A stretch of DNA of 50,305 bases from Magnetococcales bacterium (lineage in GTDB: Bacteria; Pseudomonadota; Magnetococcia; Magnetococcales; JADFXB01): the NCBI GenBank assembly GCA_015233935.1, contig JADFXB010000015.1, positions 1 to 50,305 of the forward strand. Direction: 5' to 3'. Position 1 is the first letter of the stretch, and every line of letters starts with the position of its first letter. Position numbers and translations under genes: made by a program. A model generated the notes under the pieces. That model ran no database searches. It was not told the origin of the DNA and worked only from the letters and a program-made list of their open reading frames with translations. Positions 1 to 50,305 of the stretch are shown here, piece after piece.

Positions 1-1
1 G

Positions 2-133
2 TATACCTATGATTGGAATGACAAGGCGGGGGAGAAGGGTCACTATGGAGCCTCCGAATTTGTCATCGACCCCAGCACTCCCGTGAAAACCTTGGGTTCC
101 TATTCGACGGATGAGTATTGCCGCAACCCTTGA
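2..133 (+). CDS. 3' end of an unidentified gene (partial at left edge)
   Basis: An open frame enters from the left edge and ends at a TGA at 131-133, giving the last 43 residues of a protein. The fragment is rich in Tyr, Asp and Gly and ends in a Cys four residues from the terminus (ending TDEYCRNP). A Cys close to the C-terminus and a YDWN-type motif are seen in some pilin or pseudopilin C-terminal regions, but the fragment is too short to assign. A 12-bp stem-loop follows about 12 bases after the stop, which fits a gene end. Confidence 0.5.
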   Translation, partial: YTYDWNDKAGEKGHYGASEFVIDPSTPVKTLGSYSTDEYCRNP

Positions 134-145
134 GCCAGCATCCGA

Positions 146-184
146 CCCTAAATTCCATCTCGCTGGCTGAGGTGGAATTTAGGG
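146..184. terminator. Stem-loop after the left-edge gene
   Basis: CCCTAAATTCCA (146-157) pairs perfectly with TGGAATTTAGGG (173-184) across a 15-base loop. No T-run follows on the + strand, so intrinsic termination is uncertain. Its position, between the stop of the left-edge gene and the 3' end of the minus-strand gene at 250, suits a shared terminator of convergent genes. Confidence 0.4.
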
Positions 185-249
185 GGTAACTGGAGGGGGA
201 AAGCTTGAGGTCTTCTCTATTCAGAATGTCCCAAGAATGGAGGACAGGT

Positions 250-1173
250 TTATTTTGTGTTATTATGGGCTTCCATAATAAATAAAATGGTGGAAGCCGT
301 CAGGTTTAAGGCATAGCGAACTAGGTATTCAGGTACGGGGATAGGGTCCATACCTTGCCCGTGGGCACCGTTTTTGTTGCGGATGGTTGGGATGCCGTTT
401 TCAAGCGCACCGATAAGGTGGTTAAATTGCGATTCCAAGTACGCGGGAAATAGGCCATTATTTCGACAAGTAATAAATAGTTTTTTTGCAGGTGCCTCAC
501 TGTCATACTTCCAACCACGAAGGTGGCATACTGTCTTCATTGTACTTTCAAAAGCCTTCAACGCCTCAACGACAGATTCTTTAAAACGTCGGTGCCGATA
601 GTGTTCATGCGCCTTTAAAAATTCTTCATTAGCCCCCTTGAATTTTGAGTCTCGTAAAACGGCTAATACTGGTTTAACTGCCTCCGCATGGATAAATTCG
701 GAATCTATCCGAACGATTTGTCCAGATTCAAACTGGTAACCGACTGCATGTTCTTTGAATCGATAGTTAAGTTGGTGAATTGCATCCAACGGATCCAGCC
801 TTCGCCTTGGAAAATGCGCTTGTGCATTATTAATCGCAAAATAGTAAATTTTGTTAAAGCAAACTTCTACCACGTCTAATGAACGTTCAATTGATTCTTC
901 AGATAAAAAGAAATTAAATATTGAAGTATCTGGACGATTTTCTTTTCCTAAAAGATGAAATACACCAAATTCTCTACATAATATACGGTTGATATCATCA
1001 TAGGTTTTATAAGCACGACAATAAATATCGTTCTGGGCATCTCCAAATGCATCGGATATTATATGTATAATTTGAACGCGCAATTCTCTTGGTAAACTAT
1101 TATAATCATAAATATCTGGCAATTGGCCTTTTTCACGTTTCAAGCGTTTAGAAAATAAATCAAAGATGCTCAT
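250..1173 (-). CDS. AbiJ-like (AbiJ-NTD4 / STM4504-CBY_0614 family) HEPN protein, possible phage defence
   Basis: The 307-residue protein opens with MSIFDLFSKR and has the signature of the STM4504/CBY_0614 family: a YNSLPRELRVQIIHI segment, then NEEFLKAHEHYRHRR, then a C-terminal KAFESTMK helix and a RNKNGAHGQG segment. The R-x5-H spacing in the last motif is what HEPN ribonuclease-like domains use. Related AbiJ proteins are abortive-infection factors, so a defence role is reasonable but inferred. ATG at 1173 is preferred over the upstream TTG at 1194 because the family starts at this Met and a GGAAAG lies about 7 bases upstream. The gene is AT-richer than its surroundings, which suggests acquisition. 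No partner toxin, antitoxin or nuclease gene is adjacent. Confidence 0.75.
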   Translation of the reverse strand: MSIFDLFSKRLKREKGQLPDIYDYNSLPRELRVQIIHIISDAFGDAQNDIYCRAYKTYDDINRILCREFGVFHLLGKENRPDTSIFNFFLSEESIERSLDVVEVCFNKIYYFAINNAQAHFPRRRLDPLDAIHQLNYRFKEHAVGYQFESGQIVRIDSEFIHAEAVKPVLAVLRDSKFKGANEEFLKAHEHYRHRRFKESVVEALKAFESTMKTVCHLRGWKYDSEAPAKKLFITCRNNGLFPAYLESQFNHLIGALENGIPTIRNKNGAHGQGMDPIPVPEYLVRYALNLTASTILFIMEAHNNTK

Positions 1174-1225
1174 AAGTCTTTCCAGGAAAGGCAAGAAAGG
1201 TTATGTAGAAGACAGGATGAGATGG

Positions 1226-1423
1226 CTAAATCTCCTTGCACCCATACTGCACACCCTTAGACCCCAAAAACTCAATATAATCCTGGCAATCTTTTTTCTC
1301 CTTCAGGATGCCAATCCTGGCCAAGGGATTACGCTCCAGTTCGCCTAAACCATTGTCCGTGGCACAGCCGGAGAGTAGCCATGAAACCATCATAACAGCA
1401 ACAACCAAGTTCCGCCGATTCAT
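1226..1423 (-). CDS. Small predicted lipoprotein
   Basis: A 65-residue protein with a short basic N-terminus (MNRRN), a hydrophobic stretch and a lipobox LSGC around residues 17-20. The predicted lipid-modified Cys is followed by about 45 polar residues with two further cysteines (KDCQDY, QYGCKEI) that could form a disulfide. It should be an outer- or inner-membrane-anchored periplasmic protein. ATG at 1423 is used because AGAAAGG lies 7 bases upstream; a TTG six bases earlier would sit too close to that site. No family is recognised. Confidence 0.6.
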   Translation of the reverse strand: MNRRNLVVAVMMVSWLLSGCATDNGLGELERNPLARIGILKEKKDCQDYIEFLGSKGVQYGCKEI

Positions 1424-1529
1424 AGCCAAGCCTTTCTTAACCTATGCCATTTTGCCAAACCAAGATGAATTGAACATACCTGATTGGCACTGTCAAGAGA
1501 AGTGTTAATGAAATGGAAGATTGAAAAAA

Positions 1530-1808
1530 TTATGACTCCAACGGCAGGGAACAAGGGGCTACTAACCTGCGGGTCACCAGTTCCTCCAATAATTTTTGCA
1601 AAGCCGCCTGGGCGGTGGGGGTGGGATCTTCCAGCTCTTGGGCAAGTTCAACCACGGTGGCCGGGGAGAGGGCGAGACGGTGCAATAACCACAAGGCCAA
1701 CTCGTTGAGATAATGGGTCTGGCCGCTGCCAGGATGATAAACCATGGCCCCCTGCTGAACTGGCTCCACCAGGCAGGAAGACCAGTGGGTGACCTGCCAA
1801 TACGCCAT
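1530..1808 (-). CDS. PqqD-like peptide-chaperone protein (HPr-rel-A type)
   Basis: A 92-residue protein with the PqqD-like winged-helix pattern: an aromatic N-terminus, then AMVYHPGSGQTHYLNELALWLLHRL in two stretches, then a C-terminal helical part with leucine spacing. This matches PqqD-related proteins annotated in HPr-rel-A systems, which normally sit beside an HprK-related kinase. No such kinase lies in this window. ATG at 1808 follows the upstream gene's TGA by two bases, implying translational coupling; a TTG at 1838 is a less likely start. The role as a peptide-binding chaperone is inferred from the PqqD family. Confidence 0.65.
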   Translation of the reverse strand: MAYWQVTHWSSCLVEPVQQGAMVYHPGSGQTHYLNELALWLLHRLALSPATVVELAQELEDPTPTAQAALQKLLEELVTRRLVAPCSLPLES

Positions 1809-1810
1809 CT

Positions 1811-2296
1811 TCAGGGATTGCCTATCAGGGAGGTCCAACAGGAAACCGACATGGCATAATAGCCCGCAGCAGGCGGGCCGTTGGCGGAAGCCTCCCCATA
1901 ACTGACTCCCGCACCAGCCACACTACCATTACCATCCACATAGACAACACACAGGTCATCCTGTTGACCATCGCCGGTGACATCGTTGCCACCCCCATAG
2001 TTGGATTCCAGGAGCATTTTAAAACGGCCTTTGGTCAGGGTAAGATTCCCGTAGGGTGGGCCGATAAAATTGGCCCCGTCGTACTCCGCAGGCACTTCAT
2101 TGCGCAAACAATGTTTGGAAGGTTTGTTAGTCTCTTGCAAGTAACATTGATTCAGGCTGGAAAGGGCACGGGCCGCACCGCTTTGCAGCGTGATGACCGC
2201 TGGAAGACCAGCAATAAGACCCTTCAACAATTGCCGACGCAACGCTCCTTTGACCGCCTTTGGGTCTTGTGCATGGTCTGGTTGAGGCAAGGTCAT
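1811..2296 (-). CDS. Twin-arginine-exported protein of unknown function, partner of the PqqD-like gene
   Basis: The N-terminus carries a Tat signal: RRQLLKGLIAGLPAV followed by a small-residue cleavage region ending SGAARA. The mature part of about 120 residues has four to five cysteines, a VTGDGQQDD stretch that looks like a calcium-type loop, and a C-terminus ending near SVSCWTSL. I recall similar Tat proteins ending in SCWTS beside PqqD-like genes, but no function is known to me. ATG at 2296 is given; a TTG at 2323 overlaps the previous gene's TGA and cannot be excluded, since neither has a clear ribosome-binding site. It is co-directional with the PilZ gene upstream and the PqqD-like gene downstream. 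Confidence 0.6.
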   Translation of the reverse strand: MTLPQPDHAQDPKAVKGALRRQLLKGLIAGLPAVITLQSGAARALSSLNQCYLQETNKPSKHCLRNEVPAEYDGANFIGPPYGNLTLTKGRFKMLLESNYGGGNDVTGDGQQDDLCVVYVDGNGSVAGAGVSYGEASANGPPAAGYYAMSVSCWTSLIGNP

Positions 2297-2319
2297 GGAT
2301 GGTTTGTCCGTTGACAAGG

Positions 2320-2988
2320 TCAATAAAAGGCACGGCCCAAAATGGTGTTGTGCTGAGCCTCGGTGATCTCTTCAAAACTGATACCAAAACCAGGAATTTT
2401 CATGGAGACTCCCCAGTGAATTCCCCAGCGGACAACACCGGTAATGGGTGGGGAATCGGCCAGCTCCTTTAAACGCATGGCCACCTTTTCCCCCACATTC
2501 CATTCATCCAGATAATAGATATAACAGCCGCCACGGGAGACGTTGATGGTCACCGTGCGCTCATTGACCGGTTGCAAACGCTCCCCAATGGACAACAACT
2601 GAACATTGAAAGTTATGGGTAATCTTTTTTCAAAACGGGCGCGGGCGGGGACAAAACGGCGGCATTCGTTGGTGATGAAATCCTGAATGCGCCCCGCCCC
2701 TTTGCACTGGCCATAATAAAAGGAACGAATGTTGCCCGAGTTGGCATCCCACCCCAATTGGATGACGGGAAACCGCTCCAAAACTTCGTTGACCAAATCT
2801 TTTTCTTCGTGAGGAGCCTTGATCTTGGTGGGCATGTCGATCAACACACCCTGATAAGACTCCCGCGCCAGTTTCTGATAGAGGGCATAAAACGAATCCA
2901 CCACATCCATAATGACATCATCATCGTGGATATTGCTGCGATAAGCCTCGGTGGCATCGGAACGGTTGGATACCAGAATCAGCCGCAT
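2320..2988 (-). CDS. PilZ-domain protein
   Basis: A 222-residue protein. The C-terminal half (from about residue 120) looks like a PilZ domain: ERLQPVNERTVTINVSRGG contains the N-x-S-x-G-G signature, followed by GEKVAMRL and GVVRWGIHWG strands. PilZ domains bind cyclic di-GMP, although the first arginine motif (RxxxR) is not clearly preserved here. The N-terminal half begins MRLILVSNR and may be a degenerate receiver-like domain. ATG at 2988 has GAGGGGG about 10 bases upstream; the open frame extends to 3132 but that part reads as non-coding. A c-di-GMP cyclase is present elsewhere in the window (37142-38077). Confidence 0.7.
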   Translation of the reverse strand: MRLILVSNRSDATEAYRSNIHDDDVIMDVVDSFYALYQKLARESYQGVLIDMPTKIKAPHEEKDLVNEVLERFPVIQLGWDANSGNIRSFYYGQCKGAGRIQDFITNECRRFVPARARFEKRLPITFNVQLLSIGERLQPVNERTVTINVSRGGCYIYYLDEWNVGEKVAMRLKELADSPPITGVVRWGIHWGVSMKIPGFGISFEEITEAQHNTILGRAFY

Positions 2989-3091
2989 GGCCACGTTGCC
3001 CCCTCTGCGACGATGGAGTGAACTCAAAAGGTCAGAGGGAAATGGTATCGGGAAAGGTCGGAATTGTACAGTATCCCGTGTAAGGCGCAGG

Positions 3092-4966
3092 CTAAAAATC
3101 CATGTCGAAATGGAGGACATCCTCTTCCACACGGGTACGCACCGTCAGTCCCGATTTTTCAAACACAGTTTGCATGGGACGGTTATCCAGCAAGGTTTCA
3201 GCAGTAAGACCGGATAAACCCACATTACGGGCAACGGTGGCCAAGTGACGCATCATAAAGGCACCGATCCCATTGCCTTGCCAGTCATCCCGTACCAGAA
3301 AGGCCACTTCCGCCCGGTTGGTGGCTTCCTCCACATTATACCCACCGAGAGCCACCACCTGCTCCCCCTGACCATCGTTGAACACCCCCACCACCACCAC
3401 ATCCCGCCGTTGATCGATGAAGGTGAAATTTTTCATGCGGTTAAAGGGGAAACGTTTGGCATGGCTCATAAACCGGCGATAGACGGTGCTGGCCGACAGG
3501 GAGTAAAGCATTTTTTTGATGGCCTTCCAATCGGTGGGACGGGAAGAGCGAAAGGTGATCATCTTCCCGCTGTCCAACAACATGGAGGTGCGCAACTCCC
3601 GACTGCCCACCCAAATCTGGCCATCCACTTCACCAATTTCCGGGCGCACATAGCCCAGTTTCACCGCGCGTTTCAACAGTCGAACCCGAAAATCCGGGTG
3701 GGCGATACCGATCAAGGCCAGTGCCCGTTCCTGGATGGTCTTGCCAAACAAATAGGCCACCCCATATTCGCTCACCACATAATGAACCACCCCACGACTG
3801 AGGGCCACACCCGCTCCGGGGGTTAAACGGGAGACGATACGGGAAGTTTTGCCTTTGCGGGCAGTGGAGGGGACCACCACAATGGCCCGTCCTTCCGGTG
3901 CCGCCGCCGCCCCGCTGTTAAAATCCACAATGCCCCCCAGCCCGGAATAAAACAGGGAGCCCAAGGAGTCGGAACACACCTGACCGGTCAAATCCACCTG
4001 CAAGGCACCATTAATGGCCACCATGCGTTGCTGACGGGAGATGGTGCGCACATCGTTGACATATTCGGTACGTCGGAAGGAAAACAACGGATTATCGTGG
4101 ATGGCATCGTAGAGTTTGCGACTGCCCAATGCAAACGAGGTGACCACCACCCCCTCCTCCTGGCTTTTGTCGGGACCGGTCACCGCACCACTGGCCAATA
4201 ATTCCAGAATGGAATCGGAAATCATCTCCGTATGGATGGCCAGATTTTTTTTGCCGGTCAGATAGCGGATAGACTGTTGAGGCACTCGTCCGATACCCAT
4301 TTGCACCGTGGCCCCGTCGGGAACCAGATTCGCAATATTGCGTCCAATGCGTTCAACGGCTTCATCGGCAGGAGGTGGGGCCATCTCCGGCAAGGCTTCA
4401 TCTTGCAAAATGAGCAAGTCTAAATCCCACACCGACAGGCTGGAATCCCCCCGGCTCTTGGGCAGGCGGGGATTGACCTGGGCCATCACCAGGTTGGCAT
4501 TTTCCGCCGCCGCCCGCACCACGTCCACCGCCACCCCCAGATTGACCAGTCCCTCTTCATCGGGAGGGGTGACCTGAATCATGGCCACATCCAAGGGCAA
4601 TTGTCCGCTGGCAAACAGGCGGGGAATGTCGGACATGTGAATGGGGGTGTAATCCGCATAACCAGATTGCACCATGGCCCGTGAATTATTGGCCACAAAA
4701 AAGGTGTTGAGGGTAAAAGTATCCGCCAACTCCCGCATGGCAAAGGGAATCTCACCCGCCACAAAAACGGTGACAATTTCAATATCCGCCAAGCGGCTGC
4801 GTTCATCGATGAGGGCACGCACCAGGGTTTGGGGTACGCCGGCTCCCGTGGCCAGAAAGACCCGCTGACCTGGTTTAATCCGCTTGACGGCCTCTTCCGC
4901 CAGCACCACCATTTTGGCGTAGCGGCTTTGCCATTGGGCATCCATGGGGACCGATGGGCGACTCAT
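3092..4966 (-). CDS. Acetyl-CoA hydrolase/transferase fused to a PatZ-type GNAT acetyltransferase
   Basis: Residues 1-about 465 form an acetyl-CoA hydrolase/CoA-transferase (4-hydroxybutyrate CoA-transferase-like) domain. The IHTEM motif supplies the likely catalytic Glu at residue 247, and SGLGGIVDF lies near 341-349. Residues about 469-624 are a GNAT domain with YSLSASTVYRRF and the acetyl-CoA loop RDDWQGNGIG (about 559-568). This resembles the C-terminal GNAT of PatZ/YfiQ lysine acetyltransferases, which acetylate acetyl-CoA synthetase. The ATG overlaps the stop of the upstream synthetase-like gene (ATGA), so the two are co-translated. With acs divergent about 2.5 kb away, a role in acetyl-CoA balance and Acs control is inferred. 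Confidence 0.85.
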   Translation of the reverse strand: MSRPSVPMDAQWQSRYAKMVVLAEEAVKRIKPGQRVFLATGAGVPQTLVRALIDERSRLADIEIVTVFVAGEIPFAMRELADTFTLNTFFVANNSRAMVQSGYADYTPIHMSDIPRLFASGQLPLDVAMIQVTPPDEEGLVNLGVAVDVVRAAAENANLVMAQVNPRLPKSRGDSSLSVWDLDLLILQDEALPEMAPPPADEAVERIGRNIANLVPDGATVQMGIGRVPQQSIRYLTGKKNLAIHTEMISDSILELLASGAVTGPDKSQEEGVVVTSFALGSRKLYDAIHDNPLFSFRRTEYVNDVRTISRQQRMVAINGALQVDLTGQVCSDSLGSLFYSGLGGIVDFNSGAAAAPEGRAIVVVPSTARKGKTSRIVSRLTPGAGVALSRGVVHYVVSEYGVAYLFGKTIQERALALIGIAHPDFRVRLLKRAVKLGYVRPEIGEVDGQIWVGSRELRTSMLLDSGKMITFRSSRPTDWKAIKKMLYSLSASTVYRRFMSHAKRFPFNRMKNFTFIDQRRDVVVVGVFNDGQGEQVVALGGYNVEEATNRAEVAFLVRDDWQGNGIGAFMMRHLATVARNVGLSGLTAETLLDNRPMQTVFEKSGLTVRTRVEEDVLHFDMDF

Positions 4967-7083
4967 GGGGCTTCCTCAGGAGGTTGCAAAAGAATGACAC
5001 AATCCGTAGCAACAGGAGGCAGACCTGCCCGCCGGATAATCAACGAAGCAATACGAATATGGCTGATTTCAGGAAAATCGGTGGCCAGTTGGCTGATGCG
5101 CTGCAACACCTCTGCCACCGCTTGCAACTCACTTTCGTTCATTTCATCGCACAGGTCACCCATTTTTTTCTGGTGGCACCCATTGTGCAACATGGTCAGG
5201 GCCTCCTCACCGGTGATGGGGGCCAATTGACTCAAGGAGTCGTCGTTGGAAGGATGCTCGGCATCCGCCACTTGCAGGAAAGGACCAAACTGCCAATCCC
5301 GATTCATCCCCATGCTGATGTGCCGCCCGTGGGTGAGGACCTTTTCCACGAAAATACCGGTCAAGCGGCCATCCGGCACCTTTTTGGCAAAACGCAGGGT
5401 GAGCAGATCATAGCCATCCTGCACCCCCTGGGGATTGGCCACATTCAGATGGCGGGTTTCCATATCGTGGGCCAGGTGGAGTTCGGGGGACAACAAGTGC
5501 AGGTTTACCGGATACCCCAACCGCTCCGCCAACTCCTGGGATTCAAAGACCGAAACCGCCTCCTCCCCCTCGGGAATGGCGATCCCATACGCCTGCAACA
5601 CCTCTTTGGATTCCAAGTCCGAGAGTTGGTAAATGTTGAGCATATGGCAGCGTTGGATCAATCGTCTGGCGCGACTGCGATTGACATTGAACTGGGTGAT
5701 GATGCGCGGCCCCCGCCGCCGCCAGCGGGAGTAGTGATCCAGGGCAGCAAAGGCGGCTGCCGCCCGTTCCGGGGTGGGGTAGCCGGGAATGGCCAGTTCC
5801 GCCAGTAAATTCATGGCAGGCCGCATTTGCCCACCCCCCATGAGAACCATGAACAGGGGTTTGGTGAAACTTTTAACGGCGGGCAAGGTCTCAACAATTT
5901 CCATGGGACGGGTGAGTGCCTGGGGTGTGACCACCGCCAAGGTAGCATCCAGGCTTTCATCCCGCATGCAGGCATCTACCGTCATTTGATAATGGTGAGG
6001 GAGGGCCACCCCGCACAAATCCAGGGGACCGTTCAACGAAGCGCGGGCGGTCAAAGTGGCTTTCAACGGCTCGGCCACTTGTTCATCCAGACCCACAGAC
6101 AACAGGCCATGGCGATCCAACACATCGGAAGTCAAAAGGCCGGGACCGCCACCGTTGGTAATAATGGCCACCCGATTGCCTTTGGCCAAAGGGGCCAGAC
6201 TGAAGGCCATTACCGCATCCATCCAGCTTTGGAAATCGGTGGTTTGTACCACCCCGGTACGGTCGCAGGCGGCGGCAAAGACGGTGGGTGAATGGGGCAG
6301 ATAGCCGGAGTGGCGGATGGCCGAACGCTTGCGCCATTCACTGCTGCCCCCCAATAACATTACCACCGGTTTGCTGCGGGAGGCTTCCGTGGCGGCCTTC
6401 AGAAAGCCGCTGCCATCGGTCACCCATTCCAGATAGCAAGCAATCACTTTGGTGTGGGGATCGTGGGCCAGATAGGACATGCATTGGGCATCGGTCACCC
6501 CGGCCTCGTTGCCAAGACTGATCATTTTGGCAATGCCCAACTGGCGACAGGCCAGCCAGTCCAACGCCGCCGCACTCACCGCCCCCGATTGGGAGAGCAT
6601 GGAGATACCACCCACAGGCGGTATGGAGAGGGTGAGAGAAACATTGAGGCCGTGTTGTTTGTGGATCACCCCCAATGAATTGGGTCCCAAAAGCAGGATT
6701 TGCCGCTCCTGACATAATTTGGCCAACTGGATTTCCCGTTTGGCTCCCTCTTCACTGGTTTCGCGAAAACCGTCGGCTACCACCACCAGGGCGGAACTGC
6801 CACGGGCGATGGCGAGGCGAGCCTGCTCCTGAATCAAAGGCGCGGCGACGGCCAAAACCACCAAATCGATGCCACGGGGGAGGGAAGAGACGCTGGTAAT
6901 AACCTGTTTGCCAAGGATTTCCCCACCATGGGGATTGACCGGATAGATGGGGCCAGCAAAATTTTCAGCCAGGGCATTGGCCAGCAGAGTATGGCCAATT
7001 TTACCTTCTTGACGGGACGCGCCCACAATGGCCAGAGATTTTGGCGAAAAAAGGGCGTTCAGTCTGGGATCGGCATGACTCAC
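4963..7083 (-). CDS. NDP-forming acyl-CoA synthetase-like protein with degenerate ATP-grasp domain
   Basis: A 706-residue protein with a CoA-binding domain (PKSLAIVGASRQEGKIG near residue 15), a succinyl-CoA-ligase-like domain (LLGPNSLGVI; SQSGAVS), a conserved-position phosphohistidine at H258 in AIRHSGYL, and a C-terminal ATP-grasp-like part from about 485. The last is degraded: the usual PVVLK lysine segment reads PVNLHL (525-530), the HKxDVGG stretch is AHDMETRH, and the glycine-rich loop after FGP is lost. It may bind acyl-CoA without being a full ligase, as in the synthetase-like half of PatZ. Start is GTG at 7083 with GGAG 8 bases upstream; the nearby ATG is out of frame. Confidence 0.8.
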   Translation of the reverse strand: MSHADPRLNALFSPKSLAIVGASRQEGKIGHTLLANALAENFAGPIYPVNPHGGEILGKQVITSVSSLPRGIDLVVLAVAAPLIQEQARLAIARGSSALVVVADGFRETSEEGAKREIQLAKLCQERQILLLGPNSLGVIHKQHGLNVSLTLSIPPVGGISMLSQSGAVSAAALDWLACRQLGIAKMISLGNEAGVTDAQCMSYLAHDPHTKVIACYLEWVTDGSGFLKAATEASRSKPVVMLLGGSSEWRKRSAIRHSGYLPHSPTVFAAACDRTGVVQTTDFQSWMDAVMAFSLAPLAKGNRVAIITNGGGPGLLTSDVLDRHGLLSVGLDEQVAEPLKATLTARASLNGPLDLCGVALPHHYQMTVDACMRDESLDATLAVVTPQALTRPMEIVETLPAVKSFTKPLFMVLMGGGQMRPAMNLLAELAIPGYPTPERAAAAFAALDHYSRWRRRGPRIITQFNVNRSRARRLIQRCHMLNIYQLSDLESKEVLQAYGIAIPEGEEAVSVFESQELAERLGYPVNLHLLSPELHLAHDMETRHLNVANPQGVQDGYDLLTLRFAKKVPDGRLTGIFVEKVLTHGRHISMGMNRDWQFGPFLQVADAEHPSNDDSLSQLAPITGEEALTMLHNGCHQKKMGDLCDEMNESELQAVAEVLQRISQLATDFPEISHIRIASLIIRRAGLPPVATDCVILLQPPEEAP

Positions 7084-7463
7084 TCTAAGATCTCCATGGA
7101 GAGTTTTATCTTTTAGAGATGTCTTTCATTAGGAAATCATTATATCGAATAGTAGAAAGAATATACAAACGTATTATGTGATATGCACAATTCACTGATT
7201 TTATAATACTTATACCCCATTTGCTGCATTGCAGCAAGGGATTTCCCTGGTCTTACCCATTTTTTTTCATGATTCACCGTATTCAAAATGTAAGATCGAA
7301 TTTCTCATAAAATCGTGGAATGCGTCAGTTCTGACTTTACAAAGGAGTGTCAATCCGATATTGATTTCCCGAATTTACAAGTGGTCCGTCGATTGGAGGC
7401 AGTTGATAACCAACCAATCAGAATGCAAAACCCGAGCAGCAGTGAGTGGAAGGAGCCATCGGC
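7084..7463. other. Divergent intergenic region between acyl-CoA synthetase-like gene and acs
   Basis: 380 bases without a gene, AT-rich between about 7110 and 7215. It must carry the promoters for the divergent minus-strand pair and for acs. A TATAAT at 7202-7207 is a possible -10 for acs, but no good -35 is visible 16-18 bases upstream. A perfect inverted repeat at 7221-7237 is listed separately. Confidence 0.5.
7221..7237. promoter_or_regulatory. PhaR-like operator candidate upstream of acs
   Basis: TTGCTGCA-T-TGCAGCAA is a perfect 8-bp inverted repeat with a one-base centre. It contains CTGC-N3-GCAG, the TGC-rich core described for PhaR, the acyl-polymer-responsive repressor of polyhydroxyalkanoate genes in Paracoccus. 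It lies about 15 bases after a TATAAT, a repressor-like position. Assignment to PhaR is inference; no phaR gene is in the window. Confidence 0.5.
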
Positions 7464-9404
7464 ATGAGTAACGACAAAATCTATCCCGTTCCCCAGGAAT
7501 TCGCAGCCAATGCCCTGATTACCCGGGAACAATATGATGAAATGTACGCCCGTTCCATCGAAGACCCGCAAGGATTCTGGGCGGAACAAGCGGACAAGTT
7601 CATCCATTGGTTCAAAAAATGGGACACGGTGATGGACTATGATTTCACCAAGGCCCACATCCGCTGGTTTGAAGGTGCAGAACTCAACGTCTCCTACAAC
7701 TGCCTGGATCGTCACCTGGCAACCCGTGGCGACCAAACCGCCATCCTGTGGGAAGGGGATGATCCCAACAATTCCCGCGCGGTCACCTACAAGCAGTTGC
7801 ACGAAGAAGTCTGCCGCTTCGCCAATGCCATGAAAGCCCGTGGCATCAAGAAGGGCGACAGGGTCTGCATCTATATGCCCATGATCCCGGAAGCGGCTGT
7901 GGCCATGCTGGCCTGCACCCGCATAGGTGCCATTCACTCGGTGGTGTTTGGTGGCTTCTCCCCCGAATCCCTCAAAGATCGTATCCAGGATGCCCAAAGC
8001 TGCGCCGTGGTGACCTCCGATGAAGGCGTGCGCGGTGCCAAAAAAATCCCCCTGCGGGTCAATGTGGATGCCGCCGTCAAAGTCTGCCCTTCAGTGCACA
8101 CCGTCTTCACCGTGCGCTTGACCGGTGGTGCCGTCCCCATGGATCCCAGCCGTGACGTTTGGTATCACGATGCAGTGGCCGCAGCCAGCCCCGATTGCCC
8201 CGCCGAACCCATGGGTGCCGAGGATCCCCTCTTCATTCTCTACACCTCCGGCTCCACCGGCAAGCCCAAAGGCGTGCTGCACACCACCGGCGGCTATATC
8301 CTCTACGCCACCATGACCCATCGCTATGTCTTCGATTATCATGACGGTGATGTCTACTGGTGCACTGCCGATGTGGGCTGGGTCACCGGTCACTCCTACA
8401 TTGTCTATGGCCCCCTCTCCAACGGTGCCATCACCCTGATGTTCGAGGGTATCCCCACCTACCCGGATGCCTCTCGCTTCTGGCAGGTGATCGACAAGCA
8501 CAAAGTCAACATTTTCTACACCGCCCCCACCGCCCTGCGTTCGCTGATGGCCGTGGGCGACGATTTCGTCAACAAGACCAGCCGTTCCTCCCTGCGCCTG
8601 CTGGGTTCGGTGGGTGAACCCATCAATCCTGAAGCCTGGGAATGGTACTACCATGTGGTGGGTCAGGGGCGTTGCCCCATCGTGGATACCTGGTGGCAGA
8701 CCGAAACTGGCGGCATCCTCATCACCCCGCTGCCCGGTGCCATCGGCACCAAACCCGGCTCCGCCACCCTGCCCTTCTTCGGCATCAAACCGGAAATCGT
8801 CGATGAAAAAGGCGTTTTGCAAGAAGGTGCCACCACCGGTATCCTCACCATCACCCGTCCCTGGCCGGGCATGATGCGCACCGTCTACGGTGACCACGAA
8901 CGCTTCTACAACACCTACTTCGCCGCCTACCCCGGTCGCTACTTCCCCGGCGACGGCTGCCGCCGCGACGAGGATGGCTACCACTGGATCACCGGTCGTG
9001 TGGACGATATCATCATCGTCTCCGGTCACAATCTGGGTACCGCTGAAATTGAATCTGCACTCGTCCTGCACGAAAAAGTAGCGGAAGCTGCCATTGTAGG
9101 GTATCCTCATAATATCAAGGGCCAAGGAATCTACGCTTTTGTGACCCTCATGGTCGGCGTGGAACCCACCGAAGCCCTTCGTAAAGAGCTGGGTGCCTTG
9201 GTGCGTAAAGAGATCGGACCCATCGCCCATATCGATGTCATGCAGTTCGCCCCTGGTCTGCCCAAAACCCGTTCCGGCAAAATCATGCGCCGTATCCTGC
9301 GCAAAATCGCCGCTAACGAATTGGACAACATGGGTGATACCACTACCCTGGCCGATCCCAGCGTGGTGCAAAAACTTATCGACGAGCGTCAACCCACCGG
9401 TTGA
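7464..9404 (+). CDS. acs: Acetyl-CoA synthetase (AMP-forming)
   Basis: A 646-residue enzyme that makes acetyl-CoA from acetate, ATP and CoA in the cytoplasm. The AMP-binding P-loop [11 protein letters not shown], the [12 protein letters not shown] segment, [10 protein letters not shown] and the C-terminal [12 protein letters not shown] are all present. K606 in the last motif is the lysine that is acetylated to switch off Acs in other bacteria. ATG at 7464 has AAGGAG 9 bases upstream; a GTG at 7446 is in frame but lacks such a site. It heads a co-directional series with the DUF485 gene, actP, DUF294 and exonuclease genes, the usual acetate-uptake and -activation neighbourhood. Confidence 0.97.
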
Positions 9405-9428
9405 CCTCCATAATAAAACAAAAAAATG

Positions 9429-9460
9429 CCCGCCGGGATGGAATAGCCTGTCCCGGCGGG
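9429..9460 (+). terminator. Hairpin between acs and the DUF485 gene
   Basis: CCCGCCGGGA (9429-9438) and TCCCGGCGGG (9451-9460) form a perfect 10-bp stem with a 12-base loop. No T-run follows, so it may act as an attenuator or an mRNA-stabilising processing stem that sets different levels for acs and the permease genes. Confidence 0.55.
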
Positions 9461-9501
9461 TCGGCGTATCATCGCCAGTAACTCACTTAAGGAGGATGCC
9501 C

Positions 9502-9825
9502 ATGAACAATGATCCAATGGATAGCAATCTGAACAAGCGCATATCGGATCATCCCAAGTACAAGGAGCTGTTGGTTAAGCGTTCCAGCTTTGCCTGGCTT
9601 CTCTCTATTGTGGTGTTGGTGATCTACTACTCCTTCATCCTGGTGGTCGCCTTTGCACCGAAATTCCTGGGAACCAAGATCGCCGAAGGTAGTATCATCT
9701 CTGTGGGAGTGCCCATTGGTATTTCCGTCATCGTTTCCGCCTTCGCTCTGACAGGTGTCTACGTTCGTCGTGCCAACAGCGAGTTTGACGATCTGGTGAA
9801 CCAGATCAAGGAGGATGTGAAATGA
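9502..9825 (+). CDS. DUF485 inner-membrane protein
   Basis: A 107-residue protein with two predicted membrane helices (about residues 30-52 and 66-88) separated by a short loop, the standard DUF485 (YjcH-like) architecture. DUF485 proteins are almost always encoded immediately before ActP and are thought to assist it. Here the stop overlaps the actP start (ATGA at 9822-9825). ATG at 9502 has a very strong TAAGGAGG 7 bases upstream. Confidence 0.9.
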
Positions 9826-11516
9826 GGCGTTATCTGCTACCTTCTCTGGCCAGTGCCAGTTCTTTACTGCCAATGGCCGTCTGGGCCGCTGATGCCGCCA
9901 AGCCCGAACAAAAGCTGAACATGACCGCCATTATCATGTTTTTCTGTTTTGTGGCGGTGACTCTTGGTATCACCTACTGGGCTGCTAACCGCACCAAAAC
10001 CGCTAAAGACTTCTACGCGGCGGGTGGTGGAATTACCGGTTTTCAGAACGGTTTGGCGATCGCTGGTGACTACATGTCAGCCGCATCGTTCCTTGGAATC
10101 TCCTCCATGGTGTTCCTCAAAGGTTTCGATGGTCTGATCTACTCCATCGGCTGGTTGGTGGGTTGGCCCGTCATTCTGTTTCTGATGGCCGAACAACTGC
10201 GCAACCTGGGACGCTACACCTTTGCGGATATCGTCTCTTTCCGCCTGTCCCGTATTCCCATCCGTACCTTGTCGGCCACCGGAACCCTGGTGACGGTCAT
10301 CTTCTACCTGATTGCTCAGATGGTGGGTGCCGGTCAGCTCATTCGTACCCTGTTTGGTCTGCCCTATGAAACGGCCGTTATGATCGTCGGTGCCCTGATG
10401 ATCCTTTACGTGGCGTTCGGCGGCATGCTGGCAACCACCTGGGTGCAGATCATCAAGGCGGTGCTTTTGCTCTCCGGTGCAACCTTTATCGCCCTCTTCG
10501 CCCTGAATACGGTTGGCTTTAACCTGGAAGTGTTCTTCACCAAGGCATTGGCCGCCATGAAATCCAGTGCCCTGGCCGATCACAAAAAGGTTATGGATGC
10601 CAATATTGACATCTTCGCACCAGGAGCCCTGATTACCGATCCTGTATCGGCCATCTCCCTTGGTATGGCTTTGATGTTTGGTACCGCTGGTCTGCCCCAC
10701 ATCCTCATGCGCTTCTTCACCGTGGCCAACGCCAAAGAAGCTCGCAAGTCGGTGTTCTATGCCACTGGTTTCATCGGCTACTTCTACATCCTGACCTTCA
10801 TCATCGGCTTCGGTGCCGTGTTGCTGGTCGCCCCCAACAACCAATACCTGGATCTGGCCAAAGGCACCCTGATGGGTGGTAACAATATGGCCGCCGTCCA
10901 TCTGGCCCATGCTACCGGTGGTGACCTGTTCTTAGGCTTCATCTCCGCTGTGGCCTTCGCCACCATTCTGGCTGTGGTTTCCGGCCTCACCCTGGCTGGT
11001 GCCTCCGCCGTCTCCCACGACATCTACGCCAACGCCATGCACGGCGGCAACGTGGACGAAGCAGTGGAAATGCGCATCTCCAAGTTTGCTGCCCTGGGTA
11101 TCGGTATCATTGCCATCTACCTGGGCATCGTCTTCGAGAAACAAAATGTGGCCTTCTTGGTGGGACTGGCTTTCGCCATCGCAGCCTCCATCAACTTCCC
11201 CATCCTTATCCTCTCCATCTACTGGAAAAACCTCACCACTAAAGGTGCGGTTGTAGGTGGCGTGCTGGGGCTGGTCACCACCGTTACCATGGTGGTCCTG
11301 TCCAAGACCGTGTGGGTGGATGTGCTGAAGAACCCGGCTCCCTTGTTCCCCTACAAGGATCCTGCCCTGTTCTCCATGAGTATCGCTTTCTTCAGCTGCT
11401 GGCTCTTCTCCAAATTGGACAACAGTGCCCAGGCCCAGGCCGAACGCGCTGCCTTTGATGCTCAGAATGTCCGTTGCCAAACGGGTATTGGGGCTGCTGG
11501 AGCTTCCGGTCACTGA
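9822..11516 (+). CDS. actP: Acetate permease, sodium:solute symporter family
   Basis: A 564-residue membrane protein. It has an N-terminal signal-like segment ending VWAADAA, as in ActP of E. coli, and about 13 hydrophobic helices. [19 protein letters not shown] and [12 protein letters not shown] are signature segments of solute:sodium symporters. Expected to import acetate and other short carboxylates with sodium. Translationally coupled to the DUF485 gene and followed by a strong hairpin at 11546-11577, so acs, the DUF485 gene and actP may form one transcription unit. Confidence 0.93.
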
Positions 11517-11545
11517 TTCTTGTTGTAGGTAGTTCTTCTTTTCTC

Positions 11546-11577
11546 CGGGAGTTTGGGGCTTGCCCCAAACTCCCGGT
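11546..11577 (+). terminator. Strong hairpin after actP
   Basis: A perfect 15-bp stem (11546-11560 with 11563-11577) with a two-base loop, then TTGTT. It lies 30 bases after the actP stop and 26 bases before the DUF294 start. Likely a terminator, or partial terminator since the next gene is co-directional. Confidence 0.7.
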
Positions 11578-11603
11578 TGTTACCTCCCCTCTGGATTTTC
11601 TCC

Positions 11604-13430
11604 ATGCCCAGCCAACAGCAGAACAGCTTTTTTGCTGCCCTCGCGCCTTTTAATCTATTGCCCAAGGATGCCTTCGACCGTGCCCTGGCAGCCATGGATA
11701 TCCTTTATTTTTCTCAAGGCGAAATCATCTTCACCCCGGGGGATGAACCTGGCGGGCTTTTCATCATTTTAAAGGGTTTGGTCAAGGAGGAGAGCGAAGA
11801 GGGATCGGTCAGTTATTATCATCAGGAGGATGATTTCGACCCCCGCGCCCTCCTCAGCGGTCAGGCCCAGGCCACCTTTACCGTGGAAGAAGAGACCATT
11901 TGTTATTCCCTTCCTAAGGCGGTCTTTCTGGATCTTTGTCAGCTCTATCCTTCGTTTGGTGATTTTTTCAGTCCCCAATTGTCTGCCAAAAGGGAGTCGG
12001 CCAGTGGTATCGATAGCACCGATTCACTGGCCACCATGTTTGCTACCCGTATTCGGGATTTGGATTTGGCCAAACCTGTGGTATTGGCAGCCAGAACCTC
12101 CATCCGCGATGCGGCCAGGACCATGCGTGCCCGTAAGATTGATGCCATTTTGGTGAGCGAGGATCCTTGTTATGGTATTCTCACCAGTGCAGACATTCGG
12201 GATGCTTTGGCCATTGAACAAATGCCGGTCACCACTCCCATTGGGGCGATTGCCTCCTGGAAACTGGTGATGGCGGCCCCGGATGATCCTTTGATCAAGG
12301 CTTTGCTCATCATGACCAAGCGGGGATTGATCCGCCTGGCCATTGGTATCAAGGGCAAGGTGATGGCCATTCTTACCTTGTCTGAACTGCTCTCTTTTCT
12401 CAATAACCATGCCTTTCTGGTGATTCAGCGCATTCATCAGGCCACCACCATTGAGGCCTTGATCGATGCCACCAGCCATCAGGAACCTTTGATTCGCTCC
12501 CTTTATTCCAAGGGGGTCAAGGTGCGTTATATCAGCCGGTTGATTCGGGAGCTGGACCGCCATGTCTTTCAAAAGGCGGCCCATCTTATGGTCAGCCAGG
12601 ATGTTTTGCACAACATGTGTCTGCTGGTCATGGGCAGTGAGGGACGGGGTGAGCAGATTACCAAGACCGATCAAGACAATGCCTTGATTGCTGATGACTC
12701 TTTGGACCCGGATATCATCTCCCGCTTTCGGTATAATTTTACTGAAACCTTGATCAAGCTGGGGTATCCCCCTTGTCCGGGTAATGTGATGATGTGCAAT
12801 CCCCAGTGGAGTGGCACTTTGAGTCAGTTTCAGGAAACTTTGCGTTCCTGGATTAATAATCCCACCCCCACCAACCTCATGCAATTGGCCACCTTTTATG
12901 ATTCACGGGCGGTGGTGGGGCGCACTGATTTGTGGCAGCGGGCACGCAATTATTTTTTGGATCATTTGCCGGATGATCAATCTTTCTACGCCCATTTTGC
13001 CAAGCCCATGCTTTCTTTTGATACGCCGCTCGGTATGTTTAACCGTTTTATTGTGGAAAAGGGTGCCCATCCGGGGATGCTTGAATTGAAAAAGGGGGGA
13101 ATTTTTCCCATTGTGCATGGGGTACGTACCTTGGCGTTGGAGCAAAAGATCAAGGATCCCAATACCAGTCGGCGCATTCGTGCCTTGGTGCGTTTGAAAA
13201 TTTTGGACAAAGAGTTTGGCAATGATTTGATTGAGGCCTTTGATTTTATGTCGGGTTTGCGGTTGCGGGGGCGGTTGGACAAGTTGGCGCGGAATGAATC
13301 TCCTGACGATTATCTCTTACCCCCTTCTTTGGGCAGGTTGGAGCGGGAAATTTTGCGGGATTCTTTGCGTTTGGTGGATCGGCTCAAGCAGTTTGTGAGC
13401 AATCGCTATCATCTTGGGGTGTTGCAATGA
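11604..13430 (+). CDS. cNMP-binding/CBS/DUF294 nucleotidyltransferase-like protein
   Basis: A 608-residue cytoplasmic protein: cyclic-nucleotide-binding-like domain (about 1-130, with FTPGDEPGGLFIILKG), paired CBS domains (about 155-275), a DUF294 nucleotidyltransferase domain with MGSEGRGEQITKTDQD near 343-358 (the G-S-x-G-R..T-x2-D-x-D pattern), and a DUF294 C-terminal substrate-binding-like domain. Genes of this type are commonly found downstream of acs/actP with an exonuclease gene; a regulatory role sensing nucleotides is assumed, not shown. The ATG at 11604 is chosen over an upstream in-frame start that would place the actP terminator inside the coding region. Its stop overlaps the next ATG. 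Confidence 0.85.
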   Translation: MPSQQQNSFFAALAPFNLLPKDAFDRALAAMDILYFSQGEIIFTPGDEPGGLFIILKGLVKEESEEGSVSYYHQEDDFDPRALLSGQAQATFTVEEETICYSLPKAVFLDLCQLYPSFGDFFSPQLSAKRESASGIDSTDSLATMFATRIRDLDLAKPVVLAARTSIRDAARTMRARKIDAILVSEDPCYGILTSADIRDALAIEQMPVTTPIGAIASWKLVMAAPDDPLIKALLIMTKRGLIRLAIGIKGKVMAILTLSELLSFLNNHAFLVIQRIHQATTIEALIDATSHQEPLIRSLYSKGVKVRYISRLIRELDRHVFQKAAHLMVSQDVLHNMCLLVMGSEGRGEQITKTDQDNALIADDSLDPDIISRFRYNFTETLIKLGYPPCPGNVMMCNPQWSGTLSQFQETLRSWINNPTPTNLMQLATFYDSRAVVGRTDLWQRARNYFLDHLPDDQSFYAHFAKPMLSFDTPLGMFNRFIVEKGAHPGMLELKKGGIFPIVHGVRTLALEQKIKDPNTSRRIRALVRLKILDKEFGNDLIEAFDFMSGLRLRGRLDKLARNESPDDYLLPPSLGRLEREILRDSLRLVDRLKQFVSNRYHLGVLQ

Positions 13431-14050
13431 TCTCCCAGTGGTTGCAGGCCCTTCATCTCAAGCGGCAGCCGCCACCGGAGGAGTTTGCTCACATGTTTGC
13501 CGCCGATCCGGATGGTGAATATGTGGCTCTCGATACGGAGACTACCAGCCTGGACACCAAAACCGCTGAAATTATTGCCATTGGTGCCGTCCGAATTCAA
13601 GGTAAGCGAATACTCACTTCCGATAGTTTGGACTTATTGGTCAAGCCCAGTGGTATTATGGCGGAGGCCAGTATCAAGACCCATCATTTGCGGGTGCGGG
13701 ATCTTTCTGGGGGTATGGAGCCTTCGGCGGCCATTCGTCGGTTGTTGCATTTTATTGGTGGACGTACTTTGGTGGGGTATTATCTGGAATTTGATATCAC
13801 CTTGCTCAATCGTTATGTGCAGGGACTTTATGGTTTCACCCTTCCCAACACTTGTGTAGAGGTTTCCGCCATTTACCACAAGAAGAAGCTGGGCATGTTT
13901 CCCCATAAAAATTTGGATCTGCGTTTTGAGACCATTCGCCATGATTTGGGCATTCCTCCTTTAGGGGAGCACAACGCCCTCAACGATGCTTTGATGACTG
14001 CCATGATTTTTGTTAAACTGCAAAATCTAGATCGTCTCCCCCCCACGTAG
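13427..14050 (+). CDS. DnaQ-like 3'-5' exonuclease
   Basis: A 207-residue DEDDh exonuclease: Exo I motif ALDTETTSLD (D36, E38), Exo II motif GYYLEFDITLLNR with its Asp, and Exo III motif EHNALNDALMTA with the H-x4-D pair. This is the short DnaQ-like protein that accompanies DUF294 proteins, distinct from the polymerase III epsilon subunit. The ATG overlaps the DUF294 stop, so the two are co-translated and probably act together. Confidence 0.85.
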   Translation: MISQWLQALHLKRQPPPEEFAHMFAADPDGEYVALDTETTSLDTKTAEIIAIGAVRIQGKRILTSDSLDLLVKPSGIMAEASIKTHHLRVRDLSGGMEPSAAIRRLLHFIGGRTLVGYYLEFDITLLNRYVQGLYGFTLPNTCVEVSAIYHKKKLGMFPHKNLDLRFETIRHDLGIPPLGEHNALNDALMTAMIFVKLQNLDRLPPT

Positions 14051-14070
14051 TAAAATATCTTTAAAAACTA

Positions 14071-14240
14071 TTAAAAAAAGGAGGGGGTCTGGGGGAGTTC
14101 ACTCCCCCAGGGTGTTGCCTTTTCCTGAATCGCCATCGTCCAAAATCAAGTACTCGCGAAAACGAGTCAACCATAACGAATTTCCTGTTATAGCAAAACG
14201 ATGGCGATGGGGTCCGGGGGCCTGCCCCCGAATCCCTCCA
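14071..14240 (+). repeat. Dispersed structured repeat, copy A
   Basis: About 170 bases nearly identical to the reverse complement of 34628-34797. It has three parts: a perfect 10-bp hairpin (14089-14098 with 14101-14110), a pair of inverted ATCGCCATCGT / ACGATGGCGAT arms roughly 80 bases apart, and a GGGGGC..GCCCCC hairpin near 14215-14228. The first hairpin also lies right after the exonuclease stop and could end that operon. It sits immediately before the MT-A70 gene. Confidence 0.8.
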
Positions 14241-14294
14241 TGCTCCCATGCGAGCATTGAACCAATCTATTTTCCCCAAAAAAGGGGAGGCACC

Positions 14295-14984
14295 ATGATC
14301 AACCCGTTTGAAAATATACAGAAGGATTTTGAGGGGCAAAAGTTTGCCACAGTTCTGGCGGACCCGCCGTGGCGGTTTACCAATCGCACGGGCAAGATGG
14401 CTCCTGAACATCGGCGATTGAGCCGTTATGATACTCTTTCGGTAGCCGAAATTGCTGCCATGCCGGTATTGGATCTTCTTCAAGATACTGCCCACCTTTA
14501 TCTTTGGGTTCCCAACGCCCTTCTCCCGCAAGGGATTCAAGTTCTTATTGCCTGGGGTTTCACCTACAAAAGCAATATAGTCTGGCACAAGATACGCAAG
14601 GATGGGGGGAGTGACGGTCGTGGTGTTGGCTTTTATTTTCGCAATGTCACCGAATTGCTGTTGTTTGGGGTGCGGGGAAAGAATGGTCGTACCTTGGCGG
14701 CGGGCAGGAGTCAGGTCAACTATCTGGCCAGTCGCAAGCGGGAGCACTCTCGCAAGCCGGATGAGCAGTATGAATTAATCCAGTCGTGCAGCCCTGGTCC
14801 TTATCTGGAATTGTTTGCCCGTGGGAGTCGTCCGGGTTGGACGGCGTGGGGAAATCAGGCTCAGGAGGATTACCAGCCCCATTGGCCCACCTATGCCAAC
14901 CATTCGGCCTCAGGGCAGGTTGAACAGGCGGCGCAGGGTTTCCACGTAGAGGGGGGCATCCTCGGAGGTGGAGAGGGATTTTAG
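14295..14984 (+). CDS. MT-A70 family N6-adenine DNA methyltransferase
   Basis: A 229-residue protein with the catalytic DPPW at residues 23-26 (VLADPPWRF), then LYLWVPNALLPQGIQVLIAWGF, SNIVWHKIRKDGG, FRNVTELLLFGVRG, REHSRKPDEQYELI and PYLELFARGSRPGWTAWGNQ, the set seen in bacterial MT-A70 (Ime4/ParB-associated and phage-type) adenine methyltransferases. Start ATG at 14295 has GGGGAGG 4 bases upstream. The last 25 residues run 75 bases into the convergent hemA gene and do not resemble family ends, so the C-terminus looks extended. No restriction endonuclease is nearby. Position next to a dispersed repeat suggests insertion. Confidence 0.85.
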   Translation: MINPFENIQKDFEGQKFATVLADPPWRFTNRTGKMAPEHRRLSRYDTLSVAEIAAMPVLDLLQDTAHLYLWVPNALLPQGIQVLIAWGFTYKSNIVWHKIRKDGGSDGRGVGFYFRNVTELLLFGVRGKNGRTLAAGRSQVNYLASRKREHSRKPDEQYELIQSCSPGPYLELFARGSRPGWTAWGNQAQEDYQPHWPTYANHSASGQVEQAAQGFHVEGGILGGGEGF

Positions 14985-16172
14985 GCGACTGGTGGGGGTG
15001 TGGAGTATTTTATTGATGATCAGGCGGGTGAGCTTGGCCACCTTTTCCTGTTCTTGGGGGGGCAGGGTAGACCAGGAGGCAAAGGCTTTGGTCAGTTCTT
15101 CATCCCGAATACCTTCCATGTACTGGCGCAGGGCCACCACGGCGGGCACCACCGACAGGGATTCTTGCCAGGAGAGAAATTCTGGGGTTTCCTGGGCGAC
15201 GATGGCCTCAGCAGCGGCAGCGGCTTGTCCGCGTTCCTTGCGGTTGTTCTCCACGATCTGGTTTAAGTCATCGATGTCATAGAGAAAGGCACTGTCCAGT
15301 TTTCCCACTTGGGGATCGATATCCCGTGGCACGGCGATGTCGATAAAAAACATGGGCTTTTGTCGCCGCCGTTTGAGGGCGGCAGAGACCATGGGGGGAG
15401 TAATGACAAAGGTGGTGGCCCCGGTAGAGGAGAGAATGATATCGGCCCGTTCCAGTTGGCTGGGCAATTCCTCCATGGGGAAGGCCTGGCCATCGAATTC
15501 AGAGGCCAGTCGCACCGCTCGGCTATAAGTACGGTTGGTGACCAAAACCTGTTTGATGCCGTGGGTAACCAGGTGGCGGGCGGCCAGTTCACACATTTCC
15601 CCTGCCCCCACCAGCAGGCAGGTGTGATTATTGAGATTGCCAAATATTTTGCGGGCCAGTTCCACCGCTGCATAGGCGATGGAAACGGGATTCTCTGCAA
15701 TGGCCGTTTCGCTGCGCACCCGTTTGGCTACTTGAAAGGCACGATGAAAATAACGATTGAGGGTGTGCCGGGTGGTTCCCGCATTGAAGGCGGTTTGAAA
15801 GGCTTGTTTCATCTGCCCCAATATTTGTGGCTCGCCCAAGACCAGTGAGTCCAGGCTGGAGGCCACCCGAAAGCCGTGTCGCACCGCGCCTTCATCGGAA
15901 AACTGGTAGGTATGCTGTAATATATCCGCGACATTTAGACCATGGTGGTCTGCCAGCCATTGGATCACCTGGCGGGTGCCCTCTTCTGGCTCGTTGGTGG
16001 CAAAATAGATCTCCACCCGGTTGCAAGTGGAGAGAATAGCCGCCTCACTCACCAGGGGAAGGGTGACCAATTGTGCCAATTGTTCCACCAGACCATCCCC
16101 GGCAAAGGCGAGTTTTTCCCGCAGGGCAATGGGGGCAGTCTTATGGCTGATACCGATTACGGCAAGTTTCAT
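14910..16172 (-). CDS. hemA: Glutamyl-tRNA reductase
   Basis: A 420-residue enzyme of the C5 tetrapyrrole pathway that reduces glutamyl-tRNA to glutamate-1-semialdehyde. The N-terminus GISHKTAPIALREKL, catalytic C50 in LSTCNRVEIY, SLVLGEPQILGQ and the NADPH-binding GAGEMCELAARHL all fit. The presence of this route rather than ALA synthase is unusual for classical alphaproteobacteria, which use ALA synthase, and supports a deep-branching or other proteobacterial lineage. The 3' end overlaps the MT-A70 gene on the other strand by 75 bases. Confidence 0.96.
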   Translation of the reverse strand: MKLAVIGISHKTAPIALREKLAFAGDGLVEQLAQLVTLPLVSEAAILSTCNRVEIYFATNEPEEGTRQVIQWLADHHGLNVADILQHTYQFSDEGAVRHGFRVASSLDSLVLGEPQILGQMKQAFQTAFNAGTTRHTLNRYFHRAFQVAKRVRSETAIAENPVSIAYAAVELARKIFGNLNNHTCLLVGAGEMCELAARHLVTHGIKQVLVTNRTYSRAVRLASEFDGQAFPMEELPSQLERADIILSSTGATTFVITPPMVSAALKRRRQKPMFFIDIAVPRDIDPQVGKLDSAFLYDIDDLNQIVENNRKERGQAAAAAEAIVAQETPEFLSWQESLSVVPAVVALRQYMEGIRDEELTKAFASWSTLPPQEQEKVAKLTRLIINKILHTPTSRLKSLSTSEDAPLYVETLRRLFNLP

Positions 16173-16291
16173 GGCCTGTTTGCATACAATAAAGTTGATC
16201 CGTCAACACTGGGGAGTCGGCCTCTTCTTCCATGATAACCCACCAAGCAGACAGGATAAAGGCACAGTCGGAAAAGATTTCAAGAGCTGCC

Positions 16292-16320
16292 TTGCTGGAG
16301 GGGGAAAATTGGGTTATTCT
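16292..16320 (+). promoter_or_regulatory. Sigma-70-type promoter for the tRNA cluster
   Basis: TTGCTG (16292-16297) and TATTCT (16315-16320) are separated by exactly 17 bases, about 57 bases before tRNA-Pro. It is the only promoter-like pair I see between hemA and the tRNAs. Confidence 0.5.
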
Positions 16321-16377
16321 GTTTGTTTCCAGGAGGGCGCGGAAACTCTTTTTGGTAGGCCGGTTGAGAAATTGAAG

Positions 16378-16454
<77 letters not shown>

Positions 16455-16498
16455 TCTTTTCCACAACCTCAGTGCGCCGGTACGAAACAATCGCCTGC

Positions 16499-16574
16499 GC
16501 GCTCGTAGCTCAATGGATAGAGCATCGGCCTTCTAAGCCGGTGGTTGCAGGTTCGAGTCCTGCCGGGCGCGCCA
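16499..16574 (+). tRNA. tRNA-Arg (anticodon TCT)
   Basis: 76 bases with encoded CCA. Acceptor GCGCTCG pairs with CGGGCGC, the anticodon stem GGCCT/AGCC flanks TCT, and the T loop is GTTCGAGTC. Confidence 0.95.
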
Positions 16575-16704
16575 GCCCTTGTGGGAGTGACCACCGCGGG
16601 TGCGACAGCCCACGGTTCAGGATGCCTTGGCATTGTGTGGGAATCATAGTATCATGGCGGGATTGCCCAAGTAGAGAGAATTTTGGCATACCCCCTTTTA
16701 AGTG

Positions 16705-16780
16705 GCGGACGTAGCTCAGTTGGTAGAGCCCCGGATTGTGGCTCCGGTGGTCGCGAGTTCAAGTCTCGTCGTTCGCCCCA
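16705..16780 (+). tRNA. tRNA-His (anticodon GTG)
   Basis: 76 bases with encoded CCA. Acceptor GCGGACG pairs with CGTTCGC; the anticodon is GTG. The discriminator is C73 and the base before position 1 (16704) is G, so the standard genome-encoded G-1:C73 identity pair of tRNA-His is kept, unlike in some alphaproteobacteria that have lost it. Confidence 0.95.
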
Positions 16781-16856
16781 CTCCCCCCAAGTTTCCCTCG
16801 TCGCTACCCGTTTTGCCCTGTCTGAACTTGAGCTTTTCTCCTTGAGGAGTCCTCTT

Positions 16857-16941
16857 GCGAAAGTGGCGAAATTGGTAGACGCCCTGGACTTAGGATCCAG
16901 TGCCGTAAGGCGTGGGGGTTCAAATCCCCCCTTTCGCACCA
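16857..16941 (+). tRNA. tRNA-Leu (anticodon TAG)
   Basis: 85 bases with a long variable arm (TGCCGTAAGGCGT) and encoded CCA. Acceptor GCGAAAG pairs with CTTTCGC and the anticodon is TAG. A tRNA-Leu directly before tig is a conserved arrangement in many proteobacteria. Confidence 0.96.
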
Positions 16942-17017
16942 GATTCCATTTATCTAGTATACTCTATGGTGTCGGAATCATCCCTCCGATCACCCCAACC
17001 CCCACGGAAGATTGACC

Positions 17018-18346
17018 ATGGAAGTGACCATCGAAGAAAAAGGGCAGTACGACCGATTGATGACCGTTACCCTGCCCGTTACCCGGGTGGCGGAACTCTA
17101 CAACAAAGAGCTGGATGCCCTGCTGCGTCATTCCAGAATCCCTGGCTTTCGCCCCGGTAAAGCTCCCCGCTCCCTGGTGGAAGCCAACTATCGGGACTAC
17201 CTGCAACAGGAACTCACCGAAAAATTAATCCGGGAAACCCTCACTCCCGCCCTTAAAGAAAATAATCTGCAAATGATCGGTACCCCCGATCTGGATCCAG
17301 ATCCCATCGATCCCAAAAATAATTTCGTCTATCGGGTCTCCCTGCAAATTTTTCCCGATGTGACCGCCGAAAACTATCAGGGCATGGAACTGCAACGCAC
17401 CCTCTACCAAGTCACCGACGCTGACGTGCAAGAGGTAGTCAACCGCATCCTGGAAAGCCACGCCAAATACGAACCCCGCGAAGGTCGGGAAGCCCAACTG
17501 GGCGACGAAGTCATGCTGGACTTCACCGGCTATATGGATGGGGAAGCCTTCCCCGGCGGAGCCGATACCAACTATCCCCTGCAACTGGGTAAAAAACGCT
17601 TCATCGGCGATTTTGAAGAACAACTGGTGGGCATGAAAGCTGGCGACTCCCGCACCGTGAAAGTCACCTTCCCGGATGGCTACGGCAATGCCAAACTGGC
17701 CGGTAAAGAAGCCACCTTTGAATGCACCATGCGGGAAGTGCGGGAAAGAATCCTCCCGGAAATGAACGATGAACTGGCCGTCAAGGCTGGCATGAAAGAA
17801 GGGGGCGTGGAAGCCCTGTTGGCCGGTATTCGCCAACAACTGGAAGAAGAAGCCAAAGAAACCACGGAAAAAGCAGTCAAACAGGTCATCTTCCAAAAAC
17901 TCCTGGAAGCCAACCCCATGCAACTGCCCAGTCAAATGGTGGACTACGAAATCTCCCAGTTGAAAGAATCCATCAAACGGGAGACCAAACGCCAAGGTGG
18001 CAATCCCGACGAAATGGACCTGGAAGCCCCCCGCTACCAAGAACAGTTGACCAAAAGTGCCCACGAACGGTTGGCCCTGGGTCTGCTGGTTGGCTCCATC
18101 GCCAGCCAACAAAATATCTCCGTCAGCGACCAACTGCTGGACGAAAAACTGCAATCCATCACCTCCCAATATGGTGAACATGCCAAGGCCATCGAAGATA
18201 TGATCCGTGGCAATAAAGACCGCATGGAAGAAATGCGGGGAACCCTGCTGGAAGGCCAAGTCATCCAATGGATCATTGATAACGGTCAGGTGAGCGATAC
18301 CACCCTGTCCTACGATCAAATCAAGCAGCAGCAAGAGGGAGTGTAA
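17018..18346 (+). CDS. tig: Trigger factor, ribosome-associated chaperone/peptidyl-prolyl isomerase
   Basis: A 442-residue protein. The N-terminal ribosome-binding domain carries [13 protein letters not shown] (the ribosome-docking loop). The FKBP-type isomerase domain follows from about 150 ([18 protein letters not shown]...), then the C-terminal chaperone arms. It binds nascent chains at the ribosome exit tunnel. ATG at 17018 has GGAAG 8 bases upstream. A TATACT at 16958-16963, just after tRNA-Leu, could be its -10. Two bases separate its stop from clpP, so folding and degradation functions are co-expressed. Confidence 0.96.
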
Positions 18347-18348
18347 TC

Positions 18349-18951
18349 ATGAACCTGGTGCCCATGGTCATCGAAACCACCAACCGGGGCGAACGGGCCT
18401 ATGACATTTACTCCCGTCTGCTCAAGGAACGGGTGGTCTTTCTGGTGGGTCCCATCCACGACGACATGGCCAATCTGGTCATCGCCCAATTGCTGTTTTT
18501 GGAAGCGGAAAATCCTGAAAAGGATATCCAACTCTACATCAACAGCCCCGGCGGCGTGGTCACCTCCGGCATGGCCATCTACGACACCATGCAGTTTATC
18601 CGCCCCGACGTAAGCACCCTGTGCCTGGGACAAGCCAGCAGCATGGGAGCCGTCCTGCTGGCCGCTGGAGCCAAAGGCAAACGTCTGGCCTTGCCCAACT
18701 CCCGCATCATGATCCACCAACCCCTGGGCGGCTTCCAGGGACAAGCCACCGATATCGAAATCCATGCCAGAGAAATTTTGCGCATGCGGGAACGTCTCAA
18801 TGAGGTGCTGGTCACACATACTGGGCAGCAAATGGAAAAAATTTCCAGAGATACCGAACGTGACTTTTTCATGAGCAGTTCCGAAGCCTGTGACTATGGA
18901 ATCGTTGACCGGCTGGTTGAACACCGGGATCCCCCTCCGCCAGAAAGTTGA
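18349..18951 (+). CDS. clpP: ATP-dependent Clp protease proteolytic subunit
   Basis: 200 residues with the full catalytic triad: S98 in GQASSMGA, H123 in [10 protein letters not shown] and D172 in DTERDFFM. It forms the tetradecameric peptidase chamber used by ClpX. The N-terminus starts directly at [10 protein letters not shown] without a long propeptide. Start lies 2 bases after the tig stop and clpX follows 258 bases downstream after a terminator-like hairpin. Confidence 0.97.
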
Positions 18952-18989
18952 GCGGGTTTACGGCAAATGGCACTTTTGTAAGACCCCTT

Positions 18990-19020
18990 TCGCCCGGCCT
19001 GATACCCATCAGCCGGGCGA
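18990..19020 (+). terminator. Terminator between clpP and clpX
   Basis: TCGCCCGGCCTGAT and ATCAGCCGGGCGA form a 13-bp stem with one bulge and a short loop, followed by TTGTTT. It separates tig-clpP from clpX, implying clpX has its own promoter in 19021-19209. Confidence 0.7.
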
Positions 19021-19209
19021 TTGTTTGGAAAAAATGGGAATTTAACCAGCCAAGTTAAAAAAAAGCATGGACTTGGCGTTGGGAGTGACTAAGATATTCC
19101 ATGCCGATTTATCCAATGATGCAAAACGGCACGTTTCCACAGGTTGGCCGTATCCCGACTGAAGGTCCTTGCGACCCGTTTTTCAGCAGAAACGGCGAGG
19201 AGAGGTTCC

Positions 19210-20472
19210 ATGGCAAGTAAAAGTTCCGATTCCGGCAGCATGCTCTACTGTTCCTTCTGCGGAAAAAGTCAGCACGAAGCACGCAAACTCATCGCCGGCC
19301 CCTCGGTGTTCATTTGTGACGAATGTGTCGATTTGTGTAAAGATATCATTCGAGAAGAAAAGAAAGGGGATGTGGTCCACCGCCGTAAAAACGGCGTTCC
19401 CTCCCCCTCCCGCATCAAGCAAATCCTGGACGATTATGTCATCGGTCAGGAGCTTGCCAAAAAAATTCTGTCGGTGGCGGTGTACAACCACTACAAGCGG
19501 TTGGAAAACAACAAGGCTGGCAAAGATGAAGTGGAAATTGCCAAAAGCAATATACTGCTCATCGGTCCCACCGGATCCGGTAAAACCCTGTTGGCCCAAA
19601 CCCTGGCCCGCATCCTGGACGTGCCCTTCACCATTGCCGACGCCACCACCCTCACCGAAGCCGGTTATGTGGGTGAGGATGTGGAAAACATTCTCCTGCG
19701 CCTCATGCAGGCCGCCGACAACGATCTGGAAAAGGCCCAACGGGGCATCGTCTTCATCGATGAGGTGGACAAAATATCCCGCAAGTCGGACAACCCCTCC
19801 ATCACCAGAGACGTCTCCGGCGAAGGGGTGCAACAAGCCTTGCTGAAAATTATCGAAGGCACCGTGGCCGCCGTTCCTCCCCAAGGGGGTCGTAAACATC
19901 CCCAACAAGAATATTTGCAGGTGGATACCAGCAATATTCTCTTCATCTGCGGTGGAGCCTTCAGCGGTCTGGAAAAGGTCATCGAACGGCGTTCCGCCAA
20001 ACACCACGGGATCGGCTTCAACGCCGAGGTCAAAGTGGGTGGCAGCGAAGGCAAAATTAACGAACTGCTCCCCCTCCTGGAGCCGGAAGACCTGCTCCAA
20101 TACGGACTGATTCCCGAATTCATCGGTCGCCTGCCCGTGGTGGCGGTGCTGGAAGAGCTGGATCTGGAAGACTTGATCCGCATCCTCACCCAACCCCGTA
20201 ATGCACTGATCAAACAGTATCAACGGTTATTGGAACTGGAGAGCATCACCCTCAGCTTTACCGAAGATGCCCTCAAGGCGGTGGCCAACAAAGCCATCAA
20301 ACGCAAAAGCGGTGCCCGTGGTTTACGCGCCATTCTGGAAACCGCCCTCCTGGATCTGATGTTCAACGCCCCCACCATGAATGATGTGCGGGAGGTGGTG
20401 ATCAATCGAGAGGTGATCGAAAACCAGACCGAGCCGTTGCTCATTTACGGGGATGCCCATAAGGAAGCCTGA
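19210..20472 (+). CDS. clpX: ATP-dependent Clp protease ATP-binding subunit ClpX
   Basis: 420 residues. An N-terminal C4 zinc domain uses C14, C17, C36 and C39. The Walker A GPTGSGKT is at 119-126, Walker B is [10 protein letters not shown], and the pore and sensor motifs ([25 protein letters not shown]) are present. It unfolds substrates and feeds ClpP. ATG at 19210 is chosen with GAGGAGAGG just upstream; the open frame extends to 19144 but the family begins near this Met. Confidence 0.97.
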
Positions 20473-20523
20473 GAATCATGGGTTTTCGTTCCCCCCTCCA
20501 TGGAGTGGCAAGGATAAACAAGC

Positions 20524-22965
20524 ATGTTCAATTCTGATGCATCATCCGGCATTGTGCGGGTTCCGGTCCTGCCGTTGCGGGATATCGTGGTCTTTCCCTA
20601 TATGGTGGTTCCCCTTTTTGTCGGTCGCGAACGCACGGTACGTGCCCTGGATATGGTGGCAGGACGGGAAGAGGAGCGGCAAGTCCTGCTGGTTGCCCAG
20701 CGGGAAGCAGGGCAGGATGAACCGGAAGAGGCAGATGTCTATTCCATCGGCGTGATGGCCACCGTCCTGCAACTCTTGAAACTGCCCGACGGCACCTTCA
20801 AAGTATTGGTGGAAGGCGGTTCCCGCTATCGTATCCTGCGCTTTTTGCAAAAAGACCCCTTCTTTCAGGTGGAAGCCGCCCCGGTATTGGAAGAAGGCTA
20901 CGACGAAACCGCCGCCCAAGCCCTCATGCGCTCCGTTGTCAGCCAGTTTGAAGAATACTCCAAACTGGGACGCAAAATGCCCCCGGAAGTCCTCTCCAAC
21001 CTGCAAGCCCTGGATGACCCGGAACGACTGGCCGATACCGCCGCCGCCCACCTCAACCTGAAAGTTCCCGAAAAACAAGCCATCCTGGAAATGATCCAGG
21101 TCACCGAGAGGCTGGAACGCATCTATACGGTTCTGGAACAAGAACTGGACGTGATGCAGGTGGAAAAACGCATTCGTGGTCGCGTCAAACGGCAGATGGA
21201 AAAAAGCCATCGGGATTATTATCTCAATGAGCAAATGAAGGCCATCCAAAAAGAGTTGGGGGATCGGGATGAAGATTTCCGCGATGAACTCAACGAATTG
21301 GGCGAACGCATTGAAAACTGCAAAATGCCTGCTGAGGTGAAGAAAAAGGCAGAATCAGAGCTGAAAAAGCTCAAACAGATGGCCCCCATGTCAGCCGAAG
21401 CCACCGTGGTGCGCAACTATCTGGACTGGCTGGTCAGTCTGCCCTGGAACCGCCGTACCCGCTTGAAACATGACATTCGCCAGGCAGAAACCATTCTCAA
21501 CGAAGACCATTACGGTCTGGAGAAGGTCAAAGAACGCATCATCGAACACCTGGCGGTGCAACAAAAAGTCCGCAAAATTAAAGGCCCCATTCTCTGCCTG
21601 GTGGGACCGCCCGGCGTGGGTAAAACTTCCCTGGCCAAATCCATCGCCCGCGCTTCTGGCCGCAAATATGTGCGCATTTCTTTGGGTGGGGTGAGGGATG
21701 AGGCGGAAATTCGCGGCCATCGGCGCACCTATATCGGCTCCATGCCAGGCAAAATCATCCAATCCATGAAAAAGGCGGGCAGCAACAATCCCCTCTTTTT
21801 GCTGGATGAGATCGACAAGGTAGGTTCCGACGGACGCGGGGATCCCTCTTCCGCCTTGCTGGAGGTTCTCGACCCGGAACAAAACTGCGCCTTCAACGAC
21901 CATTATCTGGAGGTGGACTACGACCTTTCCAACGTCATGTTCATCACCACCGCCAACAGTCTCAATATTTCCCGTCCCTTGCTGGATCGCATGGAGGTCA
22001 TCCGGTTGGCAGGCTATACCGAAGAGGAAAAGGTGCGCATCGCCCGCCGTTACCTCCTTGGCCGCCAAATGAAGGCCAATGGCTTGCAAGAAGGAGAGTT
22101 CAGCCTTTCGGAAGCCGCCCTGCTGGAATTGATCCGCTTCTACACCAGAGAAGCAGGAGTGCGTAATCTGGAACGGGAAATTGCTACCCTCTGCCGCAAG
22201 ACCACCCGCGAGCTGCTGTTGGAGCCGGAGCGCAAAGGGGTCAATGTGGGGGTCAACAACCTGGTCAAATATTTGGGTGTACGTCGCTTTCGCTTTGACC
22301 TGGCCGAAGAAGAAGACCAAGTTGGGGTGGCCACCGGTCTGGCCTGGACCGAGGTGGGAGGAGAAATTCTCTCCGTGGAAGTCATGCAACTGGCCGGCAA
22401 GGGCAAAATTACCATCACCGGCAAGTTGGGTGACGTGATGCAGGAGTCGGCCCAGGCCGCCTTGACCTACGCCCGCTTCTGCGCCGAAGAGTGGGGGTTG
22501 ACCGACGAGGAATACTTCCAGAAAAAAGATTTTCACATCCATGTCCCGGAAGGGGCCACTCCCAAAGATGGCCCTTCCGCTGGCATCGCCCTGTGCACCG
22601 CCATCATCAGCCTGTTGACCGGCATCGCCGTCAAACGGGATGTGGCCATGACCGGGGAAATCACCTTGCGCGGTCGAGTCTTGATCATCGGTGGTCTCAA
22701 GGAAAAATTGCTGGCAGCCCACAGGGCACGCATTCGCAAAGTGTTGATCCCCATGGAAAATGTCAAAGATTTAAAAGAAGTGGCGGCGGGCGTCCTCAAG
22801 GAATTGGAGGTGGTTCCTGTCACCCATATGAACGAGGTGTTGAGTCATGCCCTGGTCTCCCCACCCCCCAAAGGCGTGCGGAGCCAAAAAAATCAATTAA
22901 TGACCAACGCCCTGGTAATGCAATCAGAAGCAACTACCTTGCAAACCCCCACGGTGACCCATTAA
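20524..22965 (+). CDS. lon: ATP-dependent protease La
   Basis: 813 residues in the usual order: LON substrate-binding N-domain ([19 protein letters not shown]), coiled-coil, AAA+ module with GPPGVGKTS near 360 and [21 protein letters not shown], and the peptidase domain with catalytic S685 in PKDGPSAG and K728 in [10 protein letters not shown]. It degrades damaged and regulatory proteins. Located 51 bases after clpX and followed, as in many proteobacteria, by an HU gene. Confidence 0.97.
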
Positions 22966-23164
22966 TGGGCGAAAAAAATGATGAATTTTGCAGCAAGGCA
23001 ATTGCCAGTGGCTAAGGGGTAGGGTATAGTACAAGCGGTTGATAAAATGGGGAATCGATTCGTCCGCTGTACACGTTGTCTTCTGGGAGCAAAAAAAATC
23101 GTTTCAGGGCGAGCGTCAAGGCTGAAATGGGGGAAATTTTTGGTAGGGTCATTTCTGCCAACGC

Positions 23165-23194
23165 TTGACAACCAGGGTGCATGGTCGGTATAAG
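23165..23194 (+). promoter_or_regulatory. Sigma-70 promoter for the HU gene
   Basis: A perfect TTGACA (23165-23170) and TATAAG (23189-23194) with an 18-base spacer, 41 bases before the HU start. It explains the 269-base gap after lon and allows HU expression independent of lon. I see nothing else in 22966-23164. Confidence 0.65.
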
Positions 23195-23234
23195 CCCCTT
23201 AGTTAAAAAGCACTGTTTCAGGGGAGGTTTACGC

Positions 23235-23729
23235 ATGAATAAGACGGAACTGATTGATCAGGTGGCATCGGATGCCAGCCTTACCAAAGCCCAGGCAGGT
23301 GAGGCGGTGAACGCAGTATTGAATGCGGTTCAGAATGCTCTCAAAAAGGATGATTCGGTGGTCCTGGTGGGATTCGGCACCTTCTCCGTGGTGGAGCGGG
23401 CCAGCCGTACCGGACGCAATCCCCGGACCGGACAAACTATTACCATTCCCGAAGTGCGTATGCCCCGCTTCAAACCGGGTAAAGCTTTGAAGGATGCGGT
23501 AGAAAAAGTTAAAGAAGCAGCTCCGGCAGCTCCTGCCGCCAAAGCAGCCCCAGCCGCCAAGGCCGCACCCGCTGCCAAAGCAGCTCCTGCTGCCAAAGCA
23601 GCTCCTGCCGCCAAGGCCGCACCCGCCGCCAAAGCAGCCCCCGCTGCCAAGGCCGCACCGGCTCCTGCTCCTGCGCCTGCTCCCAAAGCTGCTGCCGCCC
23701 CTGCCAAAGGCAAAGCCAAAAAGGCTTAA
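23235..23729 (+). CDS. HU-family nucleoid protein with long Pro/Ala/Lys-rich tail
   Basis: The first 90 residues are a normal HU protein (MNKTELIDQVA...; GFGTFSVVERASRTGRNP; the DNA-wrapping arm and RFKPGKALKDAV). About 70 extra residues follow: seven exact PAAKAA hexapeptides, then a PAPAPAPAPK stretch and a basic end KGKAKKA. The tail resembles histone H1-like or Hc1-like tails and is expected to be disordered and cationic, likely altering DNA compaction. ATG at 23235 has GGGGAGG 7 bases upstream. Position after lon is conserved for hupB. Confidence 0.93.
   Translation: MNKTELIDQVASDASLTKAQAGEAVNAVLNAVQNALKKDDSVVLVGFGTFSVVERASRTGRNPRTGQTITIPEVRMPRFKPGKALKDAVEKVKEAAPAAPAAKAAPAAKAAPAAKAAPAAKAAPAAKAAPAAKAAPAAKAAPAPAPAPAPKAAAAPAKGKAKKA
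23532..23657 (+). repeat. 18-bp in-frame tandem repeat in the HU gene
   Basis: Seven 18-base units each encode PAAKAA. Third codon positions vary between units (AAA/AAG, GCC/GCT/GCA), so the repeats are under protein-level constraint rather than freshly duplicated. Unit number could vary between strains. Confidence 0.9.
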
Positions 23730-23784
23730 TGGGAGGTCGCCGAACAGGGTTGCATGTTGCAAGAGAAAGCTTTCGGTTCTTCAT

Positions 23785-23860
23785 GGGCGGATAGCTCAGC
23801 TGGGAGAGCATCGGCCTTACAAGCCGAGGGTCGCAGGTTCAAGCCCTGTTCCGCCCACCA
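23785..23860 (+). tRNA. tRNA-Val (anticodon TAC)
   Basis: 76 bases with encoded CCA. Acceptor GGGCGGA pairs with TCCGCCC, the anticodon loop CTTACAA carries TAC and the T loop is GTTCAAGCC. A tRNA-Val after hup is a common chromosomal order. Confidence 0.96.
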
Positions 23861-23885
23861 CCCTGAAACTTGGGGTATAAAGTCA

Positions 23886-23915
23886 AAAACGGCCACTCTC
23901 TCGAGTGGCCGTTTT
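23886..23915. terminator. Bidirectional terminator between tRNA-Val and the epimerase gene
   Basis: AAAACGGCCACTC-TCTC-GAGTGGCCGTTTT is a perfect 13-bp stem with A-run and T-run at its two ends, suited to stop transcription from both convergent units. Confidence 0.85.
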
Positions 23916-23923
23916 GCGTTATG

Positions 23924-24862
23924 TCAAACGTTGCCGTATACCGTATTGCGAATCATGGTATAACCCTTGATCAACTCCCCAATCCCCATGGCCAGGGAAA
24001 AAGCCGGTTTATAACCCGTGGCTTCAATCTTAGCGTTGGAGACGATATAGTTGCGCTTGTCCGGGTCTTCCCCAATGGGAGCCTCCACATAGACAAATTT
24101 GGGCAACTGCTTTTGAATCACCTGACACAATTCCAACTTGGACAGATTGGCGTCGGACAAACCCACGTTATAGGCATTGTTGCGCATGGTGGCAAAAGAG
24201 TCCATCCCATGCATGAAAGCGCGGGTCACATCCCGAATGTGAATATAGTTGCGCTTAAAGTGAGACTCAAACAAGACCACCGCCCGGTCGTTGACCGCCC
24301 GGTAGGTGAAATCGTTGACCAACAAGTCGATACGCATGCGTGGTGCCATGCCAAAAACAGTGGCCAACCGGAAACTGATGGAATTGTCCCGCTCCAACAA
24401 AGCCAACTCCACATCCAGCTTATCCTGAGCATAGCGGGAGATGGGTTTCAACGGGCTATTCTCGTCACAATAATTGTTGGCATCCCCCGAACCGTAGAAA
24501 CTGTTGGTGTTGGGCATGATCACCCATTGCTGGGGACTCAATGCACGAAACATGGCCATCACCGCATCTTTGTTGGTGGTGGTGGCCCCAATGGGATCCG
24601 CCTGGCAAAGGGGTGCCCCCACCAAAGCCGCCAAAGGAAAAACCACATCCGCCTGTTGATACAAGGAATTGGCCACCCGCTCATCCCGCACATCCCCCCG
24701 TACCAACTGAAATTGGGGATGGTAGCAAACATGGGCCAAAGAGTTCTGCCGAAACATAAAATTATCCAACACCGTCACCTGATGGCCTGCCTGCAACAAT
24801 TCGGGAACCAGGATCGATCCCAGATAGCCCGCCCCACCCGTCACCAATATCTTAAGTCCCAT
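23924..24862 (-). CDS. NAD-dependent epimerase/dehydratase (extended SDR)
   Basis: 312 residues. The N-terminal NAD-binding motif is KILVTGGAGYLGS, the acidic residue after strand 2 is in VLDNF, and the catalytic pair sits in a variant segment RYAQDKLDVE where the classic YxxxK reads Y-A-Q-D-K. It should act on a nucleotide-activated sugar (substrate unknown). ATG at 24862 has GGGAG about 10 bases upstream. It is divergent from the hybrid kinase at 25015 and lies 3.5 kb from the carbohydrate-like operon starting at 28382; a shared pathway is only inferred. Confidence 0.85.
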   Translation of the reverse strand: MGLKILVTGGAGYLGSILVPELLQAGHQVTVLDNFMFRQNSLAHVCYHPQFQLVRGDVRDERVANSLYQQADVVFPLAALVGAPLCQADPIGATTTNKDAVMAMFRALSPQQWVIMPNTNSFYGSGDANNYCDENSPLKPISRYAQDKLDVELALLERDNSISFRLATVFGMAPRMRIDLLVNDFTYRAVNDRAVVLFESHFKRNYIHIRDVTRAFMHGMDSFATMRNNAYNVGLSDANLSKLELCQVIQKQLPKFVYVEAPIGEDPDKRNYIVSNAKIEATGYKPAFSLAMGIGELIKGYTMIRNTVYGNV

Positions 24863-25014
24863 GTTCGTTGTGCTCCCTGATGGCTGATAGTCCAATGGTG
24901 GCAGCATACCCCGATTGCCTTTCCATCGCAAACTTCTGGTGATTTGATGAGTGGGATGATCTATAATGGGCATGCCAAATTTGCAGGAGTCAATTCCTTC
25001 AGGAGATAAGGGTC

Positions 25015-28000
25015 ATGCTTGTTCCCGGTGAACGCCAACCGGCAAATTCCCTGGTACAATGGGTGACCATTGGTGCAGTCTTTTCCCTGTTCGTCATCAT
25101 TGGTATCCACATCTACCTGGAATATCAACGGACCGAACAACGTGAAATTGATCGCCTTCTCATTCAAACCAAGGTGGTGTCAGGAAATTTAATTCGCCAG
25201 ATGGAATCGGCCAACCTGGCCATGGAATCCATCCGCAAGGAACTGCCCAACTGGCAAAAAAAGAGTGAAAATCAGCAATATGTTTATCAACTCCTAAAAA
25301 TATTATGTGATGCCATGCCTGGCATCCGAACCATCAATATTCTGGATGCCAATGGAATCATCATCGGTTCCAATCGAGCAGAGATCGTGAATAAGGATGT
25401 CAGCGCGCGAGACTATTTTAAATTAATTCGCAATTCCCCGGATGCCAAAACCCTCTACGTCTCGCCACCCTTTCACTCCCTGCTGGGAGCTTATGTCATC
25501 AATATTTCCCGCGCCCTTTTGAATGAAAAGGGCGAGTTTGCAGGAATCATCTCGGCTACCCTGGATCCCTCCTACTATCAACCCTTATTGGAATCTATTC
25601 ATTATGCTCCAGACATGTGGTCAGCCATTGCCCATTGGGATGGACAGGTCTTCCTGATCTCCCCACACCGGGAAGATGTGGCGGGAAAAAATTTGGATGT
25701 GCAAGGGAGCTTTTATCACCAACATAAAAACAGCCAACGTTCCACCTCCATTTTTAAAGGAAAAGCCTACATTACGGGGGAAGAGCGGTTGTTGATCCAC
25801 CACAAAGTCTATCCCAGCCATCTGAACATGGATAACCCCCTCAACGTGATCGTCAGTCGGGATCCGGATGGCGTCTTTGCAGCCTGGCGTAAGGATTCCT
25901 GGCTCCAAGGGGGATTGATCGGCCTGATAGGAATATTGGCCCTGAACGGGTTAAGGTTGCAACGTCGTCGCCAAGTGGCCCTGGAATCCTTTGCCGCCCA
26001 CCACCACCATATTTTGGATAGTGCCGGTGAGGGAATCATCGGTTTGGATAAAAATGGCACCATGGTCTTTCTCAACCAGGCCAGTCAAAAATGGTTGGGA
26101 TGGACCTTGCCAGAGGTGGTAGGAAAAGATTGCTCCCTGCTGGGAGAAAACTGGAGCAAAGTGGTCAAGGCCACATTGCAAGATGGCATCTCCCGTCATG
26201 TGGAACATGAGCGTTTTGTTCGTGATGATGGTTCAATTCTGCAAATTTCCTTCTCCATTACCCCCAGCGGGAGCGAAGGATTTAACGGTGGCGTCCTGGT
26301 CTTCAGCGATACCACCGCCCGCTTTGCCACCGAAATGGCTCTGCGACACAGCGAAGAACGCTTTCGCCGCATGGCCGACTCCCTGCCAGGGGTGATCTAT
26401 GATTATATCCTCCAGGCCAATGGCCAGGGTGGATTCCTCTATATCTCCGGAGGGTGCCGGGAAATGTTTGAGGTGGAACCCTACGCCTTAATCGCCGACA
26501 TGAACCTGTTCTGGAAAATGGTGCACCCCCAGGATCTTTTGCTCATTAAAATGGAGGAGTCCCGAAGCATCCTAAATAAAACAGATTTTTTTAGTGAAAT
26601 TCGCATAACAACCCCTTCCGGCAAAACCCGCTGGCTGCAAATCAGTGCCCGTCCCAAGCCAAGCCAATCTGGAAACGCCTTGGTGTGGAGCGGATTCATT
26701 TTTGACATTACCCCCCGTAAATTATTGGAAGAGGAGCTGTCCCTGGCCAGCATCTCCATCAACGCCTCTTCCGATGCGGTCTACTGGATGACCTCCGACT
26801 CCCGCATATTCCGGGTCAATCCAGCGGCCTGTCGCATGCTGGGCTATTCGGAAGAAGAACTGACCCGATTGACCATCACCCATGTGGACCCCTCCGTCAC
26901 AGAAGAGAGATGGCGTCATCATTGGGAGTATCTGAAAAACAACAAGGTGCAGTATCAGGAATCCATTCATCGGCGCAAAGATGGAATGGATGTGGAGATG
27001 GCCATTACCGCCAACCATGTGGAAATGGATGGGCAGGAATATGTGTGCGCCATCGTGCGGGATATCACCGACTGGAAACGACGCACCAAAGAGTTGGAAC
27101 GGGCCAGAGAGGCCGCCGAGGCCGCCAATCAGGCCAAAAGCGACTTTCTTGCCAATATGAGCCATGAAATTCGTACCCCCATGAATGCCATTCTGGGGAT
27201 GGCCGATCTGTTATGGGAAAGCGAACTGCAGGAGGAACAACGAAAATTTGTCCAGGTCTTTCGTTCGGCGGGGGAAAATCTCCTGGGAGTGATCAACGAT
27301 ATTTTAGACATTTCCAAGATTGAATCAGGCCAGTTGAATTTGGAGACCATTCCCTTTGATCCGGTACAGGAGATGGAGACGGTGTGCGAAATTATCGCCC
27401 CCCGCACCCATGCCAAGGGATTGCAACTGGTGCGGCATGTGCAACCAGAAGTTCCTCGTCTGGTGGGGGGCGATCCGGTGCGCTGGCGTCAAATTTTTTT
27501 GAACCTGCTGAGCAATGCGGTCAAGTTTACCGAAAAAGGGGTGATCCAATTCGATGTGGTCCTGCACCCCTCCCAATCCCACGAGACAAAGAGTCTGCTG
27601 TTTCGGGTGAGTGATACGGGCATTGGTATTACCAAGGAACGGTTGCCCACCATCTTTGACAGCTTCGTGCAGGCCGATTCTTCCATCACCCGTCGCTATG
27701 GGGGGACCGGTCTGGGGTTGGCCATTGTTAAACGATTGCTGGATCAAATGGGAGGCTCCATTCAGGTGGAAAGCCTGCCTGAAGTGGGAACCACCTTTGC
27801 CTTTTCCCTGCCTTTTGTCACCCTGGCCCCAGGCCAGGTGGACATTCACCCACCCCAGCGACCAGAGGTTAATAACCCGGCCTTGCAAGAGGAAACCTCC
27901 TGCTGGCGTATTTTATTGGTGGAAGATTCGGAGGATAATCGATTGTTGGTGGAAACCTACCTGAAAGATTTTCCCTGCCAATTGTATGTTTCCCATAATG

Positions 28001-28275
28001 GCCTGCAAGCCGTGGAATTTATGCAAAACAATCCGGTGGATCTGGTCTTCATGGATATGCAGATGCCCGTGATGGATGGCTATAGTGCCACCCGTCAGTG
28101 GCGAACCGAAGAAGAAAAACAGGGAAGAAAACCCCTGCCCATTATTGCCCTCACTGCCTTTGCCCTGGCCGATGACATTGCCCAGTGTCTCCAGGCAGGG
28201 TGCGATGCCCACCTTGCCAAACCCCTCAAGAAAAAAACCCTGCTGGATGCCATTCATCAATGGGCAGGGAAATGA
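25015..28275 (+). CDS. Membrane hybrid histidine kinase with Cache-type sensor, PAS domains and receiver
   Basis: 1086 residues. Two membrane helices (about 17-37 and 298-315) bracket a periplasmic PDC/Cache-like sensor containing ANGIIIGSN and VSPPFHS. Three PAS domains follow (about 325-440, 450-570, 575-700), then HisKA with H717 in SHEIRTPMNA, an HATPase domain (DTGIGI; GGTGLGLAIVKRL) and a C-terminal receiver with D1014 in MDMQMPVMDG. It probably senses a small extracellular ligand and relays phosphate via its receiver to an unseen Hpt protein. AGGAGATAAGG precedes the ATG. No dedicated response regulator is adjacent. Confidence 0.92.
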   Translation: MLVPGERQPANSLVQWVTIGAVFSLFVIIGIHIYLEYQRTEQREIDRLLIQTKVVSGNLIRQMESANLAMESIRKELPNWQKKSENQQYVYQLLKILCDAMPGIRTINILDANGIIIGSNRAEIVNKDVSARDYFKLIRNSPDAKTLYVSPPFHSLLGAYVINISRALLNEKGEFAGIISATLDPSYYQPLLESIHYAPDMWSAIAHWDGQVFLISPHREDVAGKNLDVQGSFYHQHKNSQRSTSIFKGKAYITGEERLLIHHKVYPSHLNMDNPLNVIVSRDPDGVFAAWRKDSWLQGGLIGLIGILALNGLRLQRRRQVALESFAAHHHHILDSAGEGIIGLDKNGTMVFLNQASQKWLGWTLPEVVGKDCSLLGENWSKVVKATLQDGISRHVEHERFVRDDGSILQISFSITPSGSEGFNGGVLVFSDTTARFATEMALRHSEERFRRMADSLPGVIYDYILQANGQGGFLYISGGCREMFEVEPYALIADMNLFWKMVHPQDLLLIKMEESRSILNKTDFFSEIRITTPSGKTRWLQISARPKPSQSGNALVWSGFIFDITPRKLLEEELSLASISINASSDAVYWMTSDSRIFRVNPAACRMLGYSEEELTRLTITHVDPSVTEERWRHHWEYLKNNKVQYQESIHRRKDGMDVEMAITANHVEMDGQEYVCAIVRDITDWKRRTKELERAREAAEAANQAKSDFLANMSHEIRTPMNAILGMADLLWESELQEEQRKFVQVFRSAGENLLGVINDILDISKIESGQLNLETIPFDPVQEMETVCEIIAPRTHAKGLQLVRHVQPEVPRLVGGDPVRWRQIFLNLLSNAVKFTEKGVIQFDVVLHPSQSHETKSLLFRVSDTGIGITKERLPTIFDSFVQADSSITRRYGGTGLGLAIVKRLLDQMGGSIQVESLPEVGTTFAFSLPFVTLAPGQVDIHPPQRPEVNNPALQEETSCWRILLVEDSEDNRLLVETYLKDFPCQLYVSHNGLQAVEFMQNNPVDLVFMDMQMPVMDGYSATRQWRTEEEKQGRKPLPIIALTAFALADDIAQCLQAGCDAHLAKPLKKKTLLDAIHQWAGK

Positions 28276-28381
28276 ATCTTTGCTGGAATCAAGCAGACGG
28301 GTATGATGAATACTTATGCACCACTCTTTCCATGTCGATATACTGGATTAAGAAAGACCTCTTCCTCTGGGAGCCTGATGG

Positions 28382-29485
28382 ATGGCGGATAATTATCTGA
28401 TTGACAGCCACAAGTTGATCTACCACCCCCAACGGGTGGCCCAATTGCTGGCCGCTGGGGACGATTGGTCCAAGGTGCAGGAGATCTACCCCATTTATGT
28501 GGAAATTTCTCCTACAGGCATTTGTAACCACCGCTGTACCTTTTGCGCCATGGATTATGTGGGATACCCCTCCAACCGTCTGGATGTGGATATTCTGGCC
28601 AGTCGCCTGCAAGAAATGGGGCAACTGGGGGTCAAAAGCATCATGTATGGGGGGGAAGGCGAACCCCTTTTACATAAAAATATTCAGCAGATTATCCAAC
28701 AGACCGTGGCCGCTGGTCTGGATTGTGCCATCACCACCAACGCAACCCCGCTGACCGACGCCTTTCTCCACCAATCCCTGCAACATATCTCCTGGCTGAA
28801 AGCCTCCATCAATGGGGGCACCCCGGAAGGCTATGCCCGCATTCATCAATGCAAACCAGGGGATTTTCAACGGGTCTTGGATAATCTCCGCCAGGCGGTC
28901 ACCCTGCGCAATCAACAGGGCTGGTCATGTGTCCTGGGAGCGCAACTGCTGCTGTTGCCGGATAACTTTCAGGAGGTGGAACAACTGGCTTTGCGGTGCC
29001 GGGATGAGGTGGGACTGGACTATCTGGTGGTGAAACCCTACTCCCAACACCTGTTCAGCATCACCCGTCAGTTTGAAAAGGTGGACTATCGGGAAGATGT
29101 GGTGTGGCAATTGGGGGAAAAACTGCAAAAGCTCAATACCCCCGCCTTTAATGTCATCTTTCGCAGCCACACCATGGAAAAATATACCACCGGCGACCGC
29201 TATCAGCGGTGTTACGCCACCCCCATGCTGTGGGCCTATGTGATGGCAGATGGACGGGTCTTCGGATGCAGTGCCTTTTTATTGGATCAACGCTTTCTTT
29301 ATGGCAACCTCAACCAATCCACCTTTCAGGAAATTTGGCAGGGAGAGGCCCGTCACCAAGGTTGGCTGCATGTTCGCCACCATTTGGATATCAGTGAATG
29401 CCGCCGCAACTGCCGGATGGATGAAATCAACCGCTACCTGTGGCGACTGCTGGATGCCCCAGTGCGTCACGTCAATTTTATCTAG
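28382..29485 (+). CDS. Radical SAM enzyme with SPASM-like C-terminal cysteines
   Basis: 367 residues. The iron-sulfur motif C-x3-C-x2-C is C48-C52-C55 (CNHRCTFC), followed by a GGEGEPLLH segment that matches the SAM-binding GGEP type. Further cysteines sit in the C-terminal third (QRCYAT; FGCSAF; ECRRNCRMDE) and may bind auxiliary clusters as in SPASM proteins. It heads a tight five-gene operon with a HAD phosphatase, an APH-fold kinase and a split transketolase, so its substrate is more likely a carbohydrate or small metabolite than a peptide; that is inference. GGGAG lies about 8 bases before the ATG. Confidence 0.85.
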   Translation: MADNYLIDSHKLIYHPQRVAQLLAAGDDWSKVQEIYPIYVEISPTGICNHRCTFCAMDYVGYPSNRLDVDILASRLQEMGQLGVKSIMYGGEGEPLLHKNIQQIIQQTVAAGLDCAITTNATPLTDAFLHQSLQHISWLKASINGGTPEGYARIHQCKPGDFQRVLDNLRQAVTLRNQQGWSCVLGAQLLLLPDNFQEVEQLALRCRDEVGLDYLVVKPYSQHLFSITRQFEKVDYREDVVWQLGEKLQKLNTPAFNVIFRSHTMEKYTTGDRYQRCYATPMLWAYVMADGRVFGCSAFLLDQRFLYGNLNQSTFQEIWQGEARHQGWLHVRHHLDISECRRNCRMDEINRYLWRLLDAPVRHVNFI

Positions 29486-29494
29486 GGGGGTGCC

Positions 29495-30106
29495 ATGCGC
29501 CTGGGTATTGATCTTGATAATACATTGATCTTTCTTGACAAGCTCTTTTTCCAGACCGCTGTATCCTGGGGATGGTTGTCCAACTACCCGGAATTTGACA
29601 AAACCGGGGTGCGATTGATGCTGCGCCATCAGCATGATGGCGAACACTTGTGGCGGGAGTTGCAGGCAGAAATCTATGGCCCCAGCCTTCACCAGGCCCC
29701 CATGATGGATGGAGCCGCCGATTTTCTCCACCATTGCCGTTGGCAAGGGGTGCAGTTGTTCATCGTCAGCCACAAAACCCATTTTGCCGGGGTGGGGGAA
29801 GACCTCTATGATATTCGCTCCACAGCCATGGAATGGTTGCGGCAACAAGGCTTCTTCCTGCCCAACGGTTTTGGCATGGGGGAGGAGCATATCTTTTTTG
29901 AGTCCAGCCGGGAGGAAAAAATCGCCCGCATCGCCAGCCTGAACCTGAACTTTTTTGTGGACGATCTGCCTGAGGTGTTGACCGATCCCGCCTTTCCCCC
30001 CGACGTGCGGCGCATCTGGTTCAACCCTTCCAACCGGGCACCCCTGGCGGGGATTCCCTCCTGCCGTCATTGGCGGGATATTGAACGGCATGTGTTTGGT
30101 GGATAA
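29495..30106 (+). CDS. HAD-superfamily phosphatase
   Basis: 203 residues. Motif I is GIDLDNTLIF with nucleophile D6 and acid D8; motif II is in FIVSHKTH (Ser); motif III/IV includes FFVDDLPEVL. The small cap and the length fit a soluble sugar-phosphate or nucleotide phosphatase. It starts 9 bases after the radical SAM stop with GGGGGG before the ATG and its end overlaps the next gene. Confidence 0.8.
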   Translation: MRLGIDLDNTLIFLDKLFFQTAVSWGWLSNYPEFDKTGVRLMLRHQHDGEHLWRELQAEIYGPSLHQAPMMDGAADFLHHCRWQGVQLFIVSHKTHFAGVGEDLYDIRSTAMEWLRQQGFFLPNGFGMGEEHIFFESSREEKIARIASLNLNFFVDDLPEVLTDPAFPPDVRRIWFNPSNRAPLAGIPSCRHWRDIERHVFGG

Positions 30107-31073
30107 AAAGATTCAAGATCTTCTGGCCCTGGCCACAGAACTTTTGGCAGAGCCGGTGCAATTGGTGAAAATTACCGGTGGTGGCAACCATGGGCTTTTG
30201 CATCTGACTGCCAAAACAGGGGAATATGCCCTCAAGTATGATCCATTGCCAGCAGGGGATGGTCGCGACCGCATCGCCAATGAGTGGCAGGCCATTGCCT
30301 TCATGTGGCAGCAGGGGGTGCGGGTCGTTCCACAACCGGTGGCCTGGCGACAAGAGGAGCGTTGTGCCCTCTATGGTTGGGTGCGGGGTGAACCCATAAG
30401 GGAGGTGGATGCAGGGGTGGTAGCAGCCATGGGGGCCTTTTTGCAGCAGTTGACTGCCTTGCAGGATGATCCAGTGGCGCAAACCCTGCCGTTGGCTTCC
30501 GATGCCTTTGTTTCCCCTGCCCATGCCGCCCAACAAGTGGAACGGCGGCGGCAAAGATTGTTGCAGGAAGGGGAAGGATTGGAATCCTTTCTGCTCCAGG
30601 AGTTCACCCCGATCATGGAAAAGGTGGTGGAGGCGGCGCAACAGGCTTTGGGAGAGACATGGTGCCAACCCTCCCCCTTAATGCTGAGTCCATCGGATTT
30701 TGGCATCCATAACATGATGCGTCGTATCGATGGTGAGATTGTTTTCCTGGATATGGACTATTTTGGTTGGGATGATCCGGCCAAACTGACCTCCGATGTG
30801 TTGTGGCATCCGGCCATGCACCTTTCCCCCGCCATGCAGCAACACTGGTTGACCATGGTGAGGGGGTGGGTGGCGGATCTCTCTGGATGGAGCCAGCGGT
30901 GGCAGGTGCTCCACCCTTTGAATGGACTGATTTGGTGTTTGATCCTGCTCAATCCTTTCACCCCAACCGGCTGGCACCGCTTAGCCTACGGGGGAAATCG
31001 CCAGGAACTACTGGCCAAACGATTGGAACAGGCGCGGTTACGGTTGCAAACCCTAACAAAGGCACAACCATGA
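30090..31073 (+). CDS. APH/choline-kinase-fold phosphotransferase
   Basis: 327 residues with the aminoglycoside phosphotransferase fold: a GGGNHGLLHL nucleotide-loop-like N-terminus, a YALKYD lysine strand (like the ATP-binding lysine), the catalytic loop LSPSDFGIHNMM (replacing the common HGDLHPGN), and the metal-binding FLDMDYFGWDDPAKL. The catalytic Asp and Asn are kept although the leading His-Gly is Ser. Probably phosphorylates a sugar or amino alcohol. The ATG at 30090 overlaps the HAD gene by 17 bases; TTG and GTG starts nearby are possible. Its stop overlaps the transketolase ATG. Confidence 0.78.
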   Translation: MCLVDKKIQDLLALATELLAEPVQLVKITGGGNHGLLHLTAKTGEYALKYDPLPAGDGRDRIANEWQAIAFMWQQGVRVVPQPVAWRQEERCALYGWVRGEPIREVDAGVVAAMGAFLQQLTALQDDPVAQTLPLASDAFVSPAHAAQQVERRRQRLLQEGEGLESFLLQEFTPIMEKVVEAAQQALGETWCQPSPLMLSPSDFGIHNMMRRIDGEIVFLDMDYFGWDDPAKLTSDVLWHPAMHLSPAMQQHWLTMVRGWVADLSGWSQRWQVLHPLNGLIWCLILLNPFTPTGWHRLAYGGNRQELLAKRLEQARLRLQTLTKAQP

Positions 31074-31885
31074 GTGACACTCCCTTGGATGAACGATCCC
31101 TCTATCTGCGCCGCCTGGTCTTTCGCGCCATGGTGGGAGGCGGTCGCGGTCATCCCGGCTCGGCCCTCTCCTTGATTGAAATCATGCGGGTGCTCTACGA
31201 CCATGTGTTGCAGGTGCGCCCCTATGAGCCTCGCTGGTCGGGGCGGGATCGCTGCATTTTGAGCAAAGGTCACGGTTGTCTCGCCCTCTATGCCTTGCTG
31301 GCCGATAAAGGGTTTTTTCCCTTGTCCGAACTGGATCGTTTTTGCCGGTTGGATGCCATGCTGGGGGGCCATCCCGAATTGGGCATGGTGCCAGGGGTGG
31401 AAGCCTCCACCGGCGCGTTGGGGCACGGTCTTTCCATCGGGGCGGGCATGGCCTTGGCCTTGCGCAGAAAAGGGGCTGGGCAACGGGTGTTTGTCATCCT
31501 GGGAGATGGTGAGATCAACGAAGGCTCGGTCTGGGAAGCCGCCATGTTTGCCACCAAACACCAACTGGACAATCTCATTGCCATCATCGACTACAACAAG
31601 CTGCAATCCTACGGTCCGGTCAGCCAAGTGCAAAATATGGAACCCCTGCGGGAAAAGTGGCAAGCCTTTGGTTTTGCCGTGGGGGAGGTGGATGGTCATG
31701 ATGTGGATGCCTTAACCACCGCCCTGGCAGAAGTTCCCATCTGCCCTGGTCAACCCACCACCATCATTGCCCATACCATCAAGGGCAAAGGGGTGCCGCT
31801 GGCGGAAAACAACCCGGAATGGCACCACAAAAACCGGCTTAAACCGGAAGAATTGGCCCAACTGGCCCTGGCAATTGGAGAATAA
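31070..31885 (+). CDS. Transketolase, N-terminal (thiamine diphosphate-binding) subunit
   Basis: 271 residues: GHPGSALSLIEIM, SKGHGCLALYALLADKG, GALGHGLSIGAGMALA and the ThDP/Mg motif GDGEINEGSVWEAA followed by IIDYN. It is the first half of a two-subunit transketolase; a full-length enzyme would be about 660 residues. The ATG overlaps the kinase stop (ATGA at 31070-31073). Split transketolases in biosynthetic operons usually move two-carbon units onto unusual sugars; the acceptor here is unknown. Confidence 0.9.
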   Translation: MSDTPLDERSLYLRRLVFRAMVGGGRGHPGSALSLIEIMRVLYDHVLQVRPYEPRWSGRDRCILSKGHGCLALYALLADKGFFPLSELDRFCRLDAMLGGHPELGMVPGVEASTGALGHGLSIGAGMALALRRKGAGQRVFVILGDGEINEGSVWEAAMFATKHQLDNLIAIIDYNKLQSYGPVSQVQNMEPLREKWQAFGFAVGEVDGHDVDALTTALAEVPICPGQPTTIIAHTIKGKGVPLAENNPEWHHKNRLKPEELAQLALAIGE

Positions 31886-31887
31886 CC

Positions 31888-32805
31888 ATGCGTCGCATCT
31901 GCCTGGAAATGGTTCATCAACTGGCCCGGCGGGATCCACGGGTGGTGTTTGTCGGCTCTGATTTGGGCAGCGGCACCCTGGAGGCCATGCGGCAGGAGCT
32001 GCCGGGACAATTTTTCATGGAAGGCATTGCCGAGCAAAACATTATCGGCGTGGCGGCGGGTTTGGCTTTGGAAGGATTCATCCCATATGTCAACACCATT
32101 GCCACCTTCCTCACCCGCCGCTGTTTCGAGCAATTGGCGGTAGATGTTTGTTTGCATAATTTACCGGTGCGGTTGATTGCCAACGGTGGCGGTCTGGTCT
32201 ATGCCCCCTTGGGACCCACCCACACCACCCAGGAGGATATGGGTATATTGCGCACCTTGCCCAACATGACGGTGACCGCCCCTGCCGATGCCCCGGAAAT
32301 GGCCCGCCTGATGGAAAAAACCTTGGATTGGCCTGGCCCCATCTATATCCGGCTGGCCAAAGGTGGGGATCCCCTGGTCTCTCGCCCGGAAGATGATTTT
32401 GCCATCGGCAAGCCCATTTTTTTACGTCAGGGGCGGGATGTATTGATCCTGGCTTGTGGAACCCTGGTGCAGCCCGCCTTGTTGACTGCCGAATTGCTGG
32501 CAGGCGACCAGATATCTTGCGCCGTCTGCAACTGTCACACCATCAAACCTTTGGACAAGGGTTTATTGACCGCCATGGCAGGCAGTCGTCTGGTGGTGAC
32601 GGCGGAAGAGCACTCTTTGATTGGTGGTTTGGGTAGTGCGGTATTGGAACTGTTGGCGGATGCCGGGGTCAGTAAACCGGTCCTGCGTTTTGGTTTACCC
32701 GATCAATTTCCCCATCGCTATGGATCCCAGGAGCAACAATTGGCAGGCTATGGTTTGGAGCCGGTGGCCATGGCCGCAGCCATTCGGCGGCGTGTACCGG
32801 TATGA
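31888..32805 (+). CDS. Transketolase, C-terminal (pyrimidine-binding) subunit
   Basis: 305 residues: FMEGIAEQNIIGVAAGLALEG holds the Glu that activates thiamine diphosphate, then GGGLVYAPLGPTHTTQEDMGILR and a C-terminal domain ending near YGLEPVAMAAAI. Starts 2 bases after the N-terminal subunit and completes the enzyme. Last gene of the operon; the convergent DUF1640 gene ends only 13 bases further on. Confidence 0.9.
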   Translation: MRRICLEMVHQLARRDPRVVFVGSDLGSGTLEAMRQELPGQFFMEGIAEQNIIGVAAGLALEGFIPYVNTIATFLTRRCFEQLAVDVCLHNLPVRLIANGGGLVYAPLGPTHTTQEDMGILRTLPNMTVTAPADAPEMARLMEKTLDWPGPIYIRLAKGGDPLVSRPEDDFAIGKPIFLRQGRDVLILACGTLVQPALLTAELLAGDQISCAVCNCHTIKPLDKGLLTAMAGSRLVVTAEEHSLIGGLGSAVLELLADAGVSKPVLRFGLPDQFPHRYGSQEQQLAGYGLEPVAMAAAIRRRVPV

Positions 32806-32818
32806 GGGAGGAGAAATA

Positions 32819-33358
32819 TTAATGCGCCAAGCGCAGCACAGCAGCCATGATGCCAGCAGACATGGCAAACTGGGCCATGGCAAAACCAACCACCCAGCGG
32901 ATGGTTTCTGACTTGCTTTCTGCAATGGCTTTGAAAAGCTCTGCCTTGACGATAGCGATTTCTTTTTGGTTGGACATTTCCAAGGCTTTAATGTCTTGTT
33001 TCAACTCTGCTCGAATGGTCTCGATCTTGGTATCCAACTCCTTGATATCCCATTCCAGCTTGGCACGAGTATTTTCAATTTTTTCATCTATTCCCTTGAT
33101 TGCTCTCTGCAAATCTGCATTCAGCTCATTGAAATGACGCAGGGACTCGGCACGCATGGCTTCCAGGTCACGCTGCAAGTCTGATCGATTAGTGGCCAGA
33201 TCCCGTTGCAGATTTTGAATATCCTGTTTATTGGCCAGGCGATCCTCTACCAGGTTGAGCAAAGCCTCCGCCTGGATTTCCGCCTGCCGCTCATTCAGCC
33301 CGGCTTCCTTGAGTTTTTTGACAAAGCTGTATGTGTCAAAAACGACGGTGTTGCTCAT
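32819..33358 (-). CDS. DUF1640 coiled-coil membrane protein
   Basis: 179 residues. The N-terminus FDTYSFVKKLKEAGLNERQAE is the conserved DUF1640/CCDC90 opening. A long heptad-rich coiled coil (about 50-150, with alternating Leu/Ile and charged residues) follows, ending in one membrane helix (WVVGFAMAQFAMSAGIMAAVL). Bacterial members are of unknown function; eukaryotic relatives are mitochondrial inner-membrane proteins. ATG at 33358 has AAGGAG 7 bases upstream; the longer open frame upstream is non-coding. Confidence 0.85.
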   Translation of the reverse strand: MSNTVVFDTYSFVKKLKEAGLNERQAEIQAEALLNLVEDRLANKQDIQNLQRDLATNRSDLQRDLEAMRAESLRHFNELNADLQRAIKGIDEKIENTRAKLEWDIKELDTKIETIRAELKQDIKALEMSNQKEIAIVKAELFKAIAESKSETIRWVVGFAMAQFAMSAGIMAAVLRLAH

Positions 33359-33443
33359 GAAAATCTCCTTTTGAATATCACATATAACATATTGGACTAC
33401 CTTGTCCAACAGAATATTCAAAGGCAAGGGTGACCCATGGAGG

Positions 33444-34505
33444 CTACAGAATCCACCCACCACCCACCATTTGATCTCCCAAGTAAAAAACACAGGCTTG
33501 CCCAGGGGTGATGGCGCGTTGGGGTTGGTCAAAGAAAACCTCACCCAAGCCCAGTTCTCCTGGAATAAAGGTGGCGGGTTGTGGCTCGGCGGCATAACGA
33601 ATACGGGCGGCAAGTCGATGTTGGTTGCCCGCTGGTCCCAGCCAGTTGACCTCGGCCAATTTCAAAGAATCCCGATAGAGGGCACCTTCTTCCCCGACAA
33701 TCAGGCGATTTTCCTCTACTTGAAGGGCTACCACATAGAGAGGGTGGGGCGAGGCGATGCCCAATCCCCGCCGTTGGCCGATGGTATAGCGGGACAGGCC
33801 ATGATGGGTTCCCAGGCGACGACCGCTGGTATCGACGATATCCCCTGCTTCTTCCGGCAGACCGTGCTGGCGAAAGAAAGATTCATAATCCCCATCGGGG
33901 ACAAAGCATAAATCCTGGCTTTCCCGTTTGCGGGCCACGTGCAGACCAAATTTTTCCGCCAGACGGCGGGTTTCCTCTTTGGTGAGGGAGCCTATGGGAA
34001 AACGCAACAGGCTGAGTTGGGGGGCGGTGACGGTAAAAAGAAAGTAGCTTTGATCCTTTTTATGGTCCACGCCCCGCCAAAGTTGGGGGGTGCCATCGTC
34101 AGACATTTTATGGATGGCATAATGACCAGTGGCCAGAAAGGAAGCAGAAAGGGCGCGGGCCTTGTCCAGCAGTAGTTGAAATTTTAAATATTGATTGCAG
34201 CGGATGCAGGGATTGGGAGTACGTCCCTGGCGATAATCGGTGAGGAAGCCATCCACCACTTGTTGCCGGAAGGCTTCCTCCATATTGAGGACATAGAGAG
34301 GAATCCCCAAACGCTGAGCCACTTGGCGGGCATCATAAATATCTTCGCTGGCGCAACAGGTGCGGGAGGTGGTAGACAGGGATTGCCCATGGTCCCACAA
34401 CTGCATGGTAAGACCAATCACCTCCCACCCTTCTTCCACCAGCCAGGCCGCAGCGGTGGAGGAGTCCACCCCACCAGACATGGCCACCACCGCCCGTTTA
34501 GTCAC
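33444..34505 (-). CDS. mnmA: tRNA-specific 2-thiouridylase
   Basis: 353 residues. The PP-loop SGGVDSS (residues 10-16), the CIRCNQYLKF segment with the first catalytic Cys, CFVPDGDY with the second, and HHGLSRYTIGQRRGLG are all typical. It makes the 2-thio group of s2U34 in tRNA-Glu, -Gln and -Lys. I choose GTG at 34505 with GGGAGG 4 bases upstream, giving normal family length. The upstream in-frame ATGs lie within a palindrome of the intergenic repeat and would add 27 residues unlike any MnmA. Confidence 0.94.
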   Translation of the reverse strand: MTKRAVVAMSGGVDSSTAAAWLVEEGWEVIGLTMQLWDHGQSLSTTSRTCCASEDIYDARQVAQRLGIPLYVLNMEEAFRQQVVDGFLTDYRQGRTPNPCIRCNQYLKFQLLLDKARALSASFLATGHYAIHKMSDDGTPQLWRGVDHKKDQSYFLFTVTAPQLSLLRFPIGSLTKEETRRLAEKFGLHVARKRESQDLCFVPDGDYESFFRQHGLPEEAGDIVDTSGRRLGTHHGLSRYTIGQRRGLGIASPHPLYVVALQVEENRLIVGEEGALYRDSLKLAEVNWLGPAGNQHRLAARIRYAAEPQPATFIPGELGLGEVFFDQPQRAITPGQACVFYLGDQMVGGGWIL

Positions 34506-34538
34506 CTTTCCTCCCGCCGTCCTATTTTTTGCAGGGGT

Positions 34539-34586
34539 CCAGGGGACCATCATGGTCCCCTGGTGGGGTGTGGGGCAAAGCCCCAC
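34539..34586. repeat. Two hairpins directly upstream of mnmA
   Basis: A perfect 12-bp inverted repeat with a one-base centre (34539-34550 with 34552-34563) is followed by a GTGGGGC-AAA-GCCCCAC hairpin (34570-34586). They lie between dispersed-repeat copy B and the mnmA start, in the 5' leader of mnmA if it is transcribed from upstream. They create spurious ATG codons in the mnmA frame. Confidence 0.75.
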
Positions 34587-34627
34587 AAGAAGAATCCCCT
34601 TATTCCAGTTCTAAAAATGGTGGCTTG

Positions 34628-34797
34628 GATGGATTCGGGGGCGAGCCCCCGGACCCCCATCGCCATCGTCTTGTTATACCAGGCAATTCGTTGTTTTTGG
34701 TCTGTTCTCGCGTGGACTTGATTTTGGACGATGGCGATTTAGGAAAAGGCAAAACCCTGGGGGAGATGAACTCCCCCAGACCCCCTCCTTTTTTTAA
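34628..34797 (-). repeat. Dispersed structured repeat, copy B
   Basis: Inverted copy of 14071-14240 with high identity: the A-run and GGAGGGGGTCTGGGGGAG hairpin at its 34797 end, the ATCGCCATCGTCCAAAATCAAG segment, the matching ACGATGGCGATGGGG arm and the CCGGGGGC/GCCCCCG hairpin. It fills the gap between the polyferredoxin gene and mnmA and may act as terminator of the former. Confidence 0.8.
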
Positions 34798-34810
34798 TCG
34801 TTTTCTTTCC

Positions 34811-36976
34811 CTAGAAACGCATGGTCATTTCCTGGGTCATCAGCCACAGGTTGAAGGCGGTCATCAGGGCGATAAACAACAACATGGGCAGCAATTGCCA
34901 ACGGGTGAGACTGCCACCACCCACCAACAAACCCCGCGCCCGATGACGCAGAATATCCACCGCCAACCATAATCCCAAGGTCATAAGACCCGCCTGAATA
35001 TGAAAGAGCAAGGGTTCATAGCCCCCACCCATCATGCGCAGATGACGTTCCGCCGAAGTAAGTGCCGCAACACCCGTTCCCAACGGATTGGCAAAAATAT
35101 CCCACATGCCCCCCGTCTCCCGATAAAGATGGTCCATGTTGTGGGAGAGGTGATAGACAAACGCAATAGGCAGGGTGGAAAAAGGCAAGCCCACAAACAA
35201 CCGCTTGAAGTCGGCGGCAGGACCAGCCAACGCCCTGGTTGCCAAAATGGCCACCGCATAGAACCCCACCGGCAGGAAAAAGCCCGCCAACATACTGAGG
35301 GTAAAACTGATGATGGGAGTGCCGGTTTCCCCAAAAACGCCGGAAAGCCAGGTGATCCAGTCGGCCCAACCGGGCATCATGGTGACGCCGTGAAAACTGG
35401 TAATACCCAGCAAGGCCAGCATAAACCAGGCTCCATCCCACATGGGACGGGCATCCGCCAGGGCCTCCGAGGCGGGAGGACGCAACCGCCAGGAAACGTT
35501 GTCATGGGGACAGCTCAAAACACAGTTGCCGCAAGAGAGGCAGAAGGTGTTCTGTGCAAACCGGCCAATGGTCAAATGGGTGGGACAGGGTTCAATATCG
35601 GCGGAACCGTTGTAACACTCCATGGTTTTGCAAGAGGTGCATATTTCCTGATTCTGGGAGCGCACCTCAATGGGAGCCAGGCGGGAGTAGAAGCCCATGG
35701 TACGTCCCACCGGGCAAAAATAACGGCAGAAAGCCTTACGCTCAAACAGGATCAAAGAGACGGTGGAAAGGAAGACCATGATCAAAGCCATCAGAGCAGT
35801 GGCCACCGGGATACCGGTCACCCCGACACCCAGTTGCAGCCAGGTCAATCCCATGAACATGAGCAGGGCAGGCCAGACGTTACGCAAGACCAGGGGAACC
35901 TTCATGTTGTAGCCGGGGTGAGGCAGGACACGACGCCACAAGCGGTGGCGCACCAGCCAGGAGGAGATGGTATCCCAGGGGCAAATACCACACCAGGCGG
36001 AGCCAATAAAGAAGACCGACACCACCACCAACGGCCACCACAAATTCCAGACAAAAGTGGTGGCCAGGTTGCGCTCAGGTATGGAGGTGCCGAAGAGGCC
36101 GGCATAGACCACCAGCAAAAAGGCCGCCACCGAAAGAATTTTAAAGGTGACCAGGGGCCAGGGGGAGCGGTTAAGAAAACGCACCAGTCCACCCACATAG
36201 GGGGCCGTGGCCAGGTTATAGGATTTGGCGGGTCGTGATTCGGGCAGGCTGGCCAGCAAACCCCAGACCAACATGACCACCATCACCACCACCATGGGCC
36301 ACAGATAGGCTCTTGGTAAGCCGGGATGGTTGTGGGACTCACCCGCACCATGTCCACCGTGTCCTGCCTCGTGGCCAGCGGCGGGGGCAGCGGCGTGACC
36401 AGCGTGGTCACCATGATCTGCATGATTTGCTGCCGGGGCGGGTGCCGGGGCTGCATGATTATGCTGAGAGTGATCCATTACCGGAACTGGCGCGGGTGCC
36501 ACTGCCGGGGCGGGTGCCGGGGCTGCATGATTATGCTGGGAGTGATCCATCACCGGGGCTGGGGCTGGAGCGGGTGCCACTGCCGGAGCTGGAGCCGGAG
36601 CCGGAGCCGGAGCTGCATGATCATGCTGGGAGTGATCCATCACCGGGGCTGGAGCGGGTGCCACTGCCGGAGCTGGAGCCGGAACTGCATGATCATGCTG
36701 GGAGTGATCCATCACCGGGGCTGGAGCCGGTGCTGCATGATTATGCTGGGAGTGATCCATCACCGGGGCTGGAGCCGGTGCAGCATGGTTATGCTGGGAG
36801 TGATCCATCACCGGGACTGGAGCAGGAGCCACTACCGGGGCGGGAGTCGGTGCCCCATGATCATGATGGGCATGATCCATCACCGCAGCAGGGGCCGGGG
36901 TCACCGCTGGCGATTCAGCCAACGAAGACAAAGGAAGCATCAGCAGCAACGCTGCCAACCATGCAACACGTTTCAT
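34811..36976 (-). CDS. NosR/CcoG-like membrane polyferredoxin with periplasmic MDHSQH-repeat domain
   Basis: 721 residues. A Sec signal peptide (MKRVAWLAALLL..SSLA, cleavage near 20) leads into about 150 residues of seven MDH-(S/A)-(Q/H)-H-(N/D)-H units (33-183) joined by Pro/Ala linkers, then another His-rich stretch to about 217. Next come membrane helices from about 225, WCGICP near 329, FCRYFCPVG near 417, a CTSC..C..CP cluster near 445-467 and a classic 4Fe-4S site CLSCGNCVLSCP near 477-488, then more helices. The cores resemble NosR/NapH/CcoG. Met-His-rich repeats typically bind copper; CcoG is a copper reductase. Periplasmic metal capture coupled to membrane electron transfer is my inference. 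Upstream, 36977-37141 shows no clear signal. Confidence 0.82.
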   Translation of the reverse strand: MKRVAWLAALLLMLPLSSLAESPAVTPAPAAVMDHAHHDHGAPTPAPVVAPAPVPVMDHSQHNHAAPAPAPVMDHSQHNHAAPAPAPVMDHSQHDHAVPAPAPAVAPAPAPVMDHSQHDHAAPAPAPAPAPAVAPAPAPAPVMDHSQHNHAAPAPAPAVAPAPVPVMDHSQHNHAAPAPAPAANHADHGDHAGHAAAPAAGHEAGHGGHGAGESHNHPGLPRAYLWPMVVVMVVMLVWGLLASLPESRPAKSYNLATAPYVGGLVRFLNRSPWPLVTFKILSVAAFLLVVYAGLFGTSIPERNLATTFVWNLWWPLVVVSVFFIGSAWCGICPWDTISSWLVRHRLWRRVLPHPGYNMKVPLVLRNVWPALLMFMGLTWLQLGVGVTGIPVATALMALIMVFLSTVSLILFERKAFCRYFCPVGRTMGFYSRLAPIEVRSQNQEICTSCKTMECYNGSADIEPCPTHLTIGRFAQNTFCLSCGNCVLSCPHDNVSWRLRPPASEALADARPMWDGAWFMLALLGITSFHGVTMMPGWADWITWLSGVFGETGTPIISFTLSMLAGFFLPVGFYAVAILATRALAGPAADFKRLFVGLPFSTLPIAFVYHLSHNMDHLYRETGGMWDIFANPLGTGVAALTSAERHLRMMGGGYEPLLFHIQAGLMTLGLWLAVDILRHRARGLLVGGGSLTRWQLLPMLLFIALMTAFNLWLMTQEMTMRF
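36428..36880 (-). repeat. Met-His repeat array within the polyferredoxin gene
   Basis: Seven coding units with an MDHSQH(N/D)H core, spaced by 16, 24 or 30 residues depending on Pro/Ala linker length (PAPAPAV-type). Unit spacing variation and shared codons indicate expansion by unequal recombination. Not a CRISPR array: the units are in frame and of variable length. Confidence 0.9.
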
Positions 36977-37141
36977 GCCAACCTCATTTCAGGCTTTGGA
37001 AAGAAGAGGAGATGGAAAAGCTACCCGTCACATCCCTATTTTTTGATGCCGGATAAACAATGGGGAAAAAGTACATCAATTCAATTATTGGAGGATACTA
37101 TAATGGATCTTCCATCTTTTCGCCAAGGGTCACCAGGAGCT

Positions 37142-38077
37142 TCACGCGGGAGTCTGGATGGTGATAACCCGATTGCGTCCCTCCCTTTTGGCACGATAAA
37201 GACACTCATCGGCCAGCATCAACAACTCTTCTGGAGAGCCTGGACAGCTATCAGGCAGGCAACAGGCCACCCCTACGCTGACCGTCACATGGCTGGCTGT
37301 GGGGGAAGTGGAATGGGGCAGGTTTTTTTCCGCAATCAGCGAACACATGCGCTCCGCAATCACCTGGGCACCCTGGGGGGTGGTTTCCGGCAGAATGCAA
37401 ACAAACTCTTCCCCACCATAACGCGCCAGAAAATCGGCGGGACGCTGCAAAGCCGCCTGCAAAGATTCAGCCACCGTTTTCAGGCAATCATCCCCAGCTT
37501 GATGGCCGTAGGTGTCATTAAAACGTTTAAAATGGTCCACATCGGCCATGATGATGGCCAGGGTGGAGTTGTTGCGATGGGCACGCCGCCATTCCAGACG
37601 CATGCGTTCATCAAAATGTCGGCGATTGCACACCCCGGTCAAACCATCCACCAGGGATAATCGGGAGAGAAATTCCCGTTGCCGTTTCAACATGAGATGG
37701 GTCTTGACCCGTGCCTTGACCACCGCCGGACGAATGGGTTTAGCAATATAATCCACCCCACCCACCGCAAAGGCCGCAGTTTCATCATGTTCTTCGTTAA
37801 GGGCGGTGATAAAAATAACGGGAATTTCTTTGGTCAAAGAGGCTTGTTTCAGCTCCTTGCACACCTGATAACCATTCATCCCCGGCATGATCACATCCAG
37901 GAGAATTAAATCCGGCTCCAATTGATTGGCCAGTTGCAAGGCTTGGGCACCGGAGGTGGCAAAAAATACTTCGTGCTCATCTTTCAACGTTTGATGCAAA
38001 ATTTGAATATTTTCTGGCGCATCATCCACGATGAGAATGCGCCCCGGAGAGGTGGTATTCCAATCACCAGAAGTCAT
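37142..38077 (-). CDS. Response regulator diguanylate cyclase (REC-GGDEF)
   Basis: 311 residues: receiver domain with phospho-acceptor D61 (LLDVIMPGMNG) and a GGDEF domain with the active signature RYGGEEF. An inhibitory RxxD site (RPAD) lies five residues before GGEEF, so product feedback is expected. Makes cyclic di-GMP, probably when phosphorylated by the hybrid kinase encoded just upstream, whose stop overlaps this ATG (38074-38077). Confidence 0.92.
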   Translation of the reverse strand: MTSGDWNTTSPGRILIVDDAPENIQILHQTLKDEHEVFFATSGAQALQLANQLEPDLILLDVIMPGMNGYQVCKELKQASLTKEIPVIFITALNEEHDETAAFAVGGVDYIAKPIRPAVVKARVKTHLMLKRQREFLSRLSLVDGLTGVCNRRHFDERMRLEWRRAHRNNSTLAIIMADVDHFKRFNDTYGHQAGDDCLKTVAESLQAALQRPADFLARYGGEEFVCILPETTPQGAQVIAERMCSLIAEKNLPHSTSPTASHVTVSVGVACCLPDSCPGSPEELLMLADECLYRAKREGRNRVITIQTPA

Positions 38078-40791
38078 GACACGCTCCTGTTCAACGAAGC
38101 CACAATATGCGGCAAGAAGGTGATGGCTTGAGGATAGTCCAGTTTATCCAAAAGATCCCGCATGGTTAGCCATTGTGGGGTGCTGGCATGGTGCGGGAAA
38201 AGGGTGGCCAAATGTTGGAAAACATCGTTGGCCCGCAGATTAAAAACAGTCAGATGATCGTGCAGCTCTTTGAGCAAACGTTCCCTTTCCTCCACATCCA
38301 CCTTGGAAATGGCCTGAGAAGTTGGGGGATTCTGTTGGAAATTTAACAAATCTCTGCCAGAGCGCAAGGTAAGATTCATACTGCTTTCCAGACCATCCAG
38401 CAAAACCGGCAGCAGATTGAAGTGTTGGCTGAGGATGGCCTTTTCCAAATCCTTGGCCCCCTGTTGCAATTCATGGGCTGCCAGATTGCCTGCCAGACCT
38501 TTAAGCATGTGTACCAGTTTGGCCATCTCCTGCCAATTTTGCTCCGCTAAAAGCTGGCGCAAGGTGGTGATATCCTGACTGTGGTTTTGCATAAACTGGC
38601 GAATCATTTTTAAATAAAAGGATTGATCCCCTCCCACCCGGGTGAGACCCGCTGCCAGATGAAAGCCAGGCAAAGTAGCTGGCCAGCCCTTATTGGCGTG
38701 TGAAGACTCACTGACCTCAACCGGTGGGGGCGGGTCACAAGTCAACCATTTGGCCAGGGTGGAAAACAGACGGTTGATGTCCACCGGTTTGGGAATATAG
38801 TCATTCATCCCCGCTGCCAGGCATTTTTCCTGGTCGCCTGCAATGGCATTGGCGGTCATGGCAATAATGGGAATATCCTGCATACCCAAGGTTTCGCGGA
38901 TGGCACGGGTTGCGGCATAGCCATCCATTTCCGGCATTTGAATATCCATGAGGATGGCATCCACCTGTATGGCCTGTACCTGGGAGAGGGCTTGGCGACC
39001 ATTGGCCGCAATGGTGATGGTGGCCCCTGCTTTTTGAAGCAATTCCTGAGCCACCTGCTGGTTGATCAGATTATCCTCTACCACCAAAATATGTTTGTTG
39101 GCCAAAAAGCCGGTATCGGAAGGGAGTTGCAGAAGATCGGGATTGGCTTGTACCTGGCGTTTGCCCAAAACCTCCAGGATGGTATTCCATAGTGAGGAGG
39201 CGGTAGTCGGCTTGGTCAAACATTGGTTGATTCCTATTTGCCGGGCATCCTTGCATAGTTTCTCTTGATAATAAGCACTTAGCAAAATAATGCGCGGTTC
39301 TCCCCGTGGGTTGCGATATTTTTCAATCAGCAGCCGACTGGCCATCATGCCATCCACCCCCGGCATCCGCCAATCCATGATCACCAGGGGAAAGTGATGA
39401 CCACGGGCAAACAGGGAGAGGGCTTCTGCACCGGAATGGACGACAGTGGGAATAAATTTAAAGGCATACAAAGTCTCCTGCAATATTTGACAGGAGGTTA
39501 AATTATCATCCACCACCAAGATGGGCAGACCCATCAGAATGGGTTCATTCAGAACGAGCTTGCTGGAGGCTTTGACCGGGCCACTCTTCTGGAAACGGGC
39601 CGTAAAGGAAAAGCGACTTCCCTCCCCCACCTGACTGGTGGCATGAATTTCGCCGCCCATAAGTTCTACCAAACGTTTGGAGATGGTCAATCCCAGACCG
39701 GTACCGCCAAAGTGACGGGTGGTGGAACTGTCCGCCTGGGTGAAAGGTTGAAACAAAAGACCAATTTGATCGCCTGCAATGCCGATTCCCGTATCTTGCA
39801 CCACAAACTGAAGATACTGGGTGGATGCCTCCCCCGCTGGTGAGGGGGCGGGGAAAACCGAGACCACCACTTCCCCCTTGTTGGTAAACTTGATGGCATT
39901 GTTTATCAGGTTGGTGAGTACTTGCTCCAATCGCAAGGGATCCCCCACCACCTCCTCTGCCATGAAAGGATGGGTGGACAAACACAACTCCAACCCTTTC
40001 TGGGCGGCTTGCGGGGCAAACCTCTCCACCACCCGTGCCATCAGGTTTTGCAGGTTGAAGGAGGTGTTTTCCAGTTCCAGTTTGCCGGCTTCGATTTTGG
40101 AAAAGTCCAGAATATCGTTGATCAATCCTAGCAAATATCGCCCGGAGGTGTGAATTTTTTCCAGATAATCCTTCATTTTGACATCGGGGGATGCCTGGAG
40201 GGCCAGATTGGTCAAACCCAGTACCGCATTCAAAGGGGTGCGGATTTCATGGCTCATGTTGGCGAGAAAATCGCTTTTGGCCATGCTGGCTCTTTGCGCC
40301 AACTGTTGGGCCTCCCGCAATTCAACGGCCCGCACCTGCAAATCCTGGGTTTGTTGACGCAACTGGCGTTCACGAAACACGGTATGGGTAACATCCTGAA
40401 CTTGCAACAACACATAGCGGGACAAACCACTGACGGCCATACCAGAGACAATGATCAACTGACTCATGCGTTGATCGTCTCCCACCTGGCGTGGCGAGGG
40501 GGGATAAAGGGGAAGAGGAGCCATGTTGAGTTTGTGGGAAAGGATGGCTGGCAGTCCGCGATTGGCGGCATCTTCCACGGCGGCCAAAAGACGACCTCCT
40601 GCCAGTTCAGGAAACAGTTCCAACAAACTTTTGCCCAGAACAAAACTGGCCTGCAAACCGGAGGCCTTTTCCATCCAGCGGTTCCAAAGACCAATCTTTT
40701 TTTGCTGATCCAGAACCACCATGCCAATGGCGGCTTCATCCATACAGGCGGTGAGCAGGGTATTTTCCAGGTCTTGCAGGGAGGGTGACAT
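38074..40791 (-). CDS. Cytoplasmic hybrid histidine kinase PAS-HisKA-HATPase-REC-REC-Hpt
   Basis: 905 residues without a signal peptide or membrane helix. A PAS domain (about 10-130), HisKA with H181 in SHEIRTPLNA, HATPase with GGTGLGLTISKRL, two receivers (D473 in MDWRMPGVDG; D616 in MDIQMPEMDG) and an Hpt domain with H761 in LVHMLKGLAGNL. A complete internal phosphorelay that can feed the receiver of the adjoining diguanylate cyclase. It starts 2 bases after the CheC stop, so it belongs to the minus-strand signalling operon. Confidence 0.92.
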   Translation of the reverse strand: MSPSLQDLENTLLTACMDEAAIGMVVLDQQKKIGLWNRWMEKASGLQASFVLGKSLLELFPELAGGRLLAAVEDAANRGLPAILSHKLNMAPLPLYPPSPRQVGDDQRMSQLIIVSGMAVSGLSRYVLLQVQDVTHTVFRERQLRQQTQDLQVRAVELREAQQLAQRASMAKSDFLANMSHEIRTPLNAVLGLTNLALQASPDVKMKDYLEKIHTSGRYLLGLINDILDFSKIEAGKLELENTSFNLQNLMARVVERFAPQAAQKGLELCLSTHPFMAEEVVGDPLRLEQVLTNLINNAIKFTNKGEVVVSVFPAPSPAGEASTQYLQFVVQDTGIGIAGDQIGLLFQPFTQADSSTTRHFGGTGLGLTISKRLVELMGGEIHATSQVGEGSRFSFTARFQKSGPVKASSKLVLNEPILMGLPILVVDDNLTSCQILQETLYAFKFIPTVVHSGAEALSLFARGHHFPLVIMDWRMPGVDGMMASRLLIEKYRNPRGEPRIILLSAYYQEKLCKDARQIGINQCLTKPTTASSLWNTILEVLGKRQVQANPDLLQLPSDTGFLANKHILVVEDNLINQQVAQELLQKAGATITIAANGRQALSQVQAIQVDAILMDIQMPEMDGYAATRAIRETLGMQDIPIIAMTANAIAGDQEKCLAAGMNDYIPKPVDINRLFSTLAKWLTCDPPPPVEVSESSHANKGWPATLPGFHLAAGLTRVGGDQSFYLKMIRQFMQNHSQDITTLRQLLAEQNWQEMAKLVHMLKGLAGNLAAHELQQGAKDLEKAILSQHFNLLPVLLDGLESSMNLTLRSGRDLLNFQQNPPTSQAISKVDVEERERLLKELHDHLTVFNLRANDVFQHLATLFPHHASTPQWLTMRDLLDKLDYPQAITFLPHIVASLNRSVS

Positions 40792-40793
40792 GG

Positions 40794-41426
40794 CTATCCT
40801 CCCAGTTTTCGTAGCTCATCCTGCAAATGAGCGATGGTGGACATGTCCAACAGCAGAATGACAAAGCCTTTAATGGTATTGCGTTGTGGGGTATGGGCAC
40901 CCGTAATAAAATCGACGATGAGAAAAACCACCTGTTGTAACGGATAAACCAAAGAGCCGTCGGCGGCGGATAAAGACAGCAACTCCTGACAACTGCCTTT
41001 CACATATTCTGGCAGATCAAATTCAAACTCGGTGGAAAACATGTTGGCAAAGGTTCCCAGGCAGGCATTGAGGATCACATTGCCCACTTCCAACAAACTT
41101 TCCTGTTCCAGCTCGGTGAGGGATTCCAGGGGCATATCCTCACCCAACAGGGTGCGTACCAGCTCCAGACTGTTGGATTCCGGATAGATGAGCATGGAGA
41201 CCCCTTGGAAAGTCCCCCGAAAATTTTGCCGAATGGCGGCCACCTGAGAGGAGGAGCGTCCTTCAATAATTTGAATGGCCTGCTGGCTGTTCACTATTTC
41301 AATGTGGGGTACCGACAACAACACCTCTTCCTGGATCATGCGGCTGAGGGAGTCTGCGGCCCGACCGATGCCCATATTGAAAATTTCTTTGATGGCGTCC
41401 TGCTCGAAGAGGCTGAAACTAACCAT
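40794..41426 (-). CDS. cheC: CheC-family phosphatase, copy 1
   Basis: 210 residues with two CheC active-site helices: DAIKEIFNMGIGRAADSLS (D-x3-E-x2-N) and ESLLEVGNVILNACLGTFANM (E-x2-N). CheC hydrolyses CheY-P; here its likely targets are the stand-alone receiver at 42145-42522 or receivers of the hybrid kinase. No chemoreceptor or CheD lies nearby. Spaced 35 bases after the second CheC gene. Confidence 0.85.
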   Translation of the reverse strand: MVSFSLFEQDAIKEIFNMGIGRAADSLSRMIQEEVLLSVPHIEIVNSQQAIQIIEGRSSSQVAAIRQNFRGTFQGVSMLIYPESNSLELVRTLLGEDMPLESLTELEQESLLEVGNVILNACLGTFANMFSTEFEFDLPEYVKGSCQELLSLSAADGSLVYPLQQVVFLIVDFITGAHTPQRNTIKGFVILLLDMSTIAHLQDELRKLGG

Positions 41427-41461
41427 GGTGGCGATTTCCAGTAGAGGGGATCAAAGGTAAC

Positions 41462-42148
41462 TCAACCATACTGGCTGGCAATAGATTGTAGTTGTTGTTT
41501 TAAAAAAGGCATGGTAATCAAATCGAGAAAGATCATCATAGAACCTTCCAGAGTGGCTCCGGGGGTATTAAAATGCAGTAAAATTTGAATAACGGGATCC
41601 TGTTGCGGGGGGTGCCTGCGTCGTTCTTGATGAAAGGTTTGATTGCTGGTACCACCCACCTTCTGGCGCACAATATTGAGTAAAAGTGGACGTAAATCGG
41701 TACGATGGACGGTGGGGGTTTGCCCTGTCAGTTCCAGTGCCAACAAATCTGCCAGACCAGACAGGCAGGCATGGAGCAGAATGTTGCCCAGCTCCTGGAA
41801 AATGTCCATTTCACTAACGGTGAGTTTGTCCGCCTCCTCCATGCCCTGGATTAAACCATGAATGGGGGTGGTTTGGCCGTGATCCCGCAAAAACAGGAAG
41901 ATATGCCCGGAGAGCTTGGCGGGGTTTTCGGTGTCGTGGAAATATTGCTGGATGGCCCACTGGGTTTGACAAAATATTTCCGAGAGCAGGTCCACCGCAG
42001 CTCGTTTGGCCATCAAGTCTAGTTCGGGGAGGTAGATTTCCACCTCGTGGCCGATGAGTTCGGAGAGGGCGGCAGCGGCTCTTCCCACCCCAAGATTGAG
42101 GGATTCCCGCAGGATATCCTTCTCAATCTCATCCAACAGATTGTTCAT
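41462..42148 (-). CDS. CheC-family phosphatase, copy 2
   Basis: 228 residues, a diverged paralogue of its neighbour. Both active-site helices are intact: DILRESLNLGVGRAAAALSE and DIFQELGNILLHACLSGLAD, each D-x3-E-x2-N. The C-terminal part has an insertion of about 25 polar residues (NQTFHQERRRHPPQ) absent from copy 1. Its ATG overlaps the stop of the receiver gene (42145-42148), so receiver and phosphatase are made together. Confidence 0.82.
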   Translation of the reverse strand: MNNLLDEIEKDILRESLNLGVGRAAAALSELIGHEVEIYLPELDLMAKRAAVDLLSEIFCQTQWAIQQYFHDTENPAKLSGHIFLFLRDHGQTTPIHGLIQGMEEADKLTVSEMDIFQELGNILLHACLSGLADLLALELTGQTPTVHRTDLRPLLLNIVRQKVGGTSNQTFHQERRRHPPQQDPVIQILLHFNTPGATLEGSMMIFLDLITMPFLKQQLQSIASQYG

Positions 42149-42522
42149 GGGGAACTGGCCGTGATGGCGCGGTGTAATTTTTCTGCTGAGACGGGTTTGG
42201 TGATAAAGCCGATACCGGCAGCTTCTGCCCTTTCCTGCATTTTTCCTTGAATATTGGCAGTGACCAGATGGGCTTGTGCCGTGGGATATTTTTCCAATAT
42301 TTTCAGGGCCAGGTCCAGTCCGTTCATGCCTGGCATGTTATAATCGATCAAGGCTACCGAGGGGGTGATGTGGGTCAGTTGCTCCAAGGCCTCTTCGGCG
42401 GATTTGGTTTCCACAACTTGCCAATCTGGGTAGGATTGACGGAGCAGATTGCGAATGAGCATCCGTGCCAGACTGCTGTCATCCACCACCAGGACTATCT
42501 TTTGTGCCTTGTCTTGTTCCAT
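42145..42522 (-). CDS. Single-domain CheY-like response regulator
   Basis: 125 residues, only a receiver: VLVVDDSSLARM, phospho-acceptor D60 in LIDYNMPGMNG, Thr in LVTANI and Lys in FITKPVS. ATG at 42522 is preferred over a TTG at 42558; GGAG lies 11 bases upstream. First gene of the minus-strand operon and divergent from CheA (155 bases between starts), which is its probable kinase. Confidence 0.88.
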   Translation of the reverse strand: MEQDKAQKIVLVVDDSSLARMLIRNLLRQSYPDWQVVETKSAEEALEQLTHITPSVALIDYNMPGMNGLDLALKILEKYPTAQAHLVTANIQGKMQERAEAAGIGFITKPVSAEKLHRAITASSP

Positions 42523-42677
42523 GATCGGCCATCTCCGGGAAAGACTGAATCCATCCAAATGTATCAGCGACTCTTTTCCATATTTGGACAGGTTGGCTTT
42601 TATATTTGGGTAAAAAACCTCTATGATGCATCCTAGAGATTAGCTTTTCACTTATGCCTTTGTAAAGAGGCTCAATC

Positions 42678-44351
42678 ATGAATGATTTGATGGACGAAAG
42701 CATGCGGAGGGAACTTCTTGGGGAGTTCTTATCAGAAAACGTTGAAATATTGAGACGTTTAGAATCCAGTATGCTGCTTTTTGAATCAAGTCCAAATGAA
42801 ATGGATTTAATTCACGCCATCTTCCGGGACATGCATACCCTGAAGGGTGGCTGCCGCATGTTGGGATTTGAGCGGCTGGAAGAGGTTTTGCATGGGGCTG
42901 AGAGCCTTTTGGGGGAATATCGGGAGGAAAAAAAGGTTTTAAACCCGCAAGGGGCAAAAGTTCTCTTTCGTTTGCTGGATCAAGTGGGCAACGTCTTGCC
43001 AGAAGTGGCTGCCAAAGACAGTGAAGAGGGGTTGGATTTTTCCGCCTTGTTGGCAGAGTTTTCGCAACTGTTGGCAGAGGATGGCCAGGAGCAGGAAATA
43101 CCCGACCAGAAGGAGATGGAAGGTTCTGGCGAAGAGGAGGTCAAACGATCCATCACCTCCGGGCTGGAAGAAAGGGTGATTCGCCTTACCCTGGATCGGT
43201 TGGACTTTCTGATTGATTTGATCGGTCAGTTGAGTGCCGAGTCCAACCAGTTGCGTTATGAATTGACCCGCAACAAGGACAAGGCGTTTCAAGTCATGGA
43301 GGCCATGGAGGGACGCATCCACACCTTGCAGGATGAGGTCTTGCAATACCGGTTGCAACCGGTGGGGGGATTGTGGAACAGCTACCAACGTTTGGTTCGT
43401 GACTTGGCCATGGAGACGGGCAAGCGTATCTTTCTGGAGATAGAAGGAGAGCAAACCCGTGTGGATCGTTCGGTATTGCTGGCTCTGAAAGAGGTTTTTG
43501 TCCACTTGATCCGCAATGCGGTGGATCATGGCCTGGAAGGGGTGGAGGAGCGGGTTGCCAGGGGCAAGTCACCGGTGGGGCGTATCCGCCTGATGGCCGA
43601 CCAGCGGCATGGGCAGGTTTATATCCAGGTAGTGGATGATGGCCGTGGCATGGACGTGGAGCGCATTAAAGAAAAAGCGGTGGCCATGTCTTTGATCTCC
43701 CCTCCGCAGGCACTGGAAATGTCCGACAGTGATGCCCGTGATTTAATTTTTTCGCCGGGTTTTACCACCGCCGACCATGTGGGGCGCATTTCCGGACGTG
43801 GGGCGGGCATGGATGCGGTGCGGGTGGCGGTGGAAAAGGTGCGGGGTGTCATCGAGGTGGAAAGTGAGCCTGGCCAGGGGACCACCATTCGCTTGCGCAT
43901 TCCCCAAACCATGGCCATTGTTCCAGCCCTCATGGTTTTGTGTGAGGAGGCCTGGTATGGCATCCCGGAAGCACAGGTGGTGGAGTTACTTTCTTTTTAT
44001 GGTGAGGAGATTGGGACGGCCATCGAAGGGAAACTGGGTCAACCCATGGTGCGGGTGCGTGGGCAGTTGGTTCCCCTCATGCCGCTGGAGGATATTTTTC
44101 ACGCCACCCCTGCCAATCTTTCGCTACTCATGGCCAGGGATTGTGTCCATGTGGTGATTTTACAGGGGGAAGGTGGACAGTTTGGCTTGCAGGTAGAAAG
44201 CATCGGTGAAATTGCCCACTTGGTGGTGAAACCTTTAACGGGTGTGTTGGCCACCACCGGGTTGTTTTCCGGTGCCGTGGTGATGGCGGATGGGAGGGTT
44301 TCCATGTTGCTGGATGTGGTGGAGGTGGGGCGGGCTGTTCTAAGGGGTTAG
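42678..44351 (+). CDS. CheA-like histidine kinase lacking a P2 domain
   Basis: 557 residues: Hpt (P1) domain with H53 in MHTLKGGCRMLGF, a short acidic linker (about 125-155) instead of a CheY-docking P2, dimerisation helices, an HATPase with HLIRNAVDHGLE, DDGRGMD and GRGAGMDAV, and a C-terminal CheW-like domain. A CheW domain normally couples to receptors, but no MCP, CheW, CheR or CheB gene is in the window. Most likely drives the divergent receiver/CheC/diguanylate cyclase genes. Confidence 0.9.
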   Translation: MNDLMDESMRRELLGEFLSENVEILRRLESSMLLFESSPNEMDLIHAIFRDMHTLKGGCRMLGFERLEEVLHGAESLLGEYREEKKVLNPQGAKVLFRLLDQVGNVLPEVAAKDSEEGLDFSALLAEFSQLLAEDGQEQEIPDQKEMEGSGEEEVKRSITSGLEERVIRLTLDRLDFLIDLIGQLSAESNQLRYELTRNKDKAFQVMEAMEGRIHTLQDEVLQYRLQPVGGLWNSYQRLVRDLAMETGKRIFLEIEGEQTRVDRSVLLALKEVFVHLIRNAVDHGLEGVEERVARGKSPVGRIRLMADQRHGQVYIQVVDDGRGMDVERIKEKAVAMSLISPPQALEMSDSDARDLIFSPGFTTADHVGRISGRGAGMDAVRVAVEKVRGVIEVESEPGQGTTIRLRIPQTMAIVPALMVLCEEAWYGIPEAQVVELLSFYGEEIGTAIEGKLGQPMVRVRGQLVPLMPLEDIFHATPANLSLLMARDCVHVVILQGEGGQFGLQVESIGEIAHLVVKPLTGVLATTGLFSGAVVMADGRVSMLLDVVEVGRAVLRG

Positions 44352-44420
44352 CTTGGCCAAAATGTAACCGCCTGTTCCACCCAAAGGAGAGTGGAGCCAG
44401 GCACCGGTCAAAAAAAATTT

Positions 44421-45044
44421 TTACGAATCCTCCAGCCGCATGGATTTGCGTTGTTGGTTGAGGTTTTGCGCCAGCTCGCGAATTTTCTTGAAAGGAGTGG
44501 GCTTGTGGAAGACGGTGACATCGGCGGGCAAACCACCACGGTCACGAATTTGCTCATCACTCAAGGCCGTGACCACTACCACCACACTGCTCTTTAAATC
44601 CGGGGTCTCCCGTAAGGTGCGGATCATTTGGATGCCATCCATGGCGGGCATGATTAAATCGGAAATGATCATGTCTGGTTTGCACAACCCCACCTGAATC
44701 AAACCATCAAAACCATTCTCCGCCACCACCAGCCGCACCGGAAAGGTCCAGGAAGAGACCATCTCCTGATAAATATCCACCAGCTCCTCATCATCCTCCA
44801 CCAACAACAACGTGGCAACCGCCCCGTCATCCTGCTCCAAATCACTGCGCCGCCGCTGCAATAAGGTCTGAATGGAGCTGACCGGAATCCGCCGGTGACC
44901 CCCTTCCGTCTTCCAGGATTTCAACACCCCTTTTTGAATCCAATAGTGAACCGTCCGCTGGGAGATGCCCAAACGCTGCGCCGCTTCCGAAGTGGTGATA
45001 AAAGATTCCTGATCGCCGTTTGCCGGTTGATCTTCCATTGCCAT
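44421..45044 (-). CDS. Helix-turn-helix (excisionase/MerR-like) protein fused to a receiver domain
   Basis: 207 residues. The N-terminal part (about 15-65) is an excisionase/MerR-type winged helix: ITTSEAAQRLGISQRTVHYWIQKGVLKSWKTEGGHRRI. A receiver follows (about 77-195) with D129 in ISDLIMPAMDG and Lys in VFHKPTPF. This DNA-binding-first order is opposite to common response regulators. It lies convergent to CheA and may report that system's output to transcription. Two possible ATGs (45044, 45038). Confidence 0.82.
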   Translation of the reverse strand: MAMEDQPANGDQESFITTSEAAQRLGISQRTVHYWIQKGVLKSWKTEGGHRRIPVSSIQTLLQRRRSDLEQDDGAVATLLLVEDDEELVDIYQEMVSSWTFPVRLVVAENGFDGLIQVGLCKPDMIISDLIMPAMDGIQMIRTLRETPDLKSSVVVVVTALSDEQIRDRGGLPADVTVFHKPTPFKKIRELAQNLNQQRKSMRLEDS

Positions 45045-45313
45045 GATCCATTATGATGTTGAAAAGCATTCTGCTTAGTTATTATATATACGACCCTCTG
45101 CAAATCTGGCAAAACCTGAATGCGGACGCTATTTTACACCTTCCAGGTATGGGGATCAAGAGTAAGTTGATTAAGTTTATTTTAATTGCAAATCATCCCT
45201 TGTAGCTGCGCCCCATTCTAGTAAACTGGGAGCATATGTTCGGCTCCTGCATTATTGGGATGACGGCTTTTTACGCGTCGTTTTTGACCTTCGCTGTCAC
45301 TAAGTGGGATAGT

Positions 45314-46345
45314 ATGAGCGTTGATAATGACCCCATAATAGAATTTTTCCGCCAGATACGTGTGGCCGTATTGCTCCTCTTGTTGGTGATCGGCATCTCC
45401 ACCTGGGGATACTGGATCATCGGTGGCGGCAACTCTACCGTTCTGGATGCCCTCTACATGACCGTCATCACCGTCGCCACCATCGGCTACGGCGAAATTG
45501 TGGATCTGTCCAACAGTCCTGGCGGACGCATCTTTACCATATTTGTTTCCATATTTGGAATCGGTATCCTCACCTACCTCCTCAGCACCGTCACCGCCTT
45601 TGTGGTGGAGGGGGAACTCAACCGTGGCTTCAAGAGACGCAGGATGGAAAAAAAGATTGCCCAACTGAATGGTCATTTCATCGTATGCGGCAGCGATGTG
45701 GTTGCCGCCCACGTAGCACGGGAGCTGCGCGCAACCGGACGTGAAGTGGTCCTGGTCACCAACAACCGCAAGGAATTGGAACTCAACTTTGCCGAAGACA
45801 CCCCCCTTCACATTATCGGCAATCCCACCCATGAATCCACCCTGCAACGGGCTGGCATCAGCCAGGCCGGTGGTCTCTTCGCCATCGCCCACGATGACAA
45901 CTTGAACGTAATGATTCTATTGACCGCCAAACCCCTCAACGAATCCATCCGCCTGGTCGCCCACTGCCACGATGTGGAAAATATGGGTAAAATGCGACGG
46001 GTGGGAGCCGATTCCGTGGTCTCCAAAGAACAAATCGGCGGCTTGCGCATCGTTTCGGAAATGGTGCGCCCCACCGTGGTCACTTTTCTGGATGTCATGT
46101 TGCGGGACAAAGATCAAAATTTACGCATCGAAGAGGTGGAACTCCCCGCCGCCTGGCATGGTCGCCCCATCAGCGCGTTGCCCTTGGAAGAGTTCCATAG
46201 TCTGCTCCTGCTGGCGGTTCGCACCGCCCAATCCTGGCAATATAATCCCAAACCCGACTACACCTTGCCAGCGGACGGCCAGTTGATCTTCCTGTGCAAC
46301 CCCCACGAGCGTATTGCTTTCCAGGAAATGATATCCGACTCGTAA
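45314..46345 (+). CDS. Potassium channel with RCK/TrkA-N domain
   Basis: 343 residues. Two membrane helices (about 15-36 and 75-98) flank a pore loop with the selectivity filter TIGYG (56-60). A cytoplasmic RCK domain follows from about 122; the Rossmann glycine motif is partly altered (VCGSDVVAAHVA), so nucleotide binding may differ, and a TrkA-C-like end is present. ATG at 45314 is preferred; an in-frame ATG at 45236 would add 26 residues with a hydrophobic stretch and cannot be excluded. 45045-45313 holds no other gene I can support. Confidence 0.88.
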   Translation: MSVDNDPIIEFFRQIRVAVLLLLLVIGISTWGYWIIGGGNSTVLDALYMTVITVATIGYGEIVDLSNSPGGRIFTIFVSIFGIGILTYLLSTVTAFVVEGELNRGFKRRRMEKKIAQLNGHFIVCGSDVVAAHVARELRATGREVVLVTNNRKELELNFAEDTPLHIIGNPTHESTLQRAGISQAGGLFAIAHDDNLNVMILLTAKPLNESIRLVAHCHDVENMGKMRRVGADSVVSKEQIGGLRIVSEMVRPTVVTFLDVMLRDKDQNLRIEEVELPAAWHGRPISALPLEEFHSLLLLAVRTAQSWQYNPKPDYTLPADGQLIFLCNPHERIAFQEMISDS

Positions 46346-46383
46346 ATCCCTCCCTGGTGAGCTGAAAAGCCTCACCTGCCCTT

Positions 46384-46413
46384 GGCCAATAGGATCCATT
46401 ATCCCTATTGGCC
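46384..46413. promoter_or_regulatory. Perfect inverted repeat abutting the first phage gene
   Basis: GGCCAATAGG (46384-46393) and CCTATTGGCC (46404-46413) form a 10-bp perfect stem with a 10-base loop that ends exactly at the ATG at 46414. In RNA it would hide the ribosome-binding region; in DNA it could be an operator. It also marks the boundary between the channel gene and the phage module. Confidence 0.6.
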
Positions 46414-47436
46414 ATGAACACACCCATTAAAATACCTATTTTCAGGACGGGCCACCACGTTGCTCAAGACGGGGTGGCTCTGGATTTCACTGTGGCCGAT
46501 CTGATTGCCACGGCGGATGCCTACAAGCCTAACGTGCATGAGGCACCCCTGGTGGTTGGTCACCCTCAACTGGATGCCCCCGCCTTTGGTTGGGTGGTAT
46601 CCCTGCAAGTGGAAGGAGACCTCCTTCTCGCCGAAACCCGCCAGGTGGATGAATCATTCGCCGAAATGGTGCGGCAAGGACGCTTCAAGAAGGTATCGGC
46701 CTCTTTCTATCTCCCCGACAGCCCCCGCAATCCCCAACCCGGCGTGTATTACTTACGTCATGTAGGCTTTTTGGGGGCTGAGCCACCTGCCATCAAGGGA
46801 TTGCCCGATCCCGCTTTTGCCGATGGCCCGGAAGGTGGCGACACCATCTCCCTGGAATATTGCGAAATGGAAGGGGCTGGTCAACGTGGAGGTGTGCTCC
46901 ATCGGTTACGCCAATGGATCGCTTTGCGTTTTGGCCAGGCGGAAGCGGAAACCGTGGTGCCAGAAGCCTGTCTGGTGCCAGAGGTTCACCCCGCCTTCAG
47001 CGAACGGGAACAACAACTGGAAACACGGCATCGCCAGCAGGAGCAACGGGAGGAAGCCTGGCGGCAGCAGCGGGTGGTGGAGTTTGTGGAATCCCTGGTG
47101 GGGAGTGGACAACTGGTTCCTGCCGAACGGGAGCATTGGGTGGCCATGTTGAATCTGGTGGGACAACGGGAGCAGGTGGCCTTTGGCGAGGAGGGGGAGG
47201 GTTCACTGGCAAGTTGGTTGCGTCAGTGGCTCTCCCAACGTCCTGTGGTGGTGCAGTACAGCGAATTGGCCGGGGATACGGTGGCAGGCTGGGATGAAGG
47301 TTATCAAACACCTGTCGGTTATCGGGTTGAAGCTGGCTCTCTCGCCTTGCATCAACGGATTTTGGCCTACTCCCGCCAATCGGGAAGTGATTATGTGACC
47401 GCCATGCGGGCGGTCCGCAACTGTCAAGGAGAGTGA
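46414..47436 (+). CDS. Mu-like phage protease/scaffold protein (gpI-like)
   Basis: 340 residues. The N-terminal part (KIPIFRTGHH...; TVADLIATADAY; HEAPLVVGHPQLDAPAFGWV; GRFKKVSASFY) matches Mu gpI-type prohead protease/scaffold proteins. A Glu/Gln-rich middle (about 190-225) fits the scaffold coiled coil. It should guide capsid assembly and cut the scaffold. ATG at 46414 lies just after the inverted repeat and lacks a clear ribosome-binding site. Upstream portal, terminase and gpF/gpG genes expected in a Mu-like order are absent. Confidence 0.8.
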   Translation: MNTPIKIPIFRTGHHVAQDGVALDFTVADLIATADAYKPNVHEAPLVVGHPQLDAPAFGWVVSLQVEGDLLLAETRQVDESFAEMVRQGRFKKVSASFYLPDSPRNPQPGVYYLRHVGFLGAEPPAIKGLPDPAFADGPEGGDTISLEYCEMEGAGQRGGVLHRLRQWIALRFGQAEAETVVPEACLVPEVHPAFSEREQQLETRHRQQEQREEAWRQQRVVEFVESLVGSGQLVPAEREHWVAMLNLVGQREQVAFGEEGEGSLASWLRQWLSQRPVVVQYSELAGDTVAGWDEGYQTPVGYRVEAGSLALHQRILAYSRQSGSDYVTAMRAVRNCQGE

Positions 47437-47438
47437 GG

Positions 47439-47777
47439 ATGAGTCAGCAGAGTGTGCCGGTGATGGCGTTGACGGTGACGGCCAGCAGTGCGGTGGCGGC
47501 AGGGCGTTTTGTCACCGTGGCGGGGGGGCAGGCGGGGGCAGGGGTGAACACTTTGGGGGTGGCCCGGTTTGCCGCTGCCTCCGGTGAATTGCTCACCGTG
47601 GATGTGTTGGGCACCGCCATTGTGGAGGCGGGGGCGGCCATCAGTCTGGGGGCGGCGGTGGAAACCGATGCCAATGGCAAGGCCGTTACTCTGGATGCTG
47701 GACCGGCGGTGGGGCGGGTGTTACAGGCTGCCAGCGGGGCCGGTTCCTTCGTGGAAATGGTTTTGATCCCCAATTGA
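47439..47777 (+). CDS. DUF2190-like capsid decoration protein
   Basis: 112 residues, rich in Ala, Gly and Val, with short beta-strand repeats (SAVAAGRFVTVAGG; GTAIVEAGAAISLGAAV; GRVLQAASGAGSFVEMVL) typical of DUF2190/head-decoration proteins found between the scaffold and the major capsid gene. Starts 2 bases after the gpI stop with AGGAG upstream. Confidence 0.75.
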   Translation: MSQQSVPVMALTVTASSAVAAGRFVTVAGGQAGAGVNTLGVARFAAASGELLTVDVLGTAIVEAGAAISLGAAVETDANGKAVTLDAGPAVGRVLQAASGAGSFVEMVLIPN

Positions 47778-47809
47778 CAATTCAAAAAGCATGATCAAGG
47801 AGAGCGTTC

Positions 47810-48739
47810 ATGACGCAGCAGAGTCCTTTGCAGGTACGGGTGGTTGATCCGGTGTTGTCCCAGGTGGCCCAGGGTTATCGTCACACGGAAATGGTGGGCA
47901 ATACCTTGTTTCCCCATGTGACCACCCATGTTTCCGGTGGTCAGGTGTTGGAATTTGGCAAGGAGAGTTTTCGTCTTTACCAGGCTCGCCGTGCCCCTGG
48001 TTCTCATACCCGTCGCATTCAGTTTGGTTACCTGGGCCGTTCCTTTGCCCTGGTGCAGGATGCCTTGGAGGGGCAGGTGCCACGGGAATATTTGCGGGAT
48101 GCCGCTGAAGTTCCTGGTGTCAAGCTGGATGAGCGGGCGGTCAATGGGGCCATGCGTGCTTTGTCCATGACCCTGGAATATGACCAGGCCCAGTTGGCTA
48201 CCAATGCCAGCAACTATGACAATGACCACAAGGTGGCCCTTTCGGGCACGGACAAGTGGAGTGATGGTTCGGCCAAGCCCACCGATGATATTGAGGCAGG
48301 CAAGGAGGCCATTCGGCAGTCGGTGGGTATCTTCCCCAACACCTTGTTGTTGTCTGCCCAGGCTTTCAAGGCGGTGAAGGGCAATCCCAATGTGGTGGAG
48401 CGTTTTAAGTACACCAGTCGGGAGTCCATCACGGCGGAAATGTTGGCCAGTTTGTGGGATCTTTCCCGGGTGGTGGTGGGCAAGGCGGTGGCCTTTCATG
48501 ATGCGGGGGAGGCCATCGACATTTGGGGCAACAATGCCATCCTGGCTTATGTGCCGGAGAAGCCGTCGGGCATGGAGGATCCTTCCTTCGGTTACACCTA
48601 TGTGATGGCCGATCATCCGTTGGTGGAAAAGCCCTATTATGACAATGCTTCCAAATCCTGGGTTTATCCGGTGACTTTTGAGCGGGTGCCGGTGTTGACC
48701 GGTATTCTGTCCGGCTACCTGATTCAGAATCCGGCCTGA
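47810..48739 (+). CDS. Phage major capsid protein
   Basis: 309 residues. Position after the decoration gene, size, and segments such as QVLEFGKESFRLY, FGYLGRSFALVQDALEGQVP, FPNTLLLSAQAFKAVKGNP and WGNNAILAYVPEKPS fit HK97-fold major capsid proteins. AAGGAGAG lies 7 bases upstream of the ATG. Its stop overlaps the next ATG. Confidence 0.8.
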   Translation: MTQQSPLQVRVVDPVLSQVAQGYRHTEMVGNTLFPHVTTHVSGGQVLEFGKESFRLYQARRAPGSHTRRIQFGYLGRSFALVQDALEGQVPREYLRDAAEVPGVKLDERAVNGAMRALSMTLEYDQAQLATNASNYDNDHKVALSGTDKWSDGSAKPTDDIEAGKEAIRQSVGIFPNTLLLSAQAFKAVKGNPNVVERFKYTSRESITAEMLASLWDLSRVVVGKAVAFHDAGEAIDIWGNNAILAYVPEKPSGMEDPSFGYTYVMADHPLVEKPYYDNASKSWVYPVTFERVPVLTGILSGYLIQNPA

Positions 48740-48924
48740 TGATGGCCGAGACCGGTTCCTATCGGGTTTTAACCCGCTTGCGACGGAACGGGCAGGAGCA
48801 TCCGGTGGGTGAGGTGGTGACCTTGCCCCCGGATGTGGCCTGGCCATTGGTCAAGGTGGGGGTGTTGGTGGAGGTGGTGGTGGAGCACCAGGAGCGGCGG
48901 GGACGGCGGAGGGTGGAGCGATGA
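48739..48924 (+). CDS. Small phage head-region protein
   Basis: 61 residues with a YRVLTRLRRNGQEHPVGEVVTLP..AWPLVKVGVLV pattern, like small proteins of about 60 residues found after capsid genes in transposable phages. The basic C-terminus (RRGRRRVER) is distinctive. ATG overlaps the capsid TGA and its stop overlaps the following ATG, so it is translationally linked on both sides. Confidence 0.65.
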   Translation: MMAETGSYRVLTRLRRNGQEHPVGEVVTLPPDVAWPLVKVGVLVEVVVEHQERRGRRRVER

Positions 48925-49397
48925 GTTATGCCACGGCGGCACAAATGTTGGAGTGGTATGGGGCCAAGGAGTTGGTGGATACGGCCACCCCGGATGATGT
49001 GATGTTGATCGCTCCCCAATTGTTGCGTTTGACGGTGGAGGAGGGGAATAGAGGGAGTTATGAAGAGGCCGAGGTAGCCGCAGCCGATTTGGTTCTGGAA
49101 CGGTTGCAGGGAGCACTGGAGGATGCCAGCATCCTGATGGATGCCTACCTCATGCGCCGCTACACGGTTCCCTTTCCCGCAGCGGAGCAGACTCCCCTCC
49201 CCCGCATTTGTGGCAGCATCGCCCGTTTTCTCCTCCAGGATGAGCGCGCCACCCCGGAGGTCAAAGCCGCCTATGAGCGGAGCCTGACCTGGTTAGGCAT
49301 GGTCAACGAGGGCAAGTTTATGCTGTCAAAAGACAGCGGCCCCCAATATGAAAATGGCCAACGCCCCTTCGCCCCAGAATCTTTCAAAAACTTTTAA
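48921..49397 (+). CDS. DUF1320 (Mu gp36-like) head-tail protein
   Basis: 158 residues. MSYATAAQMLEWYGAKELVD, then ALEDASILMDAYLMRRYTVPFP, PRICGSIARFLLQDERATPEVKAAYERSLTWLGMV match DUF1320/Mu gp36, a head-completion connector protein. Its 3' end coincides with the start of dispersed-repeat copy C. Confidence 0.85.
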   Translation: MSYATAAQMLEWYGAKELVDTATPDDVMLIAPQLLRLTVEEGNRGSYEEAEVAAADLVLERLQGALEDASILMDAYLMRRYTVPFPAAEQTPLPRICGSIARFLLQDERATPEVKAAYERSLTWLGMVNEGKFMLSKDSGPQYENGQRPFAPESFKNF

Positions 49398-49436
49398 AAA
49401 AAGGAGGGGGTGTGGGGGAGTTCACCTCCCCCACGC
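49394..49436 (+). repeat. Dispersed repeat, partial copy C
   Basis: TTAAAAAAAGGAGGGGG followed by a hairpin GTGGGGGAG-TTCAC-CTCCCCCAC (49412-49434) reproduces the first 40 bases of copies A and B only. It overlaps the DUF1320 stop and separates that gene from the gp37-like gene. Confidence 0.75.
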
Positions 49437-49445
49437 CTTTAAACC

Positions 49446-49871
49446 ATGCGTAATCTCTCCCTCATAGAAGAACTCCTCCTTGAAAAACTAAAATCCGAAA
49501 TCCCCGATCTCAGATCTGTCCGTAGTCTTCATAGTGCCAACGAGAACACCAGACAACCCCCCCACTATCCTGCCCTTTATCTCACAAGGGGTGGTCATGA
49601 GGTGGAGTGGCAGAGCATAGACGAGCAGTCCATCCAGCAAAAATGGTTGTTTGATTTAGTGATCCGTTCCACCGGGGATGTGAAACGCACCGGGGATGAG
49701 ATGGCTGTGGTGGGTGGGCTGTTGGAATCTTTGTGTGGGGTATTGGCGGGGTGGGTTCCCATGGCTGGGTGTTCGCCGTTGCGTTTGGTGGGGAGCAAGG
49801 GGGGTGAGGTACGGGAGGGTGAGGTGCATTATGGATTATTGTTTGCCATGCGTATGGTGGTGACGGGGTAA
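49446..49871 (+). CDS. Mu gp37-like (DUF1834) protein
   Basis: 141 residues. Its place after DUF1320, its size and its pattern (LIEELLLEKLKSEIPDLRSV; HYPALYLTRGG; FDLVIRSTGDV; LLFAMRMVVTG) fit the gp37/DUF1834 family of tail-terminator-like proteins. No ribosome-binding site is visible because the repeat fills the space before the ATG, which could reduce its translation. Confidence 0.7.
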   Translation: MRNLSLIEELLLEKLKSEIPDLRSVRSLHSANENTRQPPHYPALYLTRGGHEVEWQSIDEQSIQQKWLFDLVIRSTGDVKRTGDEMAVVGGLLESLCGVLAGWVPMAGCSPLRLVGSKGGEVREGEVHYGLLFAMRMVVTG

Positions 49872-49875
49872 AAAC

Positions 49876-50238
49876 ATGAAACAATTGGCGGATATAACCT
49901 TGCCAGATGGCATGGTGTGGCAGAATCAGTTTGTGAGTGATTACTTCCAGTATCAGGTGGAGCGGACGCTGGCTGGGCAGGTCATTTTCTATCCCCAAAC
50001 CCCGTTGCGGCGGGTCTTGTTACTGGCGGGGGAGGAGAGTGTATGGTTGAGTGGGGAGGCGGTTGCTCAGTTGCAAAATCTTCTCTCCCAGGCCGGGGCT
50101 GTGTTTCCTTTGGTATGGGGGGAGCAGACCTTTTCGGCCATGTTTGCCCATGACGCCCCGCCTGCCCTGGAAATGAAGGAGTTGTGGCCGGGGAGTGACC
50201 GATTTATTGGAAAGATCGTCCTCTTTTTGTATAATTAA
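49876..50238 (+). CDS. Phage protein of unknown function
   Basis: 120 residues starting 4 bases after the gp37-like stop. WQNQFVSDYFQYQVERTLAGQVIFYPQ and a C-terminal GSDRFIGKIVLFLYN are visible. It resembles no family I can name; the position suggests a tail-region protein. From 50239 to the right edge I see no gene start. Confidence 0.55.
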   Translation: MKQLADITLPDGMVWQNQFVSDYFQYQVERTLAGQVIFYPQTPLRRVLLLAGEESVWLSGEAVAQLQNLLSQAGAVFPLVWGEQTFSAMFAHDAPPALEMKELWPGSDRFIGKIVLFLYN

Positions 50239-50305
50239 AATGGTGCTATCCTCTTTTGGTGTAAGGGAAAATGTGGTTGAAAATTGGGGTGGAATGTGTT
50301 AGTGT

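Follow-up and report, generated by a model that had tools for sequence, protein, structure and literature searches.

The window analysed here, a stretch of 50,305 nucleotides from a Magnetococcales bacterium, belongs to a 4.5-Mb MAG that is 93% complete and 7% contaminated, and harbors on its minus strand an intact open reading frame that begins with ATG and encodes 721 amino acids before the stop codon (Table 1). The conserved core of the encoded protein is found in the same reading frame in homologues from other genomes, at 43–74% identity, which indicates that the frame is real and rules out a wrong-frame artefact. As read from the sequence, the protein consists of a hydrophobic, signal-like N-terminus (residues 4–25 by hydropathy), a His-rich periplasmic domain made of seven MDHxxHxH units and a second His-rich stretch, and a membrane polyferredoxin core of about 500 residues with CGICP and CRYFCP motifs; for all these parts the initial annotation of this DNA proved accurate. 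The gene is flanked by mnmA and by a GGDEF/histidine-kinase pair; neither an adjoining metal gene nor an Ftr1 permease gene was seen around it, and promoter- or terminator-like sites are no commoner there than in shuffles. Upstream of the gene and on the same strand, positions 37142–42148 encode a hybrid histidine kinase, a response regulator-GGDEF protein and two CheC/CheX-like proteins, the latter call referring to a Pfam match run on the protein at 40794–41426. Elsewhere in the window, the product of 47810–48739 matches phage major capsid protein E in Pfam; the region 46408–48739 is likely a prophage fragment, in which the unmatched ORF upstream of the capsid match may encode a head protease.

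Table 1. Features of the polyferredoxin gene, in window coordinates
Feature	Position	Strand	Basis
Whole gene: signal peptide, His-rich periplasmic domain, polyferredoxin membrane core	34811..36976	-	ORF, homologues
Signal-peptide-like N-terminus, residues 1-20	36917..36976	-	hydropathy, sequence
Seven MDHxxHxH units, residues 33-174, with Ala/Pro/Val linkers between	36455..36880	-	sequence, DNA repeat analysis
Second His-rich stretch, residues 184-217, ending HNHPGLP	36326..36427	-	sequence
HPG motif, directly before the first core helix	36320..36328	-	alignment
CGICP motif, residues 329-333	35978..35992	-	alignment
CRYFCP motif, residues 417-422	35711..35728	-	alignment; Pfam Fer4_5
Divergent 4Fe-4S cysteine site, residues 446-465 (CxxCx4C...CP)	35582..35641	-	invariant cysteines
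Classic 4Fe-4S site CxxCxxCxxxCP, residues 479-490	35507..35542	-	Pfam, alignment
C-terminal multi-helix membrane domain, residues 507-721	34814..35458	-	alignment; model pLDDT 84

The alignment of 29 homologues reveals that all 12 core cysteines are invariant and that the HPG motif keeps its P and G in every sequence and its H in nearly all. Two 4Fe-4S sites are predicted in the core: the classic one (C479-x2-C-x2-C-x3-CP), which had been recognized at the outset as the sole site, and a divergent one that this count had missed (C446-x2-C449-x4-C454 ... C464-P). Pfam returned Fer4_5 and weak Fer4 matches on the protein and nothing else. In the C-terminal membrane domain, H529, H609, H612, H616, E620 and a C-terminal MxMRF are invariant in the alignment and conserved across the family, and H612 is also kept in FesM-like, Sulfurovum, haloarchaeal and Deinococcus relatives; simple hydropathy together with the positive-inside rule would place these histidines, E620 and MxMR where the last helices meet the periplasm. 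Since this His/Met set is equally conserved in family members that adjoin a NapA-like enzyme, we rejected it as a copper site and regard it as a site of electron transfer in general, be it with heme b, quinol or a metal, rather than a copper signature. AlphaFold2 gave a confident model of the C-terminal domain (pLDDT 84) and a poor one of the whole core from 11 sequences (pLDDT 56), the Fe-S part of which is unusable. Foldseek searches of the PDB and viral libraries with these models found nothing at E ≤ 0.001, and a PDB sequence search with the protein returned weak ferredoxin-type matches and nothing stronger.

The assignment of this core to a NosR/CcoG type, made in the initial annotation, did not survive the comparison with family models. 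The protein scores 44.7 bits against a NapH cut-off of 213 and 17.6 bits against a NosR cut-off of 1000, no FMN domain being found by Pfam, and the CcoG model TIGR02745 gives no match at E ≤ 1; a true CcoG is encoded elsewhere in the same genome (C350, 485 bits for a cut-off of 317) and shares only 27% identity with the window protein over 107 amino acids. Cu(II) is a substrate for reduction by CcoG, which makes cells more tolerant of copper (PMC7558416). Like CcoG, FixG and RdxA, the window protein is a membrane Fe-S protein with two 4Fe-4S motifs; unlike CcoG, which has a C-terminal Ig-like domain, it has no Ig match in Pfam and possesses instead extra C-terminal helices forming a multi-helix membrane domain, as well as the N-terminal His module. 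With NapH/MauN and NosR it has in common CxxCP/CxxxCP membrane motifs followed by ferredoxin sites, while its C-terminal half differs from theirs.

By sequence comparison the core is distantly related to FesM-like proteins of cyanobacteria and to FtrD-like proteins. A cyanobacterial cyclic-nucleotide-domain protein, which we call FesM-like because of its domain order, aligns with the core over 358 columns (hhalign E 1e-26), H529 and H612 included, the comparison being weak for the C-terminal domain by itself (E 0.06); it carries cyclic-nucleotide-type regulatory regions at its N-terminus, where the window protein has a signal peptide and the His-rich domain. FesM has a known role in cyclic electron flow (PMC9003380). 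An FtrD-like protein, which works beside a metal transporter (FtrABCD iron uptake), shares the polyferredoxin core (E 8e-18 over 360 columns) but is devoid of the first divergent 4Fe-4S cysteines and of the C-terminal His set, both of which are present in the window protein. The distant relatives include this FesM-like protein, an Azospirillum FtrD-like protein beside Ftr1, and haloarchaeal, Deinococcus and Sulfurovum proteins.

Homologues that match the core strongly, at about 420 bits or above, occur in 21 of the 48 Magnetococcales genomes, several of which hold two or three copies; further ones come from a Sulfuritalea MAG and a few other members of the same phylum, the census outside the phylum consisting of one contig scan with a single-sequence query and a plasmid search. 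The periplasmic N-terminus differs between these homologues. It is His-rich in the window gene and 12 other Magnetococcales genes, and the Sulfuritalea protein has a short, His-poorer version of it (5 His in 169 residues). Five members carry a cytochrome c on the same core, four with three CxxCH motifs and one with a single CxxCH, and in one relative a triheme cytochrome, His-rich repeats and the core follow each other in tandem, split by a 94-N assembly gap. Another domain, which begins with HGPGR and which we read from its sequence as beta-type, is found on the core without any family match, with MDHSAH linkers in one member. This secreted HGPGR domain of about 270 residues contains conserved cysteines and is in some cases part of the core protein, in others the product of an adjoining gene (L069:7089-8000, L057:9756-10562, L061:743-1750); the L069 copy had no Pfam match. 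Some core homologues have no periplasmic module at all. In the core tree each type of module forms essentially one clade, the triheme cytochrome clade being sister to the His clade, and the basal module-less members adjoin a NapA-like molybdopterin enzyme, the L116 copy of which scores below the NapA cut-off. At L116, L117, L118, L066 and L067, module-less homologues cluster with the NapA-like enzyme, NapG/NapH-like ferredoxins and cytochrome c.

The fact that the sister clade holds a triheme cytochrome c at this port suggests that the port occupied by the His domain is a redox port, and the simplest reading of a cytochrome in one clade and a metal array in the other is that the bound metal, which may be Cu(II), would be the electron acceptor. 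The main rival to Cu(II) reduction regards the core as conducting electrons to c-type cytochromes of the periplasm (or from quinol); the His stretch would then provide only flexible metal buffering or a linker for docking, and no metal would act as redox substrate. The fusion of triheme cytochrome c to the same core in the sister clade and the NapA-like enzyme beside the basal members speak for such a conduit, and a role as linker or buffer would suit the relative in which cytochrome, His-rich stretch and core stand in tandem. The window genome also encodes a stand-alone triheme cytochrome that ends in His-rich Ala/Pro repeats and is 46–52% identical to five cytochrome-type relatives over about 350–395 residues; by the logic of gene fusion, this cytochrome would be a likely partner of the window protein. 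Its gene (L074:9739-11217, G000:C166, minus strand), which encodes a C-terminal QDHQHHDHAPAAPAP repeat tail, lies next to genes for an ankyrin-repeat protein and for a diheme-type cytochrome. A pure cytochrome conduit leaves unexplained, however, why the His clade alone sits in heavy-metal RND loci and why the MDHSxH motif is common to copper chaperone and storage proteins (both described below), and we consider it doubtful, if worth serious attention.

The MDHxxHxH units, seven in number, have their first residues at 33, 57, 73, 89, 113, 143 and 167 and are of three types (one MDHAHHDH, four MDHSQHNH and two MDHSQHDH). At least one unit appeared in 27 of 20,000 shuffles of residues 21–215 and two units in none, so that the array is not a matter of chance composition. 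The underlying DNA is a degenerate tandem array with a period of 48 or 72 and 80–92% match, the units having therefore arisen by duplication. One may wonder whether the repeats are simply low-complexity sequence born of slippage, with no selected metal function: the units are tandem DNA repeats, and both the sequence and the length of the repeats vary strongly among relatives. Within the core family the MDHSQH unit is restricted to the window gene; what its close homologues share is a domain rich in histidine and not the unit, and a lack of the domain in relatives thus gives no ground for refuting the initial annotation. Yet this richness (8–24% His) is kept in the N-termini of 13 of 13 Magnetococcales members of the His clade despite their differing units, which points to selection for histidine rather than for one repeat and renders slippage without function very improbable.

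Genomic context links the His clade to metals. Heavy-metal RND genes of the CusA/CzcA family adjoin 8 of the 12 His-clade genes with readable flanks (Sulfuritalea included; gene calls by simple greedy ORF choice) and none of 19 members of the other clades (Fisher p = 6e-5, relatedness not corrected). These loci also contain membrane-fusion protein genes and mostly outer-membrane-factor genes, and at L050, L051, L052, L054 and L045 the core gene lies near enough to its neighbours for co-transcription; the order of the genes varies among loci, which argues for more than one origin. In the Sulfuritalea locus a Cu-type P-ATPase is encoded nearby as well. Away from the window gene, the window genome itself has genes for Csp1, for CcoG and for two heavy-metal RNDs, one of them of CusA type.

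Against a reduction of copper it counts that the window gene has no metal genes as neighbours, that 6 of the 8 neighbouring RNDs lack the CusA methionine positions, at which Ser/Phe/His are aligned, and that the structure searches gave no match. Pumps of both types are present at other places in the window genome. One heavy-metal RND type, at L050:13421-16528, L054:4238-7363, L087:5681-8794 and L045:819-4028, has conserved ELDEHAEGVH and PISHRLDH in place of the CusA methionine triad, and a secreted protein of about 126 residues with no Pfam match adjoins it in most such operons. The same device might accordingly act on another metal (Zn, Ni, Co, Cd or Fe), buffering or sensing it beside a non-copper RND pump; apart from the replaced triad, a heavy-metal P-ATPase beside the beta-module variant scores better as Zn/Cd than as Cu type, and the FtrD-like relatives sit with the Ftr1 iron permease. 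Conversely, the neighbouring pumps at L047 and L049 are of CusA type, outside the family MDHSxH is found on copper-related secreted proteins only, and with Zn or Cd, which are redox-inert, there would be no explanation for the Fe-S core, all of which makes a metal other than copper unlikely.

The company of the motif was traced by DNA scans of 61 genomes. MDHSQH was found in the window gene, in the tail of a PCuAC chaperone and in a secreted protein beside a CusB-type adaptor only, the reversed pattern giving zero matches as a control; the wider MDHSxH pattern added a second PCuAC, one core homologue and the Csp1 of the window genome, the remaining matches being chance ones in unrelated or spurious frames. 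The real secreted MDHSxH proteins outside the core family are, therefore, two PCuAC, one Csp1 and the one beside the CusB-type adaptor. The Csp1 copper-storage protein of the window genome matches a solved Csp1 with E 2e-24; this Tat-signal, Csp1-type protein (L151:1156-1782, G000:C403, minus strand) bears an N-terminal MDHSGHHH tail. The C-terminal extension of PCuAC carries Cu(II) (PMC7558416). The MDHSxH motif of the window protein is thus, as in the PCuAC and Csp1 tails, one common to secreted copper proteins of the relatives and of the window genome itself, but PCuAC and Csp1 are soluble and have one or two copies, whereas the window protein displays seven units on a membrane electron-transfer protein.

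Through the RND operons of the relatives and the copper proteins that share the motif, the proposal of the initial annotation that a metal module sits on an electron-transfer core is supported, while its NosR/CcoG assignment and its count of a single 4Fe-4S site are not: that the electron-transfer core bears a module for binding metal in the periplasm and is associated with the efflux of heavy metals is, in our opinion, very likely. There is support for a link of the window protein to metal handling, and probably to copper; since metal-efflux pumps adjoin its relatives, its probable role would be to bind copper and alter the charge of the metal ahead of export. To the full proposal, in which the protein captures Cu(II) in the periplasm and donates electrons to the bound ion, feeding efflux, we give a probability of roughly 0.45. 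The protein would then belong to transmembrane electron-transfer proteins of the FesM/NapH-like polyferredoxin superfamily, with a metal-trapping His/Met/Asp-rich domain at its periplasmic port. The MDHxxHxH units, together with the second His stretch, would catch Cu(II), possibly along with other metals, on the periplasmic side. Electrons, which we infer to come from the cytoplasm or from quinol, would cross the core by way of its two predicted 4Fe-4S clusters and then of the His/Met site conserved in the C-terminal membrane domain, and the trapped metal would be reduced to Cu(I), the form accepted by Cus-type efflux and copper chaperones, to which it would be released. Still more tentatively, it is conceivable that a single chain combines Cu(II) trap and reductase, the array being wired via the FesM-like two-cluster core and yielding Cu(I) for Cus-type export.

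The electrons might also run inward, periplasmic Cu(I) or Fe(II) being oxidized at the His-rich port and the electrons delivered to the quinone pool, a detoxification as proposed for Ftr iron systems. The homology of the core to the FtrD-like protein beside the Ftr1 permease agrees with this direction, as does the prediction that FtrC draws energy from oxidizing Fe2+ (PMC11966278). An oxidation would, however, work against efflux of the CusA type, for which Cu(I) is the substrate. Sites rich in His and Asp favour Cu(II), which also counts against inward flow, and we hold it to be quite improbable.

Searches of the open-access literature yielded no description of a His-rich polyferredoxin, be it from Magnetococcales or from RND operons; the parts of the window protein are of known kinds, and their combination and the module-swapped family are undescribed in the open-access papers searched. 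On a plasmid of Sulfurovum mangrovi (L152, NZ_CP087125.1, 356764-365117) there is a gene for a polyferredoxin that contains the stretch GHGGHGSHGG and whose C-terminus weakly resembles DUF4198; its neighbours encode an RND permease, TonB receptors and a 2-hydroxyacyl-CoA dehydratase-like protein along with the activase of the latter, a locus that possibly couples ATP-driven low-potential electrons to metal handling. The module-swapped family offers a natural test for the role of the FesM-type C-terminal membrane domain. If the reading as a single-chain trap and reductase holds true, the window protein would represent a second, CcoG-independent class of bacterial cupric reductase, in a family whose shared core is combined with exchangeable redox modules in the periplasm, and would illustrate how metabolic electrons may be coupled to metal efflux.
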